From contig NZ_QFRU01000004.1 of the NCBI RefSeq assembly GCF_003184905.1, forward strand, positions 186,001-250,000: a DNA stretch of 64,000 nt, written 5' to 3'. A program made the position numbers and the translations under genes. Positions 1 through 64,000 of the stretch are shown here, piece by piece; the first letter of the stretch is position 1; every line of letters begins with the position of its first letter. The notes beneath the pieces are model-generated. The model worked only from the letters and a program-made list of their open reading frames with translations. It did no database searches and was not told the origin of the DNA. Source of the DNA: Bacillus sp. CGMCC 1.16541 (GTDB lineage Bacteria; Bacillota; Bacilli; Bacillales; Bacillaceae_H).

Positions 1-708
1 CAACGTGAACAACAACACACTAAAGGAGATTCATTAGAGCAAACGGTTGCTCAAGCTCATTTATTTTTCTTGCAACAAAAAGATGTCAAAGCCATTACTT
101 GTATCAAATCTCAACCTCTTGTCACGTTTCTTCATGCCATGAAATGGGCTACTTCTGTTGTGATGAGTGGAGAAAAAAAACGTGCACAGAAATGGATGAC
201 GTATATCGAGAAACAGATGAGCGCTTATATCCGAAGTATCCCTTCTTACCAAGGCAGCCGAAATATGGTGGCAATGATTTTAACAGTAGCAGAATCGTAC
301 GACGAACACTCTTATGTGCGAGCATTGCGTCAATTACTTCCGTACAGTTTTATTGAATATAGTCGCTTTTTATATGAACGAGCAGAGTTAAAGCAATGGA
401 TTGAACTGCAAACCTCTTTTCAATACAACATGATTGAGTACGAAAAAGACGTGTTAGCCGTGATAAAAAGGGAAAACCTTCGATGGCTGTTACCGATTTA
501 TCACCAATCCATTCACCACCTTATTGAGCAGCGAAATCGAAAGAGCTATGAAGAAGCCGTTCATGTTCTATGTGAATTAAAAGAATTGTATGTATCTCTA
601 AATGAACAACAAGAGTATGATATTTTTTTAAAAAAACTAACAGCATCAACAAAATCGCTACGGGCGTTTCAACAAGCATTGCAGAAAGGAAAGCTGATTC
701 ATGTTTGA
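1..708 (+). CDS. YwqB-like protein, C-terminal part (5' end outside window)
   Basis: The frame is open from base 1 to the stop at 708, so only the last ~235 codons are visible; the first in-frame TTG at 70 is not a credible start because coding sequence continues upstream of it. The visible part is helical, basic and rich in Glu, Lys and aromatic residues, with no recognisable catalytic motif. It overlaps the next gene, a SNF2 helicase, by 8 bases. In B. subtilis the gene directly before ywqA is ywqB, a SWIM zinc-finger protein whose Cys/His motif lies towards the N-terminus, which would be outside this window. The identification therefore rests on position only. Confidence 0.6.
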   Translation, partial: QREQQHTKGDSLEQTVAQAHLFFLQQKDVKAITCIKSQPLVTFLHAMKWATSVVMSGEKKRAQKWMTYIEKQMSAYIRSIPSYQGSRNMVAMILTVAESYDEHSYVRALRQLLPYSFIEYSRFLYERAELKQWIELQTSFQYNMIEYEKDVLAVIKRENLRWLLPIYHQSIHHLIEQRNRKSYEEAVHVLCELKELYVSLNEQQEYDIFLKKLTASTKSLRAFQQALQKGKLIHV

Positions 709-3496
709 TTTATTTGATATGACCTTACATGTAGACCTACAACCAAGTCACCAATTTTTCATTTATTGCACCACAAAGCAAGGTGATGGAATCAAAGTGG
801 ACTCATGGAAAAAAGCTGTCCTTTTGTGGCATCAGCCGACGTATTATGGAACACTCGTTCAAACGACAACACTTCATGATAAGGAAGGTATCTTACTGTC
901 GCCGTGGGAGGCTTTTTGCTTACTGAAACAATCATGGGGTGAATCTGTTCTGCAATTGTCTCTTTCAACTGAGACAGAAAAGTGGGTCAACCGAGCAAAA
1001 GACGTGGAAAAGTTAATTGAACGTGAACAGTTTATTCCAAGCTTGACGGGTTGGGAAAATGGAACCCTTCAATGGGAAGCAACGATTGATTATGTAGACG
1101 TAGAAACAACGTATTTACTTTCTCATGTGGTGAATGAGCTGATTGATGAAGATGAACAAGTGAGAGTCGCTTGGAATGACATCACCACTCAACATGCATC
1201 CTTCCAATCTGACTCCATTATTGTCGATAAGCAGGATTGGCTGGAGCAAGGAGGACTTCAGGAAGTAGATGTGCCCTTTCAACTCATTTTACGCCTTATG
1301 GAGCCTGATGAAGACGGAGGTCTATGGCACATACAAACACTGATCCTTCCACATCATGAGAACAAAGAGCCATTTATCTTTCATGGCTCCCTGCCTCATG
1401 AATGGGATCAACACACATCTTATATTGCAAGACAACATGCAAAGTGGAAAAAGCTTGCACCTATTTTAGACGGTGAATCAGTGTGGGTCAATGAATGGTT
1501 AACAGAAGAAGAAGCATGGACTTTTTTGACAAATGAAAGTGAAACATTGCTACAAGCAGGTGTTGATATTCACTTACCAGCTTGGTGGCAAGCAGTCAAT
1601 AAGTTAAATATGAAGATGAGTGTATCACTGACAGATGAACCAAGTCATGAAGGCACGTCATTTTTTGGCTTACAATCACTTGTCAATTATGAGTGGAAGT
1701 TTTCGTTAGGTCGTGTATCTTTGTCAGAAGCAGAATTTCAACGTCTTGTTGAGCAAAAGCGCCGCTTGCTTTATGTTGATGGACAATGGATCAAACTAGA
1801 TCCCCACTTTATCAAACGAGCACAGTCACTTTTGCGTGAAGCAACGAAACGTGGCATTCATGTGCGGGATGTGCTTTCAACTGAGCTAAATCGCTCTTCT
1901 CACGAAATGATTCAATCAGAAGATGACACAGCATCACGCTCTTCTGTTTCCATTGACTTATCACAGTCATTCAAAGAGTTCATTCAACATTTAAATAGGA
2001 AAAAGCCATTAGCAACACATGGTGTTCCTTCTTCGTTTCAAGGTAAGCTTCGACCTTATCAACAAGAAGGAGTAGATTGGCTTTTATTTTTACGCCAACA
2101 CGGTCTAGGCGCCTGCTTAGCCGATGATATGGGACTTGGAAAAACGATTCAGCTTATTGCATATTTCACTCATGTACACAAACAAAAAGATGCAAAATCA
2201 TCATTGCTTATTTGTCCAACATCATTAATTGGCAATTGGGAACGTGAATTCAAACAATTTGCCCCTTCGTTAAACATTTACGTACATTACGGGGCAAAGC
2301 GAGCAAGTGAGGAAACGTTTCACACTCAAGCGAAGAAGGCGGATATCGTTATTACCTCTTATCAACTGGCCGTTCTTGATTTTGACATGTTGTCTTCTCT
2401 TCATTGGTCTACCGTTTGCTTAGATGAAGCACAGCATATAAAAAACGCTTACACGAAGCAATCTCGTATGATTCGAAAGCTAATGGGTACACATAAAATT
2501 GCCCTAACTGGGACACCGATGGAAAATCGTTTAACAGAACTGTGGGCCATTTACGATTTTATAAACCCAACCTATTTAGGAACATTGCCGGCTTTTCAAC
2601 GAACATTTGTTACACCCATTGAAAAAGAAAAAGATGAACAAAAAGTGACACAGCTGCAGCGATTCATTCAGCCATTCATGATGCGACGCACCAAACAAGA
2701 TCAGCAAGTCCAGCTGAACTTACCAAGTAAAAGTGAACAAAAGCACTACATTCCACTGACAATTGAGCAAGCTTCTTTATACGAACAGCTCGTAAAAGAT
2801 ACATTAACAGAAGTCGAAAAGCGATCATCGTTTGAGCGAAAAGGTTTTATTTTACAGATGTTAACTAAATTAAAACAACTGTGCAATCATCCAGCTCTTT
2901 ATCTAAAAGAACCTGTCACAAAACAAACAATTCAACGCTCTCACAAACTAGAGACATTACTAGCATTAATAAACGAAATTCGAGCGCATGGTGAAAGCTG
3001 TCTCATTTTTACTCAATATGTGGAAATGGGCATGATGATTGAGCGAATGGTTAAAAAAGAAAGAAACGAAGAAGCTCTATTTTTACATGGAGGACTTTCT
3101 AAAACACAACGAGACGAAATGGTCGAAACATTTCAAGAAGGAAACGCATCTATTTTTATTCTCTCGTTACGAGCCGGGGGCACGGGTCTTAACTTAACAG
3201 CGGCAAACCATGTCATTCACGTCGATCGCTGGTGGAACCCTGCGATTGAAAATCAAGCAACCGATCGAGCGTATCGAATGGGTCAAACAAAATTTGTTCA
3301 CGTTCACAAGCTGATGACAGTTGGAACAATCGAAGAAAGAATTGACAGAATGATGAGCGACAAACAAGCATTAAATGAACAGATTATCGGGGAAAATCAG
3401 TGGATAACCGATCTATCTACTGATGATCTAAAGGAGTTGTTGACTTATCACAAAGAAGGCGCAACAGATTCAAAAGAACCAAGTCCAAACAACTAA
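701..3496 (+). CDS. ywqA: SNF2-family DEAD/DEAH-box helicase YwqA
   Basis: A 931-residue Swi2/Snf2 ATPase. The N-terminal ~430 residues correspond to the bacterial SNF2-associated region. The ATPase core follows with Walker A DDMGLGKT at 475-482, DEAQ box at 575-578, LTGTPMENR (motif III), and in the second RecA lobe GGTGLNL and the NQATDRAYRMGQ motif VI. Such proteins are ATP-driven DNA translocases; the bacterial substrate is not established. The ATG at 701 overlaps the stop of the upstream gene (translational coupling). SNF2 and SWIM-type proteins are repeatedly paired in bacteria, which fits the two-gene arrangement. A strong terminator follows about 40 bases after the stop. Confidence 0.93.
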   Translation: MFDLFDMTLHVDLQPSHQFFIYCTTKQGDGIKVDSWKKAVLLWHQPTYYGTLVQTTTLHDKEGILLSPWEAFCLLKQSWGESVLQLSLSTETEKWVNRAKDVEKLIEREQFIPSLTGWENGTLQWEATIDYVDVETTYLLSHVVNELIDEDEQVRVAWNDITTQHASFQSDSIIVDKQDWLEQGGLQEVDVPFQLILRLMEPDEDGGLWHIQTLILPHHENKEPFIFHGSLPHEWDQHTSYIARQHAKWKKLAPILDGESVWVNEWLTEEEAWTFLTNESETLLQAGVDIHLPAWWQAVNKLNMKMSVSLTDEPSHEGTSFFGLQSLVNYEWKFSLGRVSLSEAEFQRLVEQKRRLLYVDGQWIKLDPHFIKRAQSLLREATKRGIHVRDVLSTELNRSSHEMIQSEDDTASRSSVSIDLSQSFKEFIQHLNRKKPLATHGVPSSFQGKLRPYQQEGVDWLLFLRQHGLGACLADDMGLGKTIQLIAYFTHVHKQKDAKSSLLICPTSLIGNWEREFKQFAPSLNIYVHYGAKRASEETFHTQAKKADIVITSYQLAVLDFDMLSSLHWSTVCLDEAQHIKNAYTKQSRMIRKLMGTHKIALTGTPMENRLTELWAIYDFINPTYLGTLPAFQRTFVTPIEKEKDEQKVTQLQRFIQPFMMRRTKQDQQVQLNLPSKSEQKHYIPLTIEQASLYEQLVKDTLTEVEKRSSFERKGFILQMLTKLKQLCNHPALYLKEPVTKQTIQRSHKLETLLALINEIRAHGESCLIFTQYVEMGMMIERMVKKERNEEALFLHGGLSKTQRDEMVETFQEGNASIFILSLRAGGTGLNLTAANHVIHVDRWWNPAIENQATDRAYRMGQTKFVHVHKLMTVGTIEERIDRMMSDKQALNEQIIGENQWITDLSTDDLKELLTYHKEGATDSKEPSPNN

Positions 3497-3534
3497 AAAA
3501 TCAGAGAAATGGACAACATTTTACAAGATTTTAA

Positions 3535-3587
3535 AAGAAAAAGTTAAAAAGTCCTAGTTCGGACTCTTTACTTTTTCTTTTTTTTCT
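3535..3587 (+). terminator. Rho-independent terminator of ywqBA
   Basis: An A-rich stem, AAAGT..AAAAAGTCC, pairs with GGACTCTTTACTTTTT around a short TAGTTC loop and runs into a T-rich tract. It lies about 40 bases after the ywqA stop. Confidence 0.85.
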
Positions 3588-3858
3588 ATCATATTATACA
3601 TATATATGGCTCAATCTAGTAAATGCGACATAATAGAGAAAATAGATGTCAGATTTGCTAGATTTCTGAAAAAACACGTAACAAATTGGAATAATTAGCA
3701 GGAAAATACTCTTTTTTCATGAATAATTGATGATACTTACATCGTTTTTATCCATTCAAAAGATTATTATCAGACTATTAAATCATTTATACATAAACAT
3801 ACTTAGTTAGTAGATAACTAGGTTTCAATTATCTTTTACAAATTAGGAGGAAAAAAGC
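3588..3858 (+). other. Upstream region of the LysM/NlpC gene
   Basis: AT-rich gap with no open frame. Two imperfect inverted repeats are visible: TCTAGTAAAT (from 3615) with ATTTGCTAGA (ends about 3662), and ACTTAGTTA/TAACTAGGT at 3811-3833, just before the ribosome binding site. No clear sigma-A promoter could be assigned. The second repeat would sit in the 5' UTR or overlap the promoter of the endopeptidase gene. Confidence 0.4.
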
Positions 3859-4713
3859 ATGAACAAAAAAAGGATGGCGGTTACATTTGGAGCTTTAATT
3901 GGAGGTACTTTTTTGTTTCAGTCGTCAGCGGCAGCCTCGACAGAAACCATTAAGGTTAAAAGCGGCGATTCACTATGGGGGATTGCACGCACTTATCAAG
4001 TATCAGTTGCAGACTTAAAAAGTCAGAATAATCTAACTTCAGATACAATCTATATTGGACAACAGTTAGTCATTCCCTCTTCCTCTACAGGTAATGTAGT
4101 CGCGACTCCACCACCTACTCCCCCTATTCCACAACCTGTTAAGGCTGAACCAACTACGTATGTAGTGAAAAGTGGCGATTCATTATGGGGCATTTCACAA
4201 CGTTTTAGCCTATCAGTTCAAGACATTAAAGCACTTAATCTACTGCGTTCTGATACGATTCGTGTCGGTCAAGAGTTGACGATTAAAGGTGGAAACGAGT
4301 CACCGAGGCCAACTCCTGTTGAAAATACACCTACACCTAATCGTGTCAATGTCACGACATTGATTGACGATGCAAAATCCTTGATGGGAGTTCCTTATCA
4401 GTGGGGAGGTTCTACTCCAAAAGGCTTTGATTGCAGTGGCTTTATTTATTATGTGTTAAATAAACAGCAACCTAATGCAAAGCGAGTAAATACAGCTAGC
4501 TACTGGAATGCATCACAACCTGTCACAAACCTTCAGCCAGGAGATTTTGTCTTTTTCACTACTTATGCAGCAGGGCCGTCTCACATGGGGATCTATGTTG
4601 GTAACAACTCCTTTATTCATGCAGGATCATCCACTGGTGTTACCATTACAAACCTAGACAATAGTTACTGGAAAGCACGTTACCTTGGTGCAAAACGCTA
4701 TACTCAATCCTAA
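3859..4713 (+). CDS. Secreted cell-wall endopeptidase: two LysM domains plus NlpC/P60
   Basis: A 284-residue exported gamma-D-Glu-meso-DAP-type endopeptidase candidate. It has a Sec signal peptide (basic MNKKRM start, hydrophobic core, AAAS region near residue 28), a first LysM at about 30-73, a proline-rich linker, a second LysM at about 99-142, another linker, and an NlpC/P60 domain from about 165 to the end. The catalytic triad is visible as Cys192 in DCSGF, His242 in SHMGIYVG and His254 in FIHAGS. An AGGAGG ribosome binding site precedes the ATG. The architecture is that of B. subtilis LytE/LytF/CwlS, but with two LysM repeats it is not assignable to one of them. Probable role: peptidoglycan hydrolysis during growth or cell separation. 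Confidence 0.92.
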   Translation: MNKKRMAVTFGALIGGTFLFQSSAAASTETIKVKSGDSLWGIARTYQVSVADLKSQNNLTSDTIYIGQQLVIPSSSTGNVVATPPPTPPIPQPVKAEPTTYVVKSGDSLWGISQRFSLSVQDIKALNLLRSDTIRVGQELTIKGGNESPRPTPVENTPTPNRVNVTTLIDDAKSLMGVPYQWGGSTPKGFDCSGFIYYVLNKQQPNAKRVNTASYWNASQPVTNLQPGDFVFFTTYAAGPSHMGIYVGNNSFIHAGSSTGVTITNLDNSYWKARYLGAKRYTQS

Positions 4714-4735
4714 TTACCATTTAGATAGATACTTA

Positions 4736-4773
4736 CGAGGTTACTAGATAAACTCCTCTAGTAACCTCTTTTA
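4736..4773 (+). terminator. Terminator of the LysM/NlpC gene
   Basis: GAGGTTACTAGA pairs with TCTAGTAACCTC around a TAAACTCC-type loop and is followed by TTTT. It begins 23 bases after the stop codon. Confidence 0.85.
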
Positions 4774-4795
4774 CGAATAACATACTGATCCAAAA

Positions 4796-4835
4796 GGTCA
4801 CGTTACATGGTATCACTGAAAAATGTAACGTGGCC
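4796..4835. other. 13-bp inverted repeat, possible second terminator
   Basis: GGTCACGTTACAT and ATGTAACGTGGCC form a 13-bp stem (one G-U pair) around a 14-base loop. Read on the minus strand it is followed by TTTT, so it could be a backup terminator for minus-strand transcription coming from the ssbB side. On the plus strand no T run follows. Confidence 0.55.
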
Positions 4836-4853
4836 TATATATCTTCTCTCCCC

Positions 4854-5081
4854 AAAAAAAGACTGTTGAAAACAATGTTTCAACAGTTCAATAAGTAGAG
4901 GGCACTTTCGTGCATCATATAAGCGGATTATTTCTTATCTTTGGAACAGCGTTTTGGAGAGAGTTTAGTGACTAAACTCGTTGTTGAGAGGACAGTGCTT
5001 CTTTTCAGCACCTTAGAGGTTTTTCTTTTATATTCGCATGTGAACATGTACAACATAGAAAGTTGCTAATGAATGATTATA
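4854..5081 (-). ncRNA. Candidate structured RNA or long 3' UTR downstream of ssbB
   Basis: No gene is visible here, but the minus strand looks like a transcript. A TATAAT hexamer lies at 5076-5081 (minus), without a convincing -35. The end is a textbook terminator: ACTGTTGAAA/TTTCAACAGT at 4862-4887, followed on the minus strand by seven U residues (4854-4860). Between them are a GTGCT/AGCAC hairpin (4995-5011), an 8-bp hairpin GAGTTTAG/CTAAACTC (4961-4979) and GCAC-GAAA-GTGC (4902-4913), whose minus-strand loop is a GNRA tetraloop. The loop orientation and U tract both favour the minus strand. It could be an independent small RNA of about 215 nt or the 3' UTR of ssbB. It matches no riboswitch or sRNA family I recognise. 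Confidence 0.45.
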
Positions 5082-5185
5082 ATGACAGTTACGTTACCTT
5101 TTTGTTATCGTCCCTTTTATTCCAATTCGCCCCCTTCCACATCAAGTACTGCATCTCACTCACCACCCCCTTTCTTTTTCTTTAA

Positions 5186-5515
5186 TTACATTTCACGTTT
5201 ACTACTTAAAAATTTCACATAATCAGCTACAATATCAGTTACGTAGACGCGTTGTTGCTGTTGGTTTTCAAATGACCTGGATTGTACTTTACCTGTCACT
5301 CCTATAAGGGCGCCTTTTTTACAATAACTAACCGTATTTTCAGCCTGCTTCTTCCACAGCGTGACATTTACAAAGTCAGCTTCTACTTCTCCATCTGAGT
5401 TGCGATAATGGCGACTAACCGCAAGAGTCACATGTGAAAAAGGAATTCCTTCATTTGTATAACGAAGCTCTGGATCTTTTGTTAATCGACCGACAAGAAC
5501 TAATTGATTGATCAC
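5186..5515 (-). CDS. ssbB: Single-stranded DNA-binding protein SsbB (YwpH)
   Basis: A 109-residue protein consisting of one OB fold (LVGRLTKDPELRY at the start, then VNVTLWKK and GKVQSRSFEN). It lacks the long acidic C-terminal tail of housekeeping SsbA, which is the mark of the short B. subtilis paralogue SsbB that coats incoming single-stranded DNA during competence. The GTG start at 5515 is preceded by AAAGGTTGAGAG; an ATG overlapping it is out of frame. It is divergent from ywpF, as expected from B. subtilis ywpH/ywpF synteny. No ComK box (AAAA-N5-TTTT pair) was evident upstream, so competence control is not shown by the sequence. Confidence 0.88.
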   Translation of the reverse strand: MINQLVLVGRLTKDPELRYTNEGIPFSHVTLAVSRHYRNSDGEVEADFVNVTLWKKQAENTVSYCKKGALIGVTGKVQSRSFENQQQQRVYVTDIVADYVKFLSSKREM

Positions 5516-5579
5516 ATTCTCTCAACCTTTCTGTTCATCTGACATCATACTGGCCGCTCTTTCAACTAGAAAGAATAAT

Positions 5580-5609
5580 GTGAAAATTAACTCGTTCGTA
5601 TGTTATAAT
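5580..5609 (+). promoter_or_regulatory. Putative sigma-A promoter of ywpF
   Basis: TATAAT at 5604-5609, with a weak -35 GTGAAA at about 5580-5585 and an 18-bp spacer. It lies 46 bases before the ywpF start. Confidence 0.5.
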
Positions 5610-5654
5610 GGTTCACATGAAAGCTTCCAATTAATTGTAAAGGAGGATTCAATT

Positions 5655-6089
5655 ATGAAAACCTTTAAATTAGTGGCTCTTCAATTTGCTGATAAACACG
5701 ATAAACCTCAGCCTGTTACGTTACTAGATGGATTGATTATCAATAAAGAAGATGGTGAAAACCATTGGGTTTTAGAAGCTTTGCTTGATAAGGAATATGA
5801 AGTTATGTTTCAAAGATTAATGATGAATAAGGAAACGTTTAAAGTGTACGCAACCATTTCAAAAAAGAGTAATGATCCAGCAACACTGTCTGCAGTTGTC
5901 ACACATATTACCACAATTGGTAATCGAATTAGCGTATTAATGGATGGATTGTTAACGGAGCGAAGAACGAATATGTCAGAGATCGTATTAGCTGATTTAA
6001 TTGAAAAAGGTTTAAGCGGTCCACAACTGTTAACCCAATTCAGATTGCATCTACAAGATAAAAAGACAACACGTCCATCAGCACAGTAA
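5655..6089 (+). CDS. ywpF: YwpF-family protein
   Basis: A 144-residue protein beginning MKTFKLVALQF, with the LDGLIINKEDGE segment and a central SVLMDGLL segment, resembling the YwpF family of Bacillaceae (function unknown; YwpF is small and cytosolic). The open frame extends upstream to 5508, but the ATG at 5655 has an AAGGAGG ribosome binding site seven bases away and gives the family N-terminus, so that start is used. It is divergently transcribed from ssbB, the same neighbour pair as in B. subtilis. The identification is by sequence resemblance and synteny; no catalytic residues are known. Confidence 0.8.
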   Translation: MKTFKLVALQFADKHDKPQPVTLLDGLIINKEDGENHWVLEALLDKEYEVMFQRLMMNKETFKVYATISKKSNDPATLSAVVTHITTIGNRISVLMDGLLTERRTNMSEIVLADLIEKGLSGPQLLTQFRLHLQDKKTTRPSAQ

Positions 6090-6112
6090 CGAATTAACTA
6101 TACAGTGATCAT

Positions 6113-6319
6113 TTAAGGTGGAGAGTTAGGAAGTATGGAAACAAATTTCGATGGTTGATTTATTTCCTTTTTTTGAACGCAGCATTGCTGAAGAGAATAG
6201 TTTTGAAGTGGATCGAATACAGAATGCGGCTGTCGCTTTCCTAAAAATAAATGGGCGTCTCGATTTAATCTTACATCTCTTTTATGTCTATGTGGCTTTC
6301 GTAGGTAATATTTCGCCAT
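6113..6319 (-). CDS. Candidate small basic protein (68 aa), unrecognised
   Basis: I do not recognise this product. The reading frame (MAKYYLRKPHRHKRD...) is short and Arg/Lys/His-rich at its N-terminus and has two adjacent Cys near residue 46. The case for a real gene is its control region: AAAGGAGGGGG seven bases before the ATG, a TTGTAA-N16-TATTAT promoter upstream, and a perfect 12-bp palindrome between promoter and gene. Against it, an opposite-strand frame (6151-6399) overlaps almost all of it, though that frame lacks a ribosome binding site. It ends 24 bases after the convergent ywpF gene. Confidence 0.42.
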   Translation of the reverse strand: MAKYYLRKPHRHKRDVRLNRDAHLFLGKRQPHSVFDPLQNYSLQQCCVQKKEINQPSKFVSILPNSPP

Positions 6320-6340
6320 TTTCCCCCTCCTTTTTACATG

Positions 6341-6379
6341 TTACAATTGTAATAATAAACCTTTTTTACCAAATTACAA
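6341..6379 (-). promoter_or_regulatory. Promoter with palindromic operator for the 6113-6319 gene
   Basis: On the minus strand: -35 TTGTAA (6374-6379), 16-bp spacer, -10 TATTAT (6352-6357). Abutting the -10 is the perfect palindrome TTACAATTGTAA (6341-6352), well placed for a repressor. The half-site TTACAA also forms the -35 region when read on the plus strand. Confidence 0.5.
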
Positions 6380-6573
6380 CACGTTTTTTATTTTGTTAGA
6401 AACGCAAAACACGAAGGTTTTCATCTTATTTTATTCATCTTAATCAGCTTTACTTATTAATAAGATTATCACTATACAAATCTAGTTAACTTACTTTTTT
6501 CCTTTTGTTCTCTTAATTAATAAGAAATTCGTTGATGTCATACCTCGATCGTTTTTTACGTAAAAACCTAATA

Positions 6574-6592
6574 TTGTTCATAATACGAACAA
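6574..6592 (+). promoter_or_regulatory. Inverted repeat upstream of the HTH regulator
   Basis: TTGTTC-N7-GAACAA, a perfect 6-bp dyad, whose spacer covers most of a CATAAT that could be the -10 of the downstream xre-type gene. The layout suggests autoregulation. A GTTCTTT, matching the SinR half-site consensus, follows at about 6604. The region from 6400 to here is otherwise AT-rich and featureless. Confidence 0.4.
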
Positions 6593-6665
6593 ATTTAAAA
6601 AAGTGTTCTTTTTGTCTTTTGGTAGTAAAAAATGTGACAAATTTCTTAGAAAGTAGTGTTTATCC

Positions 6666-7082
6666 ATGAAGTCTATTGGAGAAAAAATAATATCTTTGCG
6701 GAAACAAGCTGGACTTTCACAAAACGAATTAGCTCATCGAATAAAGATGTCACGTTCAAAGTTAGCGAAGTTTGAGATTAACACTCAATCTCCTTCTTTA
6801 GAAGATCTAACAACAATTTGTGATTTTTTTAATATTAGCCTTGATTACCTTGTCGGAAGAGACTTTTCAAAAATGCAAACCTTATCAGAAGGACGATCAT
6901 CTTACCAAGTCGGCCAACCTGTACTAGATGCAGGATTATATGAGGTTGTGGAATTACTTACAAACTATCCTCTTTTACAATTTTCCTTACATAAGCTCAC
7001 ACATTTATCCTTAGTCAAACAAAAAAATCGTGTTCCACTGATAACCTCATTCATTACACAATTAGCGGAATTAAATGACTAA
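6666..7082 (+). CDS. Xre-family (HTH_3) transcriptional regulator
   Basis: A 138-residue protein with an N-terminal helix-turn-helix of the Cro/C1 type at about residues 8-62 (SLRKQAGLSQNELAHRIKM, then a YLVG ending typical of small Xre regulators). The C-terminal ~70 residues are unrelated to any domain I can name and probably mediate oligomerisation. The ribosome binding site is weak (AGAAAGTAGTG). It stands alone as a monocistron closed by a strong terminator. The overall plan resembles SinR/SlrR-like regulators, but the C-terminal part does not let me assign it to them. Its target is unknown; the dyad just upstream is the best guess for autoregulation. Confidence 0.8.
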   Translation: MKSIGEKIISLRKQAGLSQNELAHRIKMSRSKLAKFEINTQSPSLEDLTTICDFFNISLDYLVGRDFSKMQTLSEGRSSYQVGQPVLDAGLYEVVELLTNYPLLQFSLHKLTHLSLVKQKNRVPLITSFITQLAELND

Positions 7083-7130
7083 AAAGCAATGAAAAAACGA
7101 GATGACATTTCGTTTTTTCATTGCTTTTTG
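7081..7130. terminator. Bidirectional terminator after the HTH gene
   Basis: AAAAAGCAATGAAAAAACGA pairs perfectly over about 20 bp with its complement ending in TTGCTTTTT, around a short GATGACATT loop. The A/T ends would serve as U tracts on either strand, which suits the convergent genes on both sides. Confidence 0.88.
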
Positions 7131-7262
7131 AGAACAACATCTTTTCATTTATCATTTCTTTCGACAAGAAATTGCATGCTTGTTATTAACCGATCGTTAA
7201 ACATGTAGTGAGCGGTAATGTGAAGGTTTTTTCCGTTCTGTCTACTTATCCTTTACTCTACT

Positions 7263-7646
7263 TTATCCCTTACTTTGAAGCTTCTCAATCCAGAAACGCG
7301 CTTCTTCTTTACACGAATAATGAATATGAGTCATATTGTGTTGTTTTAAAAGAGCTTCTACTAATTCAATCTGCTCTTCAGTCGGACTTTCCTTTAACAC
7401 TTTGTCAATTGTCTCATTAATTTTACCTGCTAATTCCTCATGAAACGTGGGATTGACCTTTATTTCTTCATCAAGGTTCTTATACCAAGATGCATGTTCT
7501 GCAATATACTGCTTCCATTCCTGAATAAAGTCTTCTAACTTAAATTGCTCCTCGTTCCACTCAATGTTGCTCATATACGTTTTAAACGTTGTAGCAATTG
7601 ATCTTGTAATACTACTCTTGGTGCCAGGCGATAAATTTTTTAACAT
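7263..7646 (-). CDS. Hypothetical protein, 127 aa
   Basis: I do not recognise this protein. It is soluble, predicted largely helical, rich in Glu and Lys with several Trp, has no signal peptide or membrane segment, and has a single Cys (CKEEARFWIEKL) near the C-terminus. The start at 7646 is supported by GGAGGT ten bases upstream. It is the last minus-strand gene before the plus-strand block and is convergent with the HTH regulator. Its codon use looks like that of its neighbours. No close B. subtilis counterpart at this position comes to mind, so it is probably a genus-restricted gene. Confidence 0.7.
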   Translation of the reverse strand: MLKNLSPGTKSSITRSIATTFKTYMSNIEWNEEQFKLEDFIQEWKQYIAEHASWYKNLDEEIKVNPTFHEELAGKINETIDKVLKESPTEEQIELVEALLKQHNMTHIHYSCKEEARFWIEKLQSKG

Positions 7647-7815
7647 TTATTGAAAGTACCTCCAACATCTAGTTTCCATATTTAATAATTTTATCAAACT
7701 TTACAAAGACTGTCATCTTCCATCAGAGTTGAGGTCGATCTATCACTCTTTTTCACTTATCCATACTTATCCGTACTAATCCTTCTCTATTAGGAGATAA
7801 ATTGACTTAATCAAA

Positions 7816-7857
7816 AATAAATCCCTTTCTTAAAAAAGCTTTAAGAAAAGGGATTGG
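7816..7857 (-). terminator. Terminator of the acidic lipoprotein gene
   Basis: On the minus strand AATCCCTTTTCTTAAAG pairs with TTTAAGAAAGGGATT and is followed by a T-rich run. It lies just past the stop at 7868. Confidence 0.85.
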
Positions 7858-7867
7858 TGTTTACCTA

Positions 7868-8143
7868 TTATTCGTCTTTCTTGTCTTTATCGCCCATATC
7901 TTCCGGGTCTTCCATCATGTCTTCACCATCTGATTCCATGTTCTCATCGTCGCCCATTGAATCATTTTCTTCCATACCAGGAGCTTGATCTTCTTCTGGC
8001 GCCATGTCGTTTTCACCGTTGTTATCTTCAGGAGCTTGTTCCATGTTTGGATCTTCTTCTGGTGGAGGCTCTTGATTATTACAAGCTGTTAACGCCATTG
8101 CCGATAAAAGTAATGCTGTTACCATCAAAGATAGTTTCTTCAT
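7868..8143 (-). CDS. Small, very acidic lipoprotein (91 aa)
   Basis: Starting from the ATG at 8143, which has AAAGGAG upstream, the protein begins with a lipoprotein signal (MKKLSLMVTALLLSAMALTAC, lipobox LTAC, lipidated Cys at about residue 21). The remaining 70 residues are almost entirely Asp, Glu, Pro, Met, Asn and Gly in short irregular repeats such as PEED and ME(D/S)DGED. The open frame continues 22 codons further upstream, but that start lacks a ribosome binding site. A mature protein this acidic is probably disordered on the outer face of the membrane, perhaps binding cations. No function can be assigned from sequence. Confidence 0.8.
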   Translation of the reverse strand: MKKLSLMVTALLLSAMALTACNNQEPPPEEDPNMEQAPEDNNGENDMAPEEDQAPGMEENDSMGDDENMESDGEDMMEDPEDMGDKDKKDE

Positions 8144-8246
8144 CAGTTCGTCTCCTTTCTCTTGTATGTATGACCACAAATTGCAGCGGTCTGTGTATAG
8201 ATTACCCATTGATTAACGAAATATTCATATCCCTTACACCAATACA

Positions 8247-8284
8247 AAAAAGCTGCTTCCATTCACTCCTGAAGCAACTTTTAT
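8247..8284 (-). terminator. Terminator of fabZ
   Basis: On the minus strand AAAGTTGCTTC and GAAGCAGCTTTTTT form an 11-bp stem with one mismatch around an AGGAGTGAATG loop and end in a run of T. Confidence 0.85.
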
Positions 8285-8295
8285 CATAAAATGAA

Positions 8296-8730
8296 CTATT
8301 CGTTTTTTTCACCTAATGCAAACATAATGTCTGTTTCACAAACAAGTTCTCCGTCTACAGTGGCAATGCCTCTTCCTTTTCCAATTGCACCTCTGACGCG
8401 AACCATTTCAACTTCTAAACGTAGTTGGTCACCTGGTCTCACTTGCTTTTTAAAACGACAATTATCAATGCCTGTAAAAAAAGCTAAACGACCACGATTT
8501 TCTTCCTTTTTCAGCATGGCAACTGCACCAACTTGAGCTAACGCTTCCACAATTAGTACACCAGGCATAACTGGATAGTCTGGAAAATGTCCGTTGAAAA
8601 ATTCTTCGTTTGCAGAAACATTTTTAATTCCAACGGCACTCTTGCCTTCTTCAATTTCTAAAATTCGATCCACTAGTAAAAATGGATAGCGATGTGGAAT
8701 AATGTCTTTAATTTGTTGGATATCAAGCAT
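8296..8730 (-). CDS. fabZ: 3-hydroxyacyl-[acyl-carrier-protein] dehydratase FabZ
   Basis: A 144-residue hot-dog-fold enzyme that dehydrates (3R)-hydroxyacyl-ACP to trans-2-enoyl-ACP in the elongation cycle of type II fatty acid synthesis. The family signatures are [10 protein letters not shown] at 13-22, and [13 protein letters not shown] followed by EALAQ, carrying the catalytic His48 and Glu62. The length is typical. An AAAGGAG ribosome binding site precedes the ATG and a good sigma-A promoter sits about 40 bases upstream. It lies downstream of mbl-flhO-flhP, the same position as ywpB in B. subtilis, but has its own promoter and terminator, so it is probably transcribed alone. Confidence 0.96.
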
Positions 8731-8769
8731 AGTGTAGTCTCCTTTCGGATAAAAGCATAAGTTACTTTA

Positions 8770-8798
8770 ACTATACCGAATGCTTGTCAATGGTGCAA
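8770..8798 (-). promoter_or_regulatory. Sigma-A promoter of fabZ
   Basis: On the minus strand: -35 TTGCAC (8793-8798), 17-bp spacer, -10 TATAGT (8770-8775). I could not see a full FapR palindrome near it. Confidence 0.65.
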
Positions 8799-8837
8799 TC
8801 ATTTTTTATGACCAACTACTAAAAACTAGTACCATTA

Positions 8838-9668
8838 TTAGCGAATACCATTTACAAGCCCCATCATTTGATCAGCAATCGAGATTGCACGGGAGTTAAA
8901 TTGATAAGCCCGTTGAGTAACCATCATGTCCGTCATCTCTTTACTTACATCTACGTTCGATTGTTCAAGTGCGCCTTGTTGCAACCCTGCTTGCTCACGC
9001 TCTCGCCCTATAAGCGATTCAACAGCACCCTCTGCATTATTAAGAGATAACGTAAAGAGGTTACCTCCACGACCTTCTAACAATTGCGGACGATTGACTT
9101 TAACAAGTCCCAATTCAAAGATTTGTGTTGGAAGACTTTCGTCAAGGGGTTTGATGACAAATTCTCCACTTGGTGTAATGATAATGTCTCTTGGGTTGTT
9201 CGAAAACACAATCGGGTTATCATTGACATCAAGAACTGGGTGTCCACTATCGTTCACTAACATCGCTTCATCTTCACCACTTGATCTAACATAAAGATTT
9301 CCACCTCGTGTATAATGAACTTCACGTTGACCATTTTGTTCTACAAGAACCTGTAAGAAGATTCCTTCTTTCGAAAATGCAACGTCTAAATCTCTGCTTG
9401 TTTCCTGAATCACCCCTTGAGTAAGTACAAGCTTCGTTTCACCTAACTTTGCACCGACGCCTTGACGAATACCCGGGGGTGTAAGACGATTCGTTTCATT
9501 TCTTTCCATGTTTTGATTCGTAAACTGTTGATACAGCATCTCACTAAACGTTGCATCTCTTTTTTTGTATCCTACGGTGTTCACATTAGCTACATTATGA
9601 CTAATAAGGTCTAATTGTTGCTGTAGTTGGCTCATTGTATTAGCGGCAGTAATCATTGATCTATTCAT
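8838..9668 (-). CDS. flhP: Flagellar basal-body rod/hook protein FlhP
   Basis: A 276-residue FlgG/FlgF-family protein. The N-terminal rod motif (TMSQLQQQLDLISHNVANVNT, residues ~11-31) and the C-terminal helix ending in MVTQRAYQFNSRAISIADQM are the paired coiled-coil ends that assemble axial flagellar structures; the central part is the D1-type beta domain. In B. subtilis FlhO and FlhP form the distal and proximal parts of the rod and are needed for hook assembly. It starts 21 bases after flhO and belongs to the mbl-flhO-flhP unit. No clear terminator was seen behind it. Confidence 0.93.
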   Translation of the reverse strand: MNRSMITAANTMSQLQQQLDLISHNVANVNTVGYKKRDATFSEMLYQQFTNQNMERNETNRLTPPGIRQGVGAKLGETKLVLTQGVIQETSRDLDVAFSKEGIFLQVLVEQNGQREVHYTRGGNLYVRSSGEDEAMLVNDSGHPVLDVNDNPIVFSNNPRDIIITPSGEFVIKPLDESLPTQIFELGLVKVNRPQLLEGRGGNLFTLSLNNAEGAVESLIGREREQAGLQQGALEQSNVDVSKEMTDMMVTQRAYQFNSRAISIADQMMGLVNGIR

Positions 9669-9689
9669 TCATAATCCCCCTAAACGTTC

Positions 9690-10535
9690 TTAGCGAACTC
9701 TCCCAATTTCACTTACAGCCTTCTCCATACTTCGATCGTAGGCTTGCATCACTTTTTGGTTTGCTTCAAACGCACGATAAGCAGTTAACATCTCTGTCAT
9801 CGTTTGAGAAGTGTCGACGCTTGATCGCTCTAAAAAGCCTTGCTGAATATCATAAGCAATCGTATTATTTCCGATAGCAGAGGGCAATGGTTGCCCATCT
9901 TCTGTTTGATAGAGACCATTTCCGCGCTTGACGATATTTGATAAATCATTTGCATATGCCACGTTTAAACGTGCCACTTGAGTATTACCTTCAAAGATCG
10001 TTCCGGCTTCGTTCACTCGAATATTTTCACCTTGCAATTGAATACGTTCGTTTGTCTCACTTAAGACGTAACGTCCATCTGTTGTTGTTAAAAAACCTGC
10101 TGCATCAATTGTGAAGTTACCATTTCGAGTATAATTCAACTCATTGTTGTTACCTTCTACCGCAAAAAACAATGCCCCTTTTTGCCCACTTTCATCTACT
10201 GGCACAGCACGTTCTAGTAGGGCTATATCGGTTAAGCGACCTGTTTGTTGCATGTCTCCTTGCGCCATATTAGGTATCGTTTCTTGCATATAAACCCCTG
10301 CGTGTATAGACCCAACCGTTTGTTGCATTGGCAAACGAAAGGCATTTTGCACAGGGACGTCTTTGGATTCCAAACGTTGCAATAACATCTCAGGAAAAGC
10401 TCGTAGTGACGATTGATCTGCTTTGAATCCAGGTGTATTTGCGTTTGCCAGATTGTTTGTTAACAAATCTGTTCTTCTTTGCTGTGCAATCATACCGGCT
10501 GTTGCTGTATAAAAGCCTTTAAACAAAGTAGTCAC
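9690..10535 (-). CDS. flhO: Flagellar basal-body rod protein FlhO
   Basis: A 281-residue FlgG-family axial protein with the N-terminal motif TNNLANANTPGFKADQ (about residues 26-41), the internal YTRNGNFTIDAAGFL segment that marks the FlgF/FlgG/FlgE group, and a C-terminal EMLTAYRAFEANQKVMQAYD helix. It is exported by the flagellar type III apparatus, so it lacks a Sec signal. It is followed closely by its paralogue flhP and preceded by mbl, exactly as in B. subtilis. Only these two flagellar structural genes are in the window; the main fla/che operon must lie elsewhere. Confidence 0.93.
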   Translation of the reverse strand: MTTLFKGFYTATAGMIAQQRRTDLLTNNLANANTPGFKADQSSLRAFPEMLLQRLESKDVPVQNAFRLPMQQTVGSIHAGVYMQETIPNMAQGDMQQTGRLTDIALLERAVPVDESGQKGALFFAVEGNNNELNYTRNGNFTIDAAGFLTTTDGRYVLSETNERIQLQGENIRVNEAGTIFEGNTQVARLNVAYANDLSNIVKRGNGLYQTEDGQPLPSAIGNNTIAYDIQQGFLERSSVDTSQTMTEMLTAYRAFEANQKVMQAYDRSMEKAVSEIGRVR

Positions 10536-10572
10536 CTCTTTTTATCATCAATAATCTATCGAAAAAGGTGTA

Positions 10573-11574
10573 TTAGATGAGCTGACGACGAGAAAGGTTG
10601 TCCATATTATCTAACATAATACCTGTTCCAATCGCTACACAATCCATTGGATGTTCAGCAATCAAAACCGGTACCTTTAGCTCTTCTGCTAATAATTGAT
10701 CCATCCCGTGAAGCAGCGCGCCTCCACCTGTCAAAATAACACCTCTATCAATAATATCGGCAGAAAGTTCTGGTGGTGTACGCTCTAATACACTTTTAGA
10801 TGCTTGAACGATCACACTCACTGACTCACGTAACGCCTCTTCTACCTCGTGAGAATGAACAGTCACAGTACGTGGTAAGCCTGACACCATATCACGTCCA
10901 CGAATCTCTAGCCCTTCTTCACGTGAACCAGGAAATACTGTTCCAATTTTAATTTTTATTTCCTCGGCAGTACGCTCACCAATCAGCAATTTATATTTCT
11001 GCTTGATATATTGTAAAATTTCGTTATCAAACTTGTCGCCAGCCATTTTAATTGAAGAAGCTGTCACGATATCTCCCATAGATAGTACAGCAACATCTGT
11101 TGTACCTCCACCAATATCGACAACCATATTTCCACTCGGTTGGAAAATATCCATACCAGCGCCGATTGCCGCTACTTTTGGCTCTTCTTCCAAATAAATT
11201 TTCTTTCCGCCACTTTTCTCGGCTGCTTCACGAATTGCTTTTTGCTCAACAGATGTGATATTCGTTGGGCAACAAATTAAAATACGAGGCTTTGATAACA
11301 AGCCTTTTACGTTTAACTTATTAATAAAATGTCGTAACATCGCTTCTGTAATTTCAAAGTCTGCAATTACCCCATCTTTTAATGGACGAATTGCAATAAT
11401 ATGACCTGGAGTACGCCCTACCATTCGGCGAGCTTCCTCTCCAACCGCTAGAACTTTCCCATTCGTTTTATCTATTGCAACAACTGAAGGTTCGTTTAAC
11501 ACGATTCCTTTTCCTTTTACATGAATTAAGACGTTAGCGGTACCCAAATCGATACCAATATCCTTAGCTAACAT
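10573..11574 (-). CDS. mbl: Rod shape-determining protein Mbl (MreB-like actin)
   Basis: A 333-residue bacterial actin that forms membrane-associated filaments guiding lateral-wall peptidoglycan synthesis. The actin phosphate motifs are visible: DIGIDLGTANVL at the N-terminus, VDIGGGTTDVAV in the middle, and TGGGALLHG near the C-terminus. The ICCPTNITSVEQKA segment is typical of Mbl/MreB. The frame runs nine codons upstream of the ATG at 11574, but AAGGAGATTGTAAGT places the start there and gives the family N-terminus (MLAKDIGIDLG). It heads the mbl-flhO-flhP cluster. Confidence 0.96.
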   Translation of the reverse strand: MLAKDIGIDLGTANVLIHVKGKGIVLNEPSVVAIDKTNGKVLAVGEEARRMVGRTPGHIIAIRPLKDGVIADFEITEAMLRHFINKLNVKGLLSKPRILICCPTNITSVEQKAIREAAEKSGGKKIYLEEEPKVAAIGAGMDIFQPSGNMVVDIGGGTTDVAVLSMGDIVTASSIKMAGDKFDNEILQYIKQKYKLLIGERTAEEIKIKIGTVFPGSREEGLEIRGRDMVSGLPRTVTVHSHEVEEALRESVSVIVQASKSVLERTPPELSADIIDRGVILTGGGALLHGMDQLLAEELKVPVLIAEHPMDCVAIGTGIMLDNMDNLSRRQLI

Positions 11575-11779
11575 ACTTACAATCTCCTTCCATTTAACCA
11601 TTCTATATAGGAAGATGAATCTTTTTTCCCTAATTTACTATTTTATCATAAATTGGTTTCACATGTAGATAATTACAAAAATAAATCTCAGTGTAGGATA
11701 CCCCCTTATGGAGTGTTGAGGAAGATTATTTAGCGAGTATCTAAGATATGTAGGTGGCTAAGAGGTTGCGTCTAAAAAC

Positions 11780-11827
11780 AAACAAAGACCAGGAGCGCTC
11801 ATGTTGCGTTTGCTCCTGATCTTTATT
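11780..11827 (-). terminator. Terminator of spoIIID
   Basis: On the minus strand AAAGATCAGGAGC and GCTCCTGGTCTTTG form a 13-bp stem followed by TTTGTTTTT. The 265-base gap between mbl and spoIIID holds this and the unresolved mbl promoter. Confidence 0.82.
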
Positions 11828-11866
11828 TACTATGTTGATTGGATTTTTCATAATTGACTGTCGGGT

Positions 11867-12139
11867 TTATTTGACAGGCTCCTCTTGTAATTCTTCTTTT
11901 TTGTACTTTAACTTTGTTGCTTCCCCTCCGCGTAGATGTCTAATGGATTTATGGTAATCGAGAATTTCTTTTACTTCATTTGCTAATTCAGGGTTTATTT
12001 CTGGTAGCCTCTCAGTTAAATCTTTGTGGACAGTACTTTTGGAAACACCGAATTCTTTCGCAATCACACGAACGGTTTTCTTTGTCTCCACGATATACTT
12101 TCCAATCTTGATAGTCCTCTCTTTGATGTAATCGTGCAC
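11867..12139 (-). CDS. spoIIID: Sporulation regulator SpoIIID
   Basis: A 90-residue DNA-binding protein of the mother cell that activates and represses sigma-E regulon genes and primes the switch to sigma-K. The protein is nearly identical to its B. subtilis counterpart: HDYIKERTIKIGKYIVETKK, the helix-turn-helix VRVIAKEFGVSKSTVHKDL at about 24-42, and a basic C-terminal tail after YHKSIRHLRGG. The GTG start at 12139 is preceded by GGGGAGGG; the frame continues six codons further to a TTG without a ribosome binding site. In B. subtilis spoIIID depends on sigma-E; I could not define a convincing sigma-E promoter in the 12140-12366 gap. Confidence 0.96.
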   Translation of the reverse strand: MHDYIKERTIKIGKYIVETKKTVRVIAKEFGVSKSTVHKDLTERLPEINPELANEVKEILDYHKSIRHLRGGEATKLKYKKEELQEEPVK

Positions 12140-12366
12140 ACCACTCGCCCTCCCCAAATTGGATGTGAGAAGTGTGAAATGAGACTGACTTTTCCAAAAG
12201 GAAATGATTCGTTTACGGCCTCACCTCAAACACTCTCTTTGTTAGGTTTGTAACATTTTATTAGCTTGGGTGAGGATATATGCTAGAAAAGTCAAGAGGG
12301 ACAAGGATTTTATCATATTTTTTTGATTTTTTTTTTGGTGTTCGACATATTGAGTAACAAGCTGAT

Positions 12367-13029
12367 TTAAAAAGACAAATACCGCGTTGGCGAATAAGTC
12401 ACTTGTAGAAGATCTCCCCATGTTGAGTAGCCTCGATCTTTGAAATGCTCTAATAATTCCACAAATAGATAAGCAGTGGTTAATGCATCTCCCATTGCTT
12501 GATGACGAGGATAAATCCGCGTACCAAATACTTGAGCATATCTTTCAAGATCTCTCATGTCAAAAGAAGGAGCAATGAAACCAATTAAGTCGAGTGTATC
12601 GAGATGTTGGAGTTTCTTCAAATGAAACTTATTCCGTTTTAGCTCATTTTTCAAAACAAGAATATCAAATGCGACATAGTGACCAACAAGACAAGTGGTG
12701 CCATGCTTCTGAACAAAATGAAAGAACTGTTCAATTGCTTCTAAGGAAAGTGGTGCACCCGCAACATGTTCATTTGAGATGGTTGTCAAATCCGTTATTT
12801 CCTGAGAAATTTGTCGTTCTGGGTTCACATATAATCGAAATGTGTCAGACTGTTGAACTTCACACCCTTTTATGGTCACCGCTGCCATTTCAATTAACCG
12901 GTCTGTCGATGCAATTTGAAATCCAGTCGTTTCTGTGTCAAACACTGTAAATACAACATCTTCAATCCTTGTGTTGAGCGGAAGTTGCTCATGTAATTGA
13001 ACAGGAAATGGTTTTCTTGTAAAAAACAC
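12367..13029 (-). CDS. DEDDh 3'-5' exonuclease (DnaQ-like) in the acetate-symporter operon
   Basis: A 220-residue DnaQ/PolC-epsilon-type exonuclease. The DEDDh catalytic residues are visible: Asp31 and Glu33 in VFDTETTGF (Exo I), LVGHYVAFDI (Exo II), and the His and Asp of YPRHQAMGDA (Exo III). It has no polymerase domain, so it is not a replication subunit. The GTG start at 13029 has AAAGGGGG six bases upstream and lies 18 bases after the stop of the cNMP/CBS/DUF294 gene. This pair recurs next to acetate permease and acetyl-CoA synthetase genes in Gammaproteobacteria. It may act on a nucleotide signal or RNA rather than in DNA repair, but that is inference. Confidence 0.88.
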   Translation of the reverse strand: MFFTRKPFPVQLHEQLPLNTRIEDVVFTVFDTETTGFQIASTDRLIEMAAVTIKGCEVQQSDTFRLYVNPERQISQEITDLTTISNEHVAGAPLSLEAIEQFFHFVQKHGTTCLVGHYVAFDILVLKNELKRNKFHLKKLQHLDTLDLIGFIAPSFDMRDLERYAQVFGTRIYPRHQAMGDALTTAYLFVELLEHFKDRGYSTWGDLLQVTYSPTRYLSF

Positions 13030-13047
13030 ACGTTACCCCCTTTCTCT

Positions 13048-14952
13048 TCACAATGAGAAGTGTAGGAACATTTTAGTTTGTAGTTCCTTTAATGTTTTGA
13101 GGCTCCAGATGAGTTCATCCTTTTGACGAAGTGTTAATGTCTGAAAAGATAACACAGAGCTTTTCTCTTCATGATTGACATGTTGCCGCCACTTTAATTG
13201 CATATAGAGTTCAAGGATTGTTTCAATCGCTTTTTTAATATCTTGTGAAAAAGAAGCAGTAAACACCCCTTGTTGAACTAGTCGATCAATTTGGTCCATC
13301 GAAGAGCCTTGAAGCATCTGATGAGTAGCCGCTAAAATTTGTAGTGAATGATGATACGGAAACAACACTTCTTTTTTTAAATCAATTTGTTTTCGTTCAA
13401 GGTGTAGCAGGGAACGAAAGCGTTGCTGAATAGACGGGATTAATTTTGTCTTCTCTTGTTCAGCTAATCGATATAATAAGATTTGGCCTCTCTTCATATG
13501 TGTTTGAACGTGAGATTCAAACAATTGATGAACCGATTCATTTCCATACAAGAAGCGATACGAAAAGAAGTTTTGCACATTTAACATCACTTCATTCGTT
13601 GATTGAAGCGTCCAAGAATGGAGACGATTGTTCCATTGTTCAACAGATCCTCTCCAGTAATGATTACTTGCCATCATGTTACCTTTACAACGCTCATAGC
13701 CCGCTTGTTCAAGTAACTCTACAATTCGCTTGCTTAACAACATAAAATAATCATGGTTGTCTCCTTCATAGACTAAAAAATGGTCTTGATCGGTTAAGAG
13801 AAACTGTTCCTTGCGACCACTGCTTCCCATTTGATAAAAGCAAAAATCTGCCGGTTGCTGCTGTCCTTCTTTCTCTAAATCTTGTAAAGCTAGCTCGATG
13901 CAACGGGTAACGAGGCGATCATAAAGTTTCGTTATAATATCTAATAAACTGAGAACGGGTACTTGGTGCCGAAGGAGTGTTTGGAGCACTTCGTAAGCTG
14001 CTTCTTTCACGACTGGTAGAGTAGATGCATCTGCTTGATCAATTTTTTGAATGACCTTCATCATATTCTCATTTTTCTTACGTAACAAATCAGATAAAGA
14101 GACAACCCCTACTACTTGCGTTTGATCAATTACGGGGAGATGCTTGATTCCTCTTAGTAACATCATCGCGAGCGCTTCATAGTAATAAGAAAAACGAGAT
14201 ACCGTAACAGGCTGTGGTGTCATAATCGTTGCGATAGGATCTTCTACATCTCTTTTTTCTGCAACAACTCGCTTCACCAAGTCTTTTTCGGTCACAATGC
14301 CGACTAGCTCATGTTGGTCGATGACAACAACCGAGCTAATATTGCGGTCAATCATCCGCTTTGATACTTCGTAAATAGACGTATTAGACGACGCTGAAAC
14401 GACATCACGAGACATGACTTCTTGAACACGTAAAATGATGGAATCCTTCTCGCCAAATGAACTGGCTAAGTCAATTTGGTCCGCTAATGATTGATAAACT
14501 CCCTTTAATCGAATAGACACTTGTGTTAATAAATAATGTTTGACGTGTTCATCTTGCAGCCTACTTTCAACAACTGAAAGTGGCACAAGTATTGCTTCTA
14601 CTTCTGTTAATGTGCGAACTTCTAAGTTATCTTCATGCGAAGTAATTTCTGTCTCTGTTAGAAAATTAGCTAGTGTAGGAAACCCGATAAGTTGTCCGTC
14701 TCTCACAACTTCTAGTACTTCTTCACGCTCATGTTGTGAATCTTTAATATATACTTCTGCAATGCCATGAAGCAGCAAAAGGAGACCCTTTTGCTGCTTC
14801 GTTTCAAACAATATATTATGATGAGATTGATAGTTTTTTAACTGACATGATTGTAAAAGTGACGAAATCTCTTCGTTTGTTAATCCTTGAAACAATGGAT
14901 GATGTTCTACTTTTAACAGCGCTTGTTGCTTACATTTGTTTGTCTGTTCCAT
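13048..14952 (-). CDS. cNMP-binding / CBS / DUF294 putative nucleotidyltransferase
   Basis: A 634-residue, three-part predicted signalling protein. Residues ~18-140 are a cyclic-nucleotide-binding-type beta roll; 175-300 are two CBS domains (VMSRDVVSAS.., IMTPQPVTVS..), which usually sense adenine nucleotides; 365-400 carry the Pol-beta-type nucleotidyltransferase signature GSSGRKEQFLLTDQDHF with Asp388 and Asp390, as in the GlnD-like DUF294 family; the rest is the DUF294 C-terminal helical domain. It overlaps the end of the ActP-type symporter gene by 23 bases, so the two are translationally coupled. By analogy with GlnD it may modify a partner protein in response to energy charge; substrate and partner are unknown. 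Confidence 0.88.
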   Translation of the reverse strand: MEQTNKCKQQALLKVEHHPLFQGLTNEEISSLLQSCQLKNYQSHHNILFETKQQKGLLLLLHGIAEVYIKDSQHEREEVLEVVRDGQLIGFPTLANFLTETEITSHEDNLEVRTLTEVEAILVPLSVVESRLQDEHVKHYLLTQVSIRLKGVYQSLADQIDLASSFGEKDSIILRVQEVMSRDVVSASSNTSIYEVSKRMIDRNISSVVVIDQHELVGIVTEKDLVKRVVAEKRDVEDPIATIMTPQPVTVSRFSYYYEALAMMLLRGIKHLPVIDQTQVVGVVSLSDLLRKKNENMMKVIQKIDQADASTLPVVKEAAYEVLQTLLRHQVPVLSLLDIITKLYDRLVTRCIELALQDLEKEGQQQPADFCFYQMGSSGRKEQFLLTDQDHFLVYEGDNHDYFMLLSKRIVELLEQAGYERCKGNMMASNHYWRGSVEQWNNRLHSWTLQSTNEVMLNVQNFFSYRFLYGNESVHQLFESHVQTHMKRGQILLYRLAEQEKTKLIPSIQQRFRSLLHLERKQIDLKKEVLFPYHHSLQILAATHQMLQGSSMDQIDRLVQQGVFTASFSQDIKKAIETILELYMQLKWRQHVNHEEKSSVLSFQTLTLRQKDELIWSLKTLKELQTKMFLHFSL

Positions 14953-16600
14953 CGTTCATCCAAACCTCACCGTCTTTATAGGTCATCTGTTCAGGATAAC
15001 GAAGATCCATCACTTCTTCTTGAATTTTTTGTGAAGGTGCTTTCGTTGCAAGTGAAACCACAACATTTGCTAAAATAGCCGCTAACGCTCCAAACACACC
15101 CGCACCTGTATCAATAACACCTGCAATTGTGAAGCCACCGTATTTTGCTGCAATGATATAACCTAACGTCACAAACAACCCAACAAGCATACCCGCAATG
15201 ACGCCTTGTGCATTTGAACGCTTCCACCATACTCCTAATAAAAGCGCTGGGAAGAATGTACCCGATGCAATGGCGAATGCCCACGCGACGATTTGTGTAA
15301 TCGCTCCTGGAGGATTTAACGCAATTAATCCTGCAAAAAGAGCCGCTAATGCAATTGATAGACGAGCCATAAATAAGCGTTTCTTTTCAGATGCATCTGG
15401 TTTTAATACACGATAGTAAATGTCATGAGCGAACGAAGACGAAATGGCAATCATTAATCCACCGGCTGTTGAAAGGGCTGCTGCCATCGCCCCTGCTGCT
15501 ACTAATCCAATGACAAATACACCTAGATTCGCGATTTCAGGCGTCGCCATTACGACAATATCTTTATCAATCATCAGTTCTGACCATTGTAAAATTCCAT
15601 CACTATTTGCATCTGCTAATTGTAATTTACCTGTGTTAACCCACGACTCTGTCCACGCTGGTAAATTATTAATATCACTTCCTGCTACATTTTTCATTAA
15701 AATAAAACGAGAAAATGCCGCATATGCCGGAGCTGAAATATATAACAAACCGATAAACAATAAAGCCCATGCTCCTGACCATCTTGCTGCTTTCATCGTT
15801 GACACGGTATAAAAACGTACGATTACGTGTGGTAAGCCTGCTGTACCTGCCATTAACGTAAACATAAGAGCTAAGAACTGCCATTTCGTATCGACTGTGA
15901 AAGGCGCAAAGTATTCAGAGATACCTAGTGCGCGGTCAAGTTCTCCTAATTCAGACACTATTTTTCCATATGATAACCAAGGAATTGGATTGTTCGTTAA
16001 TTGAAGAGACATAAAAATCACTGGAATTAAATATGCAATGATTAAAATAATATACTGAGCTACTTGCGTCCATGTAATCCCTTTCATTCCACCAAATGAC
16101 GCATAAAAGGCAATAAGGACAACCCCAATCATTGTTCCTACTTTTGCATCGATTTCAAATAAACGACCAATTACAACCCCAGACCCTGATAGCTGTCCTA
16201 CGGAGTACGTAAAACTAATTAAAATCGTACAAATCGCCGCGATAATACGCGCTGGGTGGCTATTAAATCGATCACCAATAAACTCAGGTACTGTATATCG
16301 GCCATATTTACGAAGTTGTGGTGCTAATAAAAATGTTAAGAGTAAATAACCGCCTGTCCATCCCATAATGTAAGCTAGTCCATCATACCCCATTAACATA
16401 ACGGTTCCAGCCATACCGATAAACGATGCTGCACTCATCCAGTCTGCTCCAATTGCCATTCCGTTATAAATAGCTGGGATCCCCCGACCGGCTACATAAA
16501 ACTCAGACGTCGCACGTGCTTTATTATAAATAGCGATTCCGATATATAATGCAAACGTAACAATAATAATAGAAAATGAGACCCAAAACTGCGTATCCAT
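14930..16600 (-). CDS. actP: Sodium:solute symporter, ActP/YwcA-type (acetate or short monocarboxylates)
   Basis: A 556-residue, ~13-helix membrane protein of the SSS family. It shows the signature TSEFYVAGRGIPAIYNGMAIGADWMSAASFIG (written here as FYVAGRGIPAIYNGMAIGAD and WMSAASFIG) and the later AAAMAAALSTAGGLMIAISSS-like segment around residues 375-395 that lines the sodium site. Close relatives are E. coli ActP and B. subtilis YwcA, and a DUF485 partner precedes it in both. It probably imports acetate or similar acids with Na+. It is gene two of a four-gene operon: DUF485, actP, cNMP/CBS/DUF294, exonuclease. Exact substrate is inferred from family membership only. Confidence 0.88.
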   Translation of the reverse strand: MDTQFWVSFSIIIVTFALYIGIAIYNKARATSEFYVAGRGIPAIYNGMAIGADWMSAASFIGMAGTVMLMGYDGLAYIMGWTGGYLLLTFLLAPQLRKYGRYTVPEFIGDRFNSHPARIIAAICTILISFTYSVGQLSGSGVVIGRLFEIDAKVGTMIGVVLIAFYASFGGMKGITWTQVAQYIILIIAYLIPVIFMSLQLTNNPIPWLSYGKIVSELGELDRALGISEYFAPFTVDTKWQFLALMFTLMAGTAGLPHVIVRFYTVSTMKAARWSGAWALLFIGLLYISAPAYAAFSRFILMKNVAGSDINNLPAWTESWVNTGKLQLADANSDGILQWSELMIDKDIVVMATPEIANLGVFVIGLVAAGAMAAALSTAGGLMIAISSSFAHDIYYRVLKPDASEKKRLFMARLSIALAALFAGLIALNPPGAITQIVAWAFAIASGTFFPALLLGVWWKRSNAQGVIAGMLVGLFVTLGYIIAAKYGGFTIAGVIDTGAGVFGALAAILANVVVSLATKAPSQKIQEEVMDLRYPEQMTYKDGEVWMNDGTDKQM

Positions 16601-16653
16601 TCACGTTTCCCCCTTTATTTGAGCGTGTTTCTCTAATCCCCGTCTTATCTTAA

Positions 16654-16995
16654 TTAATGATCGAACACTTTCCCCTCTGACAACTGCTTGTTTTTCGCTT
16701 CATCAATTCCATATTTGGCATCGATTGAATCACTGACTTTTGCATTCACAAATAGTAAAGAAATAAAGACCAAAATAGACCCTAGCGCTCCCATAAAGTA
16801 GTGAAACGGAAAACCAAGGAACGTAAACATTAATGATTCCGCAAACATAACGACGCCAAATGATACGATGAACCAAATAACTAAGCAAACAGCAATGAGC
16901 TTTGTTCGCTCACGAAAATAAGAATCAGCAATTTTTTTATCAATTTTTTTCAATTGTTCCACCCCCAAAAAATGTTGAAAGCTTTTTATTTCCAC
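16654..16995 (-). CDS. DUF485 membrane protein, partner of the symporter
   Basis: A ~113-residue protein with two transmembrane helices (about residues 34-55 and 64-85 from the first start) and charged ends, matching the DUF485 family (YwcB/YjcH), which nearly always precedes ActP-type symporters. The start is uncertain: GTG at 16995 has AGGA upstream, whereas TTG at 16953 has the better GGGGGTGG and would give a protein of about 99 residues closer to the family length. It heads the operon; the next gene begins 53 bases later. Its role in transport is not established. Confidence 0.82.
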   Translation of the reverse strand: MEIKSFQHFLGVEQLKKIDKKIADSYFRERTKLIAVCLVIWFIVSFGVVMFAESLMFTFLGFPFHYFMGALGSILVFISLLFVNAKVSDSIDAKYGIDEAKNKQLSEGKVFDH

Positions 16996-17341
16996 ACAAC
17001 TTTTTCCTATGCATTAATTGATACGCATCACATCCTTTCAAAGTAAAAAATAACAGAAATGAAAGAGACGTCACTTGAGGACACAATTACATGTTGATAA
17101 AAACGACAAAGCGTTCATTTCTGCTTTGCTCATCCTTAAATAATAAAAAACAGCGATCTAAAAAAAGAACTTGATAGAAAAAAATCGATAGGTAGTTAAA
17201 ACGATACAGTGGTGTACAAGAACAAGTGGTGGTTTCCTTATTACTTTGTTGAGATAGGTGATAAATGAATGAATATCCAAAATGTGAATTCTTGCTGTAA
17301 GGTAAAGAACGAGGTGTCTAAACTAGAGGTGAACATATTTT
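16996..17341. other. Intergenic region upstream of the acetate-symporter operon
   Basis: This gap must hold the operon promoter on the minus strand. I found an AT-rich stretch and the imperfect dyad TGATACGCATCA at about 17020-17032, but no site fitting the full catabolite-responsive element consensus. On the plus strand an 11-codon frame (ATG at about 17267 after AGGTGATAA) is too short to call a gene. Confidence 0.4.
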
Positions 17342-17524
17342 TTACTGCAAACTAAAAATAAATTTAACTGTTTCAAAGAATGGAGCTGGTACAAGTGCAA
17401 CTTCAACCACAAAATAAAGAAATAAACTTAAAAATGGAACGGCAAAGAAGAATGTTTTTCGTTTCCGTAATCCCAAAAAAATACTAATTAGTGTAATGAT
17501 AACGAGTAAACTCAACACCAGCAT
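17342..17524 (-). CDS. Small two-helix membrane protein (60 aa)
   Basis: I do not recognise this protein. It has two hydrophobic helices (about residues 1-18 and 27-45) separated by the basic turn LRKRK, with a short C-terminal tail. The ribosome binding site GAGGAGGG five bases before the ATG is one of the strongest in the window, so translation is very likely. It stands alone between the symporter operon and spoIIQ with no obvious terminator behind it. The position next to sporulation genes does not itself show a sporulation role. Confidence 0.68.
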   Translation of the reverse strand: MLVLSLLVIITLISIFLGLRKRKTFFFAVPFLSLFLYFVVEVALVPAPFFETVKFIFSLQ

Positions 17525-17707
17525 GCTATCCCTCCTCTTTTGTAACCGTTATCAATATTGTTCTAACGAAACAACTATTAATTTTAAGAATATTCTAATA
17601 AGTAAAATATTACATTTTTTTATCCATTCGTCAATACTTGTTCTCATATAATTGGAATATGAGTCTTTTCGCTTATAAGATAACCTGTTAACTGATGAGT
17701 CAAAAAA

Positions 17708-17743
17708 AAAAAAGAAGCCGAGTCATTCTCGACTTCTTCTTCA
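17708..17743 (-). terminator. Terminator of spoIIQ
   Basis: On the minus strand AAGAAGTCGAGAAT pairs with a segment reading CTCGGCTTCTT and is followed by a run of more than ten T residues. It abuts the spoIIQ stop codon. Confidence 0.88.
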
Positions 17744-18631
17744 TTATGCTGTTTTATTAAGAGATGTAGAAGAATCTTCTTCTTTTACATCGTTCACATC
17801 TTTTTCTTCATCTGAAGAACCTTCTGTTTCAGACTGTTTGTCTTTATCAGTTGATGGTTCATCTGATTCAGGTTTACTTTCTTCTTTTTCACCTGACTCA
17901 GCGTCTTCTTTATCTGATTCAGATGCTGGTGTTTCTGCCTCTACTTTAATCGATGATAATGTTTTTCCAAAATAACTATCTGGATTAACCGCAACGCCAT
18001 CTTTACGTACTTCAAAGTGGACATGCGTTTTTGCTTCTTGATTGTAGATATTTTGACCAGCTTGTCCAATCACTTGACCTTGTGTAACTGTGTCACCCAC
18101 TTCTACACTCACACCTTCTAGCGACTGATAGTTTGTAACGACACCATCTGCATGCTCTACTTCGACAACATATCCAAGTAAAGGATCTTTTTCAGCATTA
18201 ACAACCGAACCACTAGCTGCAGCAACTACTTCAAATGCACTACCATCTTTTGCAGCAATATCAATTCCTGTATTTGGATGATACGTATTGTTGTAGAATA
18301 CAAGCGCTGCTTCTTGTTCTTCTTTTGAAGCTTTGCTATCGTAGAATGGCTTTTGAATCACTGTTTCTACTTCTTCTGCTACAGGCATTACTAACTCTTC
18401 CATTGCACTGTTTACTTCTACTGCATCTTGATTAGGATCGTATGCTGTACCTTCTGAAGCATCATTCTTTTTATCTTGTGCATTTTCTGGGCCATTTGCT
18501 TGAAACCAAAGGACTGCTGTAAGAATGATTGCTGCACTCATTAAATAAATTGCCGGAAATACCCAACGTTTTCTTAAAACCTTTTGTAATTTTGACGATT
18601 GAGAAACTCGATTCTTTTCTTCTTCTCTCAT
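17744..18631 (-). CDS. spoIIQ: Forespore engulfment protein SpoIIQ
   Basis: A 295-residue forespore membrane protein that binds SpoIIIAH across the intermembrane space to form the engulfment channel. It has a basic cytosolic N-terminus, one transmembrane helix (~24-42), an extracytoplasmic M23/LytM domain (~115-220) and a disordered Glu/Ser/Asp-rich tail. The peptidase metal site is degenerate: the first His of the HxxxD motif is Asn120 (NTGID, Asp124), while HVH at 203-205 is intact. Loss of the first His is also known in B. subtilis SpoIIQ, which has no peptidase activity. GAGGTGAT precedes the ATG and a sigma-F-type promoter lies about 20 bases further upstream. Confidence 0.94.
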   Translation of the reverse strand: MREEEKNRVSQSSKLQKVLRKRWVFPAIYLMSAAIILTAVLWFQANGPENAQDKKNDASEGTAYDPNQDAVEVNSAMEELVMPVAEEVETVIQKPFYDSKASKEEQEAALVFYNNTYHPNTGIDIAAKDGSAFEVVAAASGSVVNAEKDPLLGYVVEVEHADGVVTNYQSLEGVSVEVGDTVTQGQVIGQAGQNIYNQEAKTHVHFEVRKDGVAVNPDSYFGKTLSSIKVEAETPASESDKEDAESGEKEESKPESDEPSTDKDKQSETEGSSDEEKDVNDVKEEDSSTSLNKTA

Positions 18632-18651
18632 TTATAATCACCTCTGCAATC

Positions 18652-18680
18652 ATTGTGAACAGAATCTGTTAAATATATAC
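18652..18680 (-). promoter_or_regulatory. Putative sigma-F promoter of spoIIQ
   Basis: On the minus strand: -35 GTATA (18676-18680), exactly 15 bp, -10 GTTCACAAT (18652-18660). The consensus is GywTA-N15-GgnnAnAnT; only the second base of the -10 differs. spoIIQ is sigma-F dependent in B. subtilis. Confidence 0.72.
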
Positions 18681-18702
18681 ACATGAAAAAAAGTTTTTTA
18701 GA

Positions 18703-18837
18703 TTATTGTTCGACAAAGTTTGCAGGATTATACAAGTTGATATGACGAACTTTGATTAAGTCGCTAGAAAACAATAACCGATTAATTTTCACTGAAGATA
18801 GCTCGCCTTCCATAGAAGATAAAATAGACGTCCTCAT
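18703..18837 (-). CDS. Candidate 44-aa peptide between spoIID and spoIIQ
   Basis: An ATG frame (MRTSILSSMEGELSSVKINR...) runs for 44 codons to a TAA. The sequence alternates hydrophobic and charged residues and ends NLYNPANFVEQ, which looks like protein rather than random translation. The ribosome binding site is modest (AAGGGATCAACA). It occupies the middle of a 387-base gap between spoIID and spoIIQ. I know of no counterpart in B. subtilis; it might also be a remnant of a longer gene. Confidence 0.35.
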   Translation of the reverse strand: MRTSILSSMEGELSSVKINRLLFSSDLIKVRHINLYNPANFVEQ

Positions 18838-18875
18838 TGTTGATCCCTTATTGGTTTCTATCCTTCTCTTCTACC

Positions 18876-18902
18876 CCTTAAATGAGATTACCTCATTTAA
18901 GG
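18876..18902. repeat. Perfect 11-bp inverted repeat between spoIID and spoIIQ
   Basis: CCTTAAATGAG and CTCATTTAAGG are perfect complements around ATTAC. No T run follows on either strand, so it is more likely an operator or mRNA hairpin than a terminator. It lies about 40 bases upstream of the candidate 44-codon frame. Confidence 0.6.
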
Positions 18903-18978
18903 ATACTACTCTTTTAAGATAACATTGACTACGTTAATTGAAGGAAAAATGACATCAATTACCTACCCTATTCCAACA

Positions 18979-19018
18979 AATAAAAATCGATGCAAGCACG
19001 ACGCCTGCATCGATTCTA
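18979..19018 (-). terminator. Terminator of spoIID
   Basis: On the minus strand AATCGATGCAGGC pairs with GCTTGCATCGATT, followed by TTTTATTTG. It begins right after the stop codon. Confidence 0.88.
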
Positions 19019-20044
19019 TTATTGTTTCGCAGTTAGTTTTGACGCGTATTGATCGGGTGATGCAATGACGACTCCTTTATAGTAATGCGAAACAATGTCT
19101 TGATAGGATTTTCCTTCTGCTGCCATCCCGTTTGCACCATATTGGCTCATTCCAACACCGTGACCTGAACCTTTTGTTGTGATGACAATTTGGTTACCTT
19201 TCTTTACCCAATTAAAATCTGCCGAGTTTAAACTTAGTTTGTCTCGAATTTCTTTTCCTGTTAATGTTTTACCACTAATTTCAACCGTTGCAATTCGCTT
19301 TCCTGTTGTGCGAGAAACGACTTTACCTAGCGAACCATCTGTCGGAAATTTTACCCCTAGACGTTGTTCAAATTCTTTTAATGACATCACTTTTTGATCT
19401 GTGAATTTTGGTGATTTTTTATCCCATGGACTTTCTACACTTTTCAAGTATGGAAGAGCATTTGACCAGTATTCTTCTGAGTTCTCTGTATATCCATTAC
19501 TTGTTGAGAAAAATTGTGCGCTAATAGGTTGATCTTCAAATGTCAAAATTTGTCCTGCCGTTTCTTGCACAGCCTTGGTGACTCGCTCCATGTTTCTTTT
19601 GTAATCACCTTTCCATTGAAGCTTTAGTTCATCTGGACTTTTATACACTTGATGAGTCACGGTATCAGAAATATTGGCTCCTTCAGGAAGTTCTGTACCA
19701 ATATCACCATTTAACATTCTTTGTACAATGTAAGTTCGAGCTGCTAAACTTTGTGCCTTTAACGCTTCTATTTCAAAATTAGCTGGCATTTCAGATGCCA
19801 CTACGCCAACAACATAATCTTCTAATGGTAGCTTTTCAACTTGTTTTGTTTTCATTCTATAAACGGCTACTTCGACTTTAGGACCTACTTTCGCTTCTGT
19901 CTGTTGCTTGACCGATGAAGGTTGTTCTGTAAGCTCACCACCTGTTTTATCACCAAAAGGAATGACAAGTAACGTGGGAATCATTAATACAATAAAAAAG
20001 AAAGCTGAGACGAGTAGGACTACTGGTTTTAGATGCTTCATCAA
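19019..20044 (-). CDS. spoIID: Stage II sporulation protein D (engulfment transglycosylase)
   Basis: A 341-residue membrane-anchored lytic transglycosylase that, with SpoIIM and SpoIIP, degrades septal peptidoglycan during engulfment. There is one N-terminal transmembrane helix (~8-27), then the SpoIID domain with [24 protein letters not shown]-type sequence at ~75-97 (the conserved catalytic Glu falls in ASEMPA), AARTYIVQR, and the C-terminal [17 protein letters not shown] motif. Length and architecture match B. subtilis SpoIID. It is transcribed alone: a sigma-E-like promoter precedes it and terminators bracket it, with murAA upstream as in B. subtilis. Confidence 0.96.
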
Positions 20045-20090
20045 TATTGAACCTCCATTGCCTGTTTAGGATAAGAATGATCTTCATAAC

Positions 20091-20120
20091 ATTTGTATGG
20101 AGATGGACAACCTTTTATGA
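20091..20120 (-). promoter_or_regulatory. Putative sigma-E promoter of spoIID
   Basis: On the minus strand: -35 TCATAAAA (20113-20120), 13-bp spacer, -10 CATACAAAT (20091-20099). The -10 is close to the sigma-E consensus CATACAnT. spoIID is sigma-E dependent in B. subtilis. Confidence 0.62.
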
Positions 20121-20125
20121 CTGAA

Positions 20126-20165
20126 ATAAAAAAGTCGCCCTTGGAAACCCAAGGACGACTTTTTA
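20126..20165 (-). terminator. Terminator of ywzB-ywmB-murAA
   Basis: On the minus strand AAAAAGTCGTCCTTGG and CCAAGGGCGACTTTTT form a near-perfect 16-bp stem around a short GTTT loop, ending in a T run. Confidence 0.9.
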
Positions 20166-20173
20166 TCGAAAAA

Positions 20174-21481
20174 TTAGTTTATATCAGATGAGACTTGCTT
20201 TGCTTCATCATTTGTTTCAACTGCTTCGTTTACACGTTCAATATCGGCACCTAATGCAAGTAATTTACCATGGAAATCGACGTAACCGCGATCTAAGTGT
20301 TTTAGTTCCGTTACGCGTGTATATCCATCTGCTACTAAACCAGCTAATGTTAAAGCTGCTGCTGCGCGAAGATCTGTTGCTGCTACTTCTGCACCTTGAA
20401 GCTTAGAAGGTCCATTAATAATCACAGAACGTCCTTCGATTTTAATATCGGCATTCATACGACGGAACTCTTCAACGTGCATAAAACGATTTTCAAACAC
20501 AGTTTCAGTAATCATACTTGTACCTTCAGCTGCTAGCAATAATGACATCATTTGTGACTGCATATCAGTTGGGAAGCCTGGGTGTGGCATTGTTTTAATA
20601 TCCACTGCTTTTAACTTTTCAGGACCGATAACACGTAGGCCATCTTCCTCTTCAGTAATTTTAACACCCATCTCTTCCATTTTGGCAACAAGTGAGCTTA
20701 AGTGCTCCATTACAGCACCGCGCACAAGTACATTTCCACCTGTAATTGCAGCAGCTACCATAAATGTTCCTGCTTCAATACGGTCTGGAATAATTACATG
20801 GTTTGCACCATATAATTTCTTAACACCCTCAATTCGAATTGTACCTGTACCAGCACCTCGCACTTTACCTCCCATTGCATTTAGAAAGTTTGCTAGATCG
20901 ACAATTTCTGGTTCTTTTGCAACATTTTCAATAATGGTTGTTCCTTCAGCTAATGCTGCTGCCATCATAATATTCTCTGTTGCACCAACACTTGGGAAGT
21001 CTAGATAAATCTTAGCTCCACGTAATTTACCGTCTACTTCTGCATCAATAAATCCGTTTCCGACTTTCACTTTAACTCCCATTGCTTCAAAGCCTTTAAG
21101 GTGCTGATCAATCGGTCTTGAGCCAATTGCACAGCCACCTGGTAATGCAACGCGTGCTTTTCCTGTGCGTCCTAGTAGTGGACCCATAACAAGAACGGAT
21201 GCGCGCATTTTTCTTACATATTCAAACGGTGCATCTGTTTTTAATTCTCTCGATGCATCTACAACAACACGATTTGTCCCAAAGTCTACTTCTGCATTAA
21301 GATGACGTAAAACTTCGCTAATTGTAAATACATCGGAGAGAGCTGGTACATCATTTAGAACTGTTTTTCCATCACTAGCTAATAAAGTTGCAGCGATAAT
21401 AGGTAACACGGCATTTTTAGCACCTTCTGCTTTTACAGTACCGTTTAACCTTTTTCCGCCGCGGACGATGATTTTTTCCAA
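20174..21481 (-). CDS. murAA: UDP-N-acetylglucosamine 1-carboxyvinyltransferase MurAA
   Basis: A 435-residue enzyme catalysing the first committed step of peptidoglycan synthesis, transfer of enolpyruvate from PEP to UDP-GlcNAc. The nucleophilic Cys117 sits in [21 protein letters not shown] (C-A-I-G-S-R-P-I-D), and [14 protein letters not shown] and [13 protein letters not shown] are further signatures. The start is TTG at 21481, preceded by GGAGGGG; the ORF extends seven codons upstream, but this TTG gives the family N-terminus MEKIIVRGG. It follows ywmB by 31 bases. A second paralogue, murAB, is at 61674-62960, as usual in low-GC Firmicutes. Confidence 0.96.
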
Positions 21482-21512
21482 GGTATTCCCCTCCGCGTCC
21501 ATTTTCTATATA

Positions 21513-22256
21513 TTAATATTCAGACGTGATGATGGGTGTGCCAACAACTAGGGTTGTTTGACCGCCCAATCCTGTCTCTCGTAGTGCTATCTGTAAATTC
21601 ATCTGCTGTTCTTTTGTCGAAATTGCGTTTTCCCACAATTCAGTATATGCCGACACTGATACGAATGACTCTTCGGTAATCGATTCAACCGGTGTTGCAT
21701 GAAAAGCTTTTAATAAATGATCAATTTCCAAAGACAAAACACTTTCCATCTTATCATCTAATTCACCTTTTATACAAGAGAAAATTATGGGATTTGATAA
21801 AAAGAGCTTGTCATAACGTGCTTGAAACATCTCTTCATAAGAACGCCACTTATCGTTGCTCCAGCCTATGCCTGTCACATGATATAGTATATACGCATGC
21901 TTCATCTTTTTTGTGGGTGTATAAGCAAAGGTAATTTTCTCTGTGATTGAGCCACTTACATTTAGACCAACGGCTTTCCACACTTCTCTTTCCCTCTTTA
22001 ACTCCCAATTGAAACCACTAAATACACGTTTAAGCTCATTTATTTTTTTGTAAAAGTCATCTTCATCTTGAATCGATGTTACTTCTTCCTTTGCATATAA
22101 CGACCATTCGTCTACATCAATCTCTTGTTGTTGAAGAACTTGAGCCAATTGCACAATCGTCCTATCGTTGCTTTGTGCTTGACTCACATAATTTCCATGA
22201 TATATGAATAAAGCTAGAATGAAAATAGCTAAAAAGACACTAATTTTTTTATTCAT
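21513..22256 (-). CDS. ywmB: YwmB family protein (TATA-box-binding-like fold), secreted or anchored
   Basis: A 247-residue protein with an N-terminal signal or anchor helix (MNKKISVFLAIFILALFIYH, residues 1-20) followed by an extracytoplasmic domain of unknown function that matches YwmB/DUF1779 by position and pattern. The ATG at 22256 is chosen because GAGGGAGTGG precedes it; the frame runs 17 codons further without a ribosome binding site. It lies between ywzB and murAA, the same operon order as in B. subtilis. The conserved linkage with murAA suggests an envelope role, which is inference. Confidence 0.85.
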   Translation of the reverse strand: MNKKISVFLAIFILALFIYHGNYVSQAQSNDRTIVQLAQVLQQQEIDVDEWSLYAKEEVTSIQDEDDFYKKINELKRVFSGFNWELKREREVWKAVGLNVSGSITEKITFAYTPTKKMKHAYILYHVTGIGWSNDKWRSYEEMFQARYDKLFLSNPIIFSCIKGELDDKMESVLSLEIDHLLKAFHATPVESITEESFVSVSAYTELWENAISTKEQQMNLQIALRETGLGGQTTLVVGTPIITSEY

Positions 22257-22391
22257 TTTGCCACTCCCTCTCCTTATCCTCATTTTTTCCAGAATAAAAA
22301 GTGGCATACATGAAAATGGTCGTCACATTTAGACAGAGAAGCGACATTTTTGCATGTTCAATCTTTCACAATTAAAGAGATAAAAACGTCA

Positions 22392-22628
22392 TTAAAATAA
22401 TGAAGAAATACGTTGAGACCAGAATAAGTAATCTAAAAAGAAATTGCTAACGGCCGATCCAATTGCAATTGTTAATAAAATCATCATTACTCTTGCTTGC
22501 AGTACCCGATTTGGTTTCATCAATTTCTCAAGTTGGAACCCTTGCAATGCATACCAAGTAATAATCATGAATAATAAATGAGAAATAATGGCTAACAAAG
22601 CTTGTGGCCCAGCTCCTGGTATCATCAT
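22392..22628 (-). CDS. ywzB: DUF1146 membrane protein YwzB
   Basis: A 78-residue membrane protein with two hydrophobic helices (~10-28 and ~46-68) joined by the segment FQLEKLMKPNRVLQARVM, typical of the DUF1146 family. The start at 22628 has a GGGAGTGA ribosome binding site. It leads ywzB-ywmB-murAA as in B. subtilis. No function is established for the family. Confidence 0.88.
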   Translation of the reverse strand: MMIPGAGPQALLAIISHLLFMIITWYALQGFQLEKLMKPNRVLQARVMMILLTIAIGSAVSNFFLDYLFWSQRISSLF

Positions 22629-22760
22629 ATAATATTCACTCCCTCATTTTTCTAACACTTCAAGTTCACACATAAAGGACTGACAAGCTAAATTCTCTTG
22701 TCAATCCTTTTCGTCTTCCACTTATTAAAGCACACTACCTGTTCTTACGTAAATATCACT

Positions 22761-24263
22761 TTAGGAGAAAAAATCTGTAAAACCACTAAACTGATCGAAG
22801 AAGAACGAATAAGCAAGGTTTGGTACTACTCCTAACAAAACCGTAATACATGCACAAAAACCAATTGATAAAACGAACCCACTCGGCTTCTTAAAGGGTT
22901 CGGTTCTATCACCACCCCGAAAGAACATGTAAACAAATATTGTAAAATAATAGTAGTAAGAAATGACAGTCGTTATAATCATAATGCTTACGAGCACATA
23001 ATGAGTAGCAGAAACAGATAGTGCACCCACAAGAATATTTAACTTACCAATAAAACCCGCCGTACCTGGTATTCCCGCTAAAGAAAGCAAGAAGATTGTC
23101 ATACTCACTGCCAGAAACGGCGATCGCTTATATAACCCCGTAAACGATTCTAATTTTGTAGTACCACTCGAACTCGCTACAAGTTGAATAATAGCAAATG
23201 CACCTAGATTCATGAACACATAGGCTAATAAATAAAACCAAATTGCATCTAACATAAAAGGTGATAACGCAGTAAATGCCACAAATAAGTAACCTGCATG
23301 AGCAATACTGGAATAGGCAAATAATCTCTTTATATTTTGTTGCCTCAATGCAATGAGATTACCAACGATCATCGTCACTCCCGCTATGATTCCAATGTAA
23401 CTTTGCATAGACTGTAAGATTGATGTTGTCATTTGTTGTGCTGGAGCACTTGCAAAAACTGTTAAAAACAAACGAAGTAAAAGAGCAAATCCTGCTATTT
23501 TTGACACAACACTCAAAAAAGCGGTGACAGGTGTCGGAGCGCCTTCGTATACATCAGGTACCCACATGTGAAAAGGTACAGTCGCTACTTTAAAGGATAG
23601 GCCCACAAGCATAAGCATAAAAGCAAGCGACAGCATTTGCTCATAAGACTGGCCATCTAAAAAGGTGACTTTTGACGCAATCGTCAGTAAGTTCGTTGAT
23701 CCAGTCAATCCGTATACATAACTTATCCCAAATAACGTAATCGCCGTTGCAATACCACCGTTAATGACATATTTCATCGCCGCTTCATTCGATGGAAGAT
23801 GTTTTTTTCTAATACCTGCTAAAATATAAGAAGAAAGAGACAGAAGTTCTAACCCAATAAACAATGTAATAAGATCACCGCTAGAAGTCATGAACATCGC
23901 TCCTAGTAACGCGGTTAAGAAAAGATAATAAAACTCCCCTCTATCGTCTATCCTCTCTTTTGGTTCGTATTGAATAGCTAACATCATGACAATCGCGCCA
24001 CCTACTAATAAAAGAAGTTTAAATGCTTTGGCAAACCCATCAAGTCGAAACGTATTTTCTAAAATCGTAATAGGTGGTTCATTTAATAATGTAAGAAGTG
24101 AAACAAATGCGAGTGCAATTCCAACTATTCCGATATAACCAAACCATCGCCGGTTCACATTCTTTGAAGCAAATAAATCAAGAAGCGACAAACATGTTGC
24201 GACTCCTAAAATAATAAACTCTGGTACCATAGCTCCCCACTGATAACTTAATAACGTCTCCAT
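22761..24263 (-). CDS. nuoN: NADH-quinone oxidoreductase subunit N
   Basis: A ~500-residue antiporter-like subunit of the proton-pumping membrane arm of respiratory complex I, with about 14 transmembrane helices. It shows the family core: LELLSLSSYILAGI (Glu in TM5), HMWVPDVYEGAPTPVTAFLS (conserved Lys/His environment of TM7-8), and GLPGTAGFIGK-like SLAGIPGTAGFIGK. ATG at 24263 is preferred, with GGGGGTGG upstream; a GTG at 24278 in frame overlaps the end of nuoM by 8 bases. It is the last gene of the nuo operon; no strong terminator is visible before ywzB. Confidence 0.95.
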   Translation of the reverse strand: METLLSYQWGAMVPEFIILGVATCLSLLDLFASKNVNRRWFGYIGIVGIALAFVSLLTLLNEPPITILENTFRLDGFAKAFKLLLLVGGAIVMMLAIQYEPKERIDDRGEFYYLFLTALLGAMFMTSSGDLITLFIGLELLSLSSYILAGIRKKHLPSNEAAMKYVINGGIATAITLFGISYVYGLTGSTNLLTIASKVTFLDGQSYEQMLSLAFMLMLVGLSFKVATVPFHMWVPDVYEGAPTPVTAFLSVVSKIAGFALLLRLFLTVFASAPAQQMTTSILQSMQSYIGIIAGVTMIVGNLIALRQQNIKRLFAYSSIAHAGYLFVAFTALSPFMLDAIWFYLLAYVFMNLGAFAIIQLVASSSGTTKLESFTGLYKRSPFLAVSMTIFLLSLAGIPGTAGFIGKLNILVGALSVSATHYVLVSIMIITTVISYYYYFTIFVYMFFRGGDRTEPFKKPSGFVLSIGFCACITVLLGVVPNLAYSFFFDQFSGFTDFFS

Positions 24264-24270
24264 GTTCACA

Positions 24271-25770
24271 TCATCCACCCCCTAACCCGTCTAGTATAAC
24301 TTGTAACGATGGTTGAATAACGCTTATTAGTACGTTCGGGTATACACCAATTGTTATAATGAAGAAGAGAAAGATAGAGGCGACCATTATATCTGTTTTA
24401 GCCATATCTGTCTGATGAACGAGCGATACATTTAATCGACCAAATGTGATACTCAATACCGCTCTTAACATATAAACAGCGGTCATAATAAGCCCAATCG
24501 TTCCAACAGTCGCTAACCAAGGAAATTGCTTAAATGCCCCTAAAAAGGCCATAAATTCACTAATAAATCCTGATAAGCCAGGTAAGCCCAACGAAGCCAT
24601 TGCACCTGTTAGTAGTACGCCACCAAAAATAGGCATTGAGCTTGCTACTCCACCTAACTTTGAGATTGTTGTCGTTGCTGCTCGCTCTAGCAAAAGACCG
24701 ACAAGGAAGAACAACAAAGCCGAAATTAATCCGTGAGAAATGACTTGAAACATCGCTCCTTGAATACCGGCACTATTTAAAGCACCTAGCCCTATTAACA
24801 CAATCCCCATGTGAGAAATACTTGAATAAGCAAGTACTTTTCGTAAATCATCTTGTCTCCAAGCTAAGAATGCACCGTATAAGACGTTCACAACTCCCAA
24901 TGCCACAATGATCATGGCAATCGATGCAAACTCTTCTGGAAATAACCCCATTCCAAATCGAATGAACCCAAACGCACCAATTTTCAATAAAACACCGGCA
25001 TGAAGCATCACAATTGGCGGTGGTGCTTGCACATGAACGCGTACCATCCACGTGTGAAGAGGAAATACCGGTAACTTAACTGCAAAGGCAACGAGTAACG
25101 CAAGGAAAACTCCCCACTTTTCTTTCGGTGATAAGACGGTTATCGTTTCATTTGTTAATATATCTGTTAAAAGATTAAAATTCGACGTACCTGTTTTCGC
25201 AAATAATGTCATAATGACAACTAATAAAATGGCCGATCCGATTCCATTGTATAGAAGAAAAGTGTAAGCTGCTTTTTCCCGTTGAAAACCACCCCATTTA
25301 CCAATTAACAAAAACATCGGGATGAGTGTTAACTCAAAAAAGATGAAAAACAAAATGAGGTTTTGAGCTGTAAATACACCGAGCATCCCTACTTCTAATA
25401 GTAGAAATAAAGAAAAGTAAGCTCTTACCCCCGTTTGAATCGATAATGAAGCAATGGCTGCCAATGTCGACAGAGTGGCCGTTAATACGAGAAGAATAAG
25501 CGAAAACCCATCAATTCCAACCTCATACTGAATGGCATACAAGTTGGTTGGATTTTCTACATATCCAAAACGAAACCATTCATGCTGTTGTGAAAACGAT
25601 GTATAAGATCGCCCTGCTCGTACTTGTATATATGTTGTCCATGCCAATATGAGTGGAGTGAGTGTGGAAAGGACTCCACTCCATCGTGTTCGCTTTTTGT
25701 TCTTTTCTTTTAAAAAAAGCAATGCAAGTAAACCAAGAAGCGGGGAGAAAATTAAAAACGTAAGCAACAT
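24271..25770 (-). CDS. nuoM: NADH-quinone oxidoreductase subunit M
   Basis: A 499-residue antiporter-like membrane subunit of complex I, about 14 helices. Visible signatures are FELTLIPMFLLIGKWGG (TM5 Glu), PVFPLHTWMVRVHVQAPPPI with the conserved TM7/8 residues, and GLPGLSGFISEF. It contributes one of the proton channels in the membrane arm. It is spaced two bases from nuoL and overlaps nuoN, so the three antiporter-like subunits are co-translated. Length is typical of Bacillus NuoM. Confidence 0.96.
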   Translation of the reverse strand: MLLTFLIFSPLLGLLALLFLKEKNKKRTRWSGVLSTLTPLILAWTTYIQVRAGRSYTSFSQQHEWFRFGYVENPTNLYAIQYEVGIDGFSLILLVLTATLSTLAAIASLSIQTGVRAYFSLFLLLEVGMLGVFTAQNLILFFIFFELTLIPMFLLIGKWGGFQREKAAYTFLLYNGIGSAILLVVIMTLFAKTGTSNFNLLTDILTNETITVLSPKEKWGVFLALLVAFAVKLPVFPLHTWMVRVHVQAPPPIVMLHAGVLLKIGAFGFIRFGMGLFPEEFASIAMIIVALGVVNVLYGAFLAWRQDDLRKVLAYSSISHMGIVLIGLGALNSAGIQGAMFQVISHGLISALLFFLVGLLLERAATTTISKLGGVASSMPIFGGVLLTGAMASLGLPGLSGFISEFMAFLGAFKQFPWLATVGTIGLIMTAVYMLRAVLSITFGRLNVSLVHQTDMAKTDIMVASIFLFFIITIGVYPNVLISVIQPSLQVILDGLGGG

Positions 25771-25771
25771 A

Positions 25772-27634
25772 TTATACGCCTCCCTTCAAAACGAATAACA
25801 ACATCAGCAACGCCAATCCAATAAAGGCAACAAACCCATAGCGCTGAACTTGACCGTTTTGACTGTGAGAACCTAACTTACTTAAAGTTACAACCGTACT
25901 CACAATGCTATTTAGCACCCCTTTAACAAGGAACGTTTCAATATAATTAAATAGGAGAGAAATCAGTAAGACGCCCTTTACAATCGTTGCTTTGTAAAGC
26001 TCATCTACGTAGTAGCCGTGAACAAGTACTTTTGTGGTAGTTGGAAACGAATTACTCAACCAACTCCGAGAGATAACCTCCCTTTTATATACGATATAAG
26101 CTAAACCAATTCCAAGTAGTGAAAGCATGACTGTTACAACCATGATCCAAAGAGGTCCTTCAGCGTGAGAAGTTTGCAATGACGGACGATCACTAATGAG
26201 CCAATCACCTAAAAACGTCCCAAACCAATGTGTATGAACATACCCACTAAAGATAGCTAAAAAGCCTAATACCCCCATAGGAACCGTCATGTATAGAGAT
26301 GTAGCGGATTGTTTAGGAATAGGTGCTTGAGATTTACCAGCAAACACAAGGAAAAATAAGCGGAACATATAAAATGCTGTTAAAAAAGCGGTGAGAAGTG
26401 CCAAGATAAACAAAACATATCGACCGTCATTCCATGTAGCGATTAAGATTTCCTCTTTACTAAAAAAGCCTGAAAATAGAGGTACACCACTAATGGCTAA
26501 CGTGCCGATTAGAAAAAAGAGAGCTGTCACTTTCATCGGCTTCCAAAGTCCACCGAGTTTTTCAACATGTTGAACGTGGATGGAATGAATGACACTCCCT
26601 GCTGCTAAAAAGAGAAGCGCTTTAAAAAATGCATGTGTCATTAAGTGAAAAACTCCCGCCACATAGCCTGCTGATCCTAACGCAAGCATCATATACCCCA
26701 GTTGGCTAATCGTCGAATACGCCAAGATTCTTTTTATATCTGTTTGCACTAACGCAATCGATGCAGCAAATAGAGCTGTTAATCCTCCGACTGTTGCAAC
26801 AATTGTTAAAGAAAGCTTACTCTCTAAAAATAACGGAAACATTGTAGCAACGAGGTATACACCTGCAGCAACCATCGTCGCAGCATGGATCAGAGCTGAA
26901 ACAGGAGTGGGACCTTCCATTGCATCGGGCAGCCATGAATGAAGTGGCCATTGACCTGATTTTCCAATCGCTCCGATAAAGATAAGGATGCTTGTTAGTG
27001 TAATCATTGTAGGTGAAAGGGTCTCACCATTAAGGGCGGTGAAGATGTCTTCATAATTAAAACTACCAACCTCCCAAAATAATAGAATGATACCAATAAA
27101 AAGGCCAATGTCTCCAATGCGTGTCATGATAAACGCTTTTTTAGCAGCGGCTTTTGCTTCTTCTTTTTGAAAATAAAATCCGATAAGCAAAAATGAGCCA
27201 AGTCCGACTAGCTCCCAAAACAGATAAAGTTGCAGCAAGTTAGGCGATAAAACGAGGCCGAGCATAGCAAAGGTGAATAGACCAAGGTACGCATAGAAGG
27301 TTGATAATCGCTCTTCGCCTTTCATATAAGCATTCGCATATATATGTACAAGCAGGCTAACCACTGAAACAATGATAAGCATTAGCGCATTTAACGGTGT
27401 GACTTCAAACCCAAATTGGACCAACACATCACCAATCGTAAACCATGTACCTTCTTGCTTAAGTGTCGGCATATAGAAACGGTCAACAACCACAAGGGCT
27501 GAAAAAACCACAGAAACAAAAGTGAAAAGAATACCGACATATGCACTTTTTTCTTTTAACTTTCTTCCTATAACTAGCAGTAAAATAAACGAGACAAGTG
27601 GAAAGAGTGGTATCAACCAAGCATTCGCCATCAT
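25772..27634 (-). CDS. nuoL: NADH-quinone oxidoreductase subunit L
   Basis: A 620-residue subunit forming the distal end of the complex I membrane arm, with about 16 helices. The core is recognisable from FWELVGLGSFLLIGFYFQ (TM5 Glu), KSGQWPLHSWLPDAMEGPTP (TM7/8) and SGVPLFSGFFSKEE; the C-terminal ~100 residues contain the last helix after the lateral helix characteristic of NuoL. It lies 36 bases after nuoK, the widest gap inside the operon. Members of this family are related to MrpA, but the nuo context settles its assignment. Confidence 0.96.
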   Translation of the reverse strand: MMANAWLIPLFPLVSFILLLVIGRKLKEKSAYVGILFTFVSVVFSALVVVDRFYMPTLKQEGTWFTIGDVLVQFGFEVTPLNALMLIIVSVVSLLVHIYANAYMKGEERLSTFYAYLGLFTFAMLGLVLSPNLLQLYLFWELVGLGSFLLIGFYFQKEEAKAAAKKAFIMTRIGDIGLFIGIILLFWEVGSFNYEDIFTALNGETLSPTMITLTSILIFIGAIGKSGQWPLHSWLPDAMEGPTPVSALIHAATMVAAGVYLVATMFPLFLESKLSLTIVATVGGLTALFAASIALVQTDIKRILAYSTISQLGYMMLALGSAGYVAGVFHLMTHAFFKALLFLAAGSVIHSIHVQHVEKLGGLWKPMKVTALFFLIGTLAISGVPLFSGFFSKEEILIATWNDGRYVLFILALLTAFLTAFYMFRLFFLVFAGKSQAPIPKQSATSLYMTVPMGVLGFLAIFSGYVHTHWFGTFLGDWLISDRPSLQTSHAEGPLWIMVVTVMLSLLGIGLAYIVYKREVISRSWLSNSFPTTTKVLVHGYYVDELYKATIVKGVLLISLLFNYIETFLVKGVLNSIVSTVVTLSKLGSHSQNGQVQRYGFVAFIGLALLMLLFVLKGGV

Positions 27635-27670
27635 CGATTTGTCCCCCCTTTTTTAATGAAAGGTTCTCTC

Positions 27671-27985
27671 TTAATTCTTTAATGCGTTCATGTCATCCAC
27701 ATTTACCGTTTTACGATTGCGATAAAGCGCAATTAAAATAGCTAAGCCGACCGCTGCTTCTGCCGCTGCTACAGTAATGGTAAACAACGAAAAGATTTGA
27801 CCTGTTATATTCGCATCCATTCCATATTTACTAAATGCGATTAAATTGATATTTACCGCGTTTAGCATCAATTCAATACAAATAAGCACAATGACTGCAT
27901 TACGCTTTGTAAGCGCACCATATAAGCCGATACAAAATAGAATAAGTGCTAACACCAGATACGACGATAACGGATTACTACTCAC
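27671..27985 (-). CDS. nuoK: NADH-quinone oxidoreductase subunit K
   Basis: A 104-residue, three-helix subunit related to MrpC. It has the conserved carboxylates in membrane segments: Glu in [13 protein letters not shown] (TM2) and Glu in [11 protein letters not shown] (TM3), both needed for proton translocation in studied complexes. It overlaps nuoJ by 8 bases. Length is normal. Confidence 0.96.
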
Positions 27986-28499
27986 TGTTTTCCGCCTCCT
28001 TATCTTCTTTCTTAGCTAGAATAACAGCTCCAATAAGTGCTACTAATAATAAGACAGACGTTAATTCAAATGGGATAATAAAAGTTGAATACAATGCAAT
28101 TCCAATCTGTTTTGTGTTCTCTTCATGTAGTGAAGTGGCTTCACCTTCTAGTGGTAAGTTACTAATGGCAGAAAACATCACCATCGCAAATAAAAGAATG
28201 GATGCAAGGATGATTGCCTTTTTCCACCTTTTTATATGAGGAAATGTTTGGTCATTGTGTTTAGTAAGCATAATTCCAAATAACATGATGATGGTAATCG
28301 CACCTGAATAAATGAGAATTTGCACAGCAGCGACAAATTCTGCTGATAACAACACATATAAACCAGCGATACTGACAAATGTAAAAACAAGGGCAACGAC
28401 CATGTGCACCACTTTAGACAATCTCAACATGCAAATGCCCCCTGCGATGGCAATAAGAGCAAGACATAAAAAGATGATGTATTCACCTGAGAACATCAT
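27978..28499 (-). CDS. nuoJ: NADH-quinone oxidoreductase subunit J
   Basis: A 173-residue, five-helix membrane subunit. The segment [19 protein letters not shown] carries the conserved TM3 pi-bulge region found in NuoJ, and the C-terminus is a charged tail ([11 protein letters not shown]). It overlaps nuoI by four bases and nuoK by eight. In Bacillus complexes this subunit contributes to the central hydrophilic axis of the membrane arm. Confidence 0.95.
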
Positions 28500-28924
28500 G
28501 CTTTATTCTCCTCTCGCACGTGTTGATTATTTTCATCAAGCCACTTCATATCTTTAAACAGCGCATCGCGACTATACTCAGCTAATTCAAAATTGCTTGT
28601 CATAACAATCGCTTCTGTCGGACAAACTTCTGTACACAAATCACATAAAATACAAATCTCAAAATTTATATCATACGTATCAATGATTTTCCCTTTTTTC
28701 GTTGGATCGGGGTGTTTTTTACCTGTTAATGTAATGCAGTCAGTTGGACAAATATTGGCGCACTGATTGCACACAATGCATTTTTCAGGATAAAATTTTT
28801 GAATACCTCGAAAGCGATCTGGAAGCGGTAAAGGTTCATTTGGATAGTCGTATGTGACTTTTTTCTTCGTTAAGTTTTTAAGTGTATAAGCTAATCCTTT
28901 TGCTAAACCAAGCATATTCTTCAC
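28496..28924 (-). CDS. nuoI: NADH-quinone oxidoreductase subunit I (two [4Fe-4S] clusters)
   Basis: A 142-residue peripheral-arm subunit carrying clusters N6a and N6b. Two ferredoxin motifs are complete: Cys49, 52, 55, 59 (CIVCNQCANICP) and Cys91, 94, 97, 101 (CILCDLCTEVCP). An amphipathic N-terminal segment precedes them. It passes electrons from upstream centres to NuoB. It follows nuoH by 22 bases. Because nuoE, F and G are missing, its electron source here may be something other than NADH through NuoF. Confidence 0.96.
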   Translation of the reverse strand: MKNMLGLAKGLAYTLKNLTKKKVTYDYPNEPLPLPDRFRGIQKFYPEKCIVCNQCANICPTDCITLTGKKHPDPTKKGKIIDTYDINFEICILCDLCTEVCPTEAIVMTSNFELAEYSRDALFKDMKWLDENNQHVREENKA

Positions 28925-28946
28925 CCTTTCCTTTCTACTTACATCA

Positions 28947-29948
28947 TTAAAAGAATAGTTCCTTCACAAGAGCGGTGATAAAGATATTGGCTAATGCCAC
29001 CGGAAGCAACACTTTCCACCCAAATTCCATGAGTTGATCTGCACGTACACGTGGAAATGAGACACGGAACCAAATAAGCACAAACACAACTACACTAAAC
29101 TTTAACGCAAACCAAACGGCTCCTGGAATAAAGTCTAACGAGAAAACAGGATGCCATCCTCCTAAAAATAAAACCGTTGTTAATGATGCCATCGCAAAAA
29201 AGTAAACGTACTCAGCAAGCATAAAGAACGCCCAGCGGAACCCTGAATATTCAACATGAAATCCCGCAACAAGCTCAGACTCCGCTTCTGGTAAATCAAA
29301 AGGTGTTCGGTTTAACTCTGCTACAGAAGCAATAAAGAAAACAATGAATCCTATAGGCTGCACAAAGATATACCATACATCTTGTTGTGCGTACACAATT
29401 TCATTTAAATTTAAACTGCCTGTTAAAAGGACAACTCCAACAATGGACATGACAAGGGGCACTTCATACGAAATCATTTGCGCCGCTGCACGCATTCCTC
29501 CTAAAAGTGCATACTTATTATTCGATGCCCAAGCCCCTGCAACAATCCCCACCGTTGATAATCCTGAAATCGCAATGTAATAAAGTAAACCAATACCGAT
29601 ATCGGCAAACTGAAGCTGCTCTGTAAAAGGAATCGTCGCTAACACCATAAACGCTGGAGTAAATGCCAACACTGGAGCCAAGATGAACAACGGACGATCG
29701 GCCACTTTCGGGATTGTATCTTCTTTTAAAAGAAGCTTTAATACATCCGCCACTGTTTGTAACAATCCCCATCGTCCACCAACTTGGTTCGGCCCATACC
29801 TTCCTTGCATAAATCCCATGACTTTCCTCTCAGCTAGAATGCCGTACGTAACGAACCCTAAAACTACAAATAAAAAACAAGTGGCTAATCCAAAAAACAC
29901 AAAAAAGTTCATCCAACTAGGAGATGATTGCAGTAAACTCTCAATCAT
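28947..29948 (-). CDS. nuoH: NADH-quinone oxidoreductase subunit H
   Basis: A 333-residue membrane subunit with eight helices that forms the entrance of the quinone chamber with NuoB and NuoD. Diagnostic segments are ERKVMGFMQGRYGPNQVG near residue 40, AELNRTPFDLPEAESELVAGFHVEYSG (shown by its conserved acidic residues around 210-235), and RVSFPRVRADQLMEFGWK near the C-terminus. Its ATG shares the last base of the nuoD stop region (contiguous genes). Confidence 0.97.
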   Translation of the reverse strand: MIESLLQSSPSWMNFFVFFGLATCFLFVVLGFVTYGILAERKVMGFMQGRYGPNQVGGRWGLLQTVADVLKLLLKEDTIPKVADRPLFILAPVLAFTPAFMVLATIPFTEQLQFADIGIGLLYYIAISGLSTVGIVAGAWASNNKYALLGGMRAAAQMISYEVPLVMSIVGVVLLTGSLNLNEIVYAQQDVWYIFVQPIGFIVFFIASVAELNRTPFDLPEAESELVAGFHVEYSGFRWAFFMLAEYVYFFAMASLTTVLFLGGWHPVFSLDFIPGAVWFALKFSVVVFVLIWFRVSFPRVRADQLMEFGWKVLLPVALANIFITALVKELFF

Positions 29949-31048
29949 TAACCGTCGACCTCCCCTAACACAATGTCAATGGCGCCTAAGATCGTAATCA
30001 AGTTTGCAATGTTCTCTCCCTTCAACAATTTCGGTAAGATTTGTAGATTATAAAAAGAGGGTCTACGAAACTTTAATCGGTAAGGCTCTTTTTTGCCTTC
30101 GCTGGCAATGTAGCAGCCAATTTCACCTCGTGGCGATTCAATTCGAACAAACACTTCTCCTTTAGGCGGCTTAATGATTTTTGGTACTTTTGCCATAATG
30201 TCTCCGTGCCTTGGCATTTGTTCAACCGCTTGTTCAATAATTTTGAGTGATTCTTCTATTTCTTCAAGTCGACACTCGTATCTCGCAAAGGCATCTCCCT
30301 TTTCACGAATAGGAATGTTAAAATCAAAACGATCATAGATCGAATAAGGTTCAGCTCTCCGAAGGTCCCATTTCATTCCTGTACACCGTAAGTTCGCCCC
30401 ACTTAGTGAATATTGCAGAGCCTCTTCTTTTGAGTAAATGCCGATGCCTTTTACACGATTTAAAAAGATTTCATTGCCTGATACAAGATCGTGGTAACCC
30501 TTTAACTGCTCCCTCATGTACGGAACAAACTCCTCTACTTTTTCAATCCACCCTTCTGGAGCATCCCATTTCACTCCCCCTATACGCATATAATTAAAGG
30601 TGAGACGTGCTCCTGATAATTCATTTAGTAAGTTAATAATCATTTCTCTTTCACGAAACGCATACAAAAATGGACTAACTGCACCAATATCAAGTAAATA
30701 TGTTCCCCACCAAACAAGGTGGCTTGCTACTCTACCTAGCTCCATCACAAGGATACGCAAATATTCAGCTCGCTCAGGCAATGTAATGTCCATCATTGTT
30801 TCGACCGCATGACATAATACATAATTGTTCGTCATTGCTGATAAATAATCCATACGATCGGTATAAGGAATGATTTGTGTATATTGAAGATTTTCCGCTA
30901 ATTTTTCTGTTCCTCGGTGCAAATATCCAATTACAGGTGTAGCTTCCGTAATGATTTCGCCATCAATTTTTAAAACGAGACGAAACACGCCGTGTGTACT
31001 AGGGTGTTGCGGACCGACATTTAAAAGCATTTCTTCTGTACGAATCAC
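29948..31048 (-). CDS. nuoD: NADH-quinone oxidoreductase subunit D
   Basis: A 366-residue, 49-kDa-type subunit that lines the quinone-binding site. The N-terminal loop contains NVGPQHPSTHGVFRLVL, whose His is in the quinone-headgroup loop, followed by GYLHRGTEKLAE and a C-terminal LITILGAIDIVLGEVDG ending. The protein descends from NiFe-hydrogenase large subunits, but the Ni-binding Cys pairs are absent, as expected. It starts three bases after the nuoC stop and is followed directly by nuoH. Confidence 0.97.
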   Translation of the reverse strand: MIRTEEMLLNVGPQHPSTHGVFRLVLKIDGEIITEATPVIGYLHRGTEKLAENLQYTQIIPYTDRMDYLSAMTNNYVLCHAVETMMDITLPERAEYLRILVMELGRVASHLVWWGTYLLDIGAVSPFLYAFREREMIINLLNELSGARLTFNYMRIGGVKWDAPEGWIEKVEEFVPYMREQLKGYHDLVSGNEIFLNRVKGIGIYSKEEALQYSLSGANLRCTGMKWDLRRAEPYSIYDRFDFNIPIREKGDAFARYECRLEEIEESLKIIEQAVEQMPRHGDIMAKVPKIIKPPKGEVFVRIESPRGEIGCYIASEGKKEPYRLKFRRPSFYNLQILPKLLKGENIANLITILGAIDIVLGEVDG

Positions 31049-31051
31049 TCG

Positions 31052-31681
31052 CTACACCTCCACATCATCAGCTTCGTAGTCTTTTCGTAAAGGATGACCA
31101 ACCCAATCATCTGATAGCATAATTCGCTTCAAGTTTGGATGATTAGTAAAAGAGATTCCTAATAAATCAAACGTTTCGCGCTCTGGCCAATCAGCTCCAG
31201 GCCAAACGGGTTGCAGGGATGAAACGACAGGATGATTTCGATTTACTCTCACCTTTAACGCAACAGATTGTTTATGTTGAGATGAAAATAAATGTACATA
31301 GATCTCAAAATGTGTCTGAAAATCCGTTCCGTGTAAATCAGATAAATAATCAAACGCTAATTCTTCATGTGTTTGTAATAATTGCGCAACTTGGAAGTAT
31401 GTATCATGGTTGGCTACGATAGTGGGTACGTGTTTTGAGAGACGATTAATATAGTAATCGTGGATGGCATATTCATTTAAATGCTCTTGAATGACCGTTA
31501 CATATTTATCTAGAAATGATTGATTAGGAGATGGTTTTTCTTCTTGTTGTGGTTGATGGTTAGATTCACTTTCATGGACTGCTTTTGCTTTGGCGGCGGC
31601 CTTCGCTTTCGCTGCTGCGGCTGCTTTTGCTTTTCTTGCCGCTTCCCTTTTTACTTCCTCTAGTGATTTGTCTTCACTCAT
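31052..31681 (-). CDS. nuoC: NADH-quinone oxidoreductase subunit C with Ala/Lys-rich N-terminus
   Basis: A 209-residue, 30-kDa-type subunit. The conserved domain occupies ~70-205 and includes WPERETFDLLGISFTNHPNL and the C-terminal HPLRKDYE. Before it lies a low-complexity extension of about 45 residues, dominated by Ala and Lys (KAKAAAAAKAKAAAKAKAV), probably a single charged helix. Such Ala/Lys- or Ala/Glu-rich extensions occur in other Bacillaceae NuoC proteins and vary in length. It follows nuoB by three bases and precedes nuoD by three. Confidence 0.95.
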   Translation of the reverse strand: MSEDKSLEEVKREAARKAKAAAAAKAKAAAKAKAVHESESNHQPQQEEKPSPNQSFLDKYVTVIQEHLNEYAIHDYYINRLSKHVPTIVANHDTYFQVAQLLQTHEELAFDYLSDLHGTDFQTHFEIYVHLFSSQHKQSVALKVRVNRNHPVVSSLQPVWPGADWPERETFDLLGISFTNHPNLKRIMLSDDWVGHPLRKDYEADDVEV

Positions 31682-31684
31682 CGA

Positions 31685-32197
31685 CTACATCACTCGCTTT
31701 CCTGTCTTCGCTTCGTATCTTATTTTCTCTTTTAACTTATTAATACCGTAAATTAAAGCAGCTGGATTTGGTGGACACCCCGGGATATAGACATCAACAG
31801 GAATGATTTGATCCACACCTTTTACAACAGCATATGACTTCACATATGGTCCTCCAGCGGTTGCACAAGAACCCATCGCAATGACCCATTTTGGCTCAGG
31901 CATTTGATCATACAGCCTTTTAACAACTGGGGCCATCTTCTTTGTTACCGTTCCTGAGATAATCATCACATCAGATTGACGAGGCGATGTCCGAAAGAAA
32001 GAACCGAATCGATCCAAATCGTAGTGAGAAGATCCTACTCCCATCATTTCAATGGCACAGCAAGCCAGTCCGAATGTAAGTGGCCATAGGGAATTACTTC
32101 TTGCCCATGCCTTTAATTGTTCAAGTGTTGTTAAAAAGATGTTTTTTTGCATTTCTTCTAATTCTTGTTTTGAGATGTTACTCATGTTTAATTCCAT
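31685..32197 (-). CDS. nuoB: NADH-quinone oxidoreductase subunit B (cluster N2)
   Basis: A 170-residue subunit holding [4Fe-4S] cluster N2, the last centre before quinone. The ligands are Cys46-Cys47 (LACCAIEMM), Cys111 (GSCATAGG) and Cys141 (GCPPNP). The ATG at 32197 is chosen for its AAGGTG ribosome binding site; it overlaps the end of nuoA by 10 bases. The frame extends seven codons further upstream inside nuoA. Length and motifs are those of the family. Confidence 0.96.
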
Positions 32198-32562
32198 TTC
32201 AACACCTTCTTCTTCCAAGCATATAAAAGACCAATTAATAGCATCGCCACAAAAATAAGCATTTCAACGAGTGCAAATAAACCAAGCTCGTTGTAAGCTA
32301 CTGCCCATGGGTATAAAAAAACCGCTTCGACATCAAAGATTACAAATAATAACGCAAAGATGTAATACCTTACGTTAAATTGAATTCTTGCATCGTGAAA
32401 CGGTTCAATACCACTTTCATATGTTGTTTGCTTCCCTTTCGTTGGCGCATGTGGCCGCAACCATTTTCCAATCGTCAACGCAACAACCGGAAGTAAAATA
32501 CCAATCAGTAAAAAAGCTGATACAATGACATAATTATTAAAATAAACATTTTGGAAGTTCAC
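32188..32562 (-). CDS. nuoA: NADH-quinone oxidoreductase subunit A
   Basis: A 124-residue, three-helix subunit and first gene of the operon. The loop [19 protein letters not shown] and [15 protein letters not shown] (conserved Asp/Glu in TM2) are NuoA signatures. Translation starts at a GTG (32562) preceded by AGGAGGTGGGTAA, an unusually strong ribosome binding site. A clear sigma-A promoter lies about 50 bases upstream. Confidence 0.96.
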
Positions 32563-32612
32563 TTACCCACCTCCTGCCTAATTTTCTGATTTTTCTAAAT
32601 GTAATCGCTATC

Positions 32613-32641
32613 ATTATAACAAATCTAGTTAATAGTGTCGA
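32613..32641 (-). promoter_or_regulatory. Sigma-A promoter of the nuo operon
   Basis: On the minus strand: -35 TCGACA (32636-32641), 17-bp spacer, -10 TATAAT (32613-32618). TG sits just upstream of the -10. No operator-like dyad could be recognised around it. Confidence 0.75.
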
Positions 32642-32689
32642 CAAAATTAAGACTGCAAACCTGTCTCTACTATATGTAGTAAATAAGCT

Positions 32690-32730
32690 ACAAAAAAATA
32701 ACCGCTCTTTTGAAAAAGAGCGGTTATTTC
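32690..32730 (-). terminator. Terminator of the small membrane protein gene
   Basis: On the minus strand AATAACCGCTCTTT pairs with AAAGAGCGGTTATT around a TTCA-type loop and runs into seven T residues. It separates the upstream gene from the nuo promoter. Confidence 0.9.
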
Positions 32731-32731
32731 G

Positions 32732-32866
32732 TTAAGCACGCTTAATTAATTTAACAACTAGAACGATTAGAGCAATAACGAGTAGTGCATGAATTAAGCT
32801 ACCTACGTCGAAGACTACACCTAGTAACCATGCTAATAATAAAACTCCAATAATTGTCCATAACAT
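32732..32866 (-). CDS. Lmo0937-family small membrane protein (44 aa)
   Basis: A 44-residue frame (MLWTIIGVLLLAWLLGVVFD...) with two closely spaced hydrophobic helices, a short central SLIHALL turn, and a basic C-terminus KLIKRA. This is the pattern of the lmo0937 family of tiny membrane proteins common in Firmicutes and often stress-induced. AAGGAGTGATGATAAA gives a strong ribosome binding site and a matched terminator follows the stop, so it is a free-standing gene. The function of the family is unknown. Confidence 0.85.
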   Translation of the reverse strand: MLWTIIGVLLLAWLLGVVFDVGSLIHALLVIALIVLVVKLIKRA

Positions 32867-33064
32867 TTTATCATCACTCCTTATGTATAAGTTTCTTTAT
32901 TGTTTACTTGTTTTATACCCAAGGATTTTTATGAAAAACATTTATTTTAAGAAAATAATGGTTTAGTATCTATATTTTATCTACCCTTTAACTAAAAACA
33001 CGTCTAAAAATGTTGCTCTTTAAGGGCTTTGACTCATTTTGAACAGACTATAGGTATCCACATC

Positions 33065-34774
33065 TTAATACGTAAATTTTGTCGTTTCTTCATTCAATTC
33101 TTTTGATAAAGCGGTAAGGGTTGCCGCAGCTTCATTTACGTGCTTCATGGATTGCAATTGCTGCTCGGATATTGTCAACACTCCTTTTGAATGCTCAGAA
33201 GATTGATCGGAAATTTGGGATAGTGCCACAACTGTTGAATTTAATTCTTCCGCAGTGCCAGCTATATGTTCAGTAGAAGAAGAAACTTCTTCCATTTTTT
33301 CCGAGACGTTCTGAATAGACTGTAAAATAGTCTGGAAAACTTCACCTGTTTTATTAATGAGTAACATTCCTTCAGCTACATCTTGCTTGCCTTTTGACAT
33401 CGATTCAACCGCTTTTATTGTATCCACTTGAATACTTGTTACTAACTGTGTAATCTGATCAGCAGAGTGTTTAGATTGTTCGGCTAATTTACGCACTTCC
33501 TCAGCTACAACAGCAAAGCCACGACCATGTTCCCCAGCTCTAGCTGCTTCAATGCTTGCATTCAAAGCAAGTAAATTGGTTTGCCCTGAGATGGCTGTAA
33601 TGACCTCTACAATTTGTCCAATTTCTTTTGAATGTTCGCCTAATCGACTTACCAACTCTCCAGATACACCAACGGACTCTTCAATTGAGTTCATTTGAGA
33701 AATGGCTTTTTGAACAAAGTTGTCACCTTCTCCTGCTTGCTCCGATGTTTTATGAGCTTCATTCGCCATATCAAGAGAAAACTCCGCAATTCGTTGAACT
33801 TGAATAGACATACTATCCATTGCCGTTACATATTCTTTTGCACTTTGTGAAGATGTTTCAGCTCCATAGGCAATTTCCTGAATAGAAGATGTCACTTGTT
33901 TAGAAATATACGAAGAATGCTCAGCTGTTTCACTTAAATCTAATGCTGACTCTCCCACTTGACGAGACGTACGACTAATTTGGCCGATTAAATATTGAAG
34001 TTTTTGTGTCATTTCATTTAATACATACATTAATCGACCTACTTCATCTTCTGTTTTTACTTTCAATGGTTCTTGCTGAAGATTACCCTTTGCGACTGAT
34101 TCAAGGCGACCTACTACAAGTTCAATACCAGAGGAGATGCGACGAGCTTGAAAGATAGCAATAAAAATACCACTCAAAATCGCAATAAGTGAAGCAACTG
34201 ACAACACCACTCTTGACTGTGCAACTTCACTCTCCATTTCATCTACCTGCTTATTCGTTGCCTGATCTTGTAGGTTAACCACCTCGATCCAAGCATTAAT
34301 GGCAGCTTCACTATATGGCAAACATTTCACTTCCATTAACTTAAGCGCTTCCTCTGTCTTCCCAGCGTCATACATTGGAATAATTTCCTGTATGACAAGA
34401 TTTAACCATTTCGCTGTCTCTGCTTGCGCCTTTTGCAAAGCAGATTCGCGCTGTTGAACGGTTTCAGCCTCTCCCTGTTTACTCAATTCAAATAGTCGTT
34501 TTTCTTGTTCAATTGCTTTTTCCGTTTCTTGAATAAATTGTTCTTTGGATTCGTCACGATCAAACAAAATGTAGTCCCTTGCTAGCTTCGCTCGGTTCGC
34601 TACACTAAATGACATAGCATTTGTCGCTTCTAACACTTGAATATTATGAGAAGCAATTTCATCTAATTCTTTTGATAAAGCACGAATGGTTACATAGCTA
34701 TATGTACTTAACAATGCAAACATTATTAACACGATTGAAAAACCGATTAATATTTTCCCCTTAATGCTTTTCAT
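33065..34774 (-). CDS. Methyl-accepting chemotaxis protein with four-helix-bundle sensor
   Basis: A 569-residue chemoreceptor. From the ATG at 34774 there is a short basic start, TM1 (~7-29), an extracytoplasmic helical domain (~30-185) of the 4HB_MCP_1 type, TM2 (~188-210), a HAMP domain (~212-265) and a cytoplasmic signalling domain with the hairpin tip [26 protein letters not shown] (split here as [15 protein letters not shown] and [21 protein letters not shown]). It transmits ligand binding to CheA/CheW. It stands alone between the atp operon and the small membrane protein. I saw no clear sigma-D promoter upstream. The ligand cannot be told from the sequence. Confidence 0.92.
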   Translation of the reverse strand: MKSIKGKILIGFSIVLIMFALLSTYSYVTIRALSKELDEIASHNIQVLEATNAMSFSVANRAKLARDYILFDRDESKEQFIQETEKAIEQEKRLFELSKQGEAETVQQRESALQKAQAETAKWLNLVIQEIIPMYDAGKTEEALKLMEVKCLPYSEAAINAWIEVVNLQDQATNKQVDEMESEVAQSRVVLSVASLIAILSGIFIAIFQARRISSGIELVVGRLESVAKGNLQQEPLKVKTEDEVGRLMYVLNEMTQKLQYLIGQISRTSRQVGESALDLSETAEHSSYISKQVTSSIQEIAYGAETSSQSAKEYVTAMDSMSIQVQRIAEFSLDMANEAHKTSEQAGEGDNFVQKAISQMNSIEESVGVSGELVSRLGEHSKEIGQIVEVITAISGQTNLLALNASIEAARAGEHGRGFAVVAEEVRKLAEQSKHSADQITQLVTSIQVDTIKAVESMSKGKQDVAEGMLLINKTGEVFQTILQSIQNVSEKMEEVSSSTEHIAGTAEELNSTVVALSQISDQSSEHSKGVLTISEQQLQSMKHVNEAAATLTALSKELNEETTKFTY

Positions 34775-35004
34775 CTCCACTACCCTTCCCATTCTGTACC
34801 GTCCTATGGACTGTTCCTCTATATTTCTACGTTACGATTACCTTTCGTCCCTATACTACCTGTTGTATAACCACAAGTTGCTTTTCAAGCTATTTATCCG
34901 TCTTTTGAGACCTTAACCCCCTCATTTGGGTCTTTTTACACACCTTTTATATTATTCCTTAATTAACAAATAATTTCAATTGTTACCTCTCTAATTTGCT
35001 AATA

Positions 35005-35439
<435 letters not shown>

Positions 35440-35464
35440 TTAAAAAACCTCCTATGTCCCTAAA

Positions 35465-36910
<1,446 letters not shown>

Positions 36911-36934
36911 CTATGATATAGAACCAGTTATTTT

Positions 36935-37810
<876 letters not shown>

Positions 37811-37875
37811 TCAGAAGATCACATGGTAATGGAAGGTGAACAGAATGGTGTCATGCTCACCTTCATTTTTATTTA

Positions 37876-40511
<2,636 letters not shown>

Positions 40512-40587
40512 TCATTAAAAACATAAAGCAATGGCGAAGGTTCTTTTCGAATGATCTTCGCCATTTTTGAACGTTGTTAAATTACTA

Positions 40588-40836
<249 letters not shown>

Positions 40837-40890
40837 TCAACAAAGTTTCAGATTGTTCAAAATGGGTATTTGAACAAAAAGGTGTATAAA

Positions 40891-41607
<717 letters not shown>

Positions 41608-41991
41608 TCACCTCTCTTCCCATCTCTTACGTAAATTTTGAACAACTAAATCTATGATTATGACAAGATAGGATGTCATTAATCCCAAAACAACACTAAT
41701 GATATGAAAATGATTTGGATAACGCATTGCAACAATGACTGCTAATGCAGCAGTAGCAAACCGTGCAAACGTTCCTACTGAACGGGGTCTTCTCCCCTCT
41801 TCTAACGCTTGTCCAAACTGTTTTGATCTTTTCACTAGCACCCAAAGGCTGTACAAGCTGAGTGATGTTCCTAAAATCAACCCTAAAAAGACAGACTGAT
41901 AGCTAGTAAATCCCCATCCTAATACGTATAAAGCTAGTAAATTGAACATGTATGAACGAAGTCGTGGAAACATTTGGTGCAATTCTTGCAT
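41608..41991 (-). CDS. atpI: ATP synthase assembly factor AtpI
   Basis: A 127-residue protein with four hydrophobic helices, typical of AtpI, which assists assembly of the c ring and may take part in Mg2+ supply. The ATG at 41991 has AGGAG nine bases upstream and gives exactly the length of B. subtilis AtpI; the frame runs 21 codons further into atpZ without support. It starts four bases after the atpZ stop. Confidence 0.9.
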   Translation of the reverse strand: MQELHQMFPRLRSYMFNLLALYVLGWGFTSYQSVFLGLILGTSLSLYSLWVLVKRSKQFGQALEEGRRPRSVGTFARFATAALAVIVAMRYPNHFHIISVVLGLMTSYLVIIIDLVVQNLRKRWEER

Positions 41992-41995
41992 AGGA

Positions 41996-42217
41996 TTATT
42001 CTCCTGAGAAAAAATGTCGGACTGATCGCAACATGGCATAGACACCTGTTGCAAGCCCTAATAGAAGGCCAATAATTAAAAACAGTGGTTCGGTTACAAA
42101 TCTTTCGTCGAGCCATTTCCCTAAAAATAGCCCTATTAAGACTGACCCCGCTAATTGCGAAAGAATGGCTGTCATAAGCGCCATTGCTTGTAAAGGGTGA
42201 CGTTGTTTTCGACTCAT
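41996..42217 (-). CDS. atpZ: AtpZ-like protein (F1Fo-associated small membrane protein)
   Basis: A 73-residue protein with two transmembrane helices (~13-34 and ~44-64), basic N-terminus and GLFLGKWLDERF loop, matching AtpZ/AtpI-like proteins at the head of atp operons. In alkaliphilic Bacillus AtpZ and AtpI have been proposed to form a Ca2+/Mg2+ channel. B. subtilis itself lacks a gene at this place, so its presence is a small difference. AAAGGAGTGG precedes the ATG. Confidence 0.85.
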   Translation of the reverse strand: MSRKQRHPLQAMALMTAILSQLAGSVLIGLFLGKWLDERFVTEPLFLIIGLLLGLATGVYAMLRSVRHFFSGE

Positions 42218-42482
42218 TTATCCCACTCCTTTTTAGCAAATATTTCATCTATTCGAAATATTTTTCTTTACTCCATTATATGTATATACAATGTGAAAAT
42301 ATTGCTAAAAGAGGGTAAAATATTGTCGAAAAATTATGGCAAAAACGTTGATTTTTCAACATTGAAAACCTTACCATTTATATCCCCTGTAAGCATACAA
42401 TAGGTACTATTTATTGTCAATGTCTTTGAGCCAAAAACTTCACAAACTGTCAAGTGTTGTTCACAAATTTGTCATACCATAA
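42218..42482 (-). promoter_or_regulatory. Upstream region of the atp operon
   Basis: The minus strand has TATAAT at 42275-42280 about 60 bases before atpZ, but no good -35 at 16-18 bp, so the promoter call is tentative. A GTTGA-TTTT-TCAAC hairpin lies at about 42349-42362. The rest of the gap back to the protease terminator is AT-rich and empty. Confidence 0.4.
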
Positions 42483-42523
42483 AGAAAACTCTTTAGAAAG
42501 CTAGACTAAAGAGTTCTTTATTG
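42483..42523 (-). terminator. Terminator of the subtilase gene
   Basis: On the minus strand AAGAACTCTTTAGTCTAGC pairs with a following CTTTCTAAAGAGTTTTCTTT; the core 12-bp stem ACTCTTTAG/CTAAAGAGT is clear. Confidence 0.82.
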
Positions 42524-44728
42524 TATTTCAATTGTAACATCCATTGTATCTTCGTGACCATTCTTTTTCGCAAATACAATCGCTTTGTACATTCCACGTG
42601 GAATTGTCTTACTTATTTCAAGTATACGACGTATAGTCCCTCTTTCGACATTTTCCTCCACACCGACATACGTAACAAACCTTAACGTATCTGGATCATA
42701 AAGGGCAATCCCTACTTCATCTGCACCTTCTGGTAAAAATAATTCGTACATGTATACCTCTTCTTCATCACCTTTGACAAATTGAAAACCCATTACTCTC
42801 GGATAATTTGGCTCTTCAACAATAAATAAGTATGGAATTTCGATGACTTCTTGACCGGATTGAACGAGTAAAGCACCATGATGCATCCCCGCTTCCCACT
42901 TATCAGCTTCTACTTCTAACCCTATCTCCACTTGTTTCTTCTGCTTAGGCGCTACTGTAACAGAAAGTGGAACATCCCACTTTAACCCTTTTTCATAATG
43001 AGGAAACTCAATGGTATATTGCTGAGTGCGAGTCGATTGATTATCAAATGTGATGACTTTTTTAATAAAGCGAGAAGATTCTTCTTTTTTATAAACACCA
43101 TAAGATAGTGCACTTGGGTAAACGAGAGACGTTGACTTTATCGCTTTATCTACTTGTATTCTTCCCGTTCCTTGCTCGTATGGCGCATACCGTGTACCAT
43201 TAGGCTTCACTAATGGCTTGGCTGTATTCATAAGTGCTGCTTTCACTTGTTCCGGTGACCAATCAGGATGAGCTTGTAATAAGAGAGCACAAGCACCCGC
43301 TACATGAGGAGCGGCCATACTGGTTCCATGCATCGAGACATAACCTCCTGGTATTGTGCTATCGATGCTATATCCTGGCGCGACAACATCTGGCTTAATC
43401 TCCCACGTTGATGTCACTGGTCCTTTCGAACTAAAAGAGGCTAAAAAGTCTTGAATAACTTTATGATGCGTGTACAAAAGTTCATTCGATTGCATCCCTT
43501 TTTTTAACGCTTGTGCATCTTCTTTGCTCATTGAAACAACCGGAATGCTTATTTCTTGTTCTAACGCTCCTAAAAAACTACCTTTTAAGTTATTCGCAAT
43601 GATTAACGCAACCGCTCCTGCTTTCTCTGCGTTTAATGCTTTTTGTGTGAAAGACAATCCCCCTCTTTCGACTAGCACCACTTTCCCCAATGCATGTTTG
43701 ATTTCATTCTCTCTGCCTATCCCACCCGCTATAATTGGATAACCTCGACGAAATGACCAAGGAACTGACCCTTGAAGTGGGTTTACTTCTATCTTTTTGG
43801 AGTGAGAACCAACTTGAAGGTAAGGAAATTTCACAGGAGGAAGTGAGGCTCCTACTGAAATAGCTTTGGATGCGGTACCTGGTGATCCTACCGTCCACAG
43901 TTCAGGACCAGAGTTTCCACTTGATGTCACCGTCACAATCCCTTTTTCTGATGCTTTATTTAAAGCAAGGCTCGTTGGTAAATCCGGGCCGTTTACTTCG
44001 TTACCAAGTGATAAATTGATGACATCGACTCCATCTTGAATGGCTTTTTCAACTGCTAAAATGACACTTTCTGATGTTCCAACGCCACCTGGGCCGAGCG
44101 CGCGATATGCATAGATTTCTGCCTCAGGTGCAACCCCTCTCATTTTGCCGTTTGCTGCAATCACACCTGCTACATGCGTACCGTGAACAGTCGGATCCCC
44201 CTCCCCTTCTCTCGTTTCCATCGGTTTATAGTCTTTATCAATGACATCATAACCCCCAATGTAATTACGTTGCAGATCAGGGTGAGTAAAATCGACTCCA
44301 GTATCAATGACACCGACTTTGATTCCTTTACCTGTTAAACGCTTATTATCTTGATCGAAAATCCCCCGCACTTGTTCACTTCCAATGAACGGAACACTCT
44401 CATTCATCGTTACTTTATATTCAGAAAGCGAATGGGAACTTTCCACAAAATGTTCTTCTTCTAATTTTTTTAATTCTGCATGCGTTCCTTTAATGGATAA
44501 TCCATAAAAAGCAGTTTCAAACGTAGCTTGTACTTGTAAGGTTGGATATTTCCTTTTCACGGTTTCTTTTACACGCTTCACATTCTGATCGTCCAATACG
44601 ATAATTTTTGTTTCTTCGATGTCTACTTTAACATCTTGAATAGAAGGACGATTTGGAAAGACAAATGCGGAAGGAAGACTTGTTGAGAGGAAAAGAAATA
44701 ATGATAGCATCCACTTTGATAAAAACAT
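42518..44728 (-). CDS. Secreted subtilisin-like protease (Vpr-type, S8 with PA domain)
   Basis: A 736-residue exported serine protease. From the ATG at 44728: signal peptide (~1-22), inhibitor I9-type propeptide (~40-110), and a peptidase S8 domain with Asp142 (VIDTG), His182 (HGTHVAG) and Ser470 (GTSMAAPH). A protease-associated (PA) domain is inserted between His and Ser (~310-400), and a Fn3-like region follows (~545-736). The architecture is that of B. subtilis Vpr, a minor extracellular protease. The start codon lies directly after a terminator-like hairpin whose 3' arm contains the ribosome binding site GAAGGGG. An earlier in-frame GTG at 44737 is inside that hairpin. Confidence 0.92.
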   Translation of the reverse strand: MFLSKWMLSLFLFLSTSLPSAFVFPNRPSIQDVKVDIEETKIIVLDDQNVKRVKETVKRKYPTLQVQATFETAFYGLSIKGTHAELKKLEEEHFVESSHSLSEYKVTMNESVPFIGSEQVRGIFDQDNKRLTGKGIKVGVIDTGVDFTHPDLQRNYIGGYDVIDKDYKPMETREGEGDPTVHGTHVAGVIAANGKMRGVAPEAEIYAYRALGPGGVGTSESVILAVEKAIQDGVDVINLSLGNEVNGPDLPTSLALNKASEKGIVTVTSSGNSGPELWTVGSPGTASKAISVGASLPPVKFPYLQVGSHSKKIEVNPLQGSVPWSFRRGYPIIAGGIGRENEIKHALGKVVLVERGGLSFTQKALNAEKAGAVALIIANNLKGSFLGALEQEISIPVVSMSKEDAQALKKGMQSNELLYTHHKVIQDFLASFSSKGPVTSTWEIKPDVVAPGYSIDSTIPGGYVSMHGTSMAAPHVAGACALLLQAHPDWSPEQVKAALMNTAKPLVKPNGTRYAPYEQGTGRIQVDKAIKSTSLVYPSALSYGVYKKEESSRFIKKVITFDNQSTRTQQYTIEFPHYEKGLKWDVPLSVTVAPKQKKQVEIGLEVEADKWEAGMHHGALLVQSGQEVIEIPYLFIVEEPNYPRVMGFQFVKGDEEEVYMYELFLPEGADEVGIALYDPDTLRFVTYVGVEENVERGTIRRILEISKTIPRGMYKAIVFAKKNGHEDTMDVTIEIQ

Positions 44729-44732
44729 AAAA

Positions 44733-44788
44733 AACACCCCTTCACTTTAGCGTGTCTCAATTGAGCACATTTCATGTGAAGAGGTGTT
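44733..44788 (-). promoter_or_regulatory. Long hairpin between mnaA and the protease gene that includes its ribosome binding site
   Basis: AACACCCCTTCAC (44733-44745) pairs with GTGAAGAGGTGTT (44776-44788), 12 of 13, and inside it GTG-CTCAA/TTGAG-CAC forms a second dyad. On the minus strand the 3' arm is followed by six T, as in a terminator for mnaA, but the arm itself is GTGAAGGGGTGTT, i.e. the Shine-Dalgarno of the downstream ATG. The structure would both end mnaA mRNA and block translation of read-through mRNA. Confidence 0.7.
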
Positions 44789-44807
44789 CATTTTACGAAT
44801 CAACCTT

Positions 44808-45959
44808 TTAAGTTAAAGGACGAAATTCTTCCGGTCGCTCGTTTCGCTGCTTAAAGTGATAACTAATCGCATCACAAATTCGCTTTGAAGCTAATCCGTC
44901 TCCGTATGGATTGGACGCCTTGGACATTGCATCGTAAGCAAGCTGATTCGTTAATAGTTCTTTCGCGAACGAATAGATTGTTTCTTCTTCTGTTCCTGCT
45001 AGTTTAAGCGTTCCAGCTTCGATTCCTTCTGGTCGCTCCGTTGTGTCACGTAACACTAATACCGGAACACCTAAAGAAGGCGCTTCTTCTTGGACACCAC
45101 CTGAATCGGTTAAGATAAGGTGCGCTCGCTCGGCAAAGTTATGAAAATCAATCACATCAAGTGGTTCAATGAGATGAATACGCGGGTCATCCCCTAAGAT
45201 ATCGGCTGCTGTTTCACGTACAACCGGATTTAAGTGAACTGGATACACAACTTGAACGTCATCGTGTTCATCAACAATTCGCTTTACCGCTCGGAACATG
45301 TTTTTCATCGGCTCGCCTAAGTTCTCTCTGCGGTGCGCAGTTAAAAGAACTAAACGATCATTACCAATTTGGTCTAATACGGAATGTGAATATTCTTCTT
45401 TGACCGTTGTTTTTAATGCATCAATCGCTGTGTTTCCAGTAATAAAGATCGCTTCCTCCGGCTTATTTTCAGCTAGTAAGTTACCCGCTGACTTTTCCGT
45501 TGGTGCAAAGTGGAGGTCGGCTAACACGCCTGTTAACTGGCGGTTCATTTCTTCAGGATACGGCGAGTATTTATTCCACGTACGAAGCCCTGCTTCTACA
45601 TGGCCTACTTCAATTTGATTATAAAAGGCTGCTAAACCTGCAATGAACGTTGTTGTTGTATCACCATGCACAAGGACAATATCAGGTTGTACTTTTTTCA
45701 TCACATCATCTAACCCTTGTAATCCTCTTGTTGTCACATCCATTAATGTTTGACGATCTTTCATGATATTTAAATCATAATCTGGTGTAATCTCAAAGAT
45801 GCTTAGTACTTGGTCTAACATTTCACGATGCTGTGCAGTTACAGTTACGATTGCTTCAAATTCTTCCGGACGCTTTTTTAACTCTAATACAAGAGGCGCC
45901 ATTTTAATTGCTTCAGGTCTAGTTCCAAATATTGTCATTACTTTGATTGGTTTTTTCAT
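44808..45959 (-). CDS. mnaA: UDP-N-acetylglucosamine 2-epimerase MnaA (WecB)
   Basis: A 383-residue non-hydrolysing epimerase converting UDP-GlcNAc to UDP-ManNAc, the precursor of the linkage unit of wall teichoic acid. Signatures: MTIFGTRPEAIKMAPLV, VHGDTTTTFIAGLAAFY, VEAGLRTWNKYSPYPEEMNR, and the nucleotide-binding segment LTDSGGVQEEAPSLGVPVLVLR (written in parts here: SGGVQEEAPSLG). The start has AGGTGATAGAG upstream. It lies 24 bases after upp and shares its transcript, as in B. subtilis relatives. Confidence 0.96.
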   Translation of the reverse strand: MKKPIKVMTIFGTRPEAIKMAPLVLELKKRPEEFEAIVTVTAQHREMLDQVLSIFEITPDYDLNIMKDRQTLMDVTTRGLQGLDDVMKKVQPDIVLVHGDTTTTFIAGLAAFYNQIEVGHVEAGLRTWNKYSPYPEEMNRQLTGVLADLHFAPTEKSAGNLLAENKPEEAIFITGNTAIDALKTTVKEEYSHSVLDQIGNDRLVLLTAHRRENLGEPMKNMFRAVKRIVDEHDDVQVVYPVHLNPVVRETAADILGDDPRIHLIEPLDVIDFHNFAERAHLILTDSGGVQEEAPSLGVPVLVLRDTTERPEGIEAGTLKLAGTEEETIYSFAKELLTNQLAYDAMSKASNPYGDGLASKRICDAISYHFKQRNERPEEFRPLT

Positions 45960-45983
45960 TCTCTATCACCTGAACTTATCAAA

Positions 45984-46613
<630 letters not shown>

Positions 46614-46829
46614 TTATATCTCTCCTTTAAATAAAAGTGGAACTAATTGTCGCAATGCGACTTGATTCAAAACTTAGACACATGGAAGTGGCTGACTCAT
46701 AAAAGCTTACCTTTCTTTTTCGTTAGTATCCCCTTCTTATAAAGAAACGAACGAATAAATCGAAATAGTTCAGCTCTTTCATTTTGTCAGCCACTTACTT
46801 AAAAATAATACGATACCGTTTTAGGCATT
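46614..46829 (-). ncRNA. Long structured leader of upp, riboswitch-like layout
   Basis: The inferred upp 5' UTR is about 215 nt. It contains AAGTGGCTGAC and GTCAGCCACTT (46686-46696 and 46786-46796), a perfect 11-bp closing stem around an 89-base interior. The interior holds a smaller dyad (TTCGTT with AACGAA, and TTCTT-ATAA-AAGAA). A closing stem around a branched interior is the plan of many cis-regulatory RNAs. No PyrR-binding loop, purine aptamer or other known family is recognisable. No terminator is visible between the stem and the ribosome binding site. Confidence 0.45.
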
Positions 46830-46835
46830 GCGTCT

Positions 46836-46864
46836 ATTTTACAGAAAAAGAAAATTGAGTTCAA
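46836..46864 (-). promoter_or_regulatory. Sigma-A promoter of upp-mnaA
   Basis: On the minus strand: -35 TTGAAC (46859-46864), 17-bp spacer, -10 TAAAAT (46836-46841). It implies a leader of over 200 bases. Confidence 0.75.
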
Positions 46865-46911
46865 GCGTTATCAGTAAAATGACAAGGATTGTTAGGATTT
46901 TGTTATATTCG

Positions 46912-46945
46912 TCAAAAGGGACCATCTCCTAAGATGGTCCCTTTA
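46912..46945 (-). terminator. Terminator of glyA
   Basis: On the minus strand AAAGGGACCATCTTAG and GAGATGGTCCCTTTT form a 13-bp stem with a short loop; the following T run is short. Confidence 0.85.
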
Positions 46946-46951
46946 CCTTAC

Positions 46952-48196
46952 TTAACGTGTTGGGTATAGCTCAAACTTTGCTGATAACGTTTCAACACGT
47001 TTTTTTGCTTCTTCTAACTTTTCTTCATTATCTGCATTCTTTAATGTAAGTGCCATAATCGAAGCTATTTCATCCATATCTTCTAATCCAAAACCACGAC
47101 TCGTCACCGCTGCTGTCCCGATACGGATACCACTTGTAACAAATGGACTTTCAGGATCAAACGGAATCGTATTTTTATTGACTGTTACTCCAACATCATC
47201 AAGAGCTTTTTCAGCCACTTTACCCGTTAGATTCATTGAACGAACATCGATTAACACAAGATGGTTATCTGTTCCGTCCGAAACAAGCGTAAAGCCTTCT
47301 TTCTTTAACGACTCTGCTAAACGCTTTGCATTATCAATGATGTTTTGTGCGTACGTTTTAAAATCATCTTGTAGCGCCTCTCCAAATGCAACAGCTTTGG
47401 CAGCAATCACATGCATAAGTGGGCCACCTTGAATCCCAGGGAAGATTGATTTGTCGATTTTCTTTGCAAACTCTTCACGACAAAGAATCATTCCACCACG
47501 TGGTCCACGTAATGTTTTATGTGTTGTTGTTGTCACAAAGTCTGCGTAAGGAACTGGATTTGGATGAAGACCAGCTGCTACTAATCCAGCAATATGCGCC
47601 ATATCAACCATTAAATAAGCGCCTACTTCATCTGCGATTTCACGAAAACGTTTAAAGTCAATTTCACGAGGATACGCACTTGCGCCGGCCACAATGAGCT
47701 TTGGCTTATGTAAGCGAGCTTTCTCTAACACATCTTCATAGTTAATGCGGTGAGACTGCTCATCGACACCATACTCAACAAAATTATATTGAACACCACT
47801 GAAGTTAACAGGGCTACCATGCGTTAAATGACCACCGTGTGATAAATTCATACCTAAAACCGTGTCACCAGGGTTTAGCACAGTAAAGTAAACAGCCATA
47901 TTTGCTTGAGCACCAGAATGAGGTTGTACATTCGCATGTTCTGCACCAAATAATTGTTTTGCACGATCACGAGCAAAATCTTCGGCTACGTCTACATGTT
48001 CACAACCACCATAGTAACGTTTACCAGGGTACCCCTCTGCATATTTGTTTGTTAAAACAGAGCCTTGTGCTTCCATTACGGCTTCACTTACAAAGTTCTC
48101 AGAAGCAATTAACTCAATTTTTGTACGTTGTCTTCCTAATTCCTCTTGTATTGCTTTGTAAATCTCTGGATCTTGCTGCATTAATCGGTTCTCCAT
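46952..48196 (-). CDS. glyA: Serine hydroxymethyltransferase
   Basis: A 414-residue PLP enzyme interconverting serine and glycine with tetrahydrofolate, the main source of one-carbon units. Signatures are [39 protein letters not shown] and [15 protein letters not shown], whose Lys binds PLP. The ATG at 48196 follows GAGGAGG; the frame extends five codons upstream without support. glyA is in the PurR regulon in B. subtilis, and an AAAAACGAACGTT (48218-48230, minus) resembling a PurBox lies just upstream. Confidence 0.97.
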
Positions 48197-48217
48197 CAAA
48201 ATCCTCCTCACGATGAT

Positions 48218-48231
48218 AACGTTCGTTTTTT
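48218..48231 (-). promoter_or_regulatory. Possible PurR box upstream of glyA
   Basis: AAAAACGAACGTT on the minus strand differs slightly from the PurBox core CCGAAC. A second arm in inverted orientation at the usual 16-17 bp was not convincingly present, so this is tentative. Confidence 0.3.
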
Positions 48232-48287
48232 ATAAAATTCAGTTACATTGTAACATGATATAACGGATTTTTGAAACTAAAAACGTT

Positions 48288-48863
48288 CTAACACTCTTCG
48301 TTTTCTTCAGATTGTTCGTAAACAGCCCGAACTCCTCCAATTAATTTTGGCCGAGTTGTCGCAAATGTCACATGTGCATTTCCAATTTGCTTTATTGAAC
48401 AACGAACAGGTACTGCCACATGCTTTAGATGCATTCCGATAAATGTATCCCCAATATCGATTCCTGCATCAGCTTTTATAAACTCCACCACAACAGGGTT
48501 TTTAAAATGGTGATACGCATACGTAGCCATTGCGCCTCCTGCCTTACGAATAGGGATAACCGAAACAACTTCAAGTCCTCGCTTCTCCGCTACTTCTTTT
48601 TCCACAACAAGGGCTCGGTTTAAATGCTCGCAACATTGAAACGCCAATGAAACACCTGTTTCTTGCTGAAAGTGCGTGAACGTCCGAAAAAGCATCTCTG
48701 CTACTTCTTTCGTTCCAGCTGTACCAATACGTTCCCCTACCACTTCACTTGTACTGCAACCAATCACCATTAGTTGACCTCTCGTGATGTTTATTTGCTT
48801 GTGAAAATCATGCAGAATCGTTTGAAGCTCTTCTTGCCACTGTAGAATAGACAATTTGGACAC
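48288..48863 (-). CDS. ywlG: YwlG family protein (TIGR01440/DUF436)
   Basis: A 191-residue protein with the [16 protein letters not shown] motif near residue 35 and a later [18 protein letters not shown] segment, characteristic of the YwlG/DUF436 family. Several Cys are present but no known catalytic site. It follows rpiB (ywlF) by 23 bases and precedes glyA, the same order as in B. subtilis. Biochemical function is not established. Confidence 0.9.
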
Positions 48864-48886
48864 CTTCTTTTCAATAAAAAGCTAAT

Positions 48887-49324
48887 TTACCCTTCGTACT
48901 GCTTAATTTTATTCACACGGTTTTCGTGTCGTCCACCTTCAAACTCAGTCGTTAACCAAATTCTCGCAATATCACGAGCAAGACCTGGACCGATAACACG
49001 CTCACCCATCGCTAAAATGTTGCTATCATTGTGTTCTCTCGTTGCCTTTGCACTAAAAGTATCGTGAACAAGCGCACAACGGATACCTTTGACTTTATTT
49101 GCCGCAATACTCATTCCAATGCCTGTTCCACAAATCAAAATCCCTCTATCTACTTCACCGCTTGCAACCTTTTCGGCTACTGGAATTGCATAGTCAGGAT
49201 AATCAACAGACGTCCCACACTCACACCCTAAATCTTCGTACTGAATGTCTAGTTCTTTCATTAATTCAATAATTTCTTGGCGAATATTTACACCGCCATG
49301 ATCAGATGCAATTGCTACTTTCAT
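48887..49324 (-). CDS. rpiB: Ribose 5-phosphate isomerase B (YwlF)
   Basis: A 145-residue RpiB/LacAB-family isomerase interconverting ribose 5-phosphate and ribulose 5-phosphate in the pentose phosphate pathway. ASDHGGVNIR near the start, the catalytic Cys in ILICGTGIGMSIAANK (~65) and HDTFSAKATREHNDSN are the active-site segments. GAGGAGGATATTAGAAC precedes the ATG. A tentative promoter about 210 bases upstream implies a long leader. Confidence 0.95.
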   Translation of the reverse strand: MKVAIASDHGGVNIRQEIIELMKELDIQYEDLGCECGTSVDYPDYAIPVAEKVASGEVDRGILICGTGIGMSIAANKVKGIRCALVHDTFSAKATREHNDSNILAMGERVIGPGLARDIARIWLTTEFEGGRHENRVNKIKQYEG

Positions 49325-49819
49325 GTTCTAATATCCTCCTCTTGCTTCTTTTTGTCTGGCTATTTCTATAGACTCTGTTGCCGTTTAACAAGTAGTTGAA
49401 AGGAAGAGAAATTTCTCCTTAGGGTGACTCGCACCTTTCGCTTCAATTAACCTTAAAACACGACCTTCCAAAAAACAAACTTAAAAACAACCATCCTATA
49501 GAAAAAAGACTCGGACTAACTAAAATCAATTATCATAATGTTACATCATTTAAACGCAAAAATATATAAATGTATCTAGAAAATTCAAGCGGTCTCGAAA
49601 GCCACATTTAGAACTATCTCTCTTTTACAAATTAAGCTAAGTTTGTGAGTTAGCTATACATACTGAAACAGAATTTCTTTGTGGTCACTTTAAAGATGGA
49701 AAAGACACATAAAGAATCTTTATATATAACATCCCTTGCCTGTATATCCATGTTGCTACTGGACTTAATTGGCAAGGGATGTTACAAACTGATTCAAAAG
49801 AAATTGTTTTTGTCTCTAC
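49325..49819 (-). other. 495-base gap: rpiB leader and chemoreceptor terminator-like hairpin
   Basis: No gene is visible. On the minus strand a candidate promoter reads TTGCGT (49554-49559), 16 bp, TATGAT (49532-49537). The leader it implies contains GGTG-CGAGT-CACC and a perfect palindrome GAGAAATTTCTC near 49408. At 49727-49788 ACATCCCTTGCC and GGCAAGGGATGT form a 12-bp stem with a 36-base loop, probably the 3' end of the chemoreceptor transcript, although a T run is missing. Confidence 0.45.
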
Positions 49820-51109
49820 CTATATAATGAATTTGTTAATCGTCTCTTGTAGTTGTTTGGCTTGGAACGATAGCTGTTTTGACGCTTCATCGATTTGGTC
49901 AATGAGTGCACTTTGTTGTTGAGTAGCCGCATTGACTTCTTGCGCACCTGCTGATGTTTGCTCGGCAATGGCGGCCACTTCTTGCGATTGATGAGCCGTG
50001 TGACGGATGCTTTCCATTTGCTGTTCGACAAGATCCGTAATATCTTTTACTGCTTCTACTACTTGGTGAACAGAATGTGTCATCGTTGTCATTTCTTTTG
50101 TCGTTTCATTTCCTTTATTTGCTTCTTGTCTTGCAATGGTCACTTGCTTCTCAATATGTACGACAACATTTGTCACTTCGTCTTGGATATTTTGAATGAG
50201 ACTTGTAATACCTTGCACAGCTTTTGCACTTTCATCAGCTAGCTTTCTTACTTCCTCCGCAACCACTGCAAACCCTTTTCCTTGTTCACCTGCTCTTGCC
50301 GCTTCGATGGACGCATTTAACGCTAGCAAATTGGTTTGGCCTGCAATATCTCCAACCAGTGAAATAATGTACTCAACTTCTTTCGCATGCTTCTCAAGTC
50401 GTTGAACGGCATTGAGCGATTGCTCATTATTTTTAGCTAATACACGGATTCCATCAATTAGCGAAGTAGTTGCCTCTTTACTCGTTTGTAACGTTCCAAC
50501 CATTTCCTTTGAAAGTTCCATGGAGGTATACGCTTTTTGTTGTACTTGTTCGGCAATGACAATGACTTCATCAACAGACTCTGATGTTTCTTGAATGGAT
50601 ACAGCAGACCCTTCTGCCCCTTTAGAAATTTCGTCAATGGTACGAGCGATGTTTTCTGCTTGCACAGCGGCTTCACTCGAAGAAACCGAAATGGAAATCA
50701 CTCCGTCATTCGTTTTCTCAAAGTTTTGATTGATGCTATGAATGATTCCTTTCACATTTTCAAGCATTTGATTAAATGCAAGTCCCAGTGCACGAATCTC
50801 ATCATCCGACTTTGAAACGTTTACTTCTTCGGTCAGAATCCCTTCTGCTGCTTTTTTAGCTACAATCTCTAACTCCTGAAGAGGTCTAATAATAAAACCC
50901 GCAGCTAGATAAGCTAATAAGCCAGACCAAAAAATTCCTAGAAAAAGCGTGCCAATTGTAAAGGTGTGCTGATTCATATACCCTTCGACAAAAGGATAGA
51001 TAAAGTAAATAAAGAATGCACTTGTAGAATACGTAATAATAGCTAAAATTGAGATAAACACAACAAGCTTTACTCTTAAACCAAACCGATAATGCGATTT
51101 CTCCCCCAT
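49820..51109 (-). CDS. Methyl-accepting chemotaxis protein without a large outer domain
   Basis: A 429-residue chemoreceptor-like protein. Two hydrophobic helices (~9-33 and ~45-70) are separated by only a short loop, so there is no periplasmic-type sensor domain; a HAMP domain (~70-122) and the signalling domain follow, with the tip IVGD-type [21 protein letters not shown] (given here as [15 protein letters not shown]). It may sense a membrane or cytoplasmic cue, as in short receptors of the HemAT/YoaH group. It starts 13 bases after the ywlE stop and probably shares its transcript. Confidence 0.9.
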
Positions 51110-51122
51110 ATTGGCCTCCTAC

Positions 51123-51554
51123 TTATTTTAATTCATTGACAAGTTTCTCTATAAATGAATCAATTTCTTCTAAAGTACCCCGATAGACCGATAACGACCC
51201 ACCAAATGGATCTGACACATCTTTACGATCTCCCACAAATTCCCCTAAGGTGTATGTCTTATCTATCGCTTCTGGTACACGATCTATCACAAATTGCTTA
51301 TGAGTATCTGTCATAGTAAAAATGTGAGTCGCCCATTGAATTAACTCTTCATCTAATAAACTAGCTACATGTTGATGTTTAATTCCTCGTTCTTTTAGCG
51401 CTTGCTTTGCATGAGAAGAAGCATCGCTTCCGGGTGAAGCAAAGACACCCGCTGACTTCACCTCTACTCCTTTTACGCCCCTTGCCTTTAACAGCGCTTC
51501 AGCAATCGGGCTGCGACATGTGTTTCCTGTACAAACAAATAAAACATGCTTCAC
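51123..51554 (-). CDS. ywlE: Protein-arginine-phosphatase YwlE
   Basis: A 143-residue low-molecular-weight phosphatase. The P-loop is CTGNTCRS with nucleophile Cys8 and Arg14; Thr12, the residue that gives B. subtilis YwlE its preference for phosphoarginine over phosphotyrosine, is conserved. The general acid Asp is in VSDPFGGS. It probably reverses McsB-type arginine phosphorylation of stress and heat-shock regulators. The neighbouring mntP (ywlD) and ywlF match the B. subtilis order, except that a chemoreceptor gene is inserted after it. Confidence 0.93.
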   Translation of the reverse strand: MKHVLFVCTGNTCRSPIAEALLKARGVKGVEVKSAGVFASPGSDASSHAKQALKERGIKHQHVASLLDEELIQWATHIFTMTDTHKQFVIDRVPEAIDKTYTLGEFVGDRKDVSDPFGGSLSVYRGTLEEIDSFIEKLVNELK

Positions 51555-51641
51555 AAAAAGACCTCCTTTTTACCTATTATAAGTGATAATACCCACTCGT
51601 ATAATCCTTTTCACAACATGTTCATAATCTTTTATACAAAA

Positions 51642-51694
51642 AATGACACTCTTCTTATGCAACTTAGTACGTCGCATAAGAAGAAGCGTCATTT
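51642..51694 (-). terminator. Terminator of mntP
   Basis: On the minus strand AAATGACGCTTCTTCTTATGC pairs in two blocks with GCATAAGAAGAGTGTCATTT and is followed by a T-rich tract. The stem covers ~18 bp with one bulge. Confidence 0.88.
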
Positions 51695-51724
51695 CAACCC
51701 ACTATACTTTTTAACATAGCTTTA

Positions 51725-52285
51725 TTATATAGGAAATAAGAGTTTAATTCCAAAAGCCAAAAGAATGCTACCACCTAACACTTCACTATAAGAACCAATC
51801 CAGCCTTGAACTCTCTTACCAAGTAACAGACCCATCCATGTTAAAATCATACTTACAATGCCGAATACTACAATCGTCATGAGTGTTCGGGCACCAAAAA
51901 TCCCCAGACTTAACCCAACTGAAAAGCTATCTAAGCTCACACTCAACGCAAAAACTAATAGTCCAAAGCCCACTGGTTTAATAAATGAATCCTCTTCTTT
52001 TTTAAAAGAAGAATAGATCATTTGCACACCAAGAGCAAGGAGTAAAATACCACCTGCATAAGAAGCGATATTCCCTAATTTGTCTGATAACAATTTACCA
52101 ATGGACATCCCTAATAAAGGCATCCATAGATGAAAGAAGCCAATGATCACACCAATATAAAAGATCTGTTTTAACCGAAGTTTTATAAGTCCCATACCTA
52201 GCCCTACTGAAAAGGCATCGAGTCCTAATGCAAATGCCATAATAATTAGTGTAATCATTTCACTAACAATCTCAGAAAAATTCAT
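51725..52285 (-). CDS. mntP: Manganese efflux pump MntP (YwlD)
   Basis: A 186-residue, six-helix membrane protein with the internal duplication of the MntP family: [14 protein letters not shown] (~18-31) and [14 protein letters not shown] (~115-128), each contributing the conserved Asp. It exports Mn2+ and protects from manganese excess. GGGGGAGAGGG precedes the ATG. No yybP-ykoY manganese riboswitch fits in the short 83-base upstream gap. Confidence 0.93.
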
Positions 52286-52368
52286 CCCTCTCCCCCTCGG
52301 ACTTGCCTATTTCACCATATGCATGTACAAGGGTGTTTAGAATAAGTTTTTCAATGCTCTTCTAGCCG

Positions 52369-53409
52369 TTATTCTGAAATGATTTGATGACCTGCTGCTT
52401 TTTCTAATCGATTCATAATAGCCTGTCCAACGCCATCAGAAGAAAAGCTTTCGCTTAAAATAATATCAACTTCACATTCATTAAATGCTCGTAATGTATC
52501 ATAAAGATGACTTGCAACCGTTTCTAAGTTCTTCTTTGTTCCACAAGAAAGTACGACATTTGCTTGATAAAAGGATTCATTTTCAACTGTTGTCAAAACC
52601 CCTACTCTTTTCCCTTGTCGTTGATATTCTACTATCTTTTCTTGTAAAAACTGTTTGGAGCCTTCCACAATTATTAATGAAGCATCAGGTGCATAGTGTG
52701 TATACTTCATTCCCGGAGATTTAGGTGCTTGCTTTTCATCCACTAGAGCTTGATCAGTATGTACGTTACCAATGACACGCTCTAACTGATGTTTTGTCAC
52801 ACCACCTGGCCTTAAAATGGTTGGAACCTCTCCTGTACAGTCTAATACGGTTGACTCTAGACCGACCCCTGTTGGGCCTCCATCCACAATACCGCTAATT
52901 CGACCGTTCAAATCATTCATTACGTGCTTAGCTAACGTAGGACTAGGCTTTCCTGATAAATTCGCACTCGGAGCAGCAATGGGAAGGTTCACTTCTTTTA
53001 AAAGCGCCAGTGCAACAGGATGAGCAGGCATTCGCACAGCAACTGTTGATAAACCAGCTGTTACTTTCTCTGATAACCCAGCTTTTTTCGGTAAAATCAC
53101 GGTTAGAGGACCAGGCCAAAACTGTTCAATTAGTTTTTCAGCTTTTGCAGGAATGTCTGCGACAATGCTATGAAGTTGCTCTTTATGCCCAATGTGGACA
53201 ATAAGTGGATTATCACTAGGTCTTCCTTTTGCTAAAAAAATCTTATCAACAGCTTGATCTGAAGTTGCATCTCCACCTAATCCATATACGGTTTCAGTAG
53301 GAAAAGCTACTACTTCACCTGCGCGTAATCGCTTAGCCGCTTCGTTTATTTGTAGATAACTTTTATTTTCATCAACATTATTATCCACAGTCCATATTGT
53401 TGTATCCAA
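52369..53409 (-). CDS. ywlC: L-threonylcarbamoyladenylate synthase (Sua5/YwlC)
   Basis: A 346-residue enzyme of the Sua5 type making threonylcarbamoyl-AMP for t6A modification of ANN-decoding tRNAs. The YrdC domain occupies ~20-205 (FPTETVYGLGGDATSD, KGRPSDNPLIVHI, PAPSANLSGKPSPT), and the ~230-346 part is the Sua5-specific C-terminal domain. The length agrees with B. subtilis YwlC. It sits between ywlB and mntP as expected. Confidence 0.95.
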   Translation of the reverse strand: MDTTIWTVDNNVDENKSYLQINEAAKRLRAGEVVAFPTETVYGLGGDATSDQAVDKIFLAKGRPSDNPLIVHIGHKEQLHSIVADIPAKAEKLIEQFWPGPLTVILPKKAGLSEKVTAGLSTVAVRMPAHPVALALLKEVNLPIAAPSANLSGKPSPTLAKHVMNDLNGRISGIVDGGPTGVGLESTVLDCTGEVPTILRPGGVTKHQLERVIGNVHTDQALVDEKQAPKSPGMKYTHYAPDASLIIVEGSKQFLQEKIVEYQRQGKRVGVLTTVENESFYQANVVLSCGTKKNLETVASHLYDTLRAFNECEVDIILSESFSSDGVGQAIMNRLEKAAGHQIISE

Positions 53410-53509
53410 CTTATTCCACTCCCTTTGTTTTTTATTTCTACTTATAAAAAAACTGAAATATCAAGGTTTTACCTCTTCTTATTATGGTAATTATTCTTCT
53501 ATTTTATCA

Positions 53510-53556
53510 ACAAACAAGCTTTATCCACATTTTGTGGATAAAGCTTGTTTGTTTGT
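53510..53556. terminator. Bidirectional terminator between ywlB and ywlC
   Basis: ACAAGCTTTATCCAC and GTGGATAAAGCTTGT are a perfect 15-bp inverted repeat around ATTTT, followed by TTGTTTG on the plus strand and TTGTTGAT on the minus strand. Confidence 0.85.
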
Positions 53557-53581
53557 GGGTAAGTTTGTGGATACTAAACCT

Positions 53582-54025
53582 TCAATCTTGATAACACATT
53601 ACGTATAACTTATCCACATTGTCCGTTTGTAAAAGAGCTGACTGTTCTTGTAGACCCGCTGGTACGGTGTCTTTCGGAACCACTTGAAAGTGTAGCAATT
53701 CAAAGAAAGAGAGAGAAGCTTCTTTATTCGTTACAAGAAACAATTGGTCAATATCACTTTCTTTTGCTAAACGAACTACACTTTTAAATAACATTAAGAT
53801 TTTATCTTGCGTTAATGTTGGTACGATCACAAGTGACCGTAACAACCCAGCATGTCCATCTTTTTGAAACCCCACTGTTGCGACTACTTCTTTTTCACTA
53901 TTTTCCATTATAACAAAGTGCTCAATGTTCGACTCTAGTTCTTCTACGCTCACACAAGCTTTCTCTAGAAAAGTCTTCACTTTCCGTACATCTTTTACAT
54001 GGGCTACTCGAATCAATTCGTTCAT
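53582..54025 (-). CDS. ywlB: GNAT-like protein YwlB
   Basis: A 147-residue protein with a GNAT-type fold pattern: an N-terminal helical part, VATVGFQKDGHAGLLRSLVIVP for strands beta4-5 (central region ~50-70), and a SLSFFELLHFQVVP segment that resembles the C-terminal GNAT motif. The acetyl-CoA pyrophosphate loop (Q/RxxGxG/A) is not clear, so activity is uncertain. Position between spoIIR and ywlC fits B. subtilis ywlB. AGGTGATAGGAGA precedes the ATG. Confidence 0.8.
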   Translation of the reverse strand: MNELIRVAHVKDVRKVKTFLEKACVSVEELESNIEHFVIMENSEKEVVATVGFQKDGHAGLLRSLVIVPTLTQDKILMLFKSVVRLAKESDIDQLFLVTNKEASLSFFELLHFQVVPKDTVPAGLQEQSALLQTDNVDKLYVMCYQD

Positions 54026-54212
54026 TCTCCTATCACCTCGACTAGTTTTCTAGTAACTAATCTATGAGCGATTGAGAGAATTAGAACTGCTTCCTAGCAT
54101 TTTTTATGAAGTCACATTTATAAAAGTAGGTTGCATCTGCAAACTTCTTGCTAGTGAGCTAAGTGTGGCGATTGGTTCGCTTGAAAACAACGACCTTTTA
54201 GAAAAACATTCT

Positions 54213-54830
54213 CTATGAAAAGATTTTCGTAAACCATTCTACTAGAAAGAATTTAACCTCAACTTCTTGTTGTTGAACTTGTGGTTCCTCAGTAACTTCA
54301 GCTTGTTCTTCTTCATTCAATGGCTCTTGAACTGCTTCACCGTTTGAAAAGTCTAAGAAACAAAGTGGCGGAAACAGTACACACCACCAATTCGCTCCTT
54401 CTGCCTCTCCTAACGAAATTAAGATTGCTTCGTATTCACCTGCTGGATATAAAAACTGTCCATATAATTTTGTCGGGAAGCTTACTTTACCAAAGTCAAC
54501 TGTAACGGATTGATTTACATTTTCTTCTTTTAATACTTGCTGTGCAATGCTTTCAATTTCATCTAGATTTCCACGAATAATACGACGCGCTTCTTCAACC
54601 GATGTTAGTTCTTGTACCCACTCTGTGATTTCAGCATTCACACGGTCACGAATTAATCTCTTTACATGTTGATCTTCATCAGCATCACTATTTGCAAGAA
54701 TCCGTAATCGAATTGCCTCGTCTGGAATCACCATTGGTTCATTTGCTTGCACTTCTTGACTTGTATATAAAAGGTGCGTATGAGCTCCTATTAATAATAA
54801 GATAAAATAAATGATTACTTGTTTTTTCAT
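54213..54830 (-). CDS. spoIIR: Sporulation signal protein SpoIIR
   Basis: A 205-residue protein made in the forespore and secreted into the intermembrane space, where it triggers SpoIIGA to process pro-sigma-E. It has an N-terminal signal or anchor helix (~6-22), the core IRLRILANSDADEDQHVKRL at ~44-63 and the hallmark GANWWCVLFPPLCFLD. The ATG at 54830 has GGTGGAG upstream; the frame runs four codons further. A Glu/Gln/Val-rich linker precedes the C-terminus. A sigma-F-type promoter lies immediately upstream. Confidence 0.95.
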   Translation of the reverse strand: MKKQVIIYFILLLIGAHTHLLYTSQEVQANEPMVIPDEAIRLRILANSDADEDQHVKRLIRDRVNAEITEWVQELTSVEEARRIIRGNLDEIESIAQQVLKEENVNQSVTVDFGKVSFPTKLYGQFLYPAGEYEAILISLGEAEGANWWCVLFPPLCFLDFSNGEAVQEPLNEEEQAEVTEEPQVQQQEVEVKFFLVEWFTKIFS

Positions 54831-54855
54831 GTTCTCCACCATCCCCTCATCAAAC

Positions 54856-54884
54856 AGTATGGACAGTGGATTCCCATATTAAAC
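54856..54884 (-). promoter_or_regulatory. Putative sigma-F promoter of spoIIR
   Basis: On the minus strand: -35 GTTTA (54880-54884), exactly 15 bp, -10 GTCCATACT (54856-54864). It fits GywTA-N15-GgnnAnAnT with one change, at the same position as the spoIIQ promoter. It places the start about 20 bases before the ribosome binding site. Confidence 0.68.
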
Positions 54885-54907
54885 TACCAATCTTAAAAAA
54901 ATCGATG

Positions 54908-54953
54908 TTAGATCATACAGGGAAATTGAAGGGCATTCCCCTGTATGATCTAA
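54908..54953. repeat. 14-bp inverted repeat between prmC and spoIIR
   Basis: TAGATCATACAGGG and CCCTGTATGATCTA are perfect complements around an 18-base loop. On the minus strand a TTTTTTT run follows only after about 10 further bases, so it may be a weak terminator of prfA-prmC that insulates spoIIR. Confidence 0.6.
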
Positions 54954-55069
54954 ATCTAATTAAATAAGTCAGCATGATTCCCTTATCAAGCAGTCACCTA
55001 GATCTCTTGAATCCTCTAGCAAAGATTCAACTAAGGATTTCGAACCACCTTATGTCTGTAAATCGATTT

Positions 55070-55924
55070 TTATAGTTCAGCGAAAACCATTCGGTCTTTG
55101 CCGTTTATGTCGTAGACGACTTCGACTTTGGCTTGAGTGAATGTTTGTTGAAGCATATGTGCGACTACTTTTGCCTGTCCCACTCCAACTTCAAAGCCAA
55201 TAATTCCTTTTTCATTCATGACAAGCGGTAGTTCTTCCATGAAACGCCTGTAAAAATCTAACCCGTCTTGTCCACCAAATAACGCTCGACTTGGTTCATG
55301 GTCTTTAACTACTGTAGATAGTGCCGCCGCATCTTCATCAGGAATATAAGGTGGATTTGAGACGAGCACATCCACTTTCTTTCCTTGTTGTATAAATGGT
55401 TGTAGTAAGTCACCTTGAATAAAGGACACATTCGCTTGTAATGCTTCTGCATTTTTCTTTGCTACATCTAATGACTGTTGTGCAATATCCGTCCCTGTAA
55501 CAGATGCAGATGGTAACTCTAATGCCAATGTAATTGAAATCGCACCACTACCTGCTCCAATATCTACAACCTCGATGGAATCGTGTGGAAAGATACGTTG
55601 AACACGACTGACGATGCCCTCTACCAACTCTTCCGTTTCAGGACGTGGAATGAGAACTTCTTTATTGACATAAAAACGTCGACCATAAAATTCTTCATAC
55701 CCCATTAAATGTTGAACTGGAATACCTTCTACATGTTTTTTTACATCTTCTTCAAACTTTTTAAAGATGTCTTCATTGAGTTCATCCCGAAATGAACTCA
55801 ACAATTGCGCTCGACTCATATTCATATGATAACGTAACAATAATTCCCCAGCATTTTCATCGCGACCTGCTGACTTTAAAAAAGAAGAAGCCCATTTAAG
55901 GGCTTCAAATACTTTTTGTGACAT
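55070..55924 (-). CDS. prmC: Release factor glutamine methyltransferase PrmC
   Basis: A 284-residue SAM-dependent enzyme that methylates the Gln of the GGQ motif in release factors. The SAM site [11 protein letters not shown] is at 120-130 and the NPPY motif that binds the glutamine amide is at 190-193, followed by the IPDED continuation. An N-terminal helical bundle of ~85 residues is typical. It begins one base after the prfA stop, so enzyme and substrate are co-translated. Confidence 0.96.
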
Positions 55925-55925
55925 G

Positions 55926-56993
55926 TTAGTCTGCTTGCTCCATCTTTAATGCTTGATCTTCCATGATAAGAGCGGTAATAATCTCATCCATTTTTCCTTC
56001 TAGGATTTGATCAAGCTTTTGAATCGTTAAACCGATGCGATGGTCAGTTACACGATTTTGCGGGAAATTGTATGTACGAATACGCTCTGAACGATCACCT
56101 GAACCAACCGCTTGTTTACGAGTTGCATCGTATTCTGCTTGTGCTTCTCGCTGGAACTTATCATAAACACGAGCACGTAATACTTTCATTGCTTTTTCTT
56201 TATTTTTAATTTGTGATTTCTCATCTTGACATGAAACTACGGTACCTGTTGGAAGATGAGTTAAACGCACAGCTGACATCGTTGTATTAACACTTTGTCC
56301 ACCAGGGCCACTTGATGCGAATGTATCAACACGAATATCTTTTTCATGTATATCCACTTCGACTTCTTCAGCTTCTGGTAAACATGCAACTGTCGCCGTT
56401 GACGTATGAATACGTCCCCCTGATTCTGTTTCTGGTACGCGTTGAACACGATGAGCACCATTTTCAAATTTCATTTTTGAATAAGCACCTTTACCGTTGA
56501 TCATAAAGATAATTTCCTTGTACCCTCCAACACCTGTTGATGTTGCTTCCATTACCTCTGTTTTCCAACCTTGTGCTTCTGCATAACGAGAATACATGCG
56601 ATACAAATCACCAGCGAAAAGAGCTGCTTCATCTCCACCCGCTGCTCCACGAATCTCCATAATAACGTTCTTATCATCATTCGGATCTTTTGGTAACAAT
56701 AGTACACGCAGACGTTCTACTAGATCTTCTTCACGATCTGCTAGCTCGTTAATTTCTTCTTTCACCATTTCACGCATCTCTGCATCTAGCTTGTCCTCAA
56801 GCATCGCTTTTGCTTCTTTTAGCTGTTCACTTACTTCTTTATATTCTTGATAAGCTGTTACAGTTTCTTGGATATCTGATTGTTCTTTTGAATACTCTCT
56901 TAACTTAGAAGGATTATTCACAATCTCCGGGTCACTAAGAAACTCATTTAGCTTCTCATAACGAGCCTCTACCGCTTCTAAACGATCAAACAC
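55926..56993 (-). CDS. prfA: Peptide chain release factor 1
   Basis: A 355-residue factor reading UAA and UAG. The GGQ loop is in [12 protein letters not shown] (around residue 230), and [14 protein letters not shown] is the decoding-side region. The GTG at 56993 is preferred: GAGGTGA lies six bases upstream and the product starts at the family position [15 protein letters not shown]; the frame runs seven codons further. It is followed at once by prmC. A near-consensus promoter and a short GNRA hairpin lie upstream. Confidence 0.97.
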
Positions 56994-57069
56994 GTTATTC
57001 ACCTCATTTTTCACTTTTCTCTACAAACACAATCATTGCTTTTCTATTCATTTAACCTCTTATATGTGC

Positions 57070-57087
57070 TAGAACATCGCTGTTCTA
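57070..57087 (-). other. GNRA-capped hairpin in the prfA leader
   Basis: On the minus strand TAGAACA-GCGA-TGTTCTA forms a 7-bp stem with a GCGA (GNRA) loop, about 40 bases downstream of the promoter and 75 before the start. No T run follows, so it is not a terminator. Confidence 0.55.
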
Positions 57088-57123
57088 TTCAATAAGAAGT
57101 TGCTTTTTACCCATAACATTCTA

Positions 57124-57152
57124 ATTATAGTATAGGTCACAAATTGAGTCAA
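57124..57152 (-). promoter_or_regulatory. Sigma-A promoter of prfA-prmC
   Basis: On the minus strand: -35 TTGACT (57147-57152), 17-bp spacer, -10 TATAAT (57124-57129); close to consensus. Confidence 0.85.
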
Positions 57153-57190
57153 AAGCAAATTGCCTACGGTCAATAACGTGCTAACAATCG

Positions 57191-57613
57191 TTAAGGCTTT
57201 ACATTTACATGAAAATGCAAACGCGGTAATCCTTCTGATAAAATGCCCGTAACTTCTTCTGTCGTTTTCTTTTGTTGAGATTTTGTCATCTCTTGTCCTG
57301 TGTGCACCGTTATCCAGGCATCTCGACCATTTACGACAACGTTACCTACTTCATAAGGCGTCTTTGCATGAATAATCTCTTGAAACTTTTTATTGTTATT
57401 GGTTGATTCTGAACGAATAGGCGTTGTATTGGGAAAGTTTGGATTTTGATCTGTGGACTCTAAATAATTTTCTGTTTCTCGTTTCACTTCTTTTTCACTT
57501 TTTGTGTATGTCATTAACTTAGAGCCATCTTCATTTTGACGCTCGTTCGCTTGATTTGACTGATTCGAACAAGCTGCTAAGCACAGGATTGATAGAAGAA
57601 GAATTTTCTTCAT
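57191..57613 (-). CDS. YhcN/YlaJ-like sporulation lipoprotein candidate
   Basis: A 140-residue lipoprotein: signal MKKILLLSILCLAAC with lipobox LAAC, Cys at residue ~15, an Asn/Ser/Glu-rich linker, then a compact domain with GNVVVNGRDAWITVHTGQ followed by a helix and a FHVNVKP end. The domain pattern resembles the YhcN/YlaJ family of spore-associated lipoproteins, but similarity is only what I can judge by eye. The ATG at 57613 has GAGGAGG upstream; a GTG three codons earlier is also in frame. Confidence 0.7.
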   Translation of the reverse strand: MKKILLLSILCLAACSNQSNQANERQNEDGSKLMTYTKSEKEVKRETENYLESTDQNPNFPNTTPIRSESTNNNKKFQEIIHAKTPYEVGNVVVNGRDAWITVHTGQEMTKSQQKKTTEEVTGILSEGLPRLHFHVNVKP

Positions 57614-57666
57614 TTTATACACCTCCTCCTCTTAGCTTTCCCACACTTTTTTAAAATTTACGTAAA

Positions 57667-57721
57667 AAAGAAAGCACCGGAAAAAGTATATCCACCTATA
57701 CTTTTTCCGGTGCTTTCTATG
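57667..57721 (-). terminator. Terminator of tdk
   Basis: AAAGCACCGGAAAAAGTATA and its perfect complement (ends ..CCGGTGCTTTC) flank TCCACC, a 20-bp stem, followed on the minus strand by TTTTTTACG. Confidence 0.92.
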
Positions 57722-57732
57722 GAAGCTATGAT

Positions 57733-58350
57733 TTACTTTGTTGTTTCACTTGTCATCTTCATATGACCAACTCGATTCTTCTTGACAACGTGACAGTGAC
57801 GGCATCTCGGCTCATACGATTCTGACGCACCAACTAAAATAATCGGATCATCATAGGAAGCTGGCTCCCCATCGATAAGGCGTTGTGTTCGACTTGCTGG
57901 TGAACCACATGATGCACAAACCGCTTGTAGCTTTGTAACAGATTCAGCAATTGCCATTAAGCGCGGAACCTGTCCAAACGGTTCACCTCTAAAATCTTGG
58001 TCTAGACCCGCTACAATCACACGATATCCTCTGTTCGCTAATTTCTGGACAACTTCTACAATATTATCATCAAAAAATTGAACTTCATCTATCGCAACGA
58101 CGTCTGTTTCTTTAGACACTTTGTCTAAGATTGTCAACGAATCAGAAATAGGCTGAGCCATCACAGACGTACCATTGTGTGACACAACTGCCTCTTCACT
58201 ATATCGATTATCGATAGCAGGTTTAAATACTTCAACTGCCTGCTTTGCAAATTGTGTACGACGTACACGACGAATTAATTCTTCTGATTTACCAGAAAAC
58301 ATACTACCGCAAATTACTTCAATCCAACCACTTTGTTTCATTACGTACAT
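57733..58350 (-). CDS. tdk: Thymidine kinase
   Basis: A 205-residue type II (tetrameric) thymidine kinase of the nucleoside salvage pathway. The P-loop is [14 protein letters not shown] (~16-29), the Walker B region [12 protein letters not shown] carries the catalytic Glu, and the zinc-binding Cys are in CASCGSP and CRHCH. Length and ends match B. subtilis Tdk. The upstream gap carries a perfect palindrome at the place of a possible -35. Confidence 0.96.
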
Positions 58351-58453
58351 GTTGCGGGTCTCTCCCTTCTGTCTTTATCATTATCATTGAGCGAACCGCT
58401 ACTTTGTATAACCTACCTATTTATGTAGATGATACGATTTATATGAAATGTTC

Positions 58454-58466
58454 GTCCAAATTGGAC
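58454..58466 (-). promoter_or_regulatory. Palindrome overlapping a possible tdk promoter
   Basis: GTCCAAATTGGAC is a perfect dyad (6 bp either side of one base). The minus-strand half TTGGAC could be a -35, but no matching -10 stands at exactly 17 bp, so the promoter is unsure. Confidence 0.4.
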
Positions 58467-58512
58467 TTCTCATGAATCATGCTTTTCGCGTAAAAAAGGC
58501 TTTTACAAGTAA

Positions 58513-58550
58513 AAAAACAGGCAAGAGGTAAATTTACTTGCCTGTTCCTT
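58513..58550 (-). terminator. Terminator of rpmE
   Basis: On the minus strand AACAGGCAAG pairs with CTTGCCTGTT around an 11-base loop, followed by TTTTTAC. Confidence 0.88.
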
Positions 58551-58563
58551 TAAACAATGTTGA

Positions 58564-58764
58564 TTATTTAATACCGTACTTTTTGTTGAATCTATCTACA
58601 CGTCCACCAGCTTCAGCGAATTTTTGACGGCCAGTGTAAAATGGATGACACTCAGAACAAGTCTCGATGCGCACCTCGTCTTTTACAGAACCACTTTCAA
58701 ATTCGTTTCCACAAGTACATTTCACCATAACTTTTTTGTAGTTTGGATGAATTCCTGCTTTCAT
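58564..58764 (-). CDS. rpmE: Ribosomal protein L31 (zinc-binding form)
   Basis: A 66-residue bL31 protein of the Cys-containing (C+) form. The zinc ligands are Cys16, Cys18, Cys36 and Cys39 ([17 protein letters not shown]), followed by the invariant FYTGRQKF. The ATG at 58764 has AAGGAG nine bases upstream and gives the same length as B. subtilis RpmE; the longer frame upstream is not coding. A long leader with palindromes precedes it. Confidence 0.97.
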
Positions 58765-58872
58765 TCTTTTCATCTCCTTCCGCCCTGAATCATTTTTGAA
58801 ACAGAGTTTATCGATAAACGTCAGCATCCATAGTTTGTACTACTTGATACTGTAATTTATCAACACACATGA
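58765..58872 (-). other. Leader of rpmE, possible autoregulatory RNA
   Basis: Just over 100 bases lie between the promoter and the start. Visible elements are TTGATA/TATCAA around an 8-base loop and the perfect palindrome GTTTATCGATAAAC near 58805-58818. L31 leaders that may bind the protein have been proposed in several bacterial groups; I cannot confirm that this one matches a described motif. Confidence 0.45.
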
Positions 58873-58876
58873 TGAA

Positions 58877-58905
58877 ATTATAACAAGGGTTCTAACGTTT
58901 TGCAA
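58877..58905 (-). promoter_or_regulatory. Sigma-A promoter of rpmE
   Basis: On the minus strand: -35 TTGCAA (58900-58905), 17-bp spacer, -10 TATAAT (58877-58882), with an extended TGT just before the -10. Confidence 0.82.
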
Positions 58906-58974
58906 CCACCTGTTTTGACAATCATTCAATCTTTCATCATGTAGATTTTACGTCACACTGCCACCCATTATAAA

Positions 58975-60249
58975 TTACCTTTTCGAAGCAAGCAATGCCT
59001 TTCGCTCTTCATCTAACATTTGGAAAAACTCAAGGTTTGTTTTTGTTTGTCTTAATCGTTTCATAAACTTTTCAACAAAGTCCGGTGTGTCCGTCATTGA
59101 TTTACGAATCGCCCATAAATGATCAAGATGCTCTTTTGGAATGAGTAACTCTTCTTTTCGCGTACCTGAACGACGGATATCGATTGCTGGGAAGATACGT
59201 TTCTCTGCTAACGAACGGTCTAAATGAAGCTCCATGTTACCCGTTCCTTTAAACTCTTCGTAAATGACATCATCCATACGTGATCCCGTATCAACAAGTG
59301 CCGTTGCTAAAATTGTTAAGCTTCCGCCCTCTTCAATGTTTCTCGCAGCTCCAAAGAAGCGCTTTGGACGATGGAACGCAGCTGGGTCAATACCACCAGA
59401 TAACGTTCGACCACTTGGCGGAATGACAAGGTTATATGCTCTTGCTAGACGTGTAATACTATCCATTAAGATGATTACGTCTTTCTTATGTTCAACAAGA
59501 CGCATCGCGCGCTCTAACACAAGCTCCGCTACTTTAATATGATTTTCTGGTACTTCGTCGAATGTCGAGCTTACAACATCACCTGCAACCGAACGTTCAA
59601 TGTCCGTTACTTCCTCTGGACGCTCATCAATTAACAGTACAATTAGCTCTGCCTCTGGATGGTTCGTTGTAATGCTATTAGCAATTTCTTTTAACAACAT
59701 CGTTTTACCCGCTTTTGGGGGTGCAACAACTAAGCCCCTTTGACCAAATCCAATCGGTGCAATTAAATCAATGATTCTTGTCGAAAAACTGCGTGGAGTT
59801 GTTTCTAAAACCATTTGGCGATTTGGATAAATTGGCGTTAAAGCTGGGAAATGGACACGTTCTTTTGCCGACTCTGGATCGTCACCGTTGACTGCTTCTA
59901 CATGAAGCAATCCGTAATAACGCTCATTCTCTTTCGGTGGTCTTACTTTACCTGAAACCTTATCTCCATTACGTAAATCAAAACGTCTAATTTGCGAAGC
60001 TGAAATGTAAATATCTTCCGAACTAGGTGAATAGTTGATTGGTCGAAGGAATCCGAACCCTTCTGACTGAATAATTTCTAATACACCTTCCATAAATAAA
60101 AGACCGTCTTGTTCTGCTTGTGCTTTTAGAATTGCAAATACAAGCTCTTTTTTTGTTAATTTACCATAGTATGAAATTTTATACTCCCGTGCAAGTTCGT
60201 ATAACTCTTTTAATTTCATATTTTCTAAATTCGATAATGTCAAACTCAT
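58975..60249 (-). CDS. rho: Transcription termination factor Rho
   Basis: A 424-residue hexameric RNA helicase. Residues ~1-45 are the Rho N-terminal helical domain, ~52-118 the cold-shock-like RNA-binding domain with EGFGFLRP, and the ATPase follows with Walker A APPKAGKT at 176-183, [15 protein letters not shown] and the Q/R-loop region. Length matches B. subtilis Rho. It is transcribed as a single gene; its leader is the long gap upstream. Confidence 0.97.
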
Positions 60250-60656
60250 GGGAACACCACTCTTTATTTAATGAAATAATTTCTGATTTCCCCCATATTA
60301 AATTCAACCGTTTACATGAGATATGATATGGATGGAATGTATAATTGAAGATGGAGAAGGTAGTCTAGAAGTATGCATAAGTAGAATCTTTTAGATGTGT
60401 TCAGACAAGTCATTTAAAAGATAGAACTTCCTATTTCCGTTTACACAAATAATTAAGTTAACGTAGCAATTTATATTCTACCCCTTTTCTATCTTTTTAA
60501 TCAATCTTTTTTTCTCTAGCCCACGTTCTACTAAAACATAGAACGCTGATTTTTGCTAGATTATAAGGTTACGAGTTAGAAATAGGTAAAATATACAAGA
60601 ACAGAAAGGAGCGAAAACCATTGTGGTTATCACTCCAAACGTTCTCAGATGCTTGA
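60250..60656 (-). other. 407-base gap between glpX and rho
   Basis: The right end holds an imperfect hairpin (GGAGCGAAAACCA with TGGTTATCACTCC, 60611-60640, 11 of 13 paired) about 20 bases after the glpX stop, a weak terminator without a T run. The rest must hold the rho promoter and leader, in line with rho autoregulation known in B. subtilis; no good -35/-10 pair could be fixed. No small gene is supported. Confidence 0.4.
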
Positions 60657-61625
60657 TTAAGGTTTAATAACTAAGTTTGGTTTTTTCTTCAGGCTATGTT
60701 TGCCATCAATAAAACGAACCGTCCCTGATTTTGCACGCATAACAATGGATTGAGTTGTACCCGTTAACCCTTTAAACTGAACACCTTTTAGAAGTTCACC
60801 ATCCGTTACACCTGTCGCTGAGAAAATGGCATCGTCCCCTTTTACAAGGTCGTCCATGTATAATACACGGTTCACATCTGTAATCCCCATTTTTAAGCAA
60901 CGTTGTAACTCTTCATCGCTTTGTGGAAGAAGCTTTCCTTGTAACTCTCCACCGAGACATTTTAAAGCAACAGCTGCAATCACGCCTTCAGGTGCACCAC
61001 CTGATCCAAATAAAATATCAACACCTGTATGATCAAATGCCGTATTAATTGCACCTGCTACGTCTCCGTCATTGATTAATTTGATACGAGCACCCGCTTC
61101 GCGCAATTCACTAATAATCTTCTCATGTCTTGGACGATTTAAGACCGTGGCAACAACATCTTCAATGTCTTTGTTCTTCGCTTTGGCCACCGCTCTTAAA
61201 TTATCGATAACAGGTGCGTTAATATCGATTTGACCAACAGCTTCAGGTCCAACGGAAATTTTATCCATGTACATATCAGGTGCGTGTAACAAGTTTCCAT
61301 GATCTGCCACAGCTAAAACAGCTAACGCATTCCAACCACCGGATGCCACAATACTTGTGCCTTCTAAGGGATCCACCGCTACATCTACTCGCGGTCCATA
61401 GCCTGTCCCTAATTTTTCACCAATATAAAGCATCGGCGCTTCGTCCATTTCCCCTTCTCCAATGACAACTGTCCCTTTCATTGGAATCGTATCAAACACA
61501 TCACGCATTGCAGAAGTAGCTGCATCATCGGCTTCGTCTTTCTTTCCTCTACCCATCCAGCGAGCTGAAGCTAAAGCAGCTGCTTCTGTTACACGTACTA
61601 ACTCCATTGATAAACTTCGTTCCAT
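60657..61625 (-). CDS. glpX: Fructose-1,6-bisphosphatase class II (GlpX)
   Basis: A 322-residue Mn2+-dependent phosphatase for gluconeogenesis. Metal and phosphate residues appear in [25 protein letters not shown] and [21 protein letters not shown] (key part GSGGAPEG). The ATG at 61625 has GGGGGAG seven bases upstream and starts the family sequence [16 protein letters not shown]; the frame extends eight codons further. It lies 48 bases after murAB, as in B. subtilis (ywjI). Confidence 0.97.
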
Positions 61626-61673
61626 CTGACTTCTCCCCCTTGTTGTCAATCAAACAGCTCTAATTTATGTGTA

Positions 61674-62960
61674 TTATGAATTTTGAAATTGCTCAATTTC
61701 AAGCTCAGTCATTCGTTCACGCCAAACCATTGCACCTAAGTTTGATAACTTATCAACGAGATGGCTATAACCACGATCTACATGTTCTAATCCTGTAAGT
61801 TCTGTAATTCCTCTTGCCATTAATCCAGCTGTTACAAGCGCTGCACCCGCACGTAAATCGGATGCTTTCACACGTGCACCTTGCAACTGAACAGGTCCAT
61901 TAATAATGGCTGCTCGTCCTTCTACTTTTACCGATGCATTCATTCGTCTTAATTCATCAATATGCTTAAAGCGCGCACCATATATAGTATCCGTAACCAT
62001 GCTTGTCCCCGTCGCACTAGTTAAGAGTGACGTAAAAGGTTGTTGAAGGTCTGTTGGAAACCCTGGATATACTAATGTTTTAATATCAACTGCTTTTAAA
62101 GTAGGTTGTGTCGCAATAAGAATCTGGTCTGAGCTCGTTTCAATCCGAATGCCCATCTCTCTCAGCTTGGCAATAACTGATTCTAAATGCTGAGGAATAA
62201 CATTATCAATGATTACTTCTTTCCCCATTGCTGCACCCATAATCATATACGTACCTGCTTCAATACGATCTGGAATAATGGAATGACGACATCCTTTTAG
62301 TTCATCTACACCATCGATACGAATAACGTCTGTTCCAGCTCCTTTAATCCTTGCGCCCATGTTAGTTAATAGCGTAGCGACATCAATGATCTCTGGTTCT
62401 TTTGCTGCATTTTCAATGATTGTACGACCTTTGGCGCGAACCGCCGCTAACATAATATTAATCGTAGCTCCTACACTCACAACATCTAGATAAATCCGTG
62501 CTCCTCTAAGCTCATCTGCACGTAGATAAATAGCTCCTTGTTCATTGGTTACAGTCGCACCAAGCGCTTCAAACCCTTTAATGTGTTGATCGATAGGACG
62601 AGGACCTAGGTGACACCCTCCAGGCAAACCTACAACCGCTTTCTTAAAACGTCCTAGCATCGCACCCATTAAATAATAAGAAGCACGTAGTCTTTTTACT
62701 TTTCCGCTCGGTAAAGGCATCGCAACCATTCTTGATGGATCAACAGTCAATTCGTTATTTTCATATGTTACTTGTCCACCAATCTCTTCTACTAAGTCAC
62801 TTAGTATTTGCACATCAGAAATATCTGGTAATCCTTCTATTGTTACTGGTGACTCAGCTAAAATAGTTGCAGGTATAAGAGCTACCGCACTATTTTTCGC
62901 TCCACTCACCCGAACTTCTCCACTAAGTGTGAATCCACCTTGTATTTTTAATTTTTCCAT
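61674..62960 (-). CDS. murAB: UDP-N-acetylglucosamine 1-carboxyvinyltransferase MurAB (MurZ)
   Basis: A 428-residue second MurA paralogue. The catalytic Cys116 lies in [19 protein letters not shown], and [15 protein letters not shown] and [15 protein letters not shown] follow. It differs clearly from MurAA in the residues after the Cys (HLGP rather than AIGS), the usual distinction of the MurZ branch. AAAGGAG precedes the ATG and a promoter lies 45 bases upstream. In B. subtilis this copy is dispensable while MurAA is the main enzyme. Confidence 0.96.
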
Positions 62961-63004
62961 TTACTTCTCCTTTCTAGCGAAGATGCCTATTATCTTCCCT
63001 ATCC

Positions 63005-63032
63005 ATTATATAAGGAATAATTTGGAAATCAA
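63005..63032 (-). promoter_or_regulatory. Sigma-A promoter of murAB-glpX
   Basis: On the minus strand: -35 TTGATT (63027-63032), 16-bp spacer, -10 TATAAT (63005-63010). Confidence 0.72.
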
Positions 63033-63123
63033 ATAAACAAAAGAATGGTTATTTTCCTTATTACCTACTAGTTTACACGAAAAAAATTTTTTCATGTATA
63101 AAATCGTAAATTTTACAGAAAAA

Positions 63124-63173
63124 TGGAGGTTGAGCCAAAGAAGCTATTTAATCTCTTTGATCCAACCTCAACC
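63124..63173 (-). terminator. Terminator of tal
   Basis: On the minus strand GAGGTTGGATCAAAGA pairs with TCTTTGGCTCAACCTC (14 of 16) around a 12-base loop, followed by CATTTTTCTG. Confidence 0.82.
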
Positions 63174-63233
63174 ATATATTGCGGTTTTATCTCTTGTTAA
63201 CATTGGAATAGAAAGGAGAACATTGTTTTAATG

Positions 63234-63878
63234 TTAGACTTTACGGTTTTCCCAATCTGCTAAAAACTTTTCAATTCCAGAATCTGTTAACGGGTGCTTA
63301 AATAGTTGCATCAACACATTGTAAGGAACTGTTGCGATATGCGCACCATTTAATGCTGCTTCTGTTACATGCATCGGATGACGAATAGATGCTGCAATAA
63401 TTTCTGTTGAAAGCTGATGGATTGAAAAGATGTCAGCAATTTCAGAGATTAGTTGTATACCATTATGACCAAGATCATCTAAGCGACCTAAAAATGGTGA
63501 TACATATGTAGCCCCTGCTCGTGCAGCTAACAACGCTTGGTTCGCAGAAAAGACAAGCGTTACGTTTGTTTGAATGCCTTCGCGAGCAAAGACATTTACG
63601 GCTTTTAGTCCTTCTGGCGTCATCGGTACTTTAATTGTAATGTTCGGTGCGATTTTTGCCAGTTCTTTTCCTTCTGAAATCATACCCTCTGCATCTGTCG
63701 CAATGACTTCAGCACTAACAGAACCAGACACAAAGCTAGTAATCTCTTTTAAGCGATCTTCAAACTTAACCCCTTCTTTTGCTACTAGACTTGGATTTGT
63801 CGTCACCCCTGATAATAGACCCAATGAATGCGCTTCTTTTATTTCGCTTAAGTTAGCTGTATCAATAAAAAATTTCAT
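63234..63878 (-). CDS. tal: Transaldolase/fructose-6-phosphate aldolase family (TalC-type, YwjH)
   Basis: A 214-residue small transaldolase. The Schiff-base Lys83 is in [12 protein letters not shown], and [33 protein letters not shown] forms the opening strand-helix unit (conserved Asp6 and TTNPS). The length is that of subfamily 3 transaldolases, which work in the pentose phosphate pathway; some members are fructose-6-phosphate aldolases and sequence alone does not decide between them. In B. subtilis it follows fbaA, which would lie beyond the window. The 122 bases after 63878 are its upstream region and show no gene. Confidence 0.94.
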
Positions 63879-64000
63879 CGTCCATTCCCCCGTTGTTTTG
63901 ATGAATATCCCATATTTTTAAGATGCCTTCTGTTTCCTTTAAACAATTTATGATAACTATATCTCCCAAAAGGAAACGCTTACTTTTTTTGATTAAAGAG

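Follow-up and report, generated by a model that had tools for sequence, protein, structure and literature searches.

A paired nucleotidyltransferase and DEDDh exonuclease in a symporter operon as a candidate circuit for reversible nucleotidylylation in monocarboxylate use

The last two genes of a four-gene symporter operon encode a CBS-DUF294 nucleotidyltransferase (NTA) and a DEDDh exonuclease (EXO), and these were found to behave as one module, a stronger unit than the whole operon, because they adjoin each other in many loci, are naturally fused in some genomes, and EXO also occurs in membrane-anchored form. The operon lies in the window, the 64,000-nucleotide stretch of DNA analysed here. 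A writer/eraser-like module was proposed in the initial annotation; the union of NTA and EXO and a GlnE-like fold in the predicted model stood, whereas the acetate link, cyclic-nucleotide sensing and the symporter as target did not. We propose, with a confidence somewhat short of even, that NTA performs a CBS-gated protein nucleotidylylation, opposed by EXO, that tunes monocarboxylate use. What the analysis itself shows is that the two genes pair and are fused in some genomes, that their active sites are conserved, the structural class of NTA in a predicted model, co-occurrence and linkage with the symporter, and an enrichment of cre sites; the acetate-regulon control and the asymmetric deletion phenotypes come from published work on Pseudomonas.

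The single-direction operon is real, and a check of the open reading frames of the window confirmed its coordinates (Table 1), the 23-base overlap between the symporter and NTA genes and the 18-base spacing between NTA and EXO. The first gene, initially assigned to DUF485, belongs instead to DUF4212/TIGR03647. Most relatives in an alignment start around '(M/L)KKIDK', which puts the probable start codon of this gene near 16953-16962, 11-14 codons downstream of 16995. The symporter had been called ActP-type, which was not borne out: it matches TIGR03648 (the VC_2705 family), stays under the cut-offs of the three ActP models listed (215.7 versus 750, 193.6 versus 850 and 186.2 versus 1099.25) and has DUF4212 as its partner. 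Both proteins score above the curated cut-offs of their TIGR families, with the small-subunit gene directly upstream.

Table 1. Features of the operon and its upstream region, in positions of the window
Feature	Position	Strand	Evidence
Symporter small subunit, DUF4212 / TIGR03647	16654..16995	-	Pfam 91.5 bits (cut-off 30); TIGR03647 88 bits (cut-off 26.05)
VC_2705-family (TIGR03648) sodium/solute symporter, 556 aa	14930..16600	-	732.7 bits vs cut-off 320.75
NTA, 634 aa: cNMP-like domain, two CBS, DUF294 nucleotidyltransferase, DUF294_C	13048..14952	-	Pfam, AF2 model
CBS pair of NTA, residues 176 to about 292	14077..14427	-	Pfam CBS, 2 stretches
DUF294 nucleotidyltransferase domain of NTA, residues 321-453	13594..13992	-	Pfam E 1.1e-39
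NTA catalytic motif G376-S377...R380...D388-x-D390	13783..13827	-	Residue conservation among relatives
DUF294_C helical domain of NTA, residues 493-632	13057..13476	-	Pfam E 1.2e-16
EXO, DEDDh 3'-5' exonuclease-fold protein, 220 aa	12367..13029	-	RNase_T E 1.7e-29, catalytic residues
cre-like (CcpA) site upstream of operon	17540..17554	+	Exact match
Promoter-like site upstream of operon	17606..17634	-	Consensus match only

EXO stands directly behind NTA in 23 of 30, 28 of 29 and 20 of 30 loci in three 30-locus sets of best-scoring loci (one locus, L065, has no full-length NTA), and in 59 of the best 80 of 571 loci in a genome scan, with no EXO directly downstream in 21 of these 80. In some NTA loci no EXO is seen among the mapped neighbouring genes (e.g., L133, L144, L147, L157 and L158). 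A count within 6 kb on one strand gave 14 pairs and 11 NTA entries lacking such a partner; it covers 25 NTA and 18 EXO entries, leaving aside the fusions, three further NTA-type entries (G671, G661 and G640) and those EXO-type matches that lie in short frames. In one order of the Pseudomonadota, 27 of 150 genomes carry fusions of NTA with EXO, 26 of the 27 with both active sites intact, and elsewhere EXO forms the tail of a membrane-anchored protein. To call the latter proteins a 'sensor' is only a reading, because their PAS matches are absent or below Pfam cut-offs and no HisKA or HATPase match was obtained in the six scanned. The joint travel and fusion of NTA and EXO suggest a 'writer' together with its 'eraser'. 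Within the window's order, to which this comparison was confined, type-B NTA-EXO pairs are found near mrfA/mrfB or phosphotransbutyrylase-type genes, an arrangement taken as positional.

The initial annotation correctly stated that this gene set recurs near acetate genes in Gammaproteobacteria, which is already published (PMC9927547; PMC5715377), and the Pseudomonas pair belongs to the acetate regulon (PMC9927547; PMC8402216, PMC5715377, PMC9765439). In P. putida, according to PMC9927547, deletion of the exonuclease slows growth on pyruvate and deletion of the transferase does not; deletion of the transporter likewise slows growth on pyruvate, and actP-I and exonuclease mutants share their growth pattern. 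The same study reports no defect of single deletions on 20 mM acetate, which together with the pyruvate defect of the exonuclease deletion leaves a direct acetate link unsupported. We read the phenotypic difference as a writer/eraser asymmetry. The authors, whose data there concern single mutants in one condition, propose mRNA decay for the exonuclease (PMC9927547), and EXO could accordingly be a regulatory ribonuclease acting on carbon-pathway mRNAs while NTA separately modifies a protein, the two sharing an operon through a common carbon signal. Asymmetric phenotypes require no common substrate, and an EXO-profile match of 204 aa lies a few genes away from a symporter in a locus without NTA (L345). 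Nevertheless, we consider separate roles unlikely: a common task is indicated by the fusions with two intact active sites, by the close pairing of the genes in contexts that are otherwise unrelated, and by the printed gene maps of 20 Bacillota loci that have the symporter but no full-length NTA, in which no EXO appears.

The nucleotidyltransferase residues, including Asp388 and Asp390, and all DEDDh positions had been described as kept, and both sites proved conserved in the window and among orthologues. NTA (PF03445, 135.9 bits; PF10335, 61.3 bits) is a DUF294 nucleotidyltransferase by Pfam and carries G376, S377, R380, D388 and D390; both of the latter are Asp in 241 of 242 relatives, and R380 is present in 242 of 242. 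EXO is assigned to the DEDDh exonucleases by its RNase_T score (103.9 bits) and by D31, E33, D122, H176 and D181, with Glu as the third acid in 21 of 192 relatives. In an AF2 model of NTA (m2099afbc9b06, mean pLDDT 90), the catalytic half, consisting of the NTase and DUF294_C domains, superposes on GlnE; among the rows shown of a fold search with this model, GlnE and DrrA are the folds closest to this half, which models as a protein adenylyltransferase of the GlnE/DrrA class. This kinship rests on predicted structure, because a profile of the two domains (30 sequences) retrieved no GlnE or GlnD chain from PDB sequences, the one hit being a chance match (E 0.19). By Pfam, NTA has neither the second NTase domain of GlnE nor the HD and ACT domains of GlnD. 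A plasmid collection yielded one match, to the NTase part, and none spanning both domains.

Trimming of 3' ends is the usual activity of DEDDh enzymes, RNase T among them. The solved sequences nearest EXO are PolC, DinG, RNase T and DnaQ, and NTA might add nucleotides to tRNA or mRNA 3' ends that EXO trims, as a writer and eraser of RNA tails for carbon metabolism, a scheme that the fusion and pairing fit equally well. It appears distinctly improbable, as NTA superposes on protein adenylyltransferases, no RNA-binding domain was found in the Pfam scans, and an RNA trimmer would hardly be expected at the membrane, where some EXO forms are anchored. The rows shown of the fold search include no CCA-adding or poly(A) enzyme; CBS chains fill most of these rows, so that the absence from them of RNA nucleotidyltransferases or CD-NTases is no evidence against such relatives. 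NTA and the CD-NTases both belong to the Pol-beta superfamily, the Cap18 exonuclease (7t2s) is among the fold matches of the EXO domain, and the CBS domains could be a receptor, which would suit a small nucleotide messenger, linear or cyclic, made by NTA and destroyed by EXO in a CBASS-like or c-di-AMP-type manner. We regard such a messenger as very improbable. PADLOC gave no match for the NTA of the window at E 0.001 (an HMM miss compatible with remote kinship to CD-NTases), the closest folds GlnE and DrrA come with a helical C-terminal domain, and no effector-like family was seen among the 25 commonest families of 81 scanned operon partners. These 81 came from 116 non-core partners; the remainder comprises all 17 partners in type-B regions (L202-L221) and another 18, most of them shorter than 120 aa and including L166 and L344. 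A defence system was also considered and rejected, PADLOC having given only generic exonuclease matches (DEDDh and PDC-S48 for EXO, RTasSbcB for the fusion).

Both CBS domains of NTA keep the adenosyl-type motif G-h-h-T/S-x-x-D (among 242 relatives, T221 in 221, D224 in 207, S/T285 in 202 and D288 in 182), and by its motifs the pair fits a putative adenosyl-nucleotide sensor. In cNMP domains, Glu and Arg bind the phosphate. The N-terminal domain of NTA scores 23 bits, below the gathering score of 27.5 for PF00027, and has Phe91 and Asp108 at these places in the window; Glu is present in 47 of 200 aligned relatives, and Arg is not among the 12 commonest states of this loosely aligned loop. Because the phosphate-binding residues are missing, cyclic-AMP sensing was rejected as the default, and the cyclic-nucleotide binding assumed initially could not be upheld.

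The symporter and NTA co-occur in 16 of 18, at least 69 of 93 (order sample) and 35 of 43 genomes. NTA lies downstream on the same strand within 5 kb in 52 of the 93 symporter genomes of the order sample, is linked in an operon with the symporter in 25 of 43 of a second sample, and stands directly behind it in all 40 loci of Bacillaceae-like type (L092-L131) in the genome scan, which is more than chance would give. The pair is enriched near this TIGR03648 symporter, and neither a lack of enrichment nor a loss of the active-site residues, the two outcomes named as refuting in the initial annotation, was observed. These statistics use only matches in frames of at least 450 aa, so that weak partial matches and DUF294 proteins of small size (about 320-375 aa) are dropped; their P values ignore phylogeny, and the order table lists the best matches, which makes its presence counts lower bounds (G406 and G432, among others, have weaker, unlisted ones). 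Such linkage, and the similar growth of actP-I and exonuclease deletions in P. putida (PMC9927547), might indicate that the symporter or DUF4212 is itself the substrate, with transport switched by nucleotidylylation. That reading seems rather improbable to us. Comparison of 69 NTA-linked with 12 NTA-free symporters revealed no difference at Tyr, Ser, Thr, Lys or His (only Met63 differs), and that of 67 with 12 DUF4212 copies no residue contrast at all; the Bacillaceae tail DLRYPEQM-x-YKDGEVW is retained even without a linked NTA; and the NTA-EXO pair also sits beside aconitase, methylmalonyl-CoA mutase or AMP-binding genes. The NTA-free set comprises 12 genomes without full-length NTA among the listed matches; two of these genomes nonetheless carry a DUF294 match, which in G296 is 327 aa long and in G279 is unlisted. 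Because this set is small and a target residue could be common to all copies, the null contrast only lowers the probability of this target; modification of the symporter, as first suggested, is left unsupported.

Exact cre matches number 2 in the window against 1.45 expected by shuffling, which is not above chance, and occur in 26 of 42 operon upstream regions (the window and L092-L132) against about 2.2 expected at the background rate. Since the window alone is not significant, only the comparison of orthologues carries weight; the operon is probably controlled by CcpA, whose action is presumed from these sites. Consensus sites of the promoter-like kind are not more numerous than in shuffles.

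In the proposed mechanism of protein nucleotidylylation, NTA and EXO would form one signalling module riding in a monocarboxylate (acetate/pyruvate-type) uptake operon. NTA, a predicted GlnE/DrrA-class nucleotidyltransferase gated by a CBS pair of the adenine-nucleotide type, would attach a nucleotide to its target, in all likelihood a protein involved in taking up or activating C2/C3 compounds, and EXO would be no repair nuclease but would cleave the phosphodiester made by NTA, or a product of its reaction. With the eraser lost, the target would stay tagged and carbon use would suffer; with the writer lost, nothing would happen. We infer the protein substrate and its identity, the reversal by EXO, and the sensing of adenine nucleotides by the CBS pair. 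Speaking against the scheme are the NTA loci with no EXO directly downstream, the EXO-profile match at the NTA-free locus L345, the Glu variants at the third acid of EXO, a GlnE kinship drawn from a predicted structure and a fold list dominated by CBS chains, the null residue contrast for symporter and DUF4212, the PAS matches below cut-off, and P. putida data confined to single mutants in one condition. A view of long standing holds that CBS-DUF294 proteins nucleotidylate some target (cited in PMC5715377), and their exonuclease partner was previously treated as a nuclease. More tentatively, perhaps, the pair represents a widespread, unrecognised circuit of reversible nucleotidylylation, with a CBS-gated GlnE-like writer and a DEDDh eraser, joined in a single bifunctional enzyme in some Pseudomonadota and membrane-tethered in others, that governs monocarboxylate use. 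If true, DEDDh nucleases would gain a role in protein modification, the P. putida pyruvate phenotype would reflect eraser loss, and the eraser role would mean a new activity for a nuclease fold that ranks among the commonest, while acetate/pyruvate use would come under a new layer of control.

Several known systems resemble parts of this arrangement. CBASS with Cap18 likewise combines a Pol-beta-type NTase with a DEDDh exonuclease; it is antiphage and makes cyclic oligonucleotides, and differs in that NTA has no PADLOC match. DrrA/SidM of Legionella is an AMPylase with an eraser, SidD, of phosphatase fold, but is an injected effector and no metabolic regulator. In the SelO/RNase Z system a ribonuclease acts as a protein deAMPylase; however, the pseudokinase SelO and the metallo-hydrolase RNase Z are unlike NTA and EXO, and the DEDDh exonuclease RNase T was inactive there, failing to deAMPylate SodA-AMP (PMC12663964), a result that counts against EXO as an eraser. 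GlnE shares the predicted fold of the NTase and helical domains with NTA, yet carries two such NTase domains and erases the mark it makes, whereas NTA combines a single NTase with putative CBS sensors and has its exonuclease as a separate protein, with no sequence match between GlnE and NTA; that GlnE needs no nuclease for erasure likewise counts against the eraser role of EXO. The closest likeness in gene order is P. putida PP_0354-PP_0353 (P. fluorescens Pflu5625; the P. aeruginosa PA3232-PA3235 cluster), where a CBS-NTase is followed by an RNase_T-type exonuclease in one operon, as here, with homologues adjoining actP in P. aeruginosa PAO1 and acetate-regulon control. The Pseudomonas pair is controlled by MxtR/ErdR (CrbS/R), whereas the operon of the window has a cre site instead and carries the TIGR03648 and DUF4212 genes within the same operon.

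We found that the true unit of the operon is the pair of NTA, its cNMP-like/CBS/DUF294 nucleotidyltransferase protein, and EXO, its DEDDh exonuclease-fold protein. NTA is the sole DUF294 match of the genome at E 0.001; among seven sampled genomes of the genus, symporter and NTA are both present in two and both missing from the other five. The 23-base overlap and 18-base gap within the operon are as the initial annotation had them. The small gene, labelled DUF485 there, encodes a DUF4212 protein, the GTG start of which was probably placed too far upstream, and the symporter, labelled ActP-type, scores 732.7 bits with TIGR03648 but reaches the cut-off of none of the three listed ActP models. The finding was real, its labels were partly wrong, and part of it was already known.

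Coordinates of the window operon, of its upstream site and of small intervening proteins at other loci (L numbers, comparison loci)
Feature	Position	Strand	Remark
DUF4212 gene	16654-16995	-	first in transcription order
VC_2705-family symporter gene	14930-16600	-	second
NTA, 634 aa; cNMP-like domain, two CBS, DUF294 nucleotidyltransferase, DUF294_C	13048-14952	-	third
EXO, 220 aa; DEDDh exonuclease fold	12367-13029	-	fourth
Exact cre-like site	17540-17554		upstream of operon
Small protein between symporter and NTA	L142:7398-7820
Small protein between symporter and NTA	L252:6253-6726
Small protein between symporter and NTA	L261:7508-8023
Small protein between symporter and NTA	L164:7658-8023

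Among the best-scoring loci (for the genome_contigs set, the best 80 of 571), NTA is followed immediately by a co-oriented EXO in 23/30 from Bacillota, 28/29 from the window's order, 20/30 from Pseudomonadota and 59/80 from genome_contigs, mostly at a spacing of a few tens of bases or less. EXO stands instead upstream in the cluster in L142, L252 and L261, two further genes separate the pair in L109 and L110, and no EXO was found in the mapped neighbourhood of NTA in, for example, L133, L144, L147, L157 and L158. The surroundings of the pair are unrelated to one another across loci: it adjoins the symporter and an AMP-binding gene of ~650 aa (cluster c9) in L142, L252 and L261, and elsewhere follows aconitase or a methylmalonyl-CoA mutase set, or lies near mrfA/mrfB-type genes or a phosphotransbutyrylase-type gene. 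Other operon partners (81 scanned of 116 found) included ten AMP-binding enzymes and four response-regulator receivers, and five carried an acetyl-CoA synthetase N-terminus. A second NTA-EXO pair, ~22% identical, sits between mrfA/mrfB-type and ypsA-type genes in several genomes of the window's order (L203, L209, L210, L213, L215 and L216). Loci from clostridia and Thermus (L142, L252, L261 and L164) have a small protein of 121-171 aa between symporter and NTA, and the L142 copy, when scanned by itself, gave no Pfam match. Many genomes of the window's order also carry a DUF294 protein of ~330 aa, in which there is no room for the cNMP and CBS domains (e.g., G398:C1:443057 and G425:C10:29769).

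The two enzymes also occur fused in one protein. At L332, a single 705-aa protein comprising exonuclease, two CBS, DUF294 and DUF294_C adjoins the symporter and DUF4212. Of 150 genomes searched in the Pseudomonadota order to which L332 belongs, 64 gave any match and 27 had the fusion in one open frame; exonuclease residues D17, E19, H158 and D163 and nucleotidyltransferase residues D454 and D456 (fusion numbering) are each at least 90% conserved in these 27, and exonuclease D104 is invariant. The exception is the 730-aa fusion of L392, which has lost both active sites together and is perhaps a regulatory pseudoenzyme; its genome (G669) also holds a split pair. Among 21 fusion regions mapped, a TIGR03648-type symporter or DUF4212 stands beside the fusion in L332, L410, L411, L412, L413 and L414; L406 has DUF4212 alone, and L407 a 741-aa symporter-profile match. 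Genes of 214-218 aa adjoin the fusion at L410:7434-8090 (-) and L396:8107-8751 (-), and neither has a Pfam match.

For split pairs of the fusion-bearing order, 25 NTA matches were compared with 18 EXO matches outside short frames; all 14 EXO matches within 6 kb behind an NTA match sit in frames of 469-820 aa, and another 11 NTA matches have no such partner among the EXO matches compared. Each of eight complete long EXO proteins (L163, L164, L326, L328, L329, L335, L337 and L360) carries two hydrophobic N-terminal segments, some barely above threshold. Pfam scans of six long EXO proteins gave PAS matches under the cut-offs in L335 and L164, none in the other four, and no HisKA or HATPase match in any; a box in L335 and L337 looks like a histidine-kinase H-box lacking the histidine. 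In the operon at L335:4723-8668 (+), a stand-alone receiver domain (Pfam) separates NTA from a membrane-anchored protein of 700 aa whose C-terminal part is the DEDDh exonuclease, and L337 and L360 have a similar layout. The NTA relative at L365:4400-6961 (-) is a Cache-PAS-DUF294-DUF294_C protein, in which the nucleotidyltransferase may be the output of a transmembrane sensor. NTA and EXO can thus each form the tail of a membrane or sensory protein, an arrangement for which a housekeeping nuclease would not account. The earlier proposal that NTA attaches a nucleotide to a target and EXO removes it is considerably stronger because of the fusions and membrane-anchored exonucleases.

The active sites are conserved. 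Of 242 distinct NTA proteins, 241 have Asp at both positions 388 and 390, and R380 is present in all 242; the five catalytic residues of EXO are kept, in order, in 188, 188, 170, 189 and 188 of 192 proteins. The third acid is Glu in 21/192, all from Pseudomonadota loci (L272, L287, L346, L352 and 17 further; e.g., HYARLEVTF). One EXO of L331, a locus with two pairs, reads N-V-D-H-K at the catalytic positions, and the L334 copy, with --RQE, is perhaps a mis-called frame. The sensor of NTA is likely the CBS pair rather than the cNMP domain, because the CBS motif is well conserved (T221 in 221/242, D224 in 207/242) and cNMP ligand residues are mostly missing: Glu occupies the ligand position in only 47/200 aligned proteins, and at the phosphate position, which falls in a loosely aligned loop, none of the twelve most frequent states is Arg. 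Fold matches to the CBS part include AcuB with AMP/ADP/ATP.

NTA (counted in frames of at least 450 aa) was associated with the symporter in three samples. Symporter, NTA and both occurred in 18, 36 and 16 of 249 Bacillota genomes (5 with the genes within 5 kb), in 93, 84 and 69 of 199 genomes of the window's order among the matches listed (52 within 5 kb, NTA being co-oriented and downstream in each), and in 43, 64 and 35 of 180 Pseudomonadota genomes (25 within 5 kb, 28 within 10 kb). Fisher P values for co-occurrence were 1.5e-13, 2e-18 and 1.4e-12, respectively, with genomes counted as independent of kinship; collapsed to families, the Bacillota sample had NTA in 9/11 symporter families vs 11/99 others (P 1.6e-6). 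The symporter also occurs without NTA. In the gene maps of 20 such regions no EXO was seen; L233 among them carries a 150-aa NTA-profile match, and 9 of the 20 genomes have NTA elsewhere. Clusters c2 and c3, which follow EXO in the window and which we take to encode a sporulation regulator and an MreB-like protein, are present in 12 of these 20 maps. Counting against a linkage of absences, L345, a Pseudomonadota symporter locus without NTA, has a 204-aa EXO-profile match a few genes off.

According to a P. putida study (PMC9927547), in which the strain table has single deletions only, deletion of the exonuclease impairs growth on pyruvate and deletion of the nucleotidyltransferase does not. 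A writer/eraser pair with an inhibitory mark predicts this asymmetry: growth would suffer when the eraser is lost, and loss of the writer would do no harm. Because transporter deletion gave the same growth pattern as exonuclease deletion in that study, the data point to an uptake or activation step. Residue contrasts between linked and NTA-free copies gave no support for the symporter (69 vs 12) or DUF4212 (67 vs 12) as the marked protein, and a further contrast of 80 vs 23 sequences likewise none for a transporter-side target; the acetate and symporter-as-target parts of the original proposal are weaker. A protein substrate would fit the GlnE/DrrA-type fold predicted for the catalytic half of NTA, with addition of tails to RNA and synthesis of a small nucleotide both being live alternatives.

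Enrichment of cre sites upstream of orthologous operons suggests that the operon is under carbon-catabolite control. Exact matches lie within 650 bases upstream in 26 of 42 regions (the window and L092-L132) vs ~2.2 expected from the background rate of the loci themselves, at variable distances of ~60 to 600 bases; the count in the window alone is not above chance. The only other exact match in the window is at 32599-32613. The module has a gene of 1130-1290 aa nearby in 10/40 Pseudomonadota regions and 7/21 fusion maps, and the three such genes scanned (L362, L396 and L400) are PAS_7-HisKA-HATPase-receiver proteins. Those of L362 and L396 also match the symporter profile, as is the case for CrbS-type kinases, and the cre-based control suggested here parallels the CrbS/R control known in Pseudomonas.
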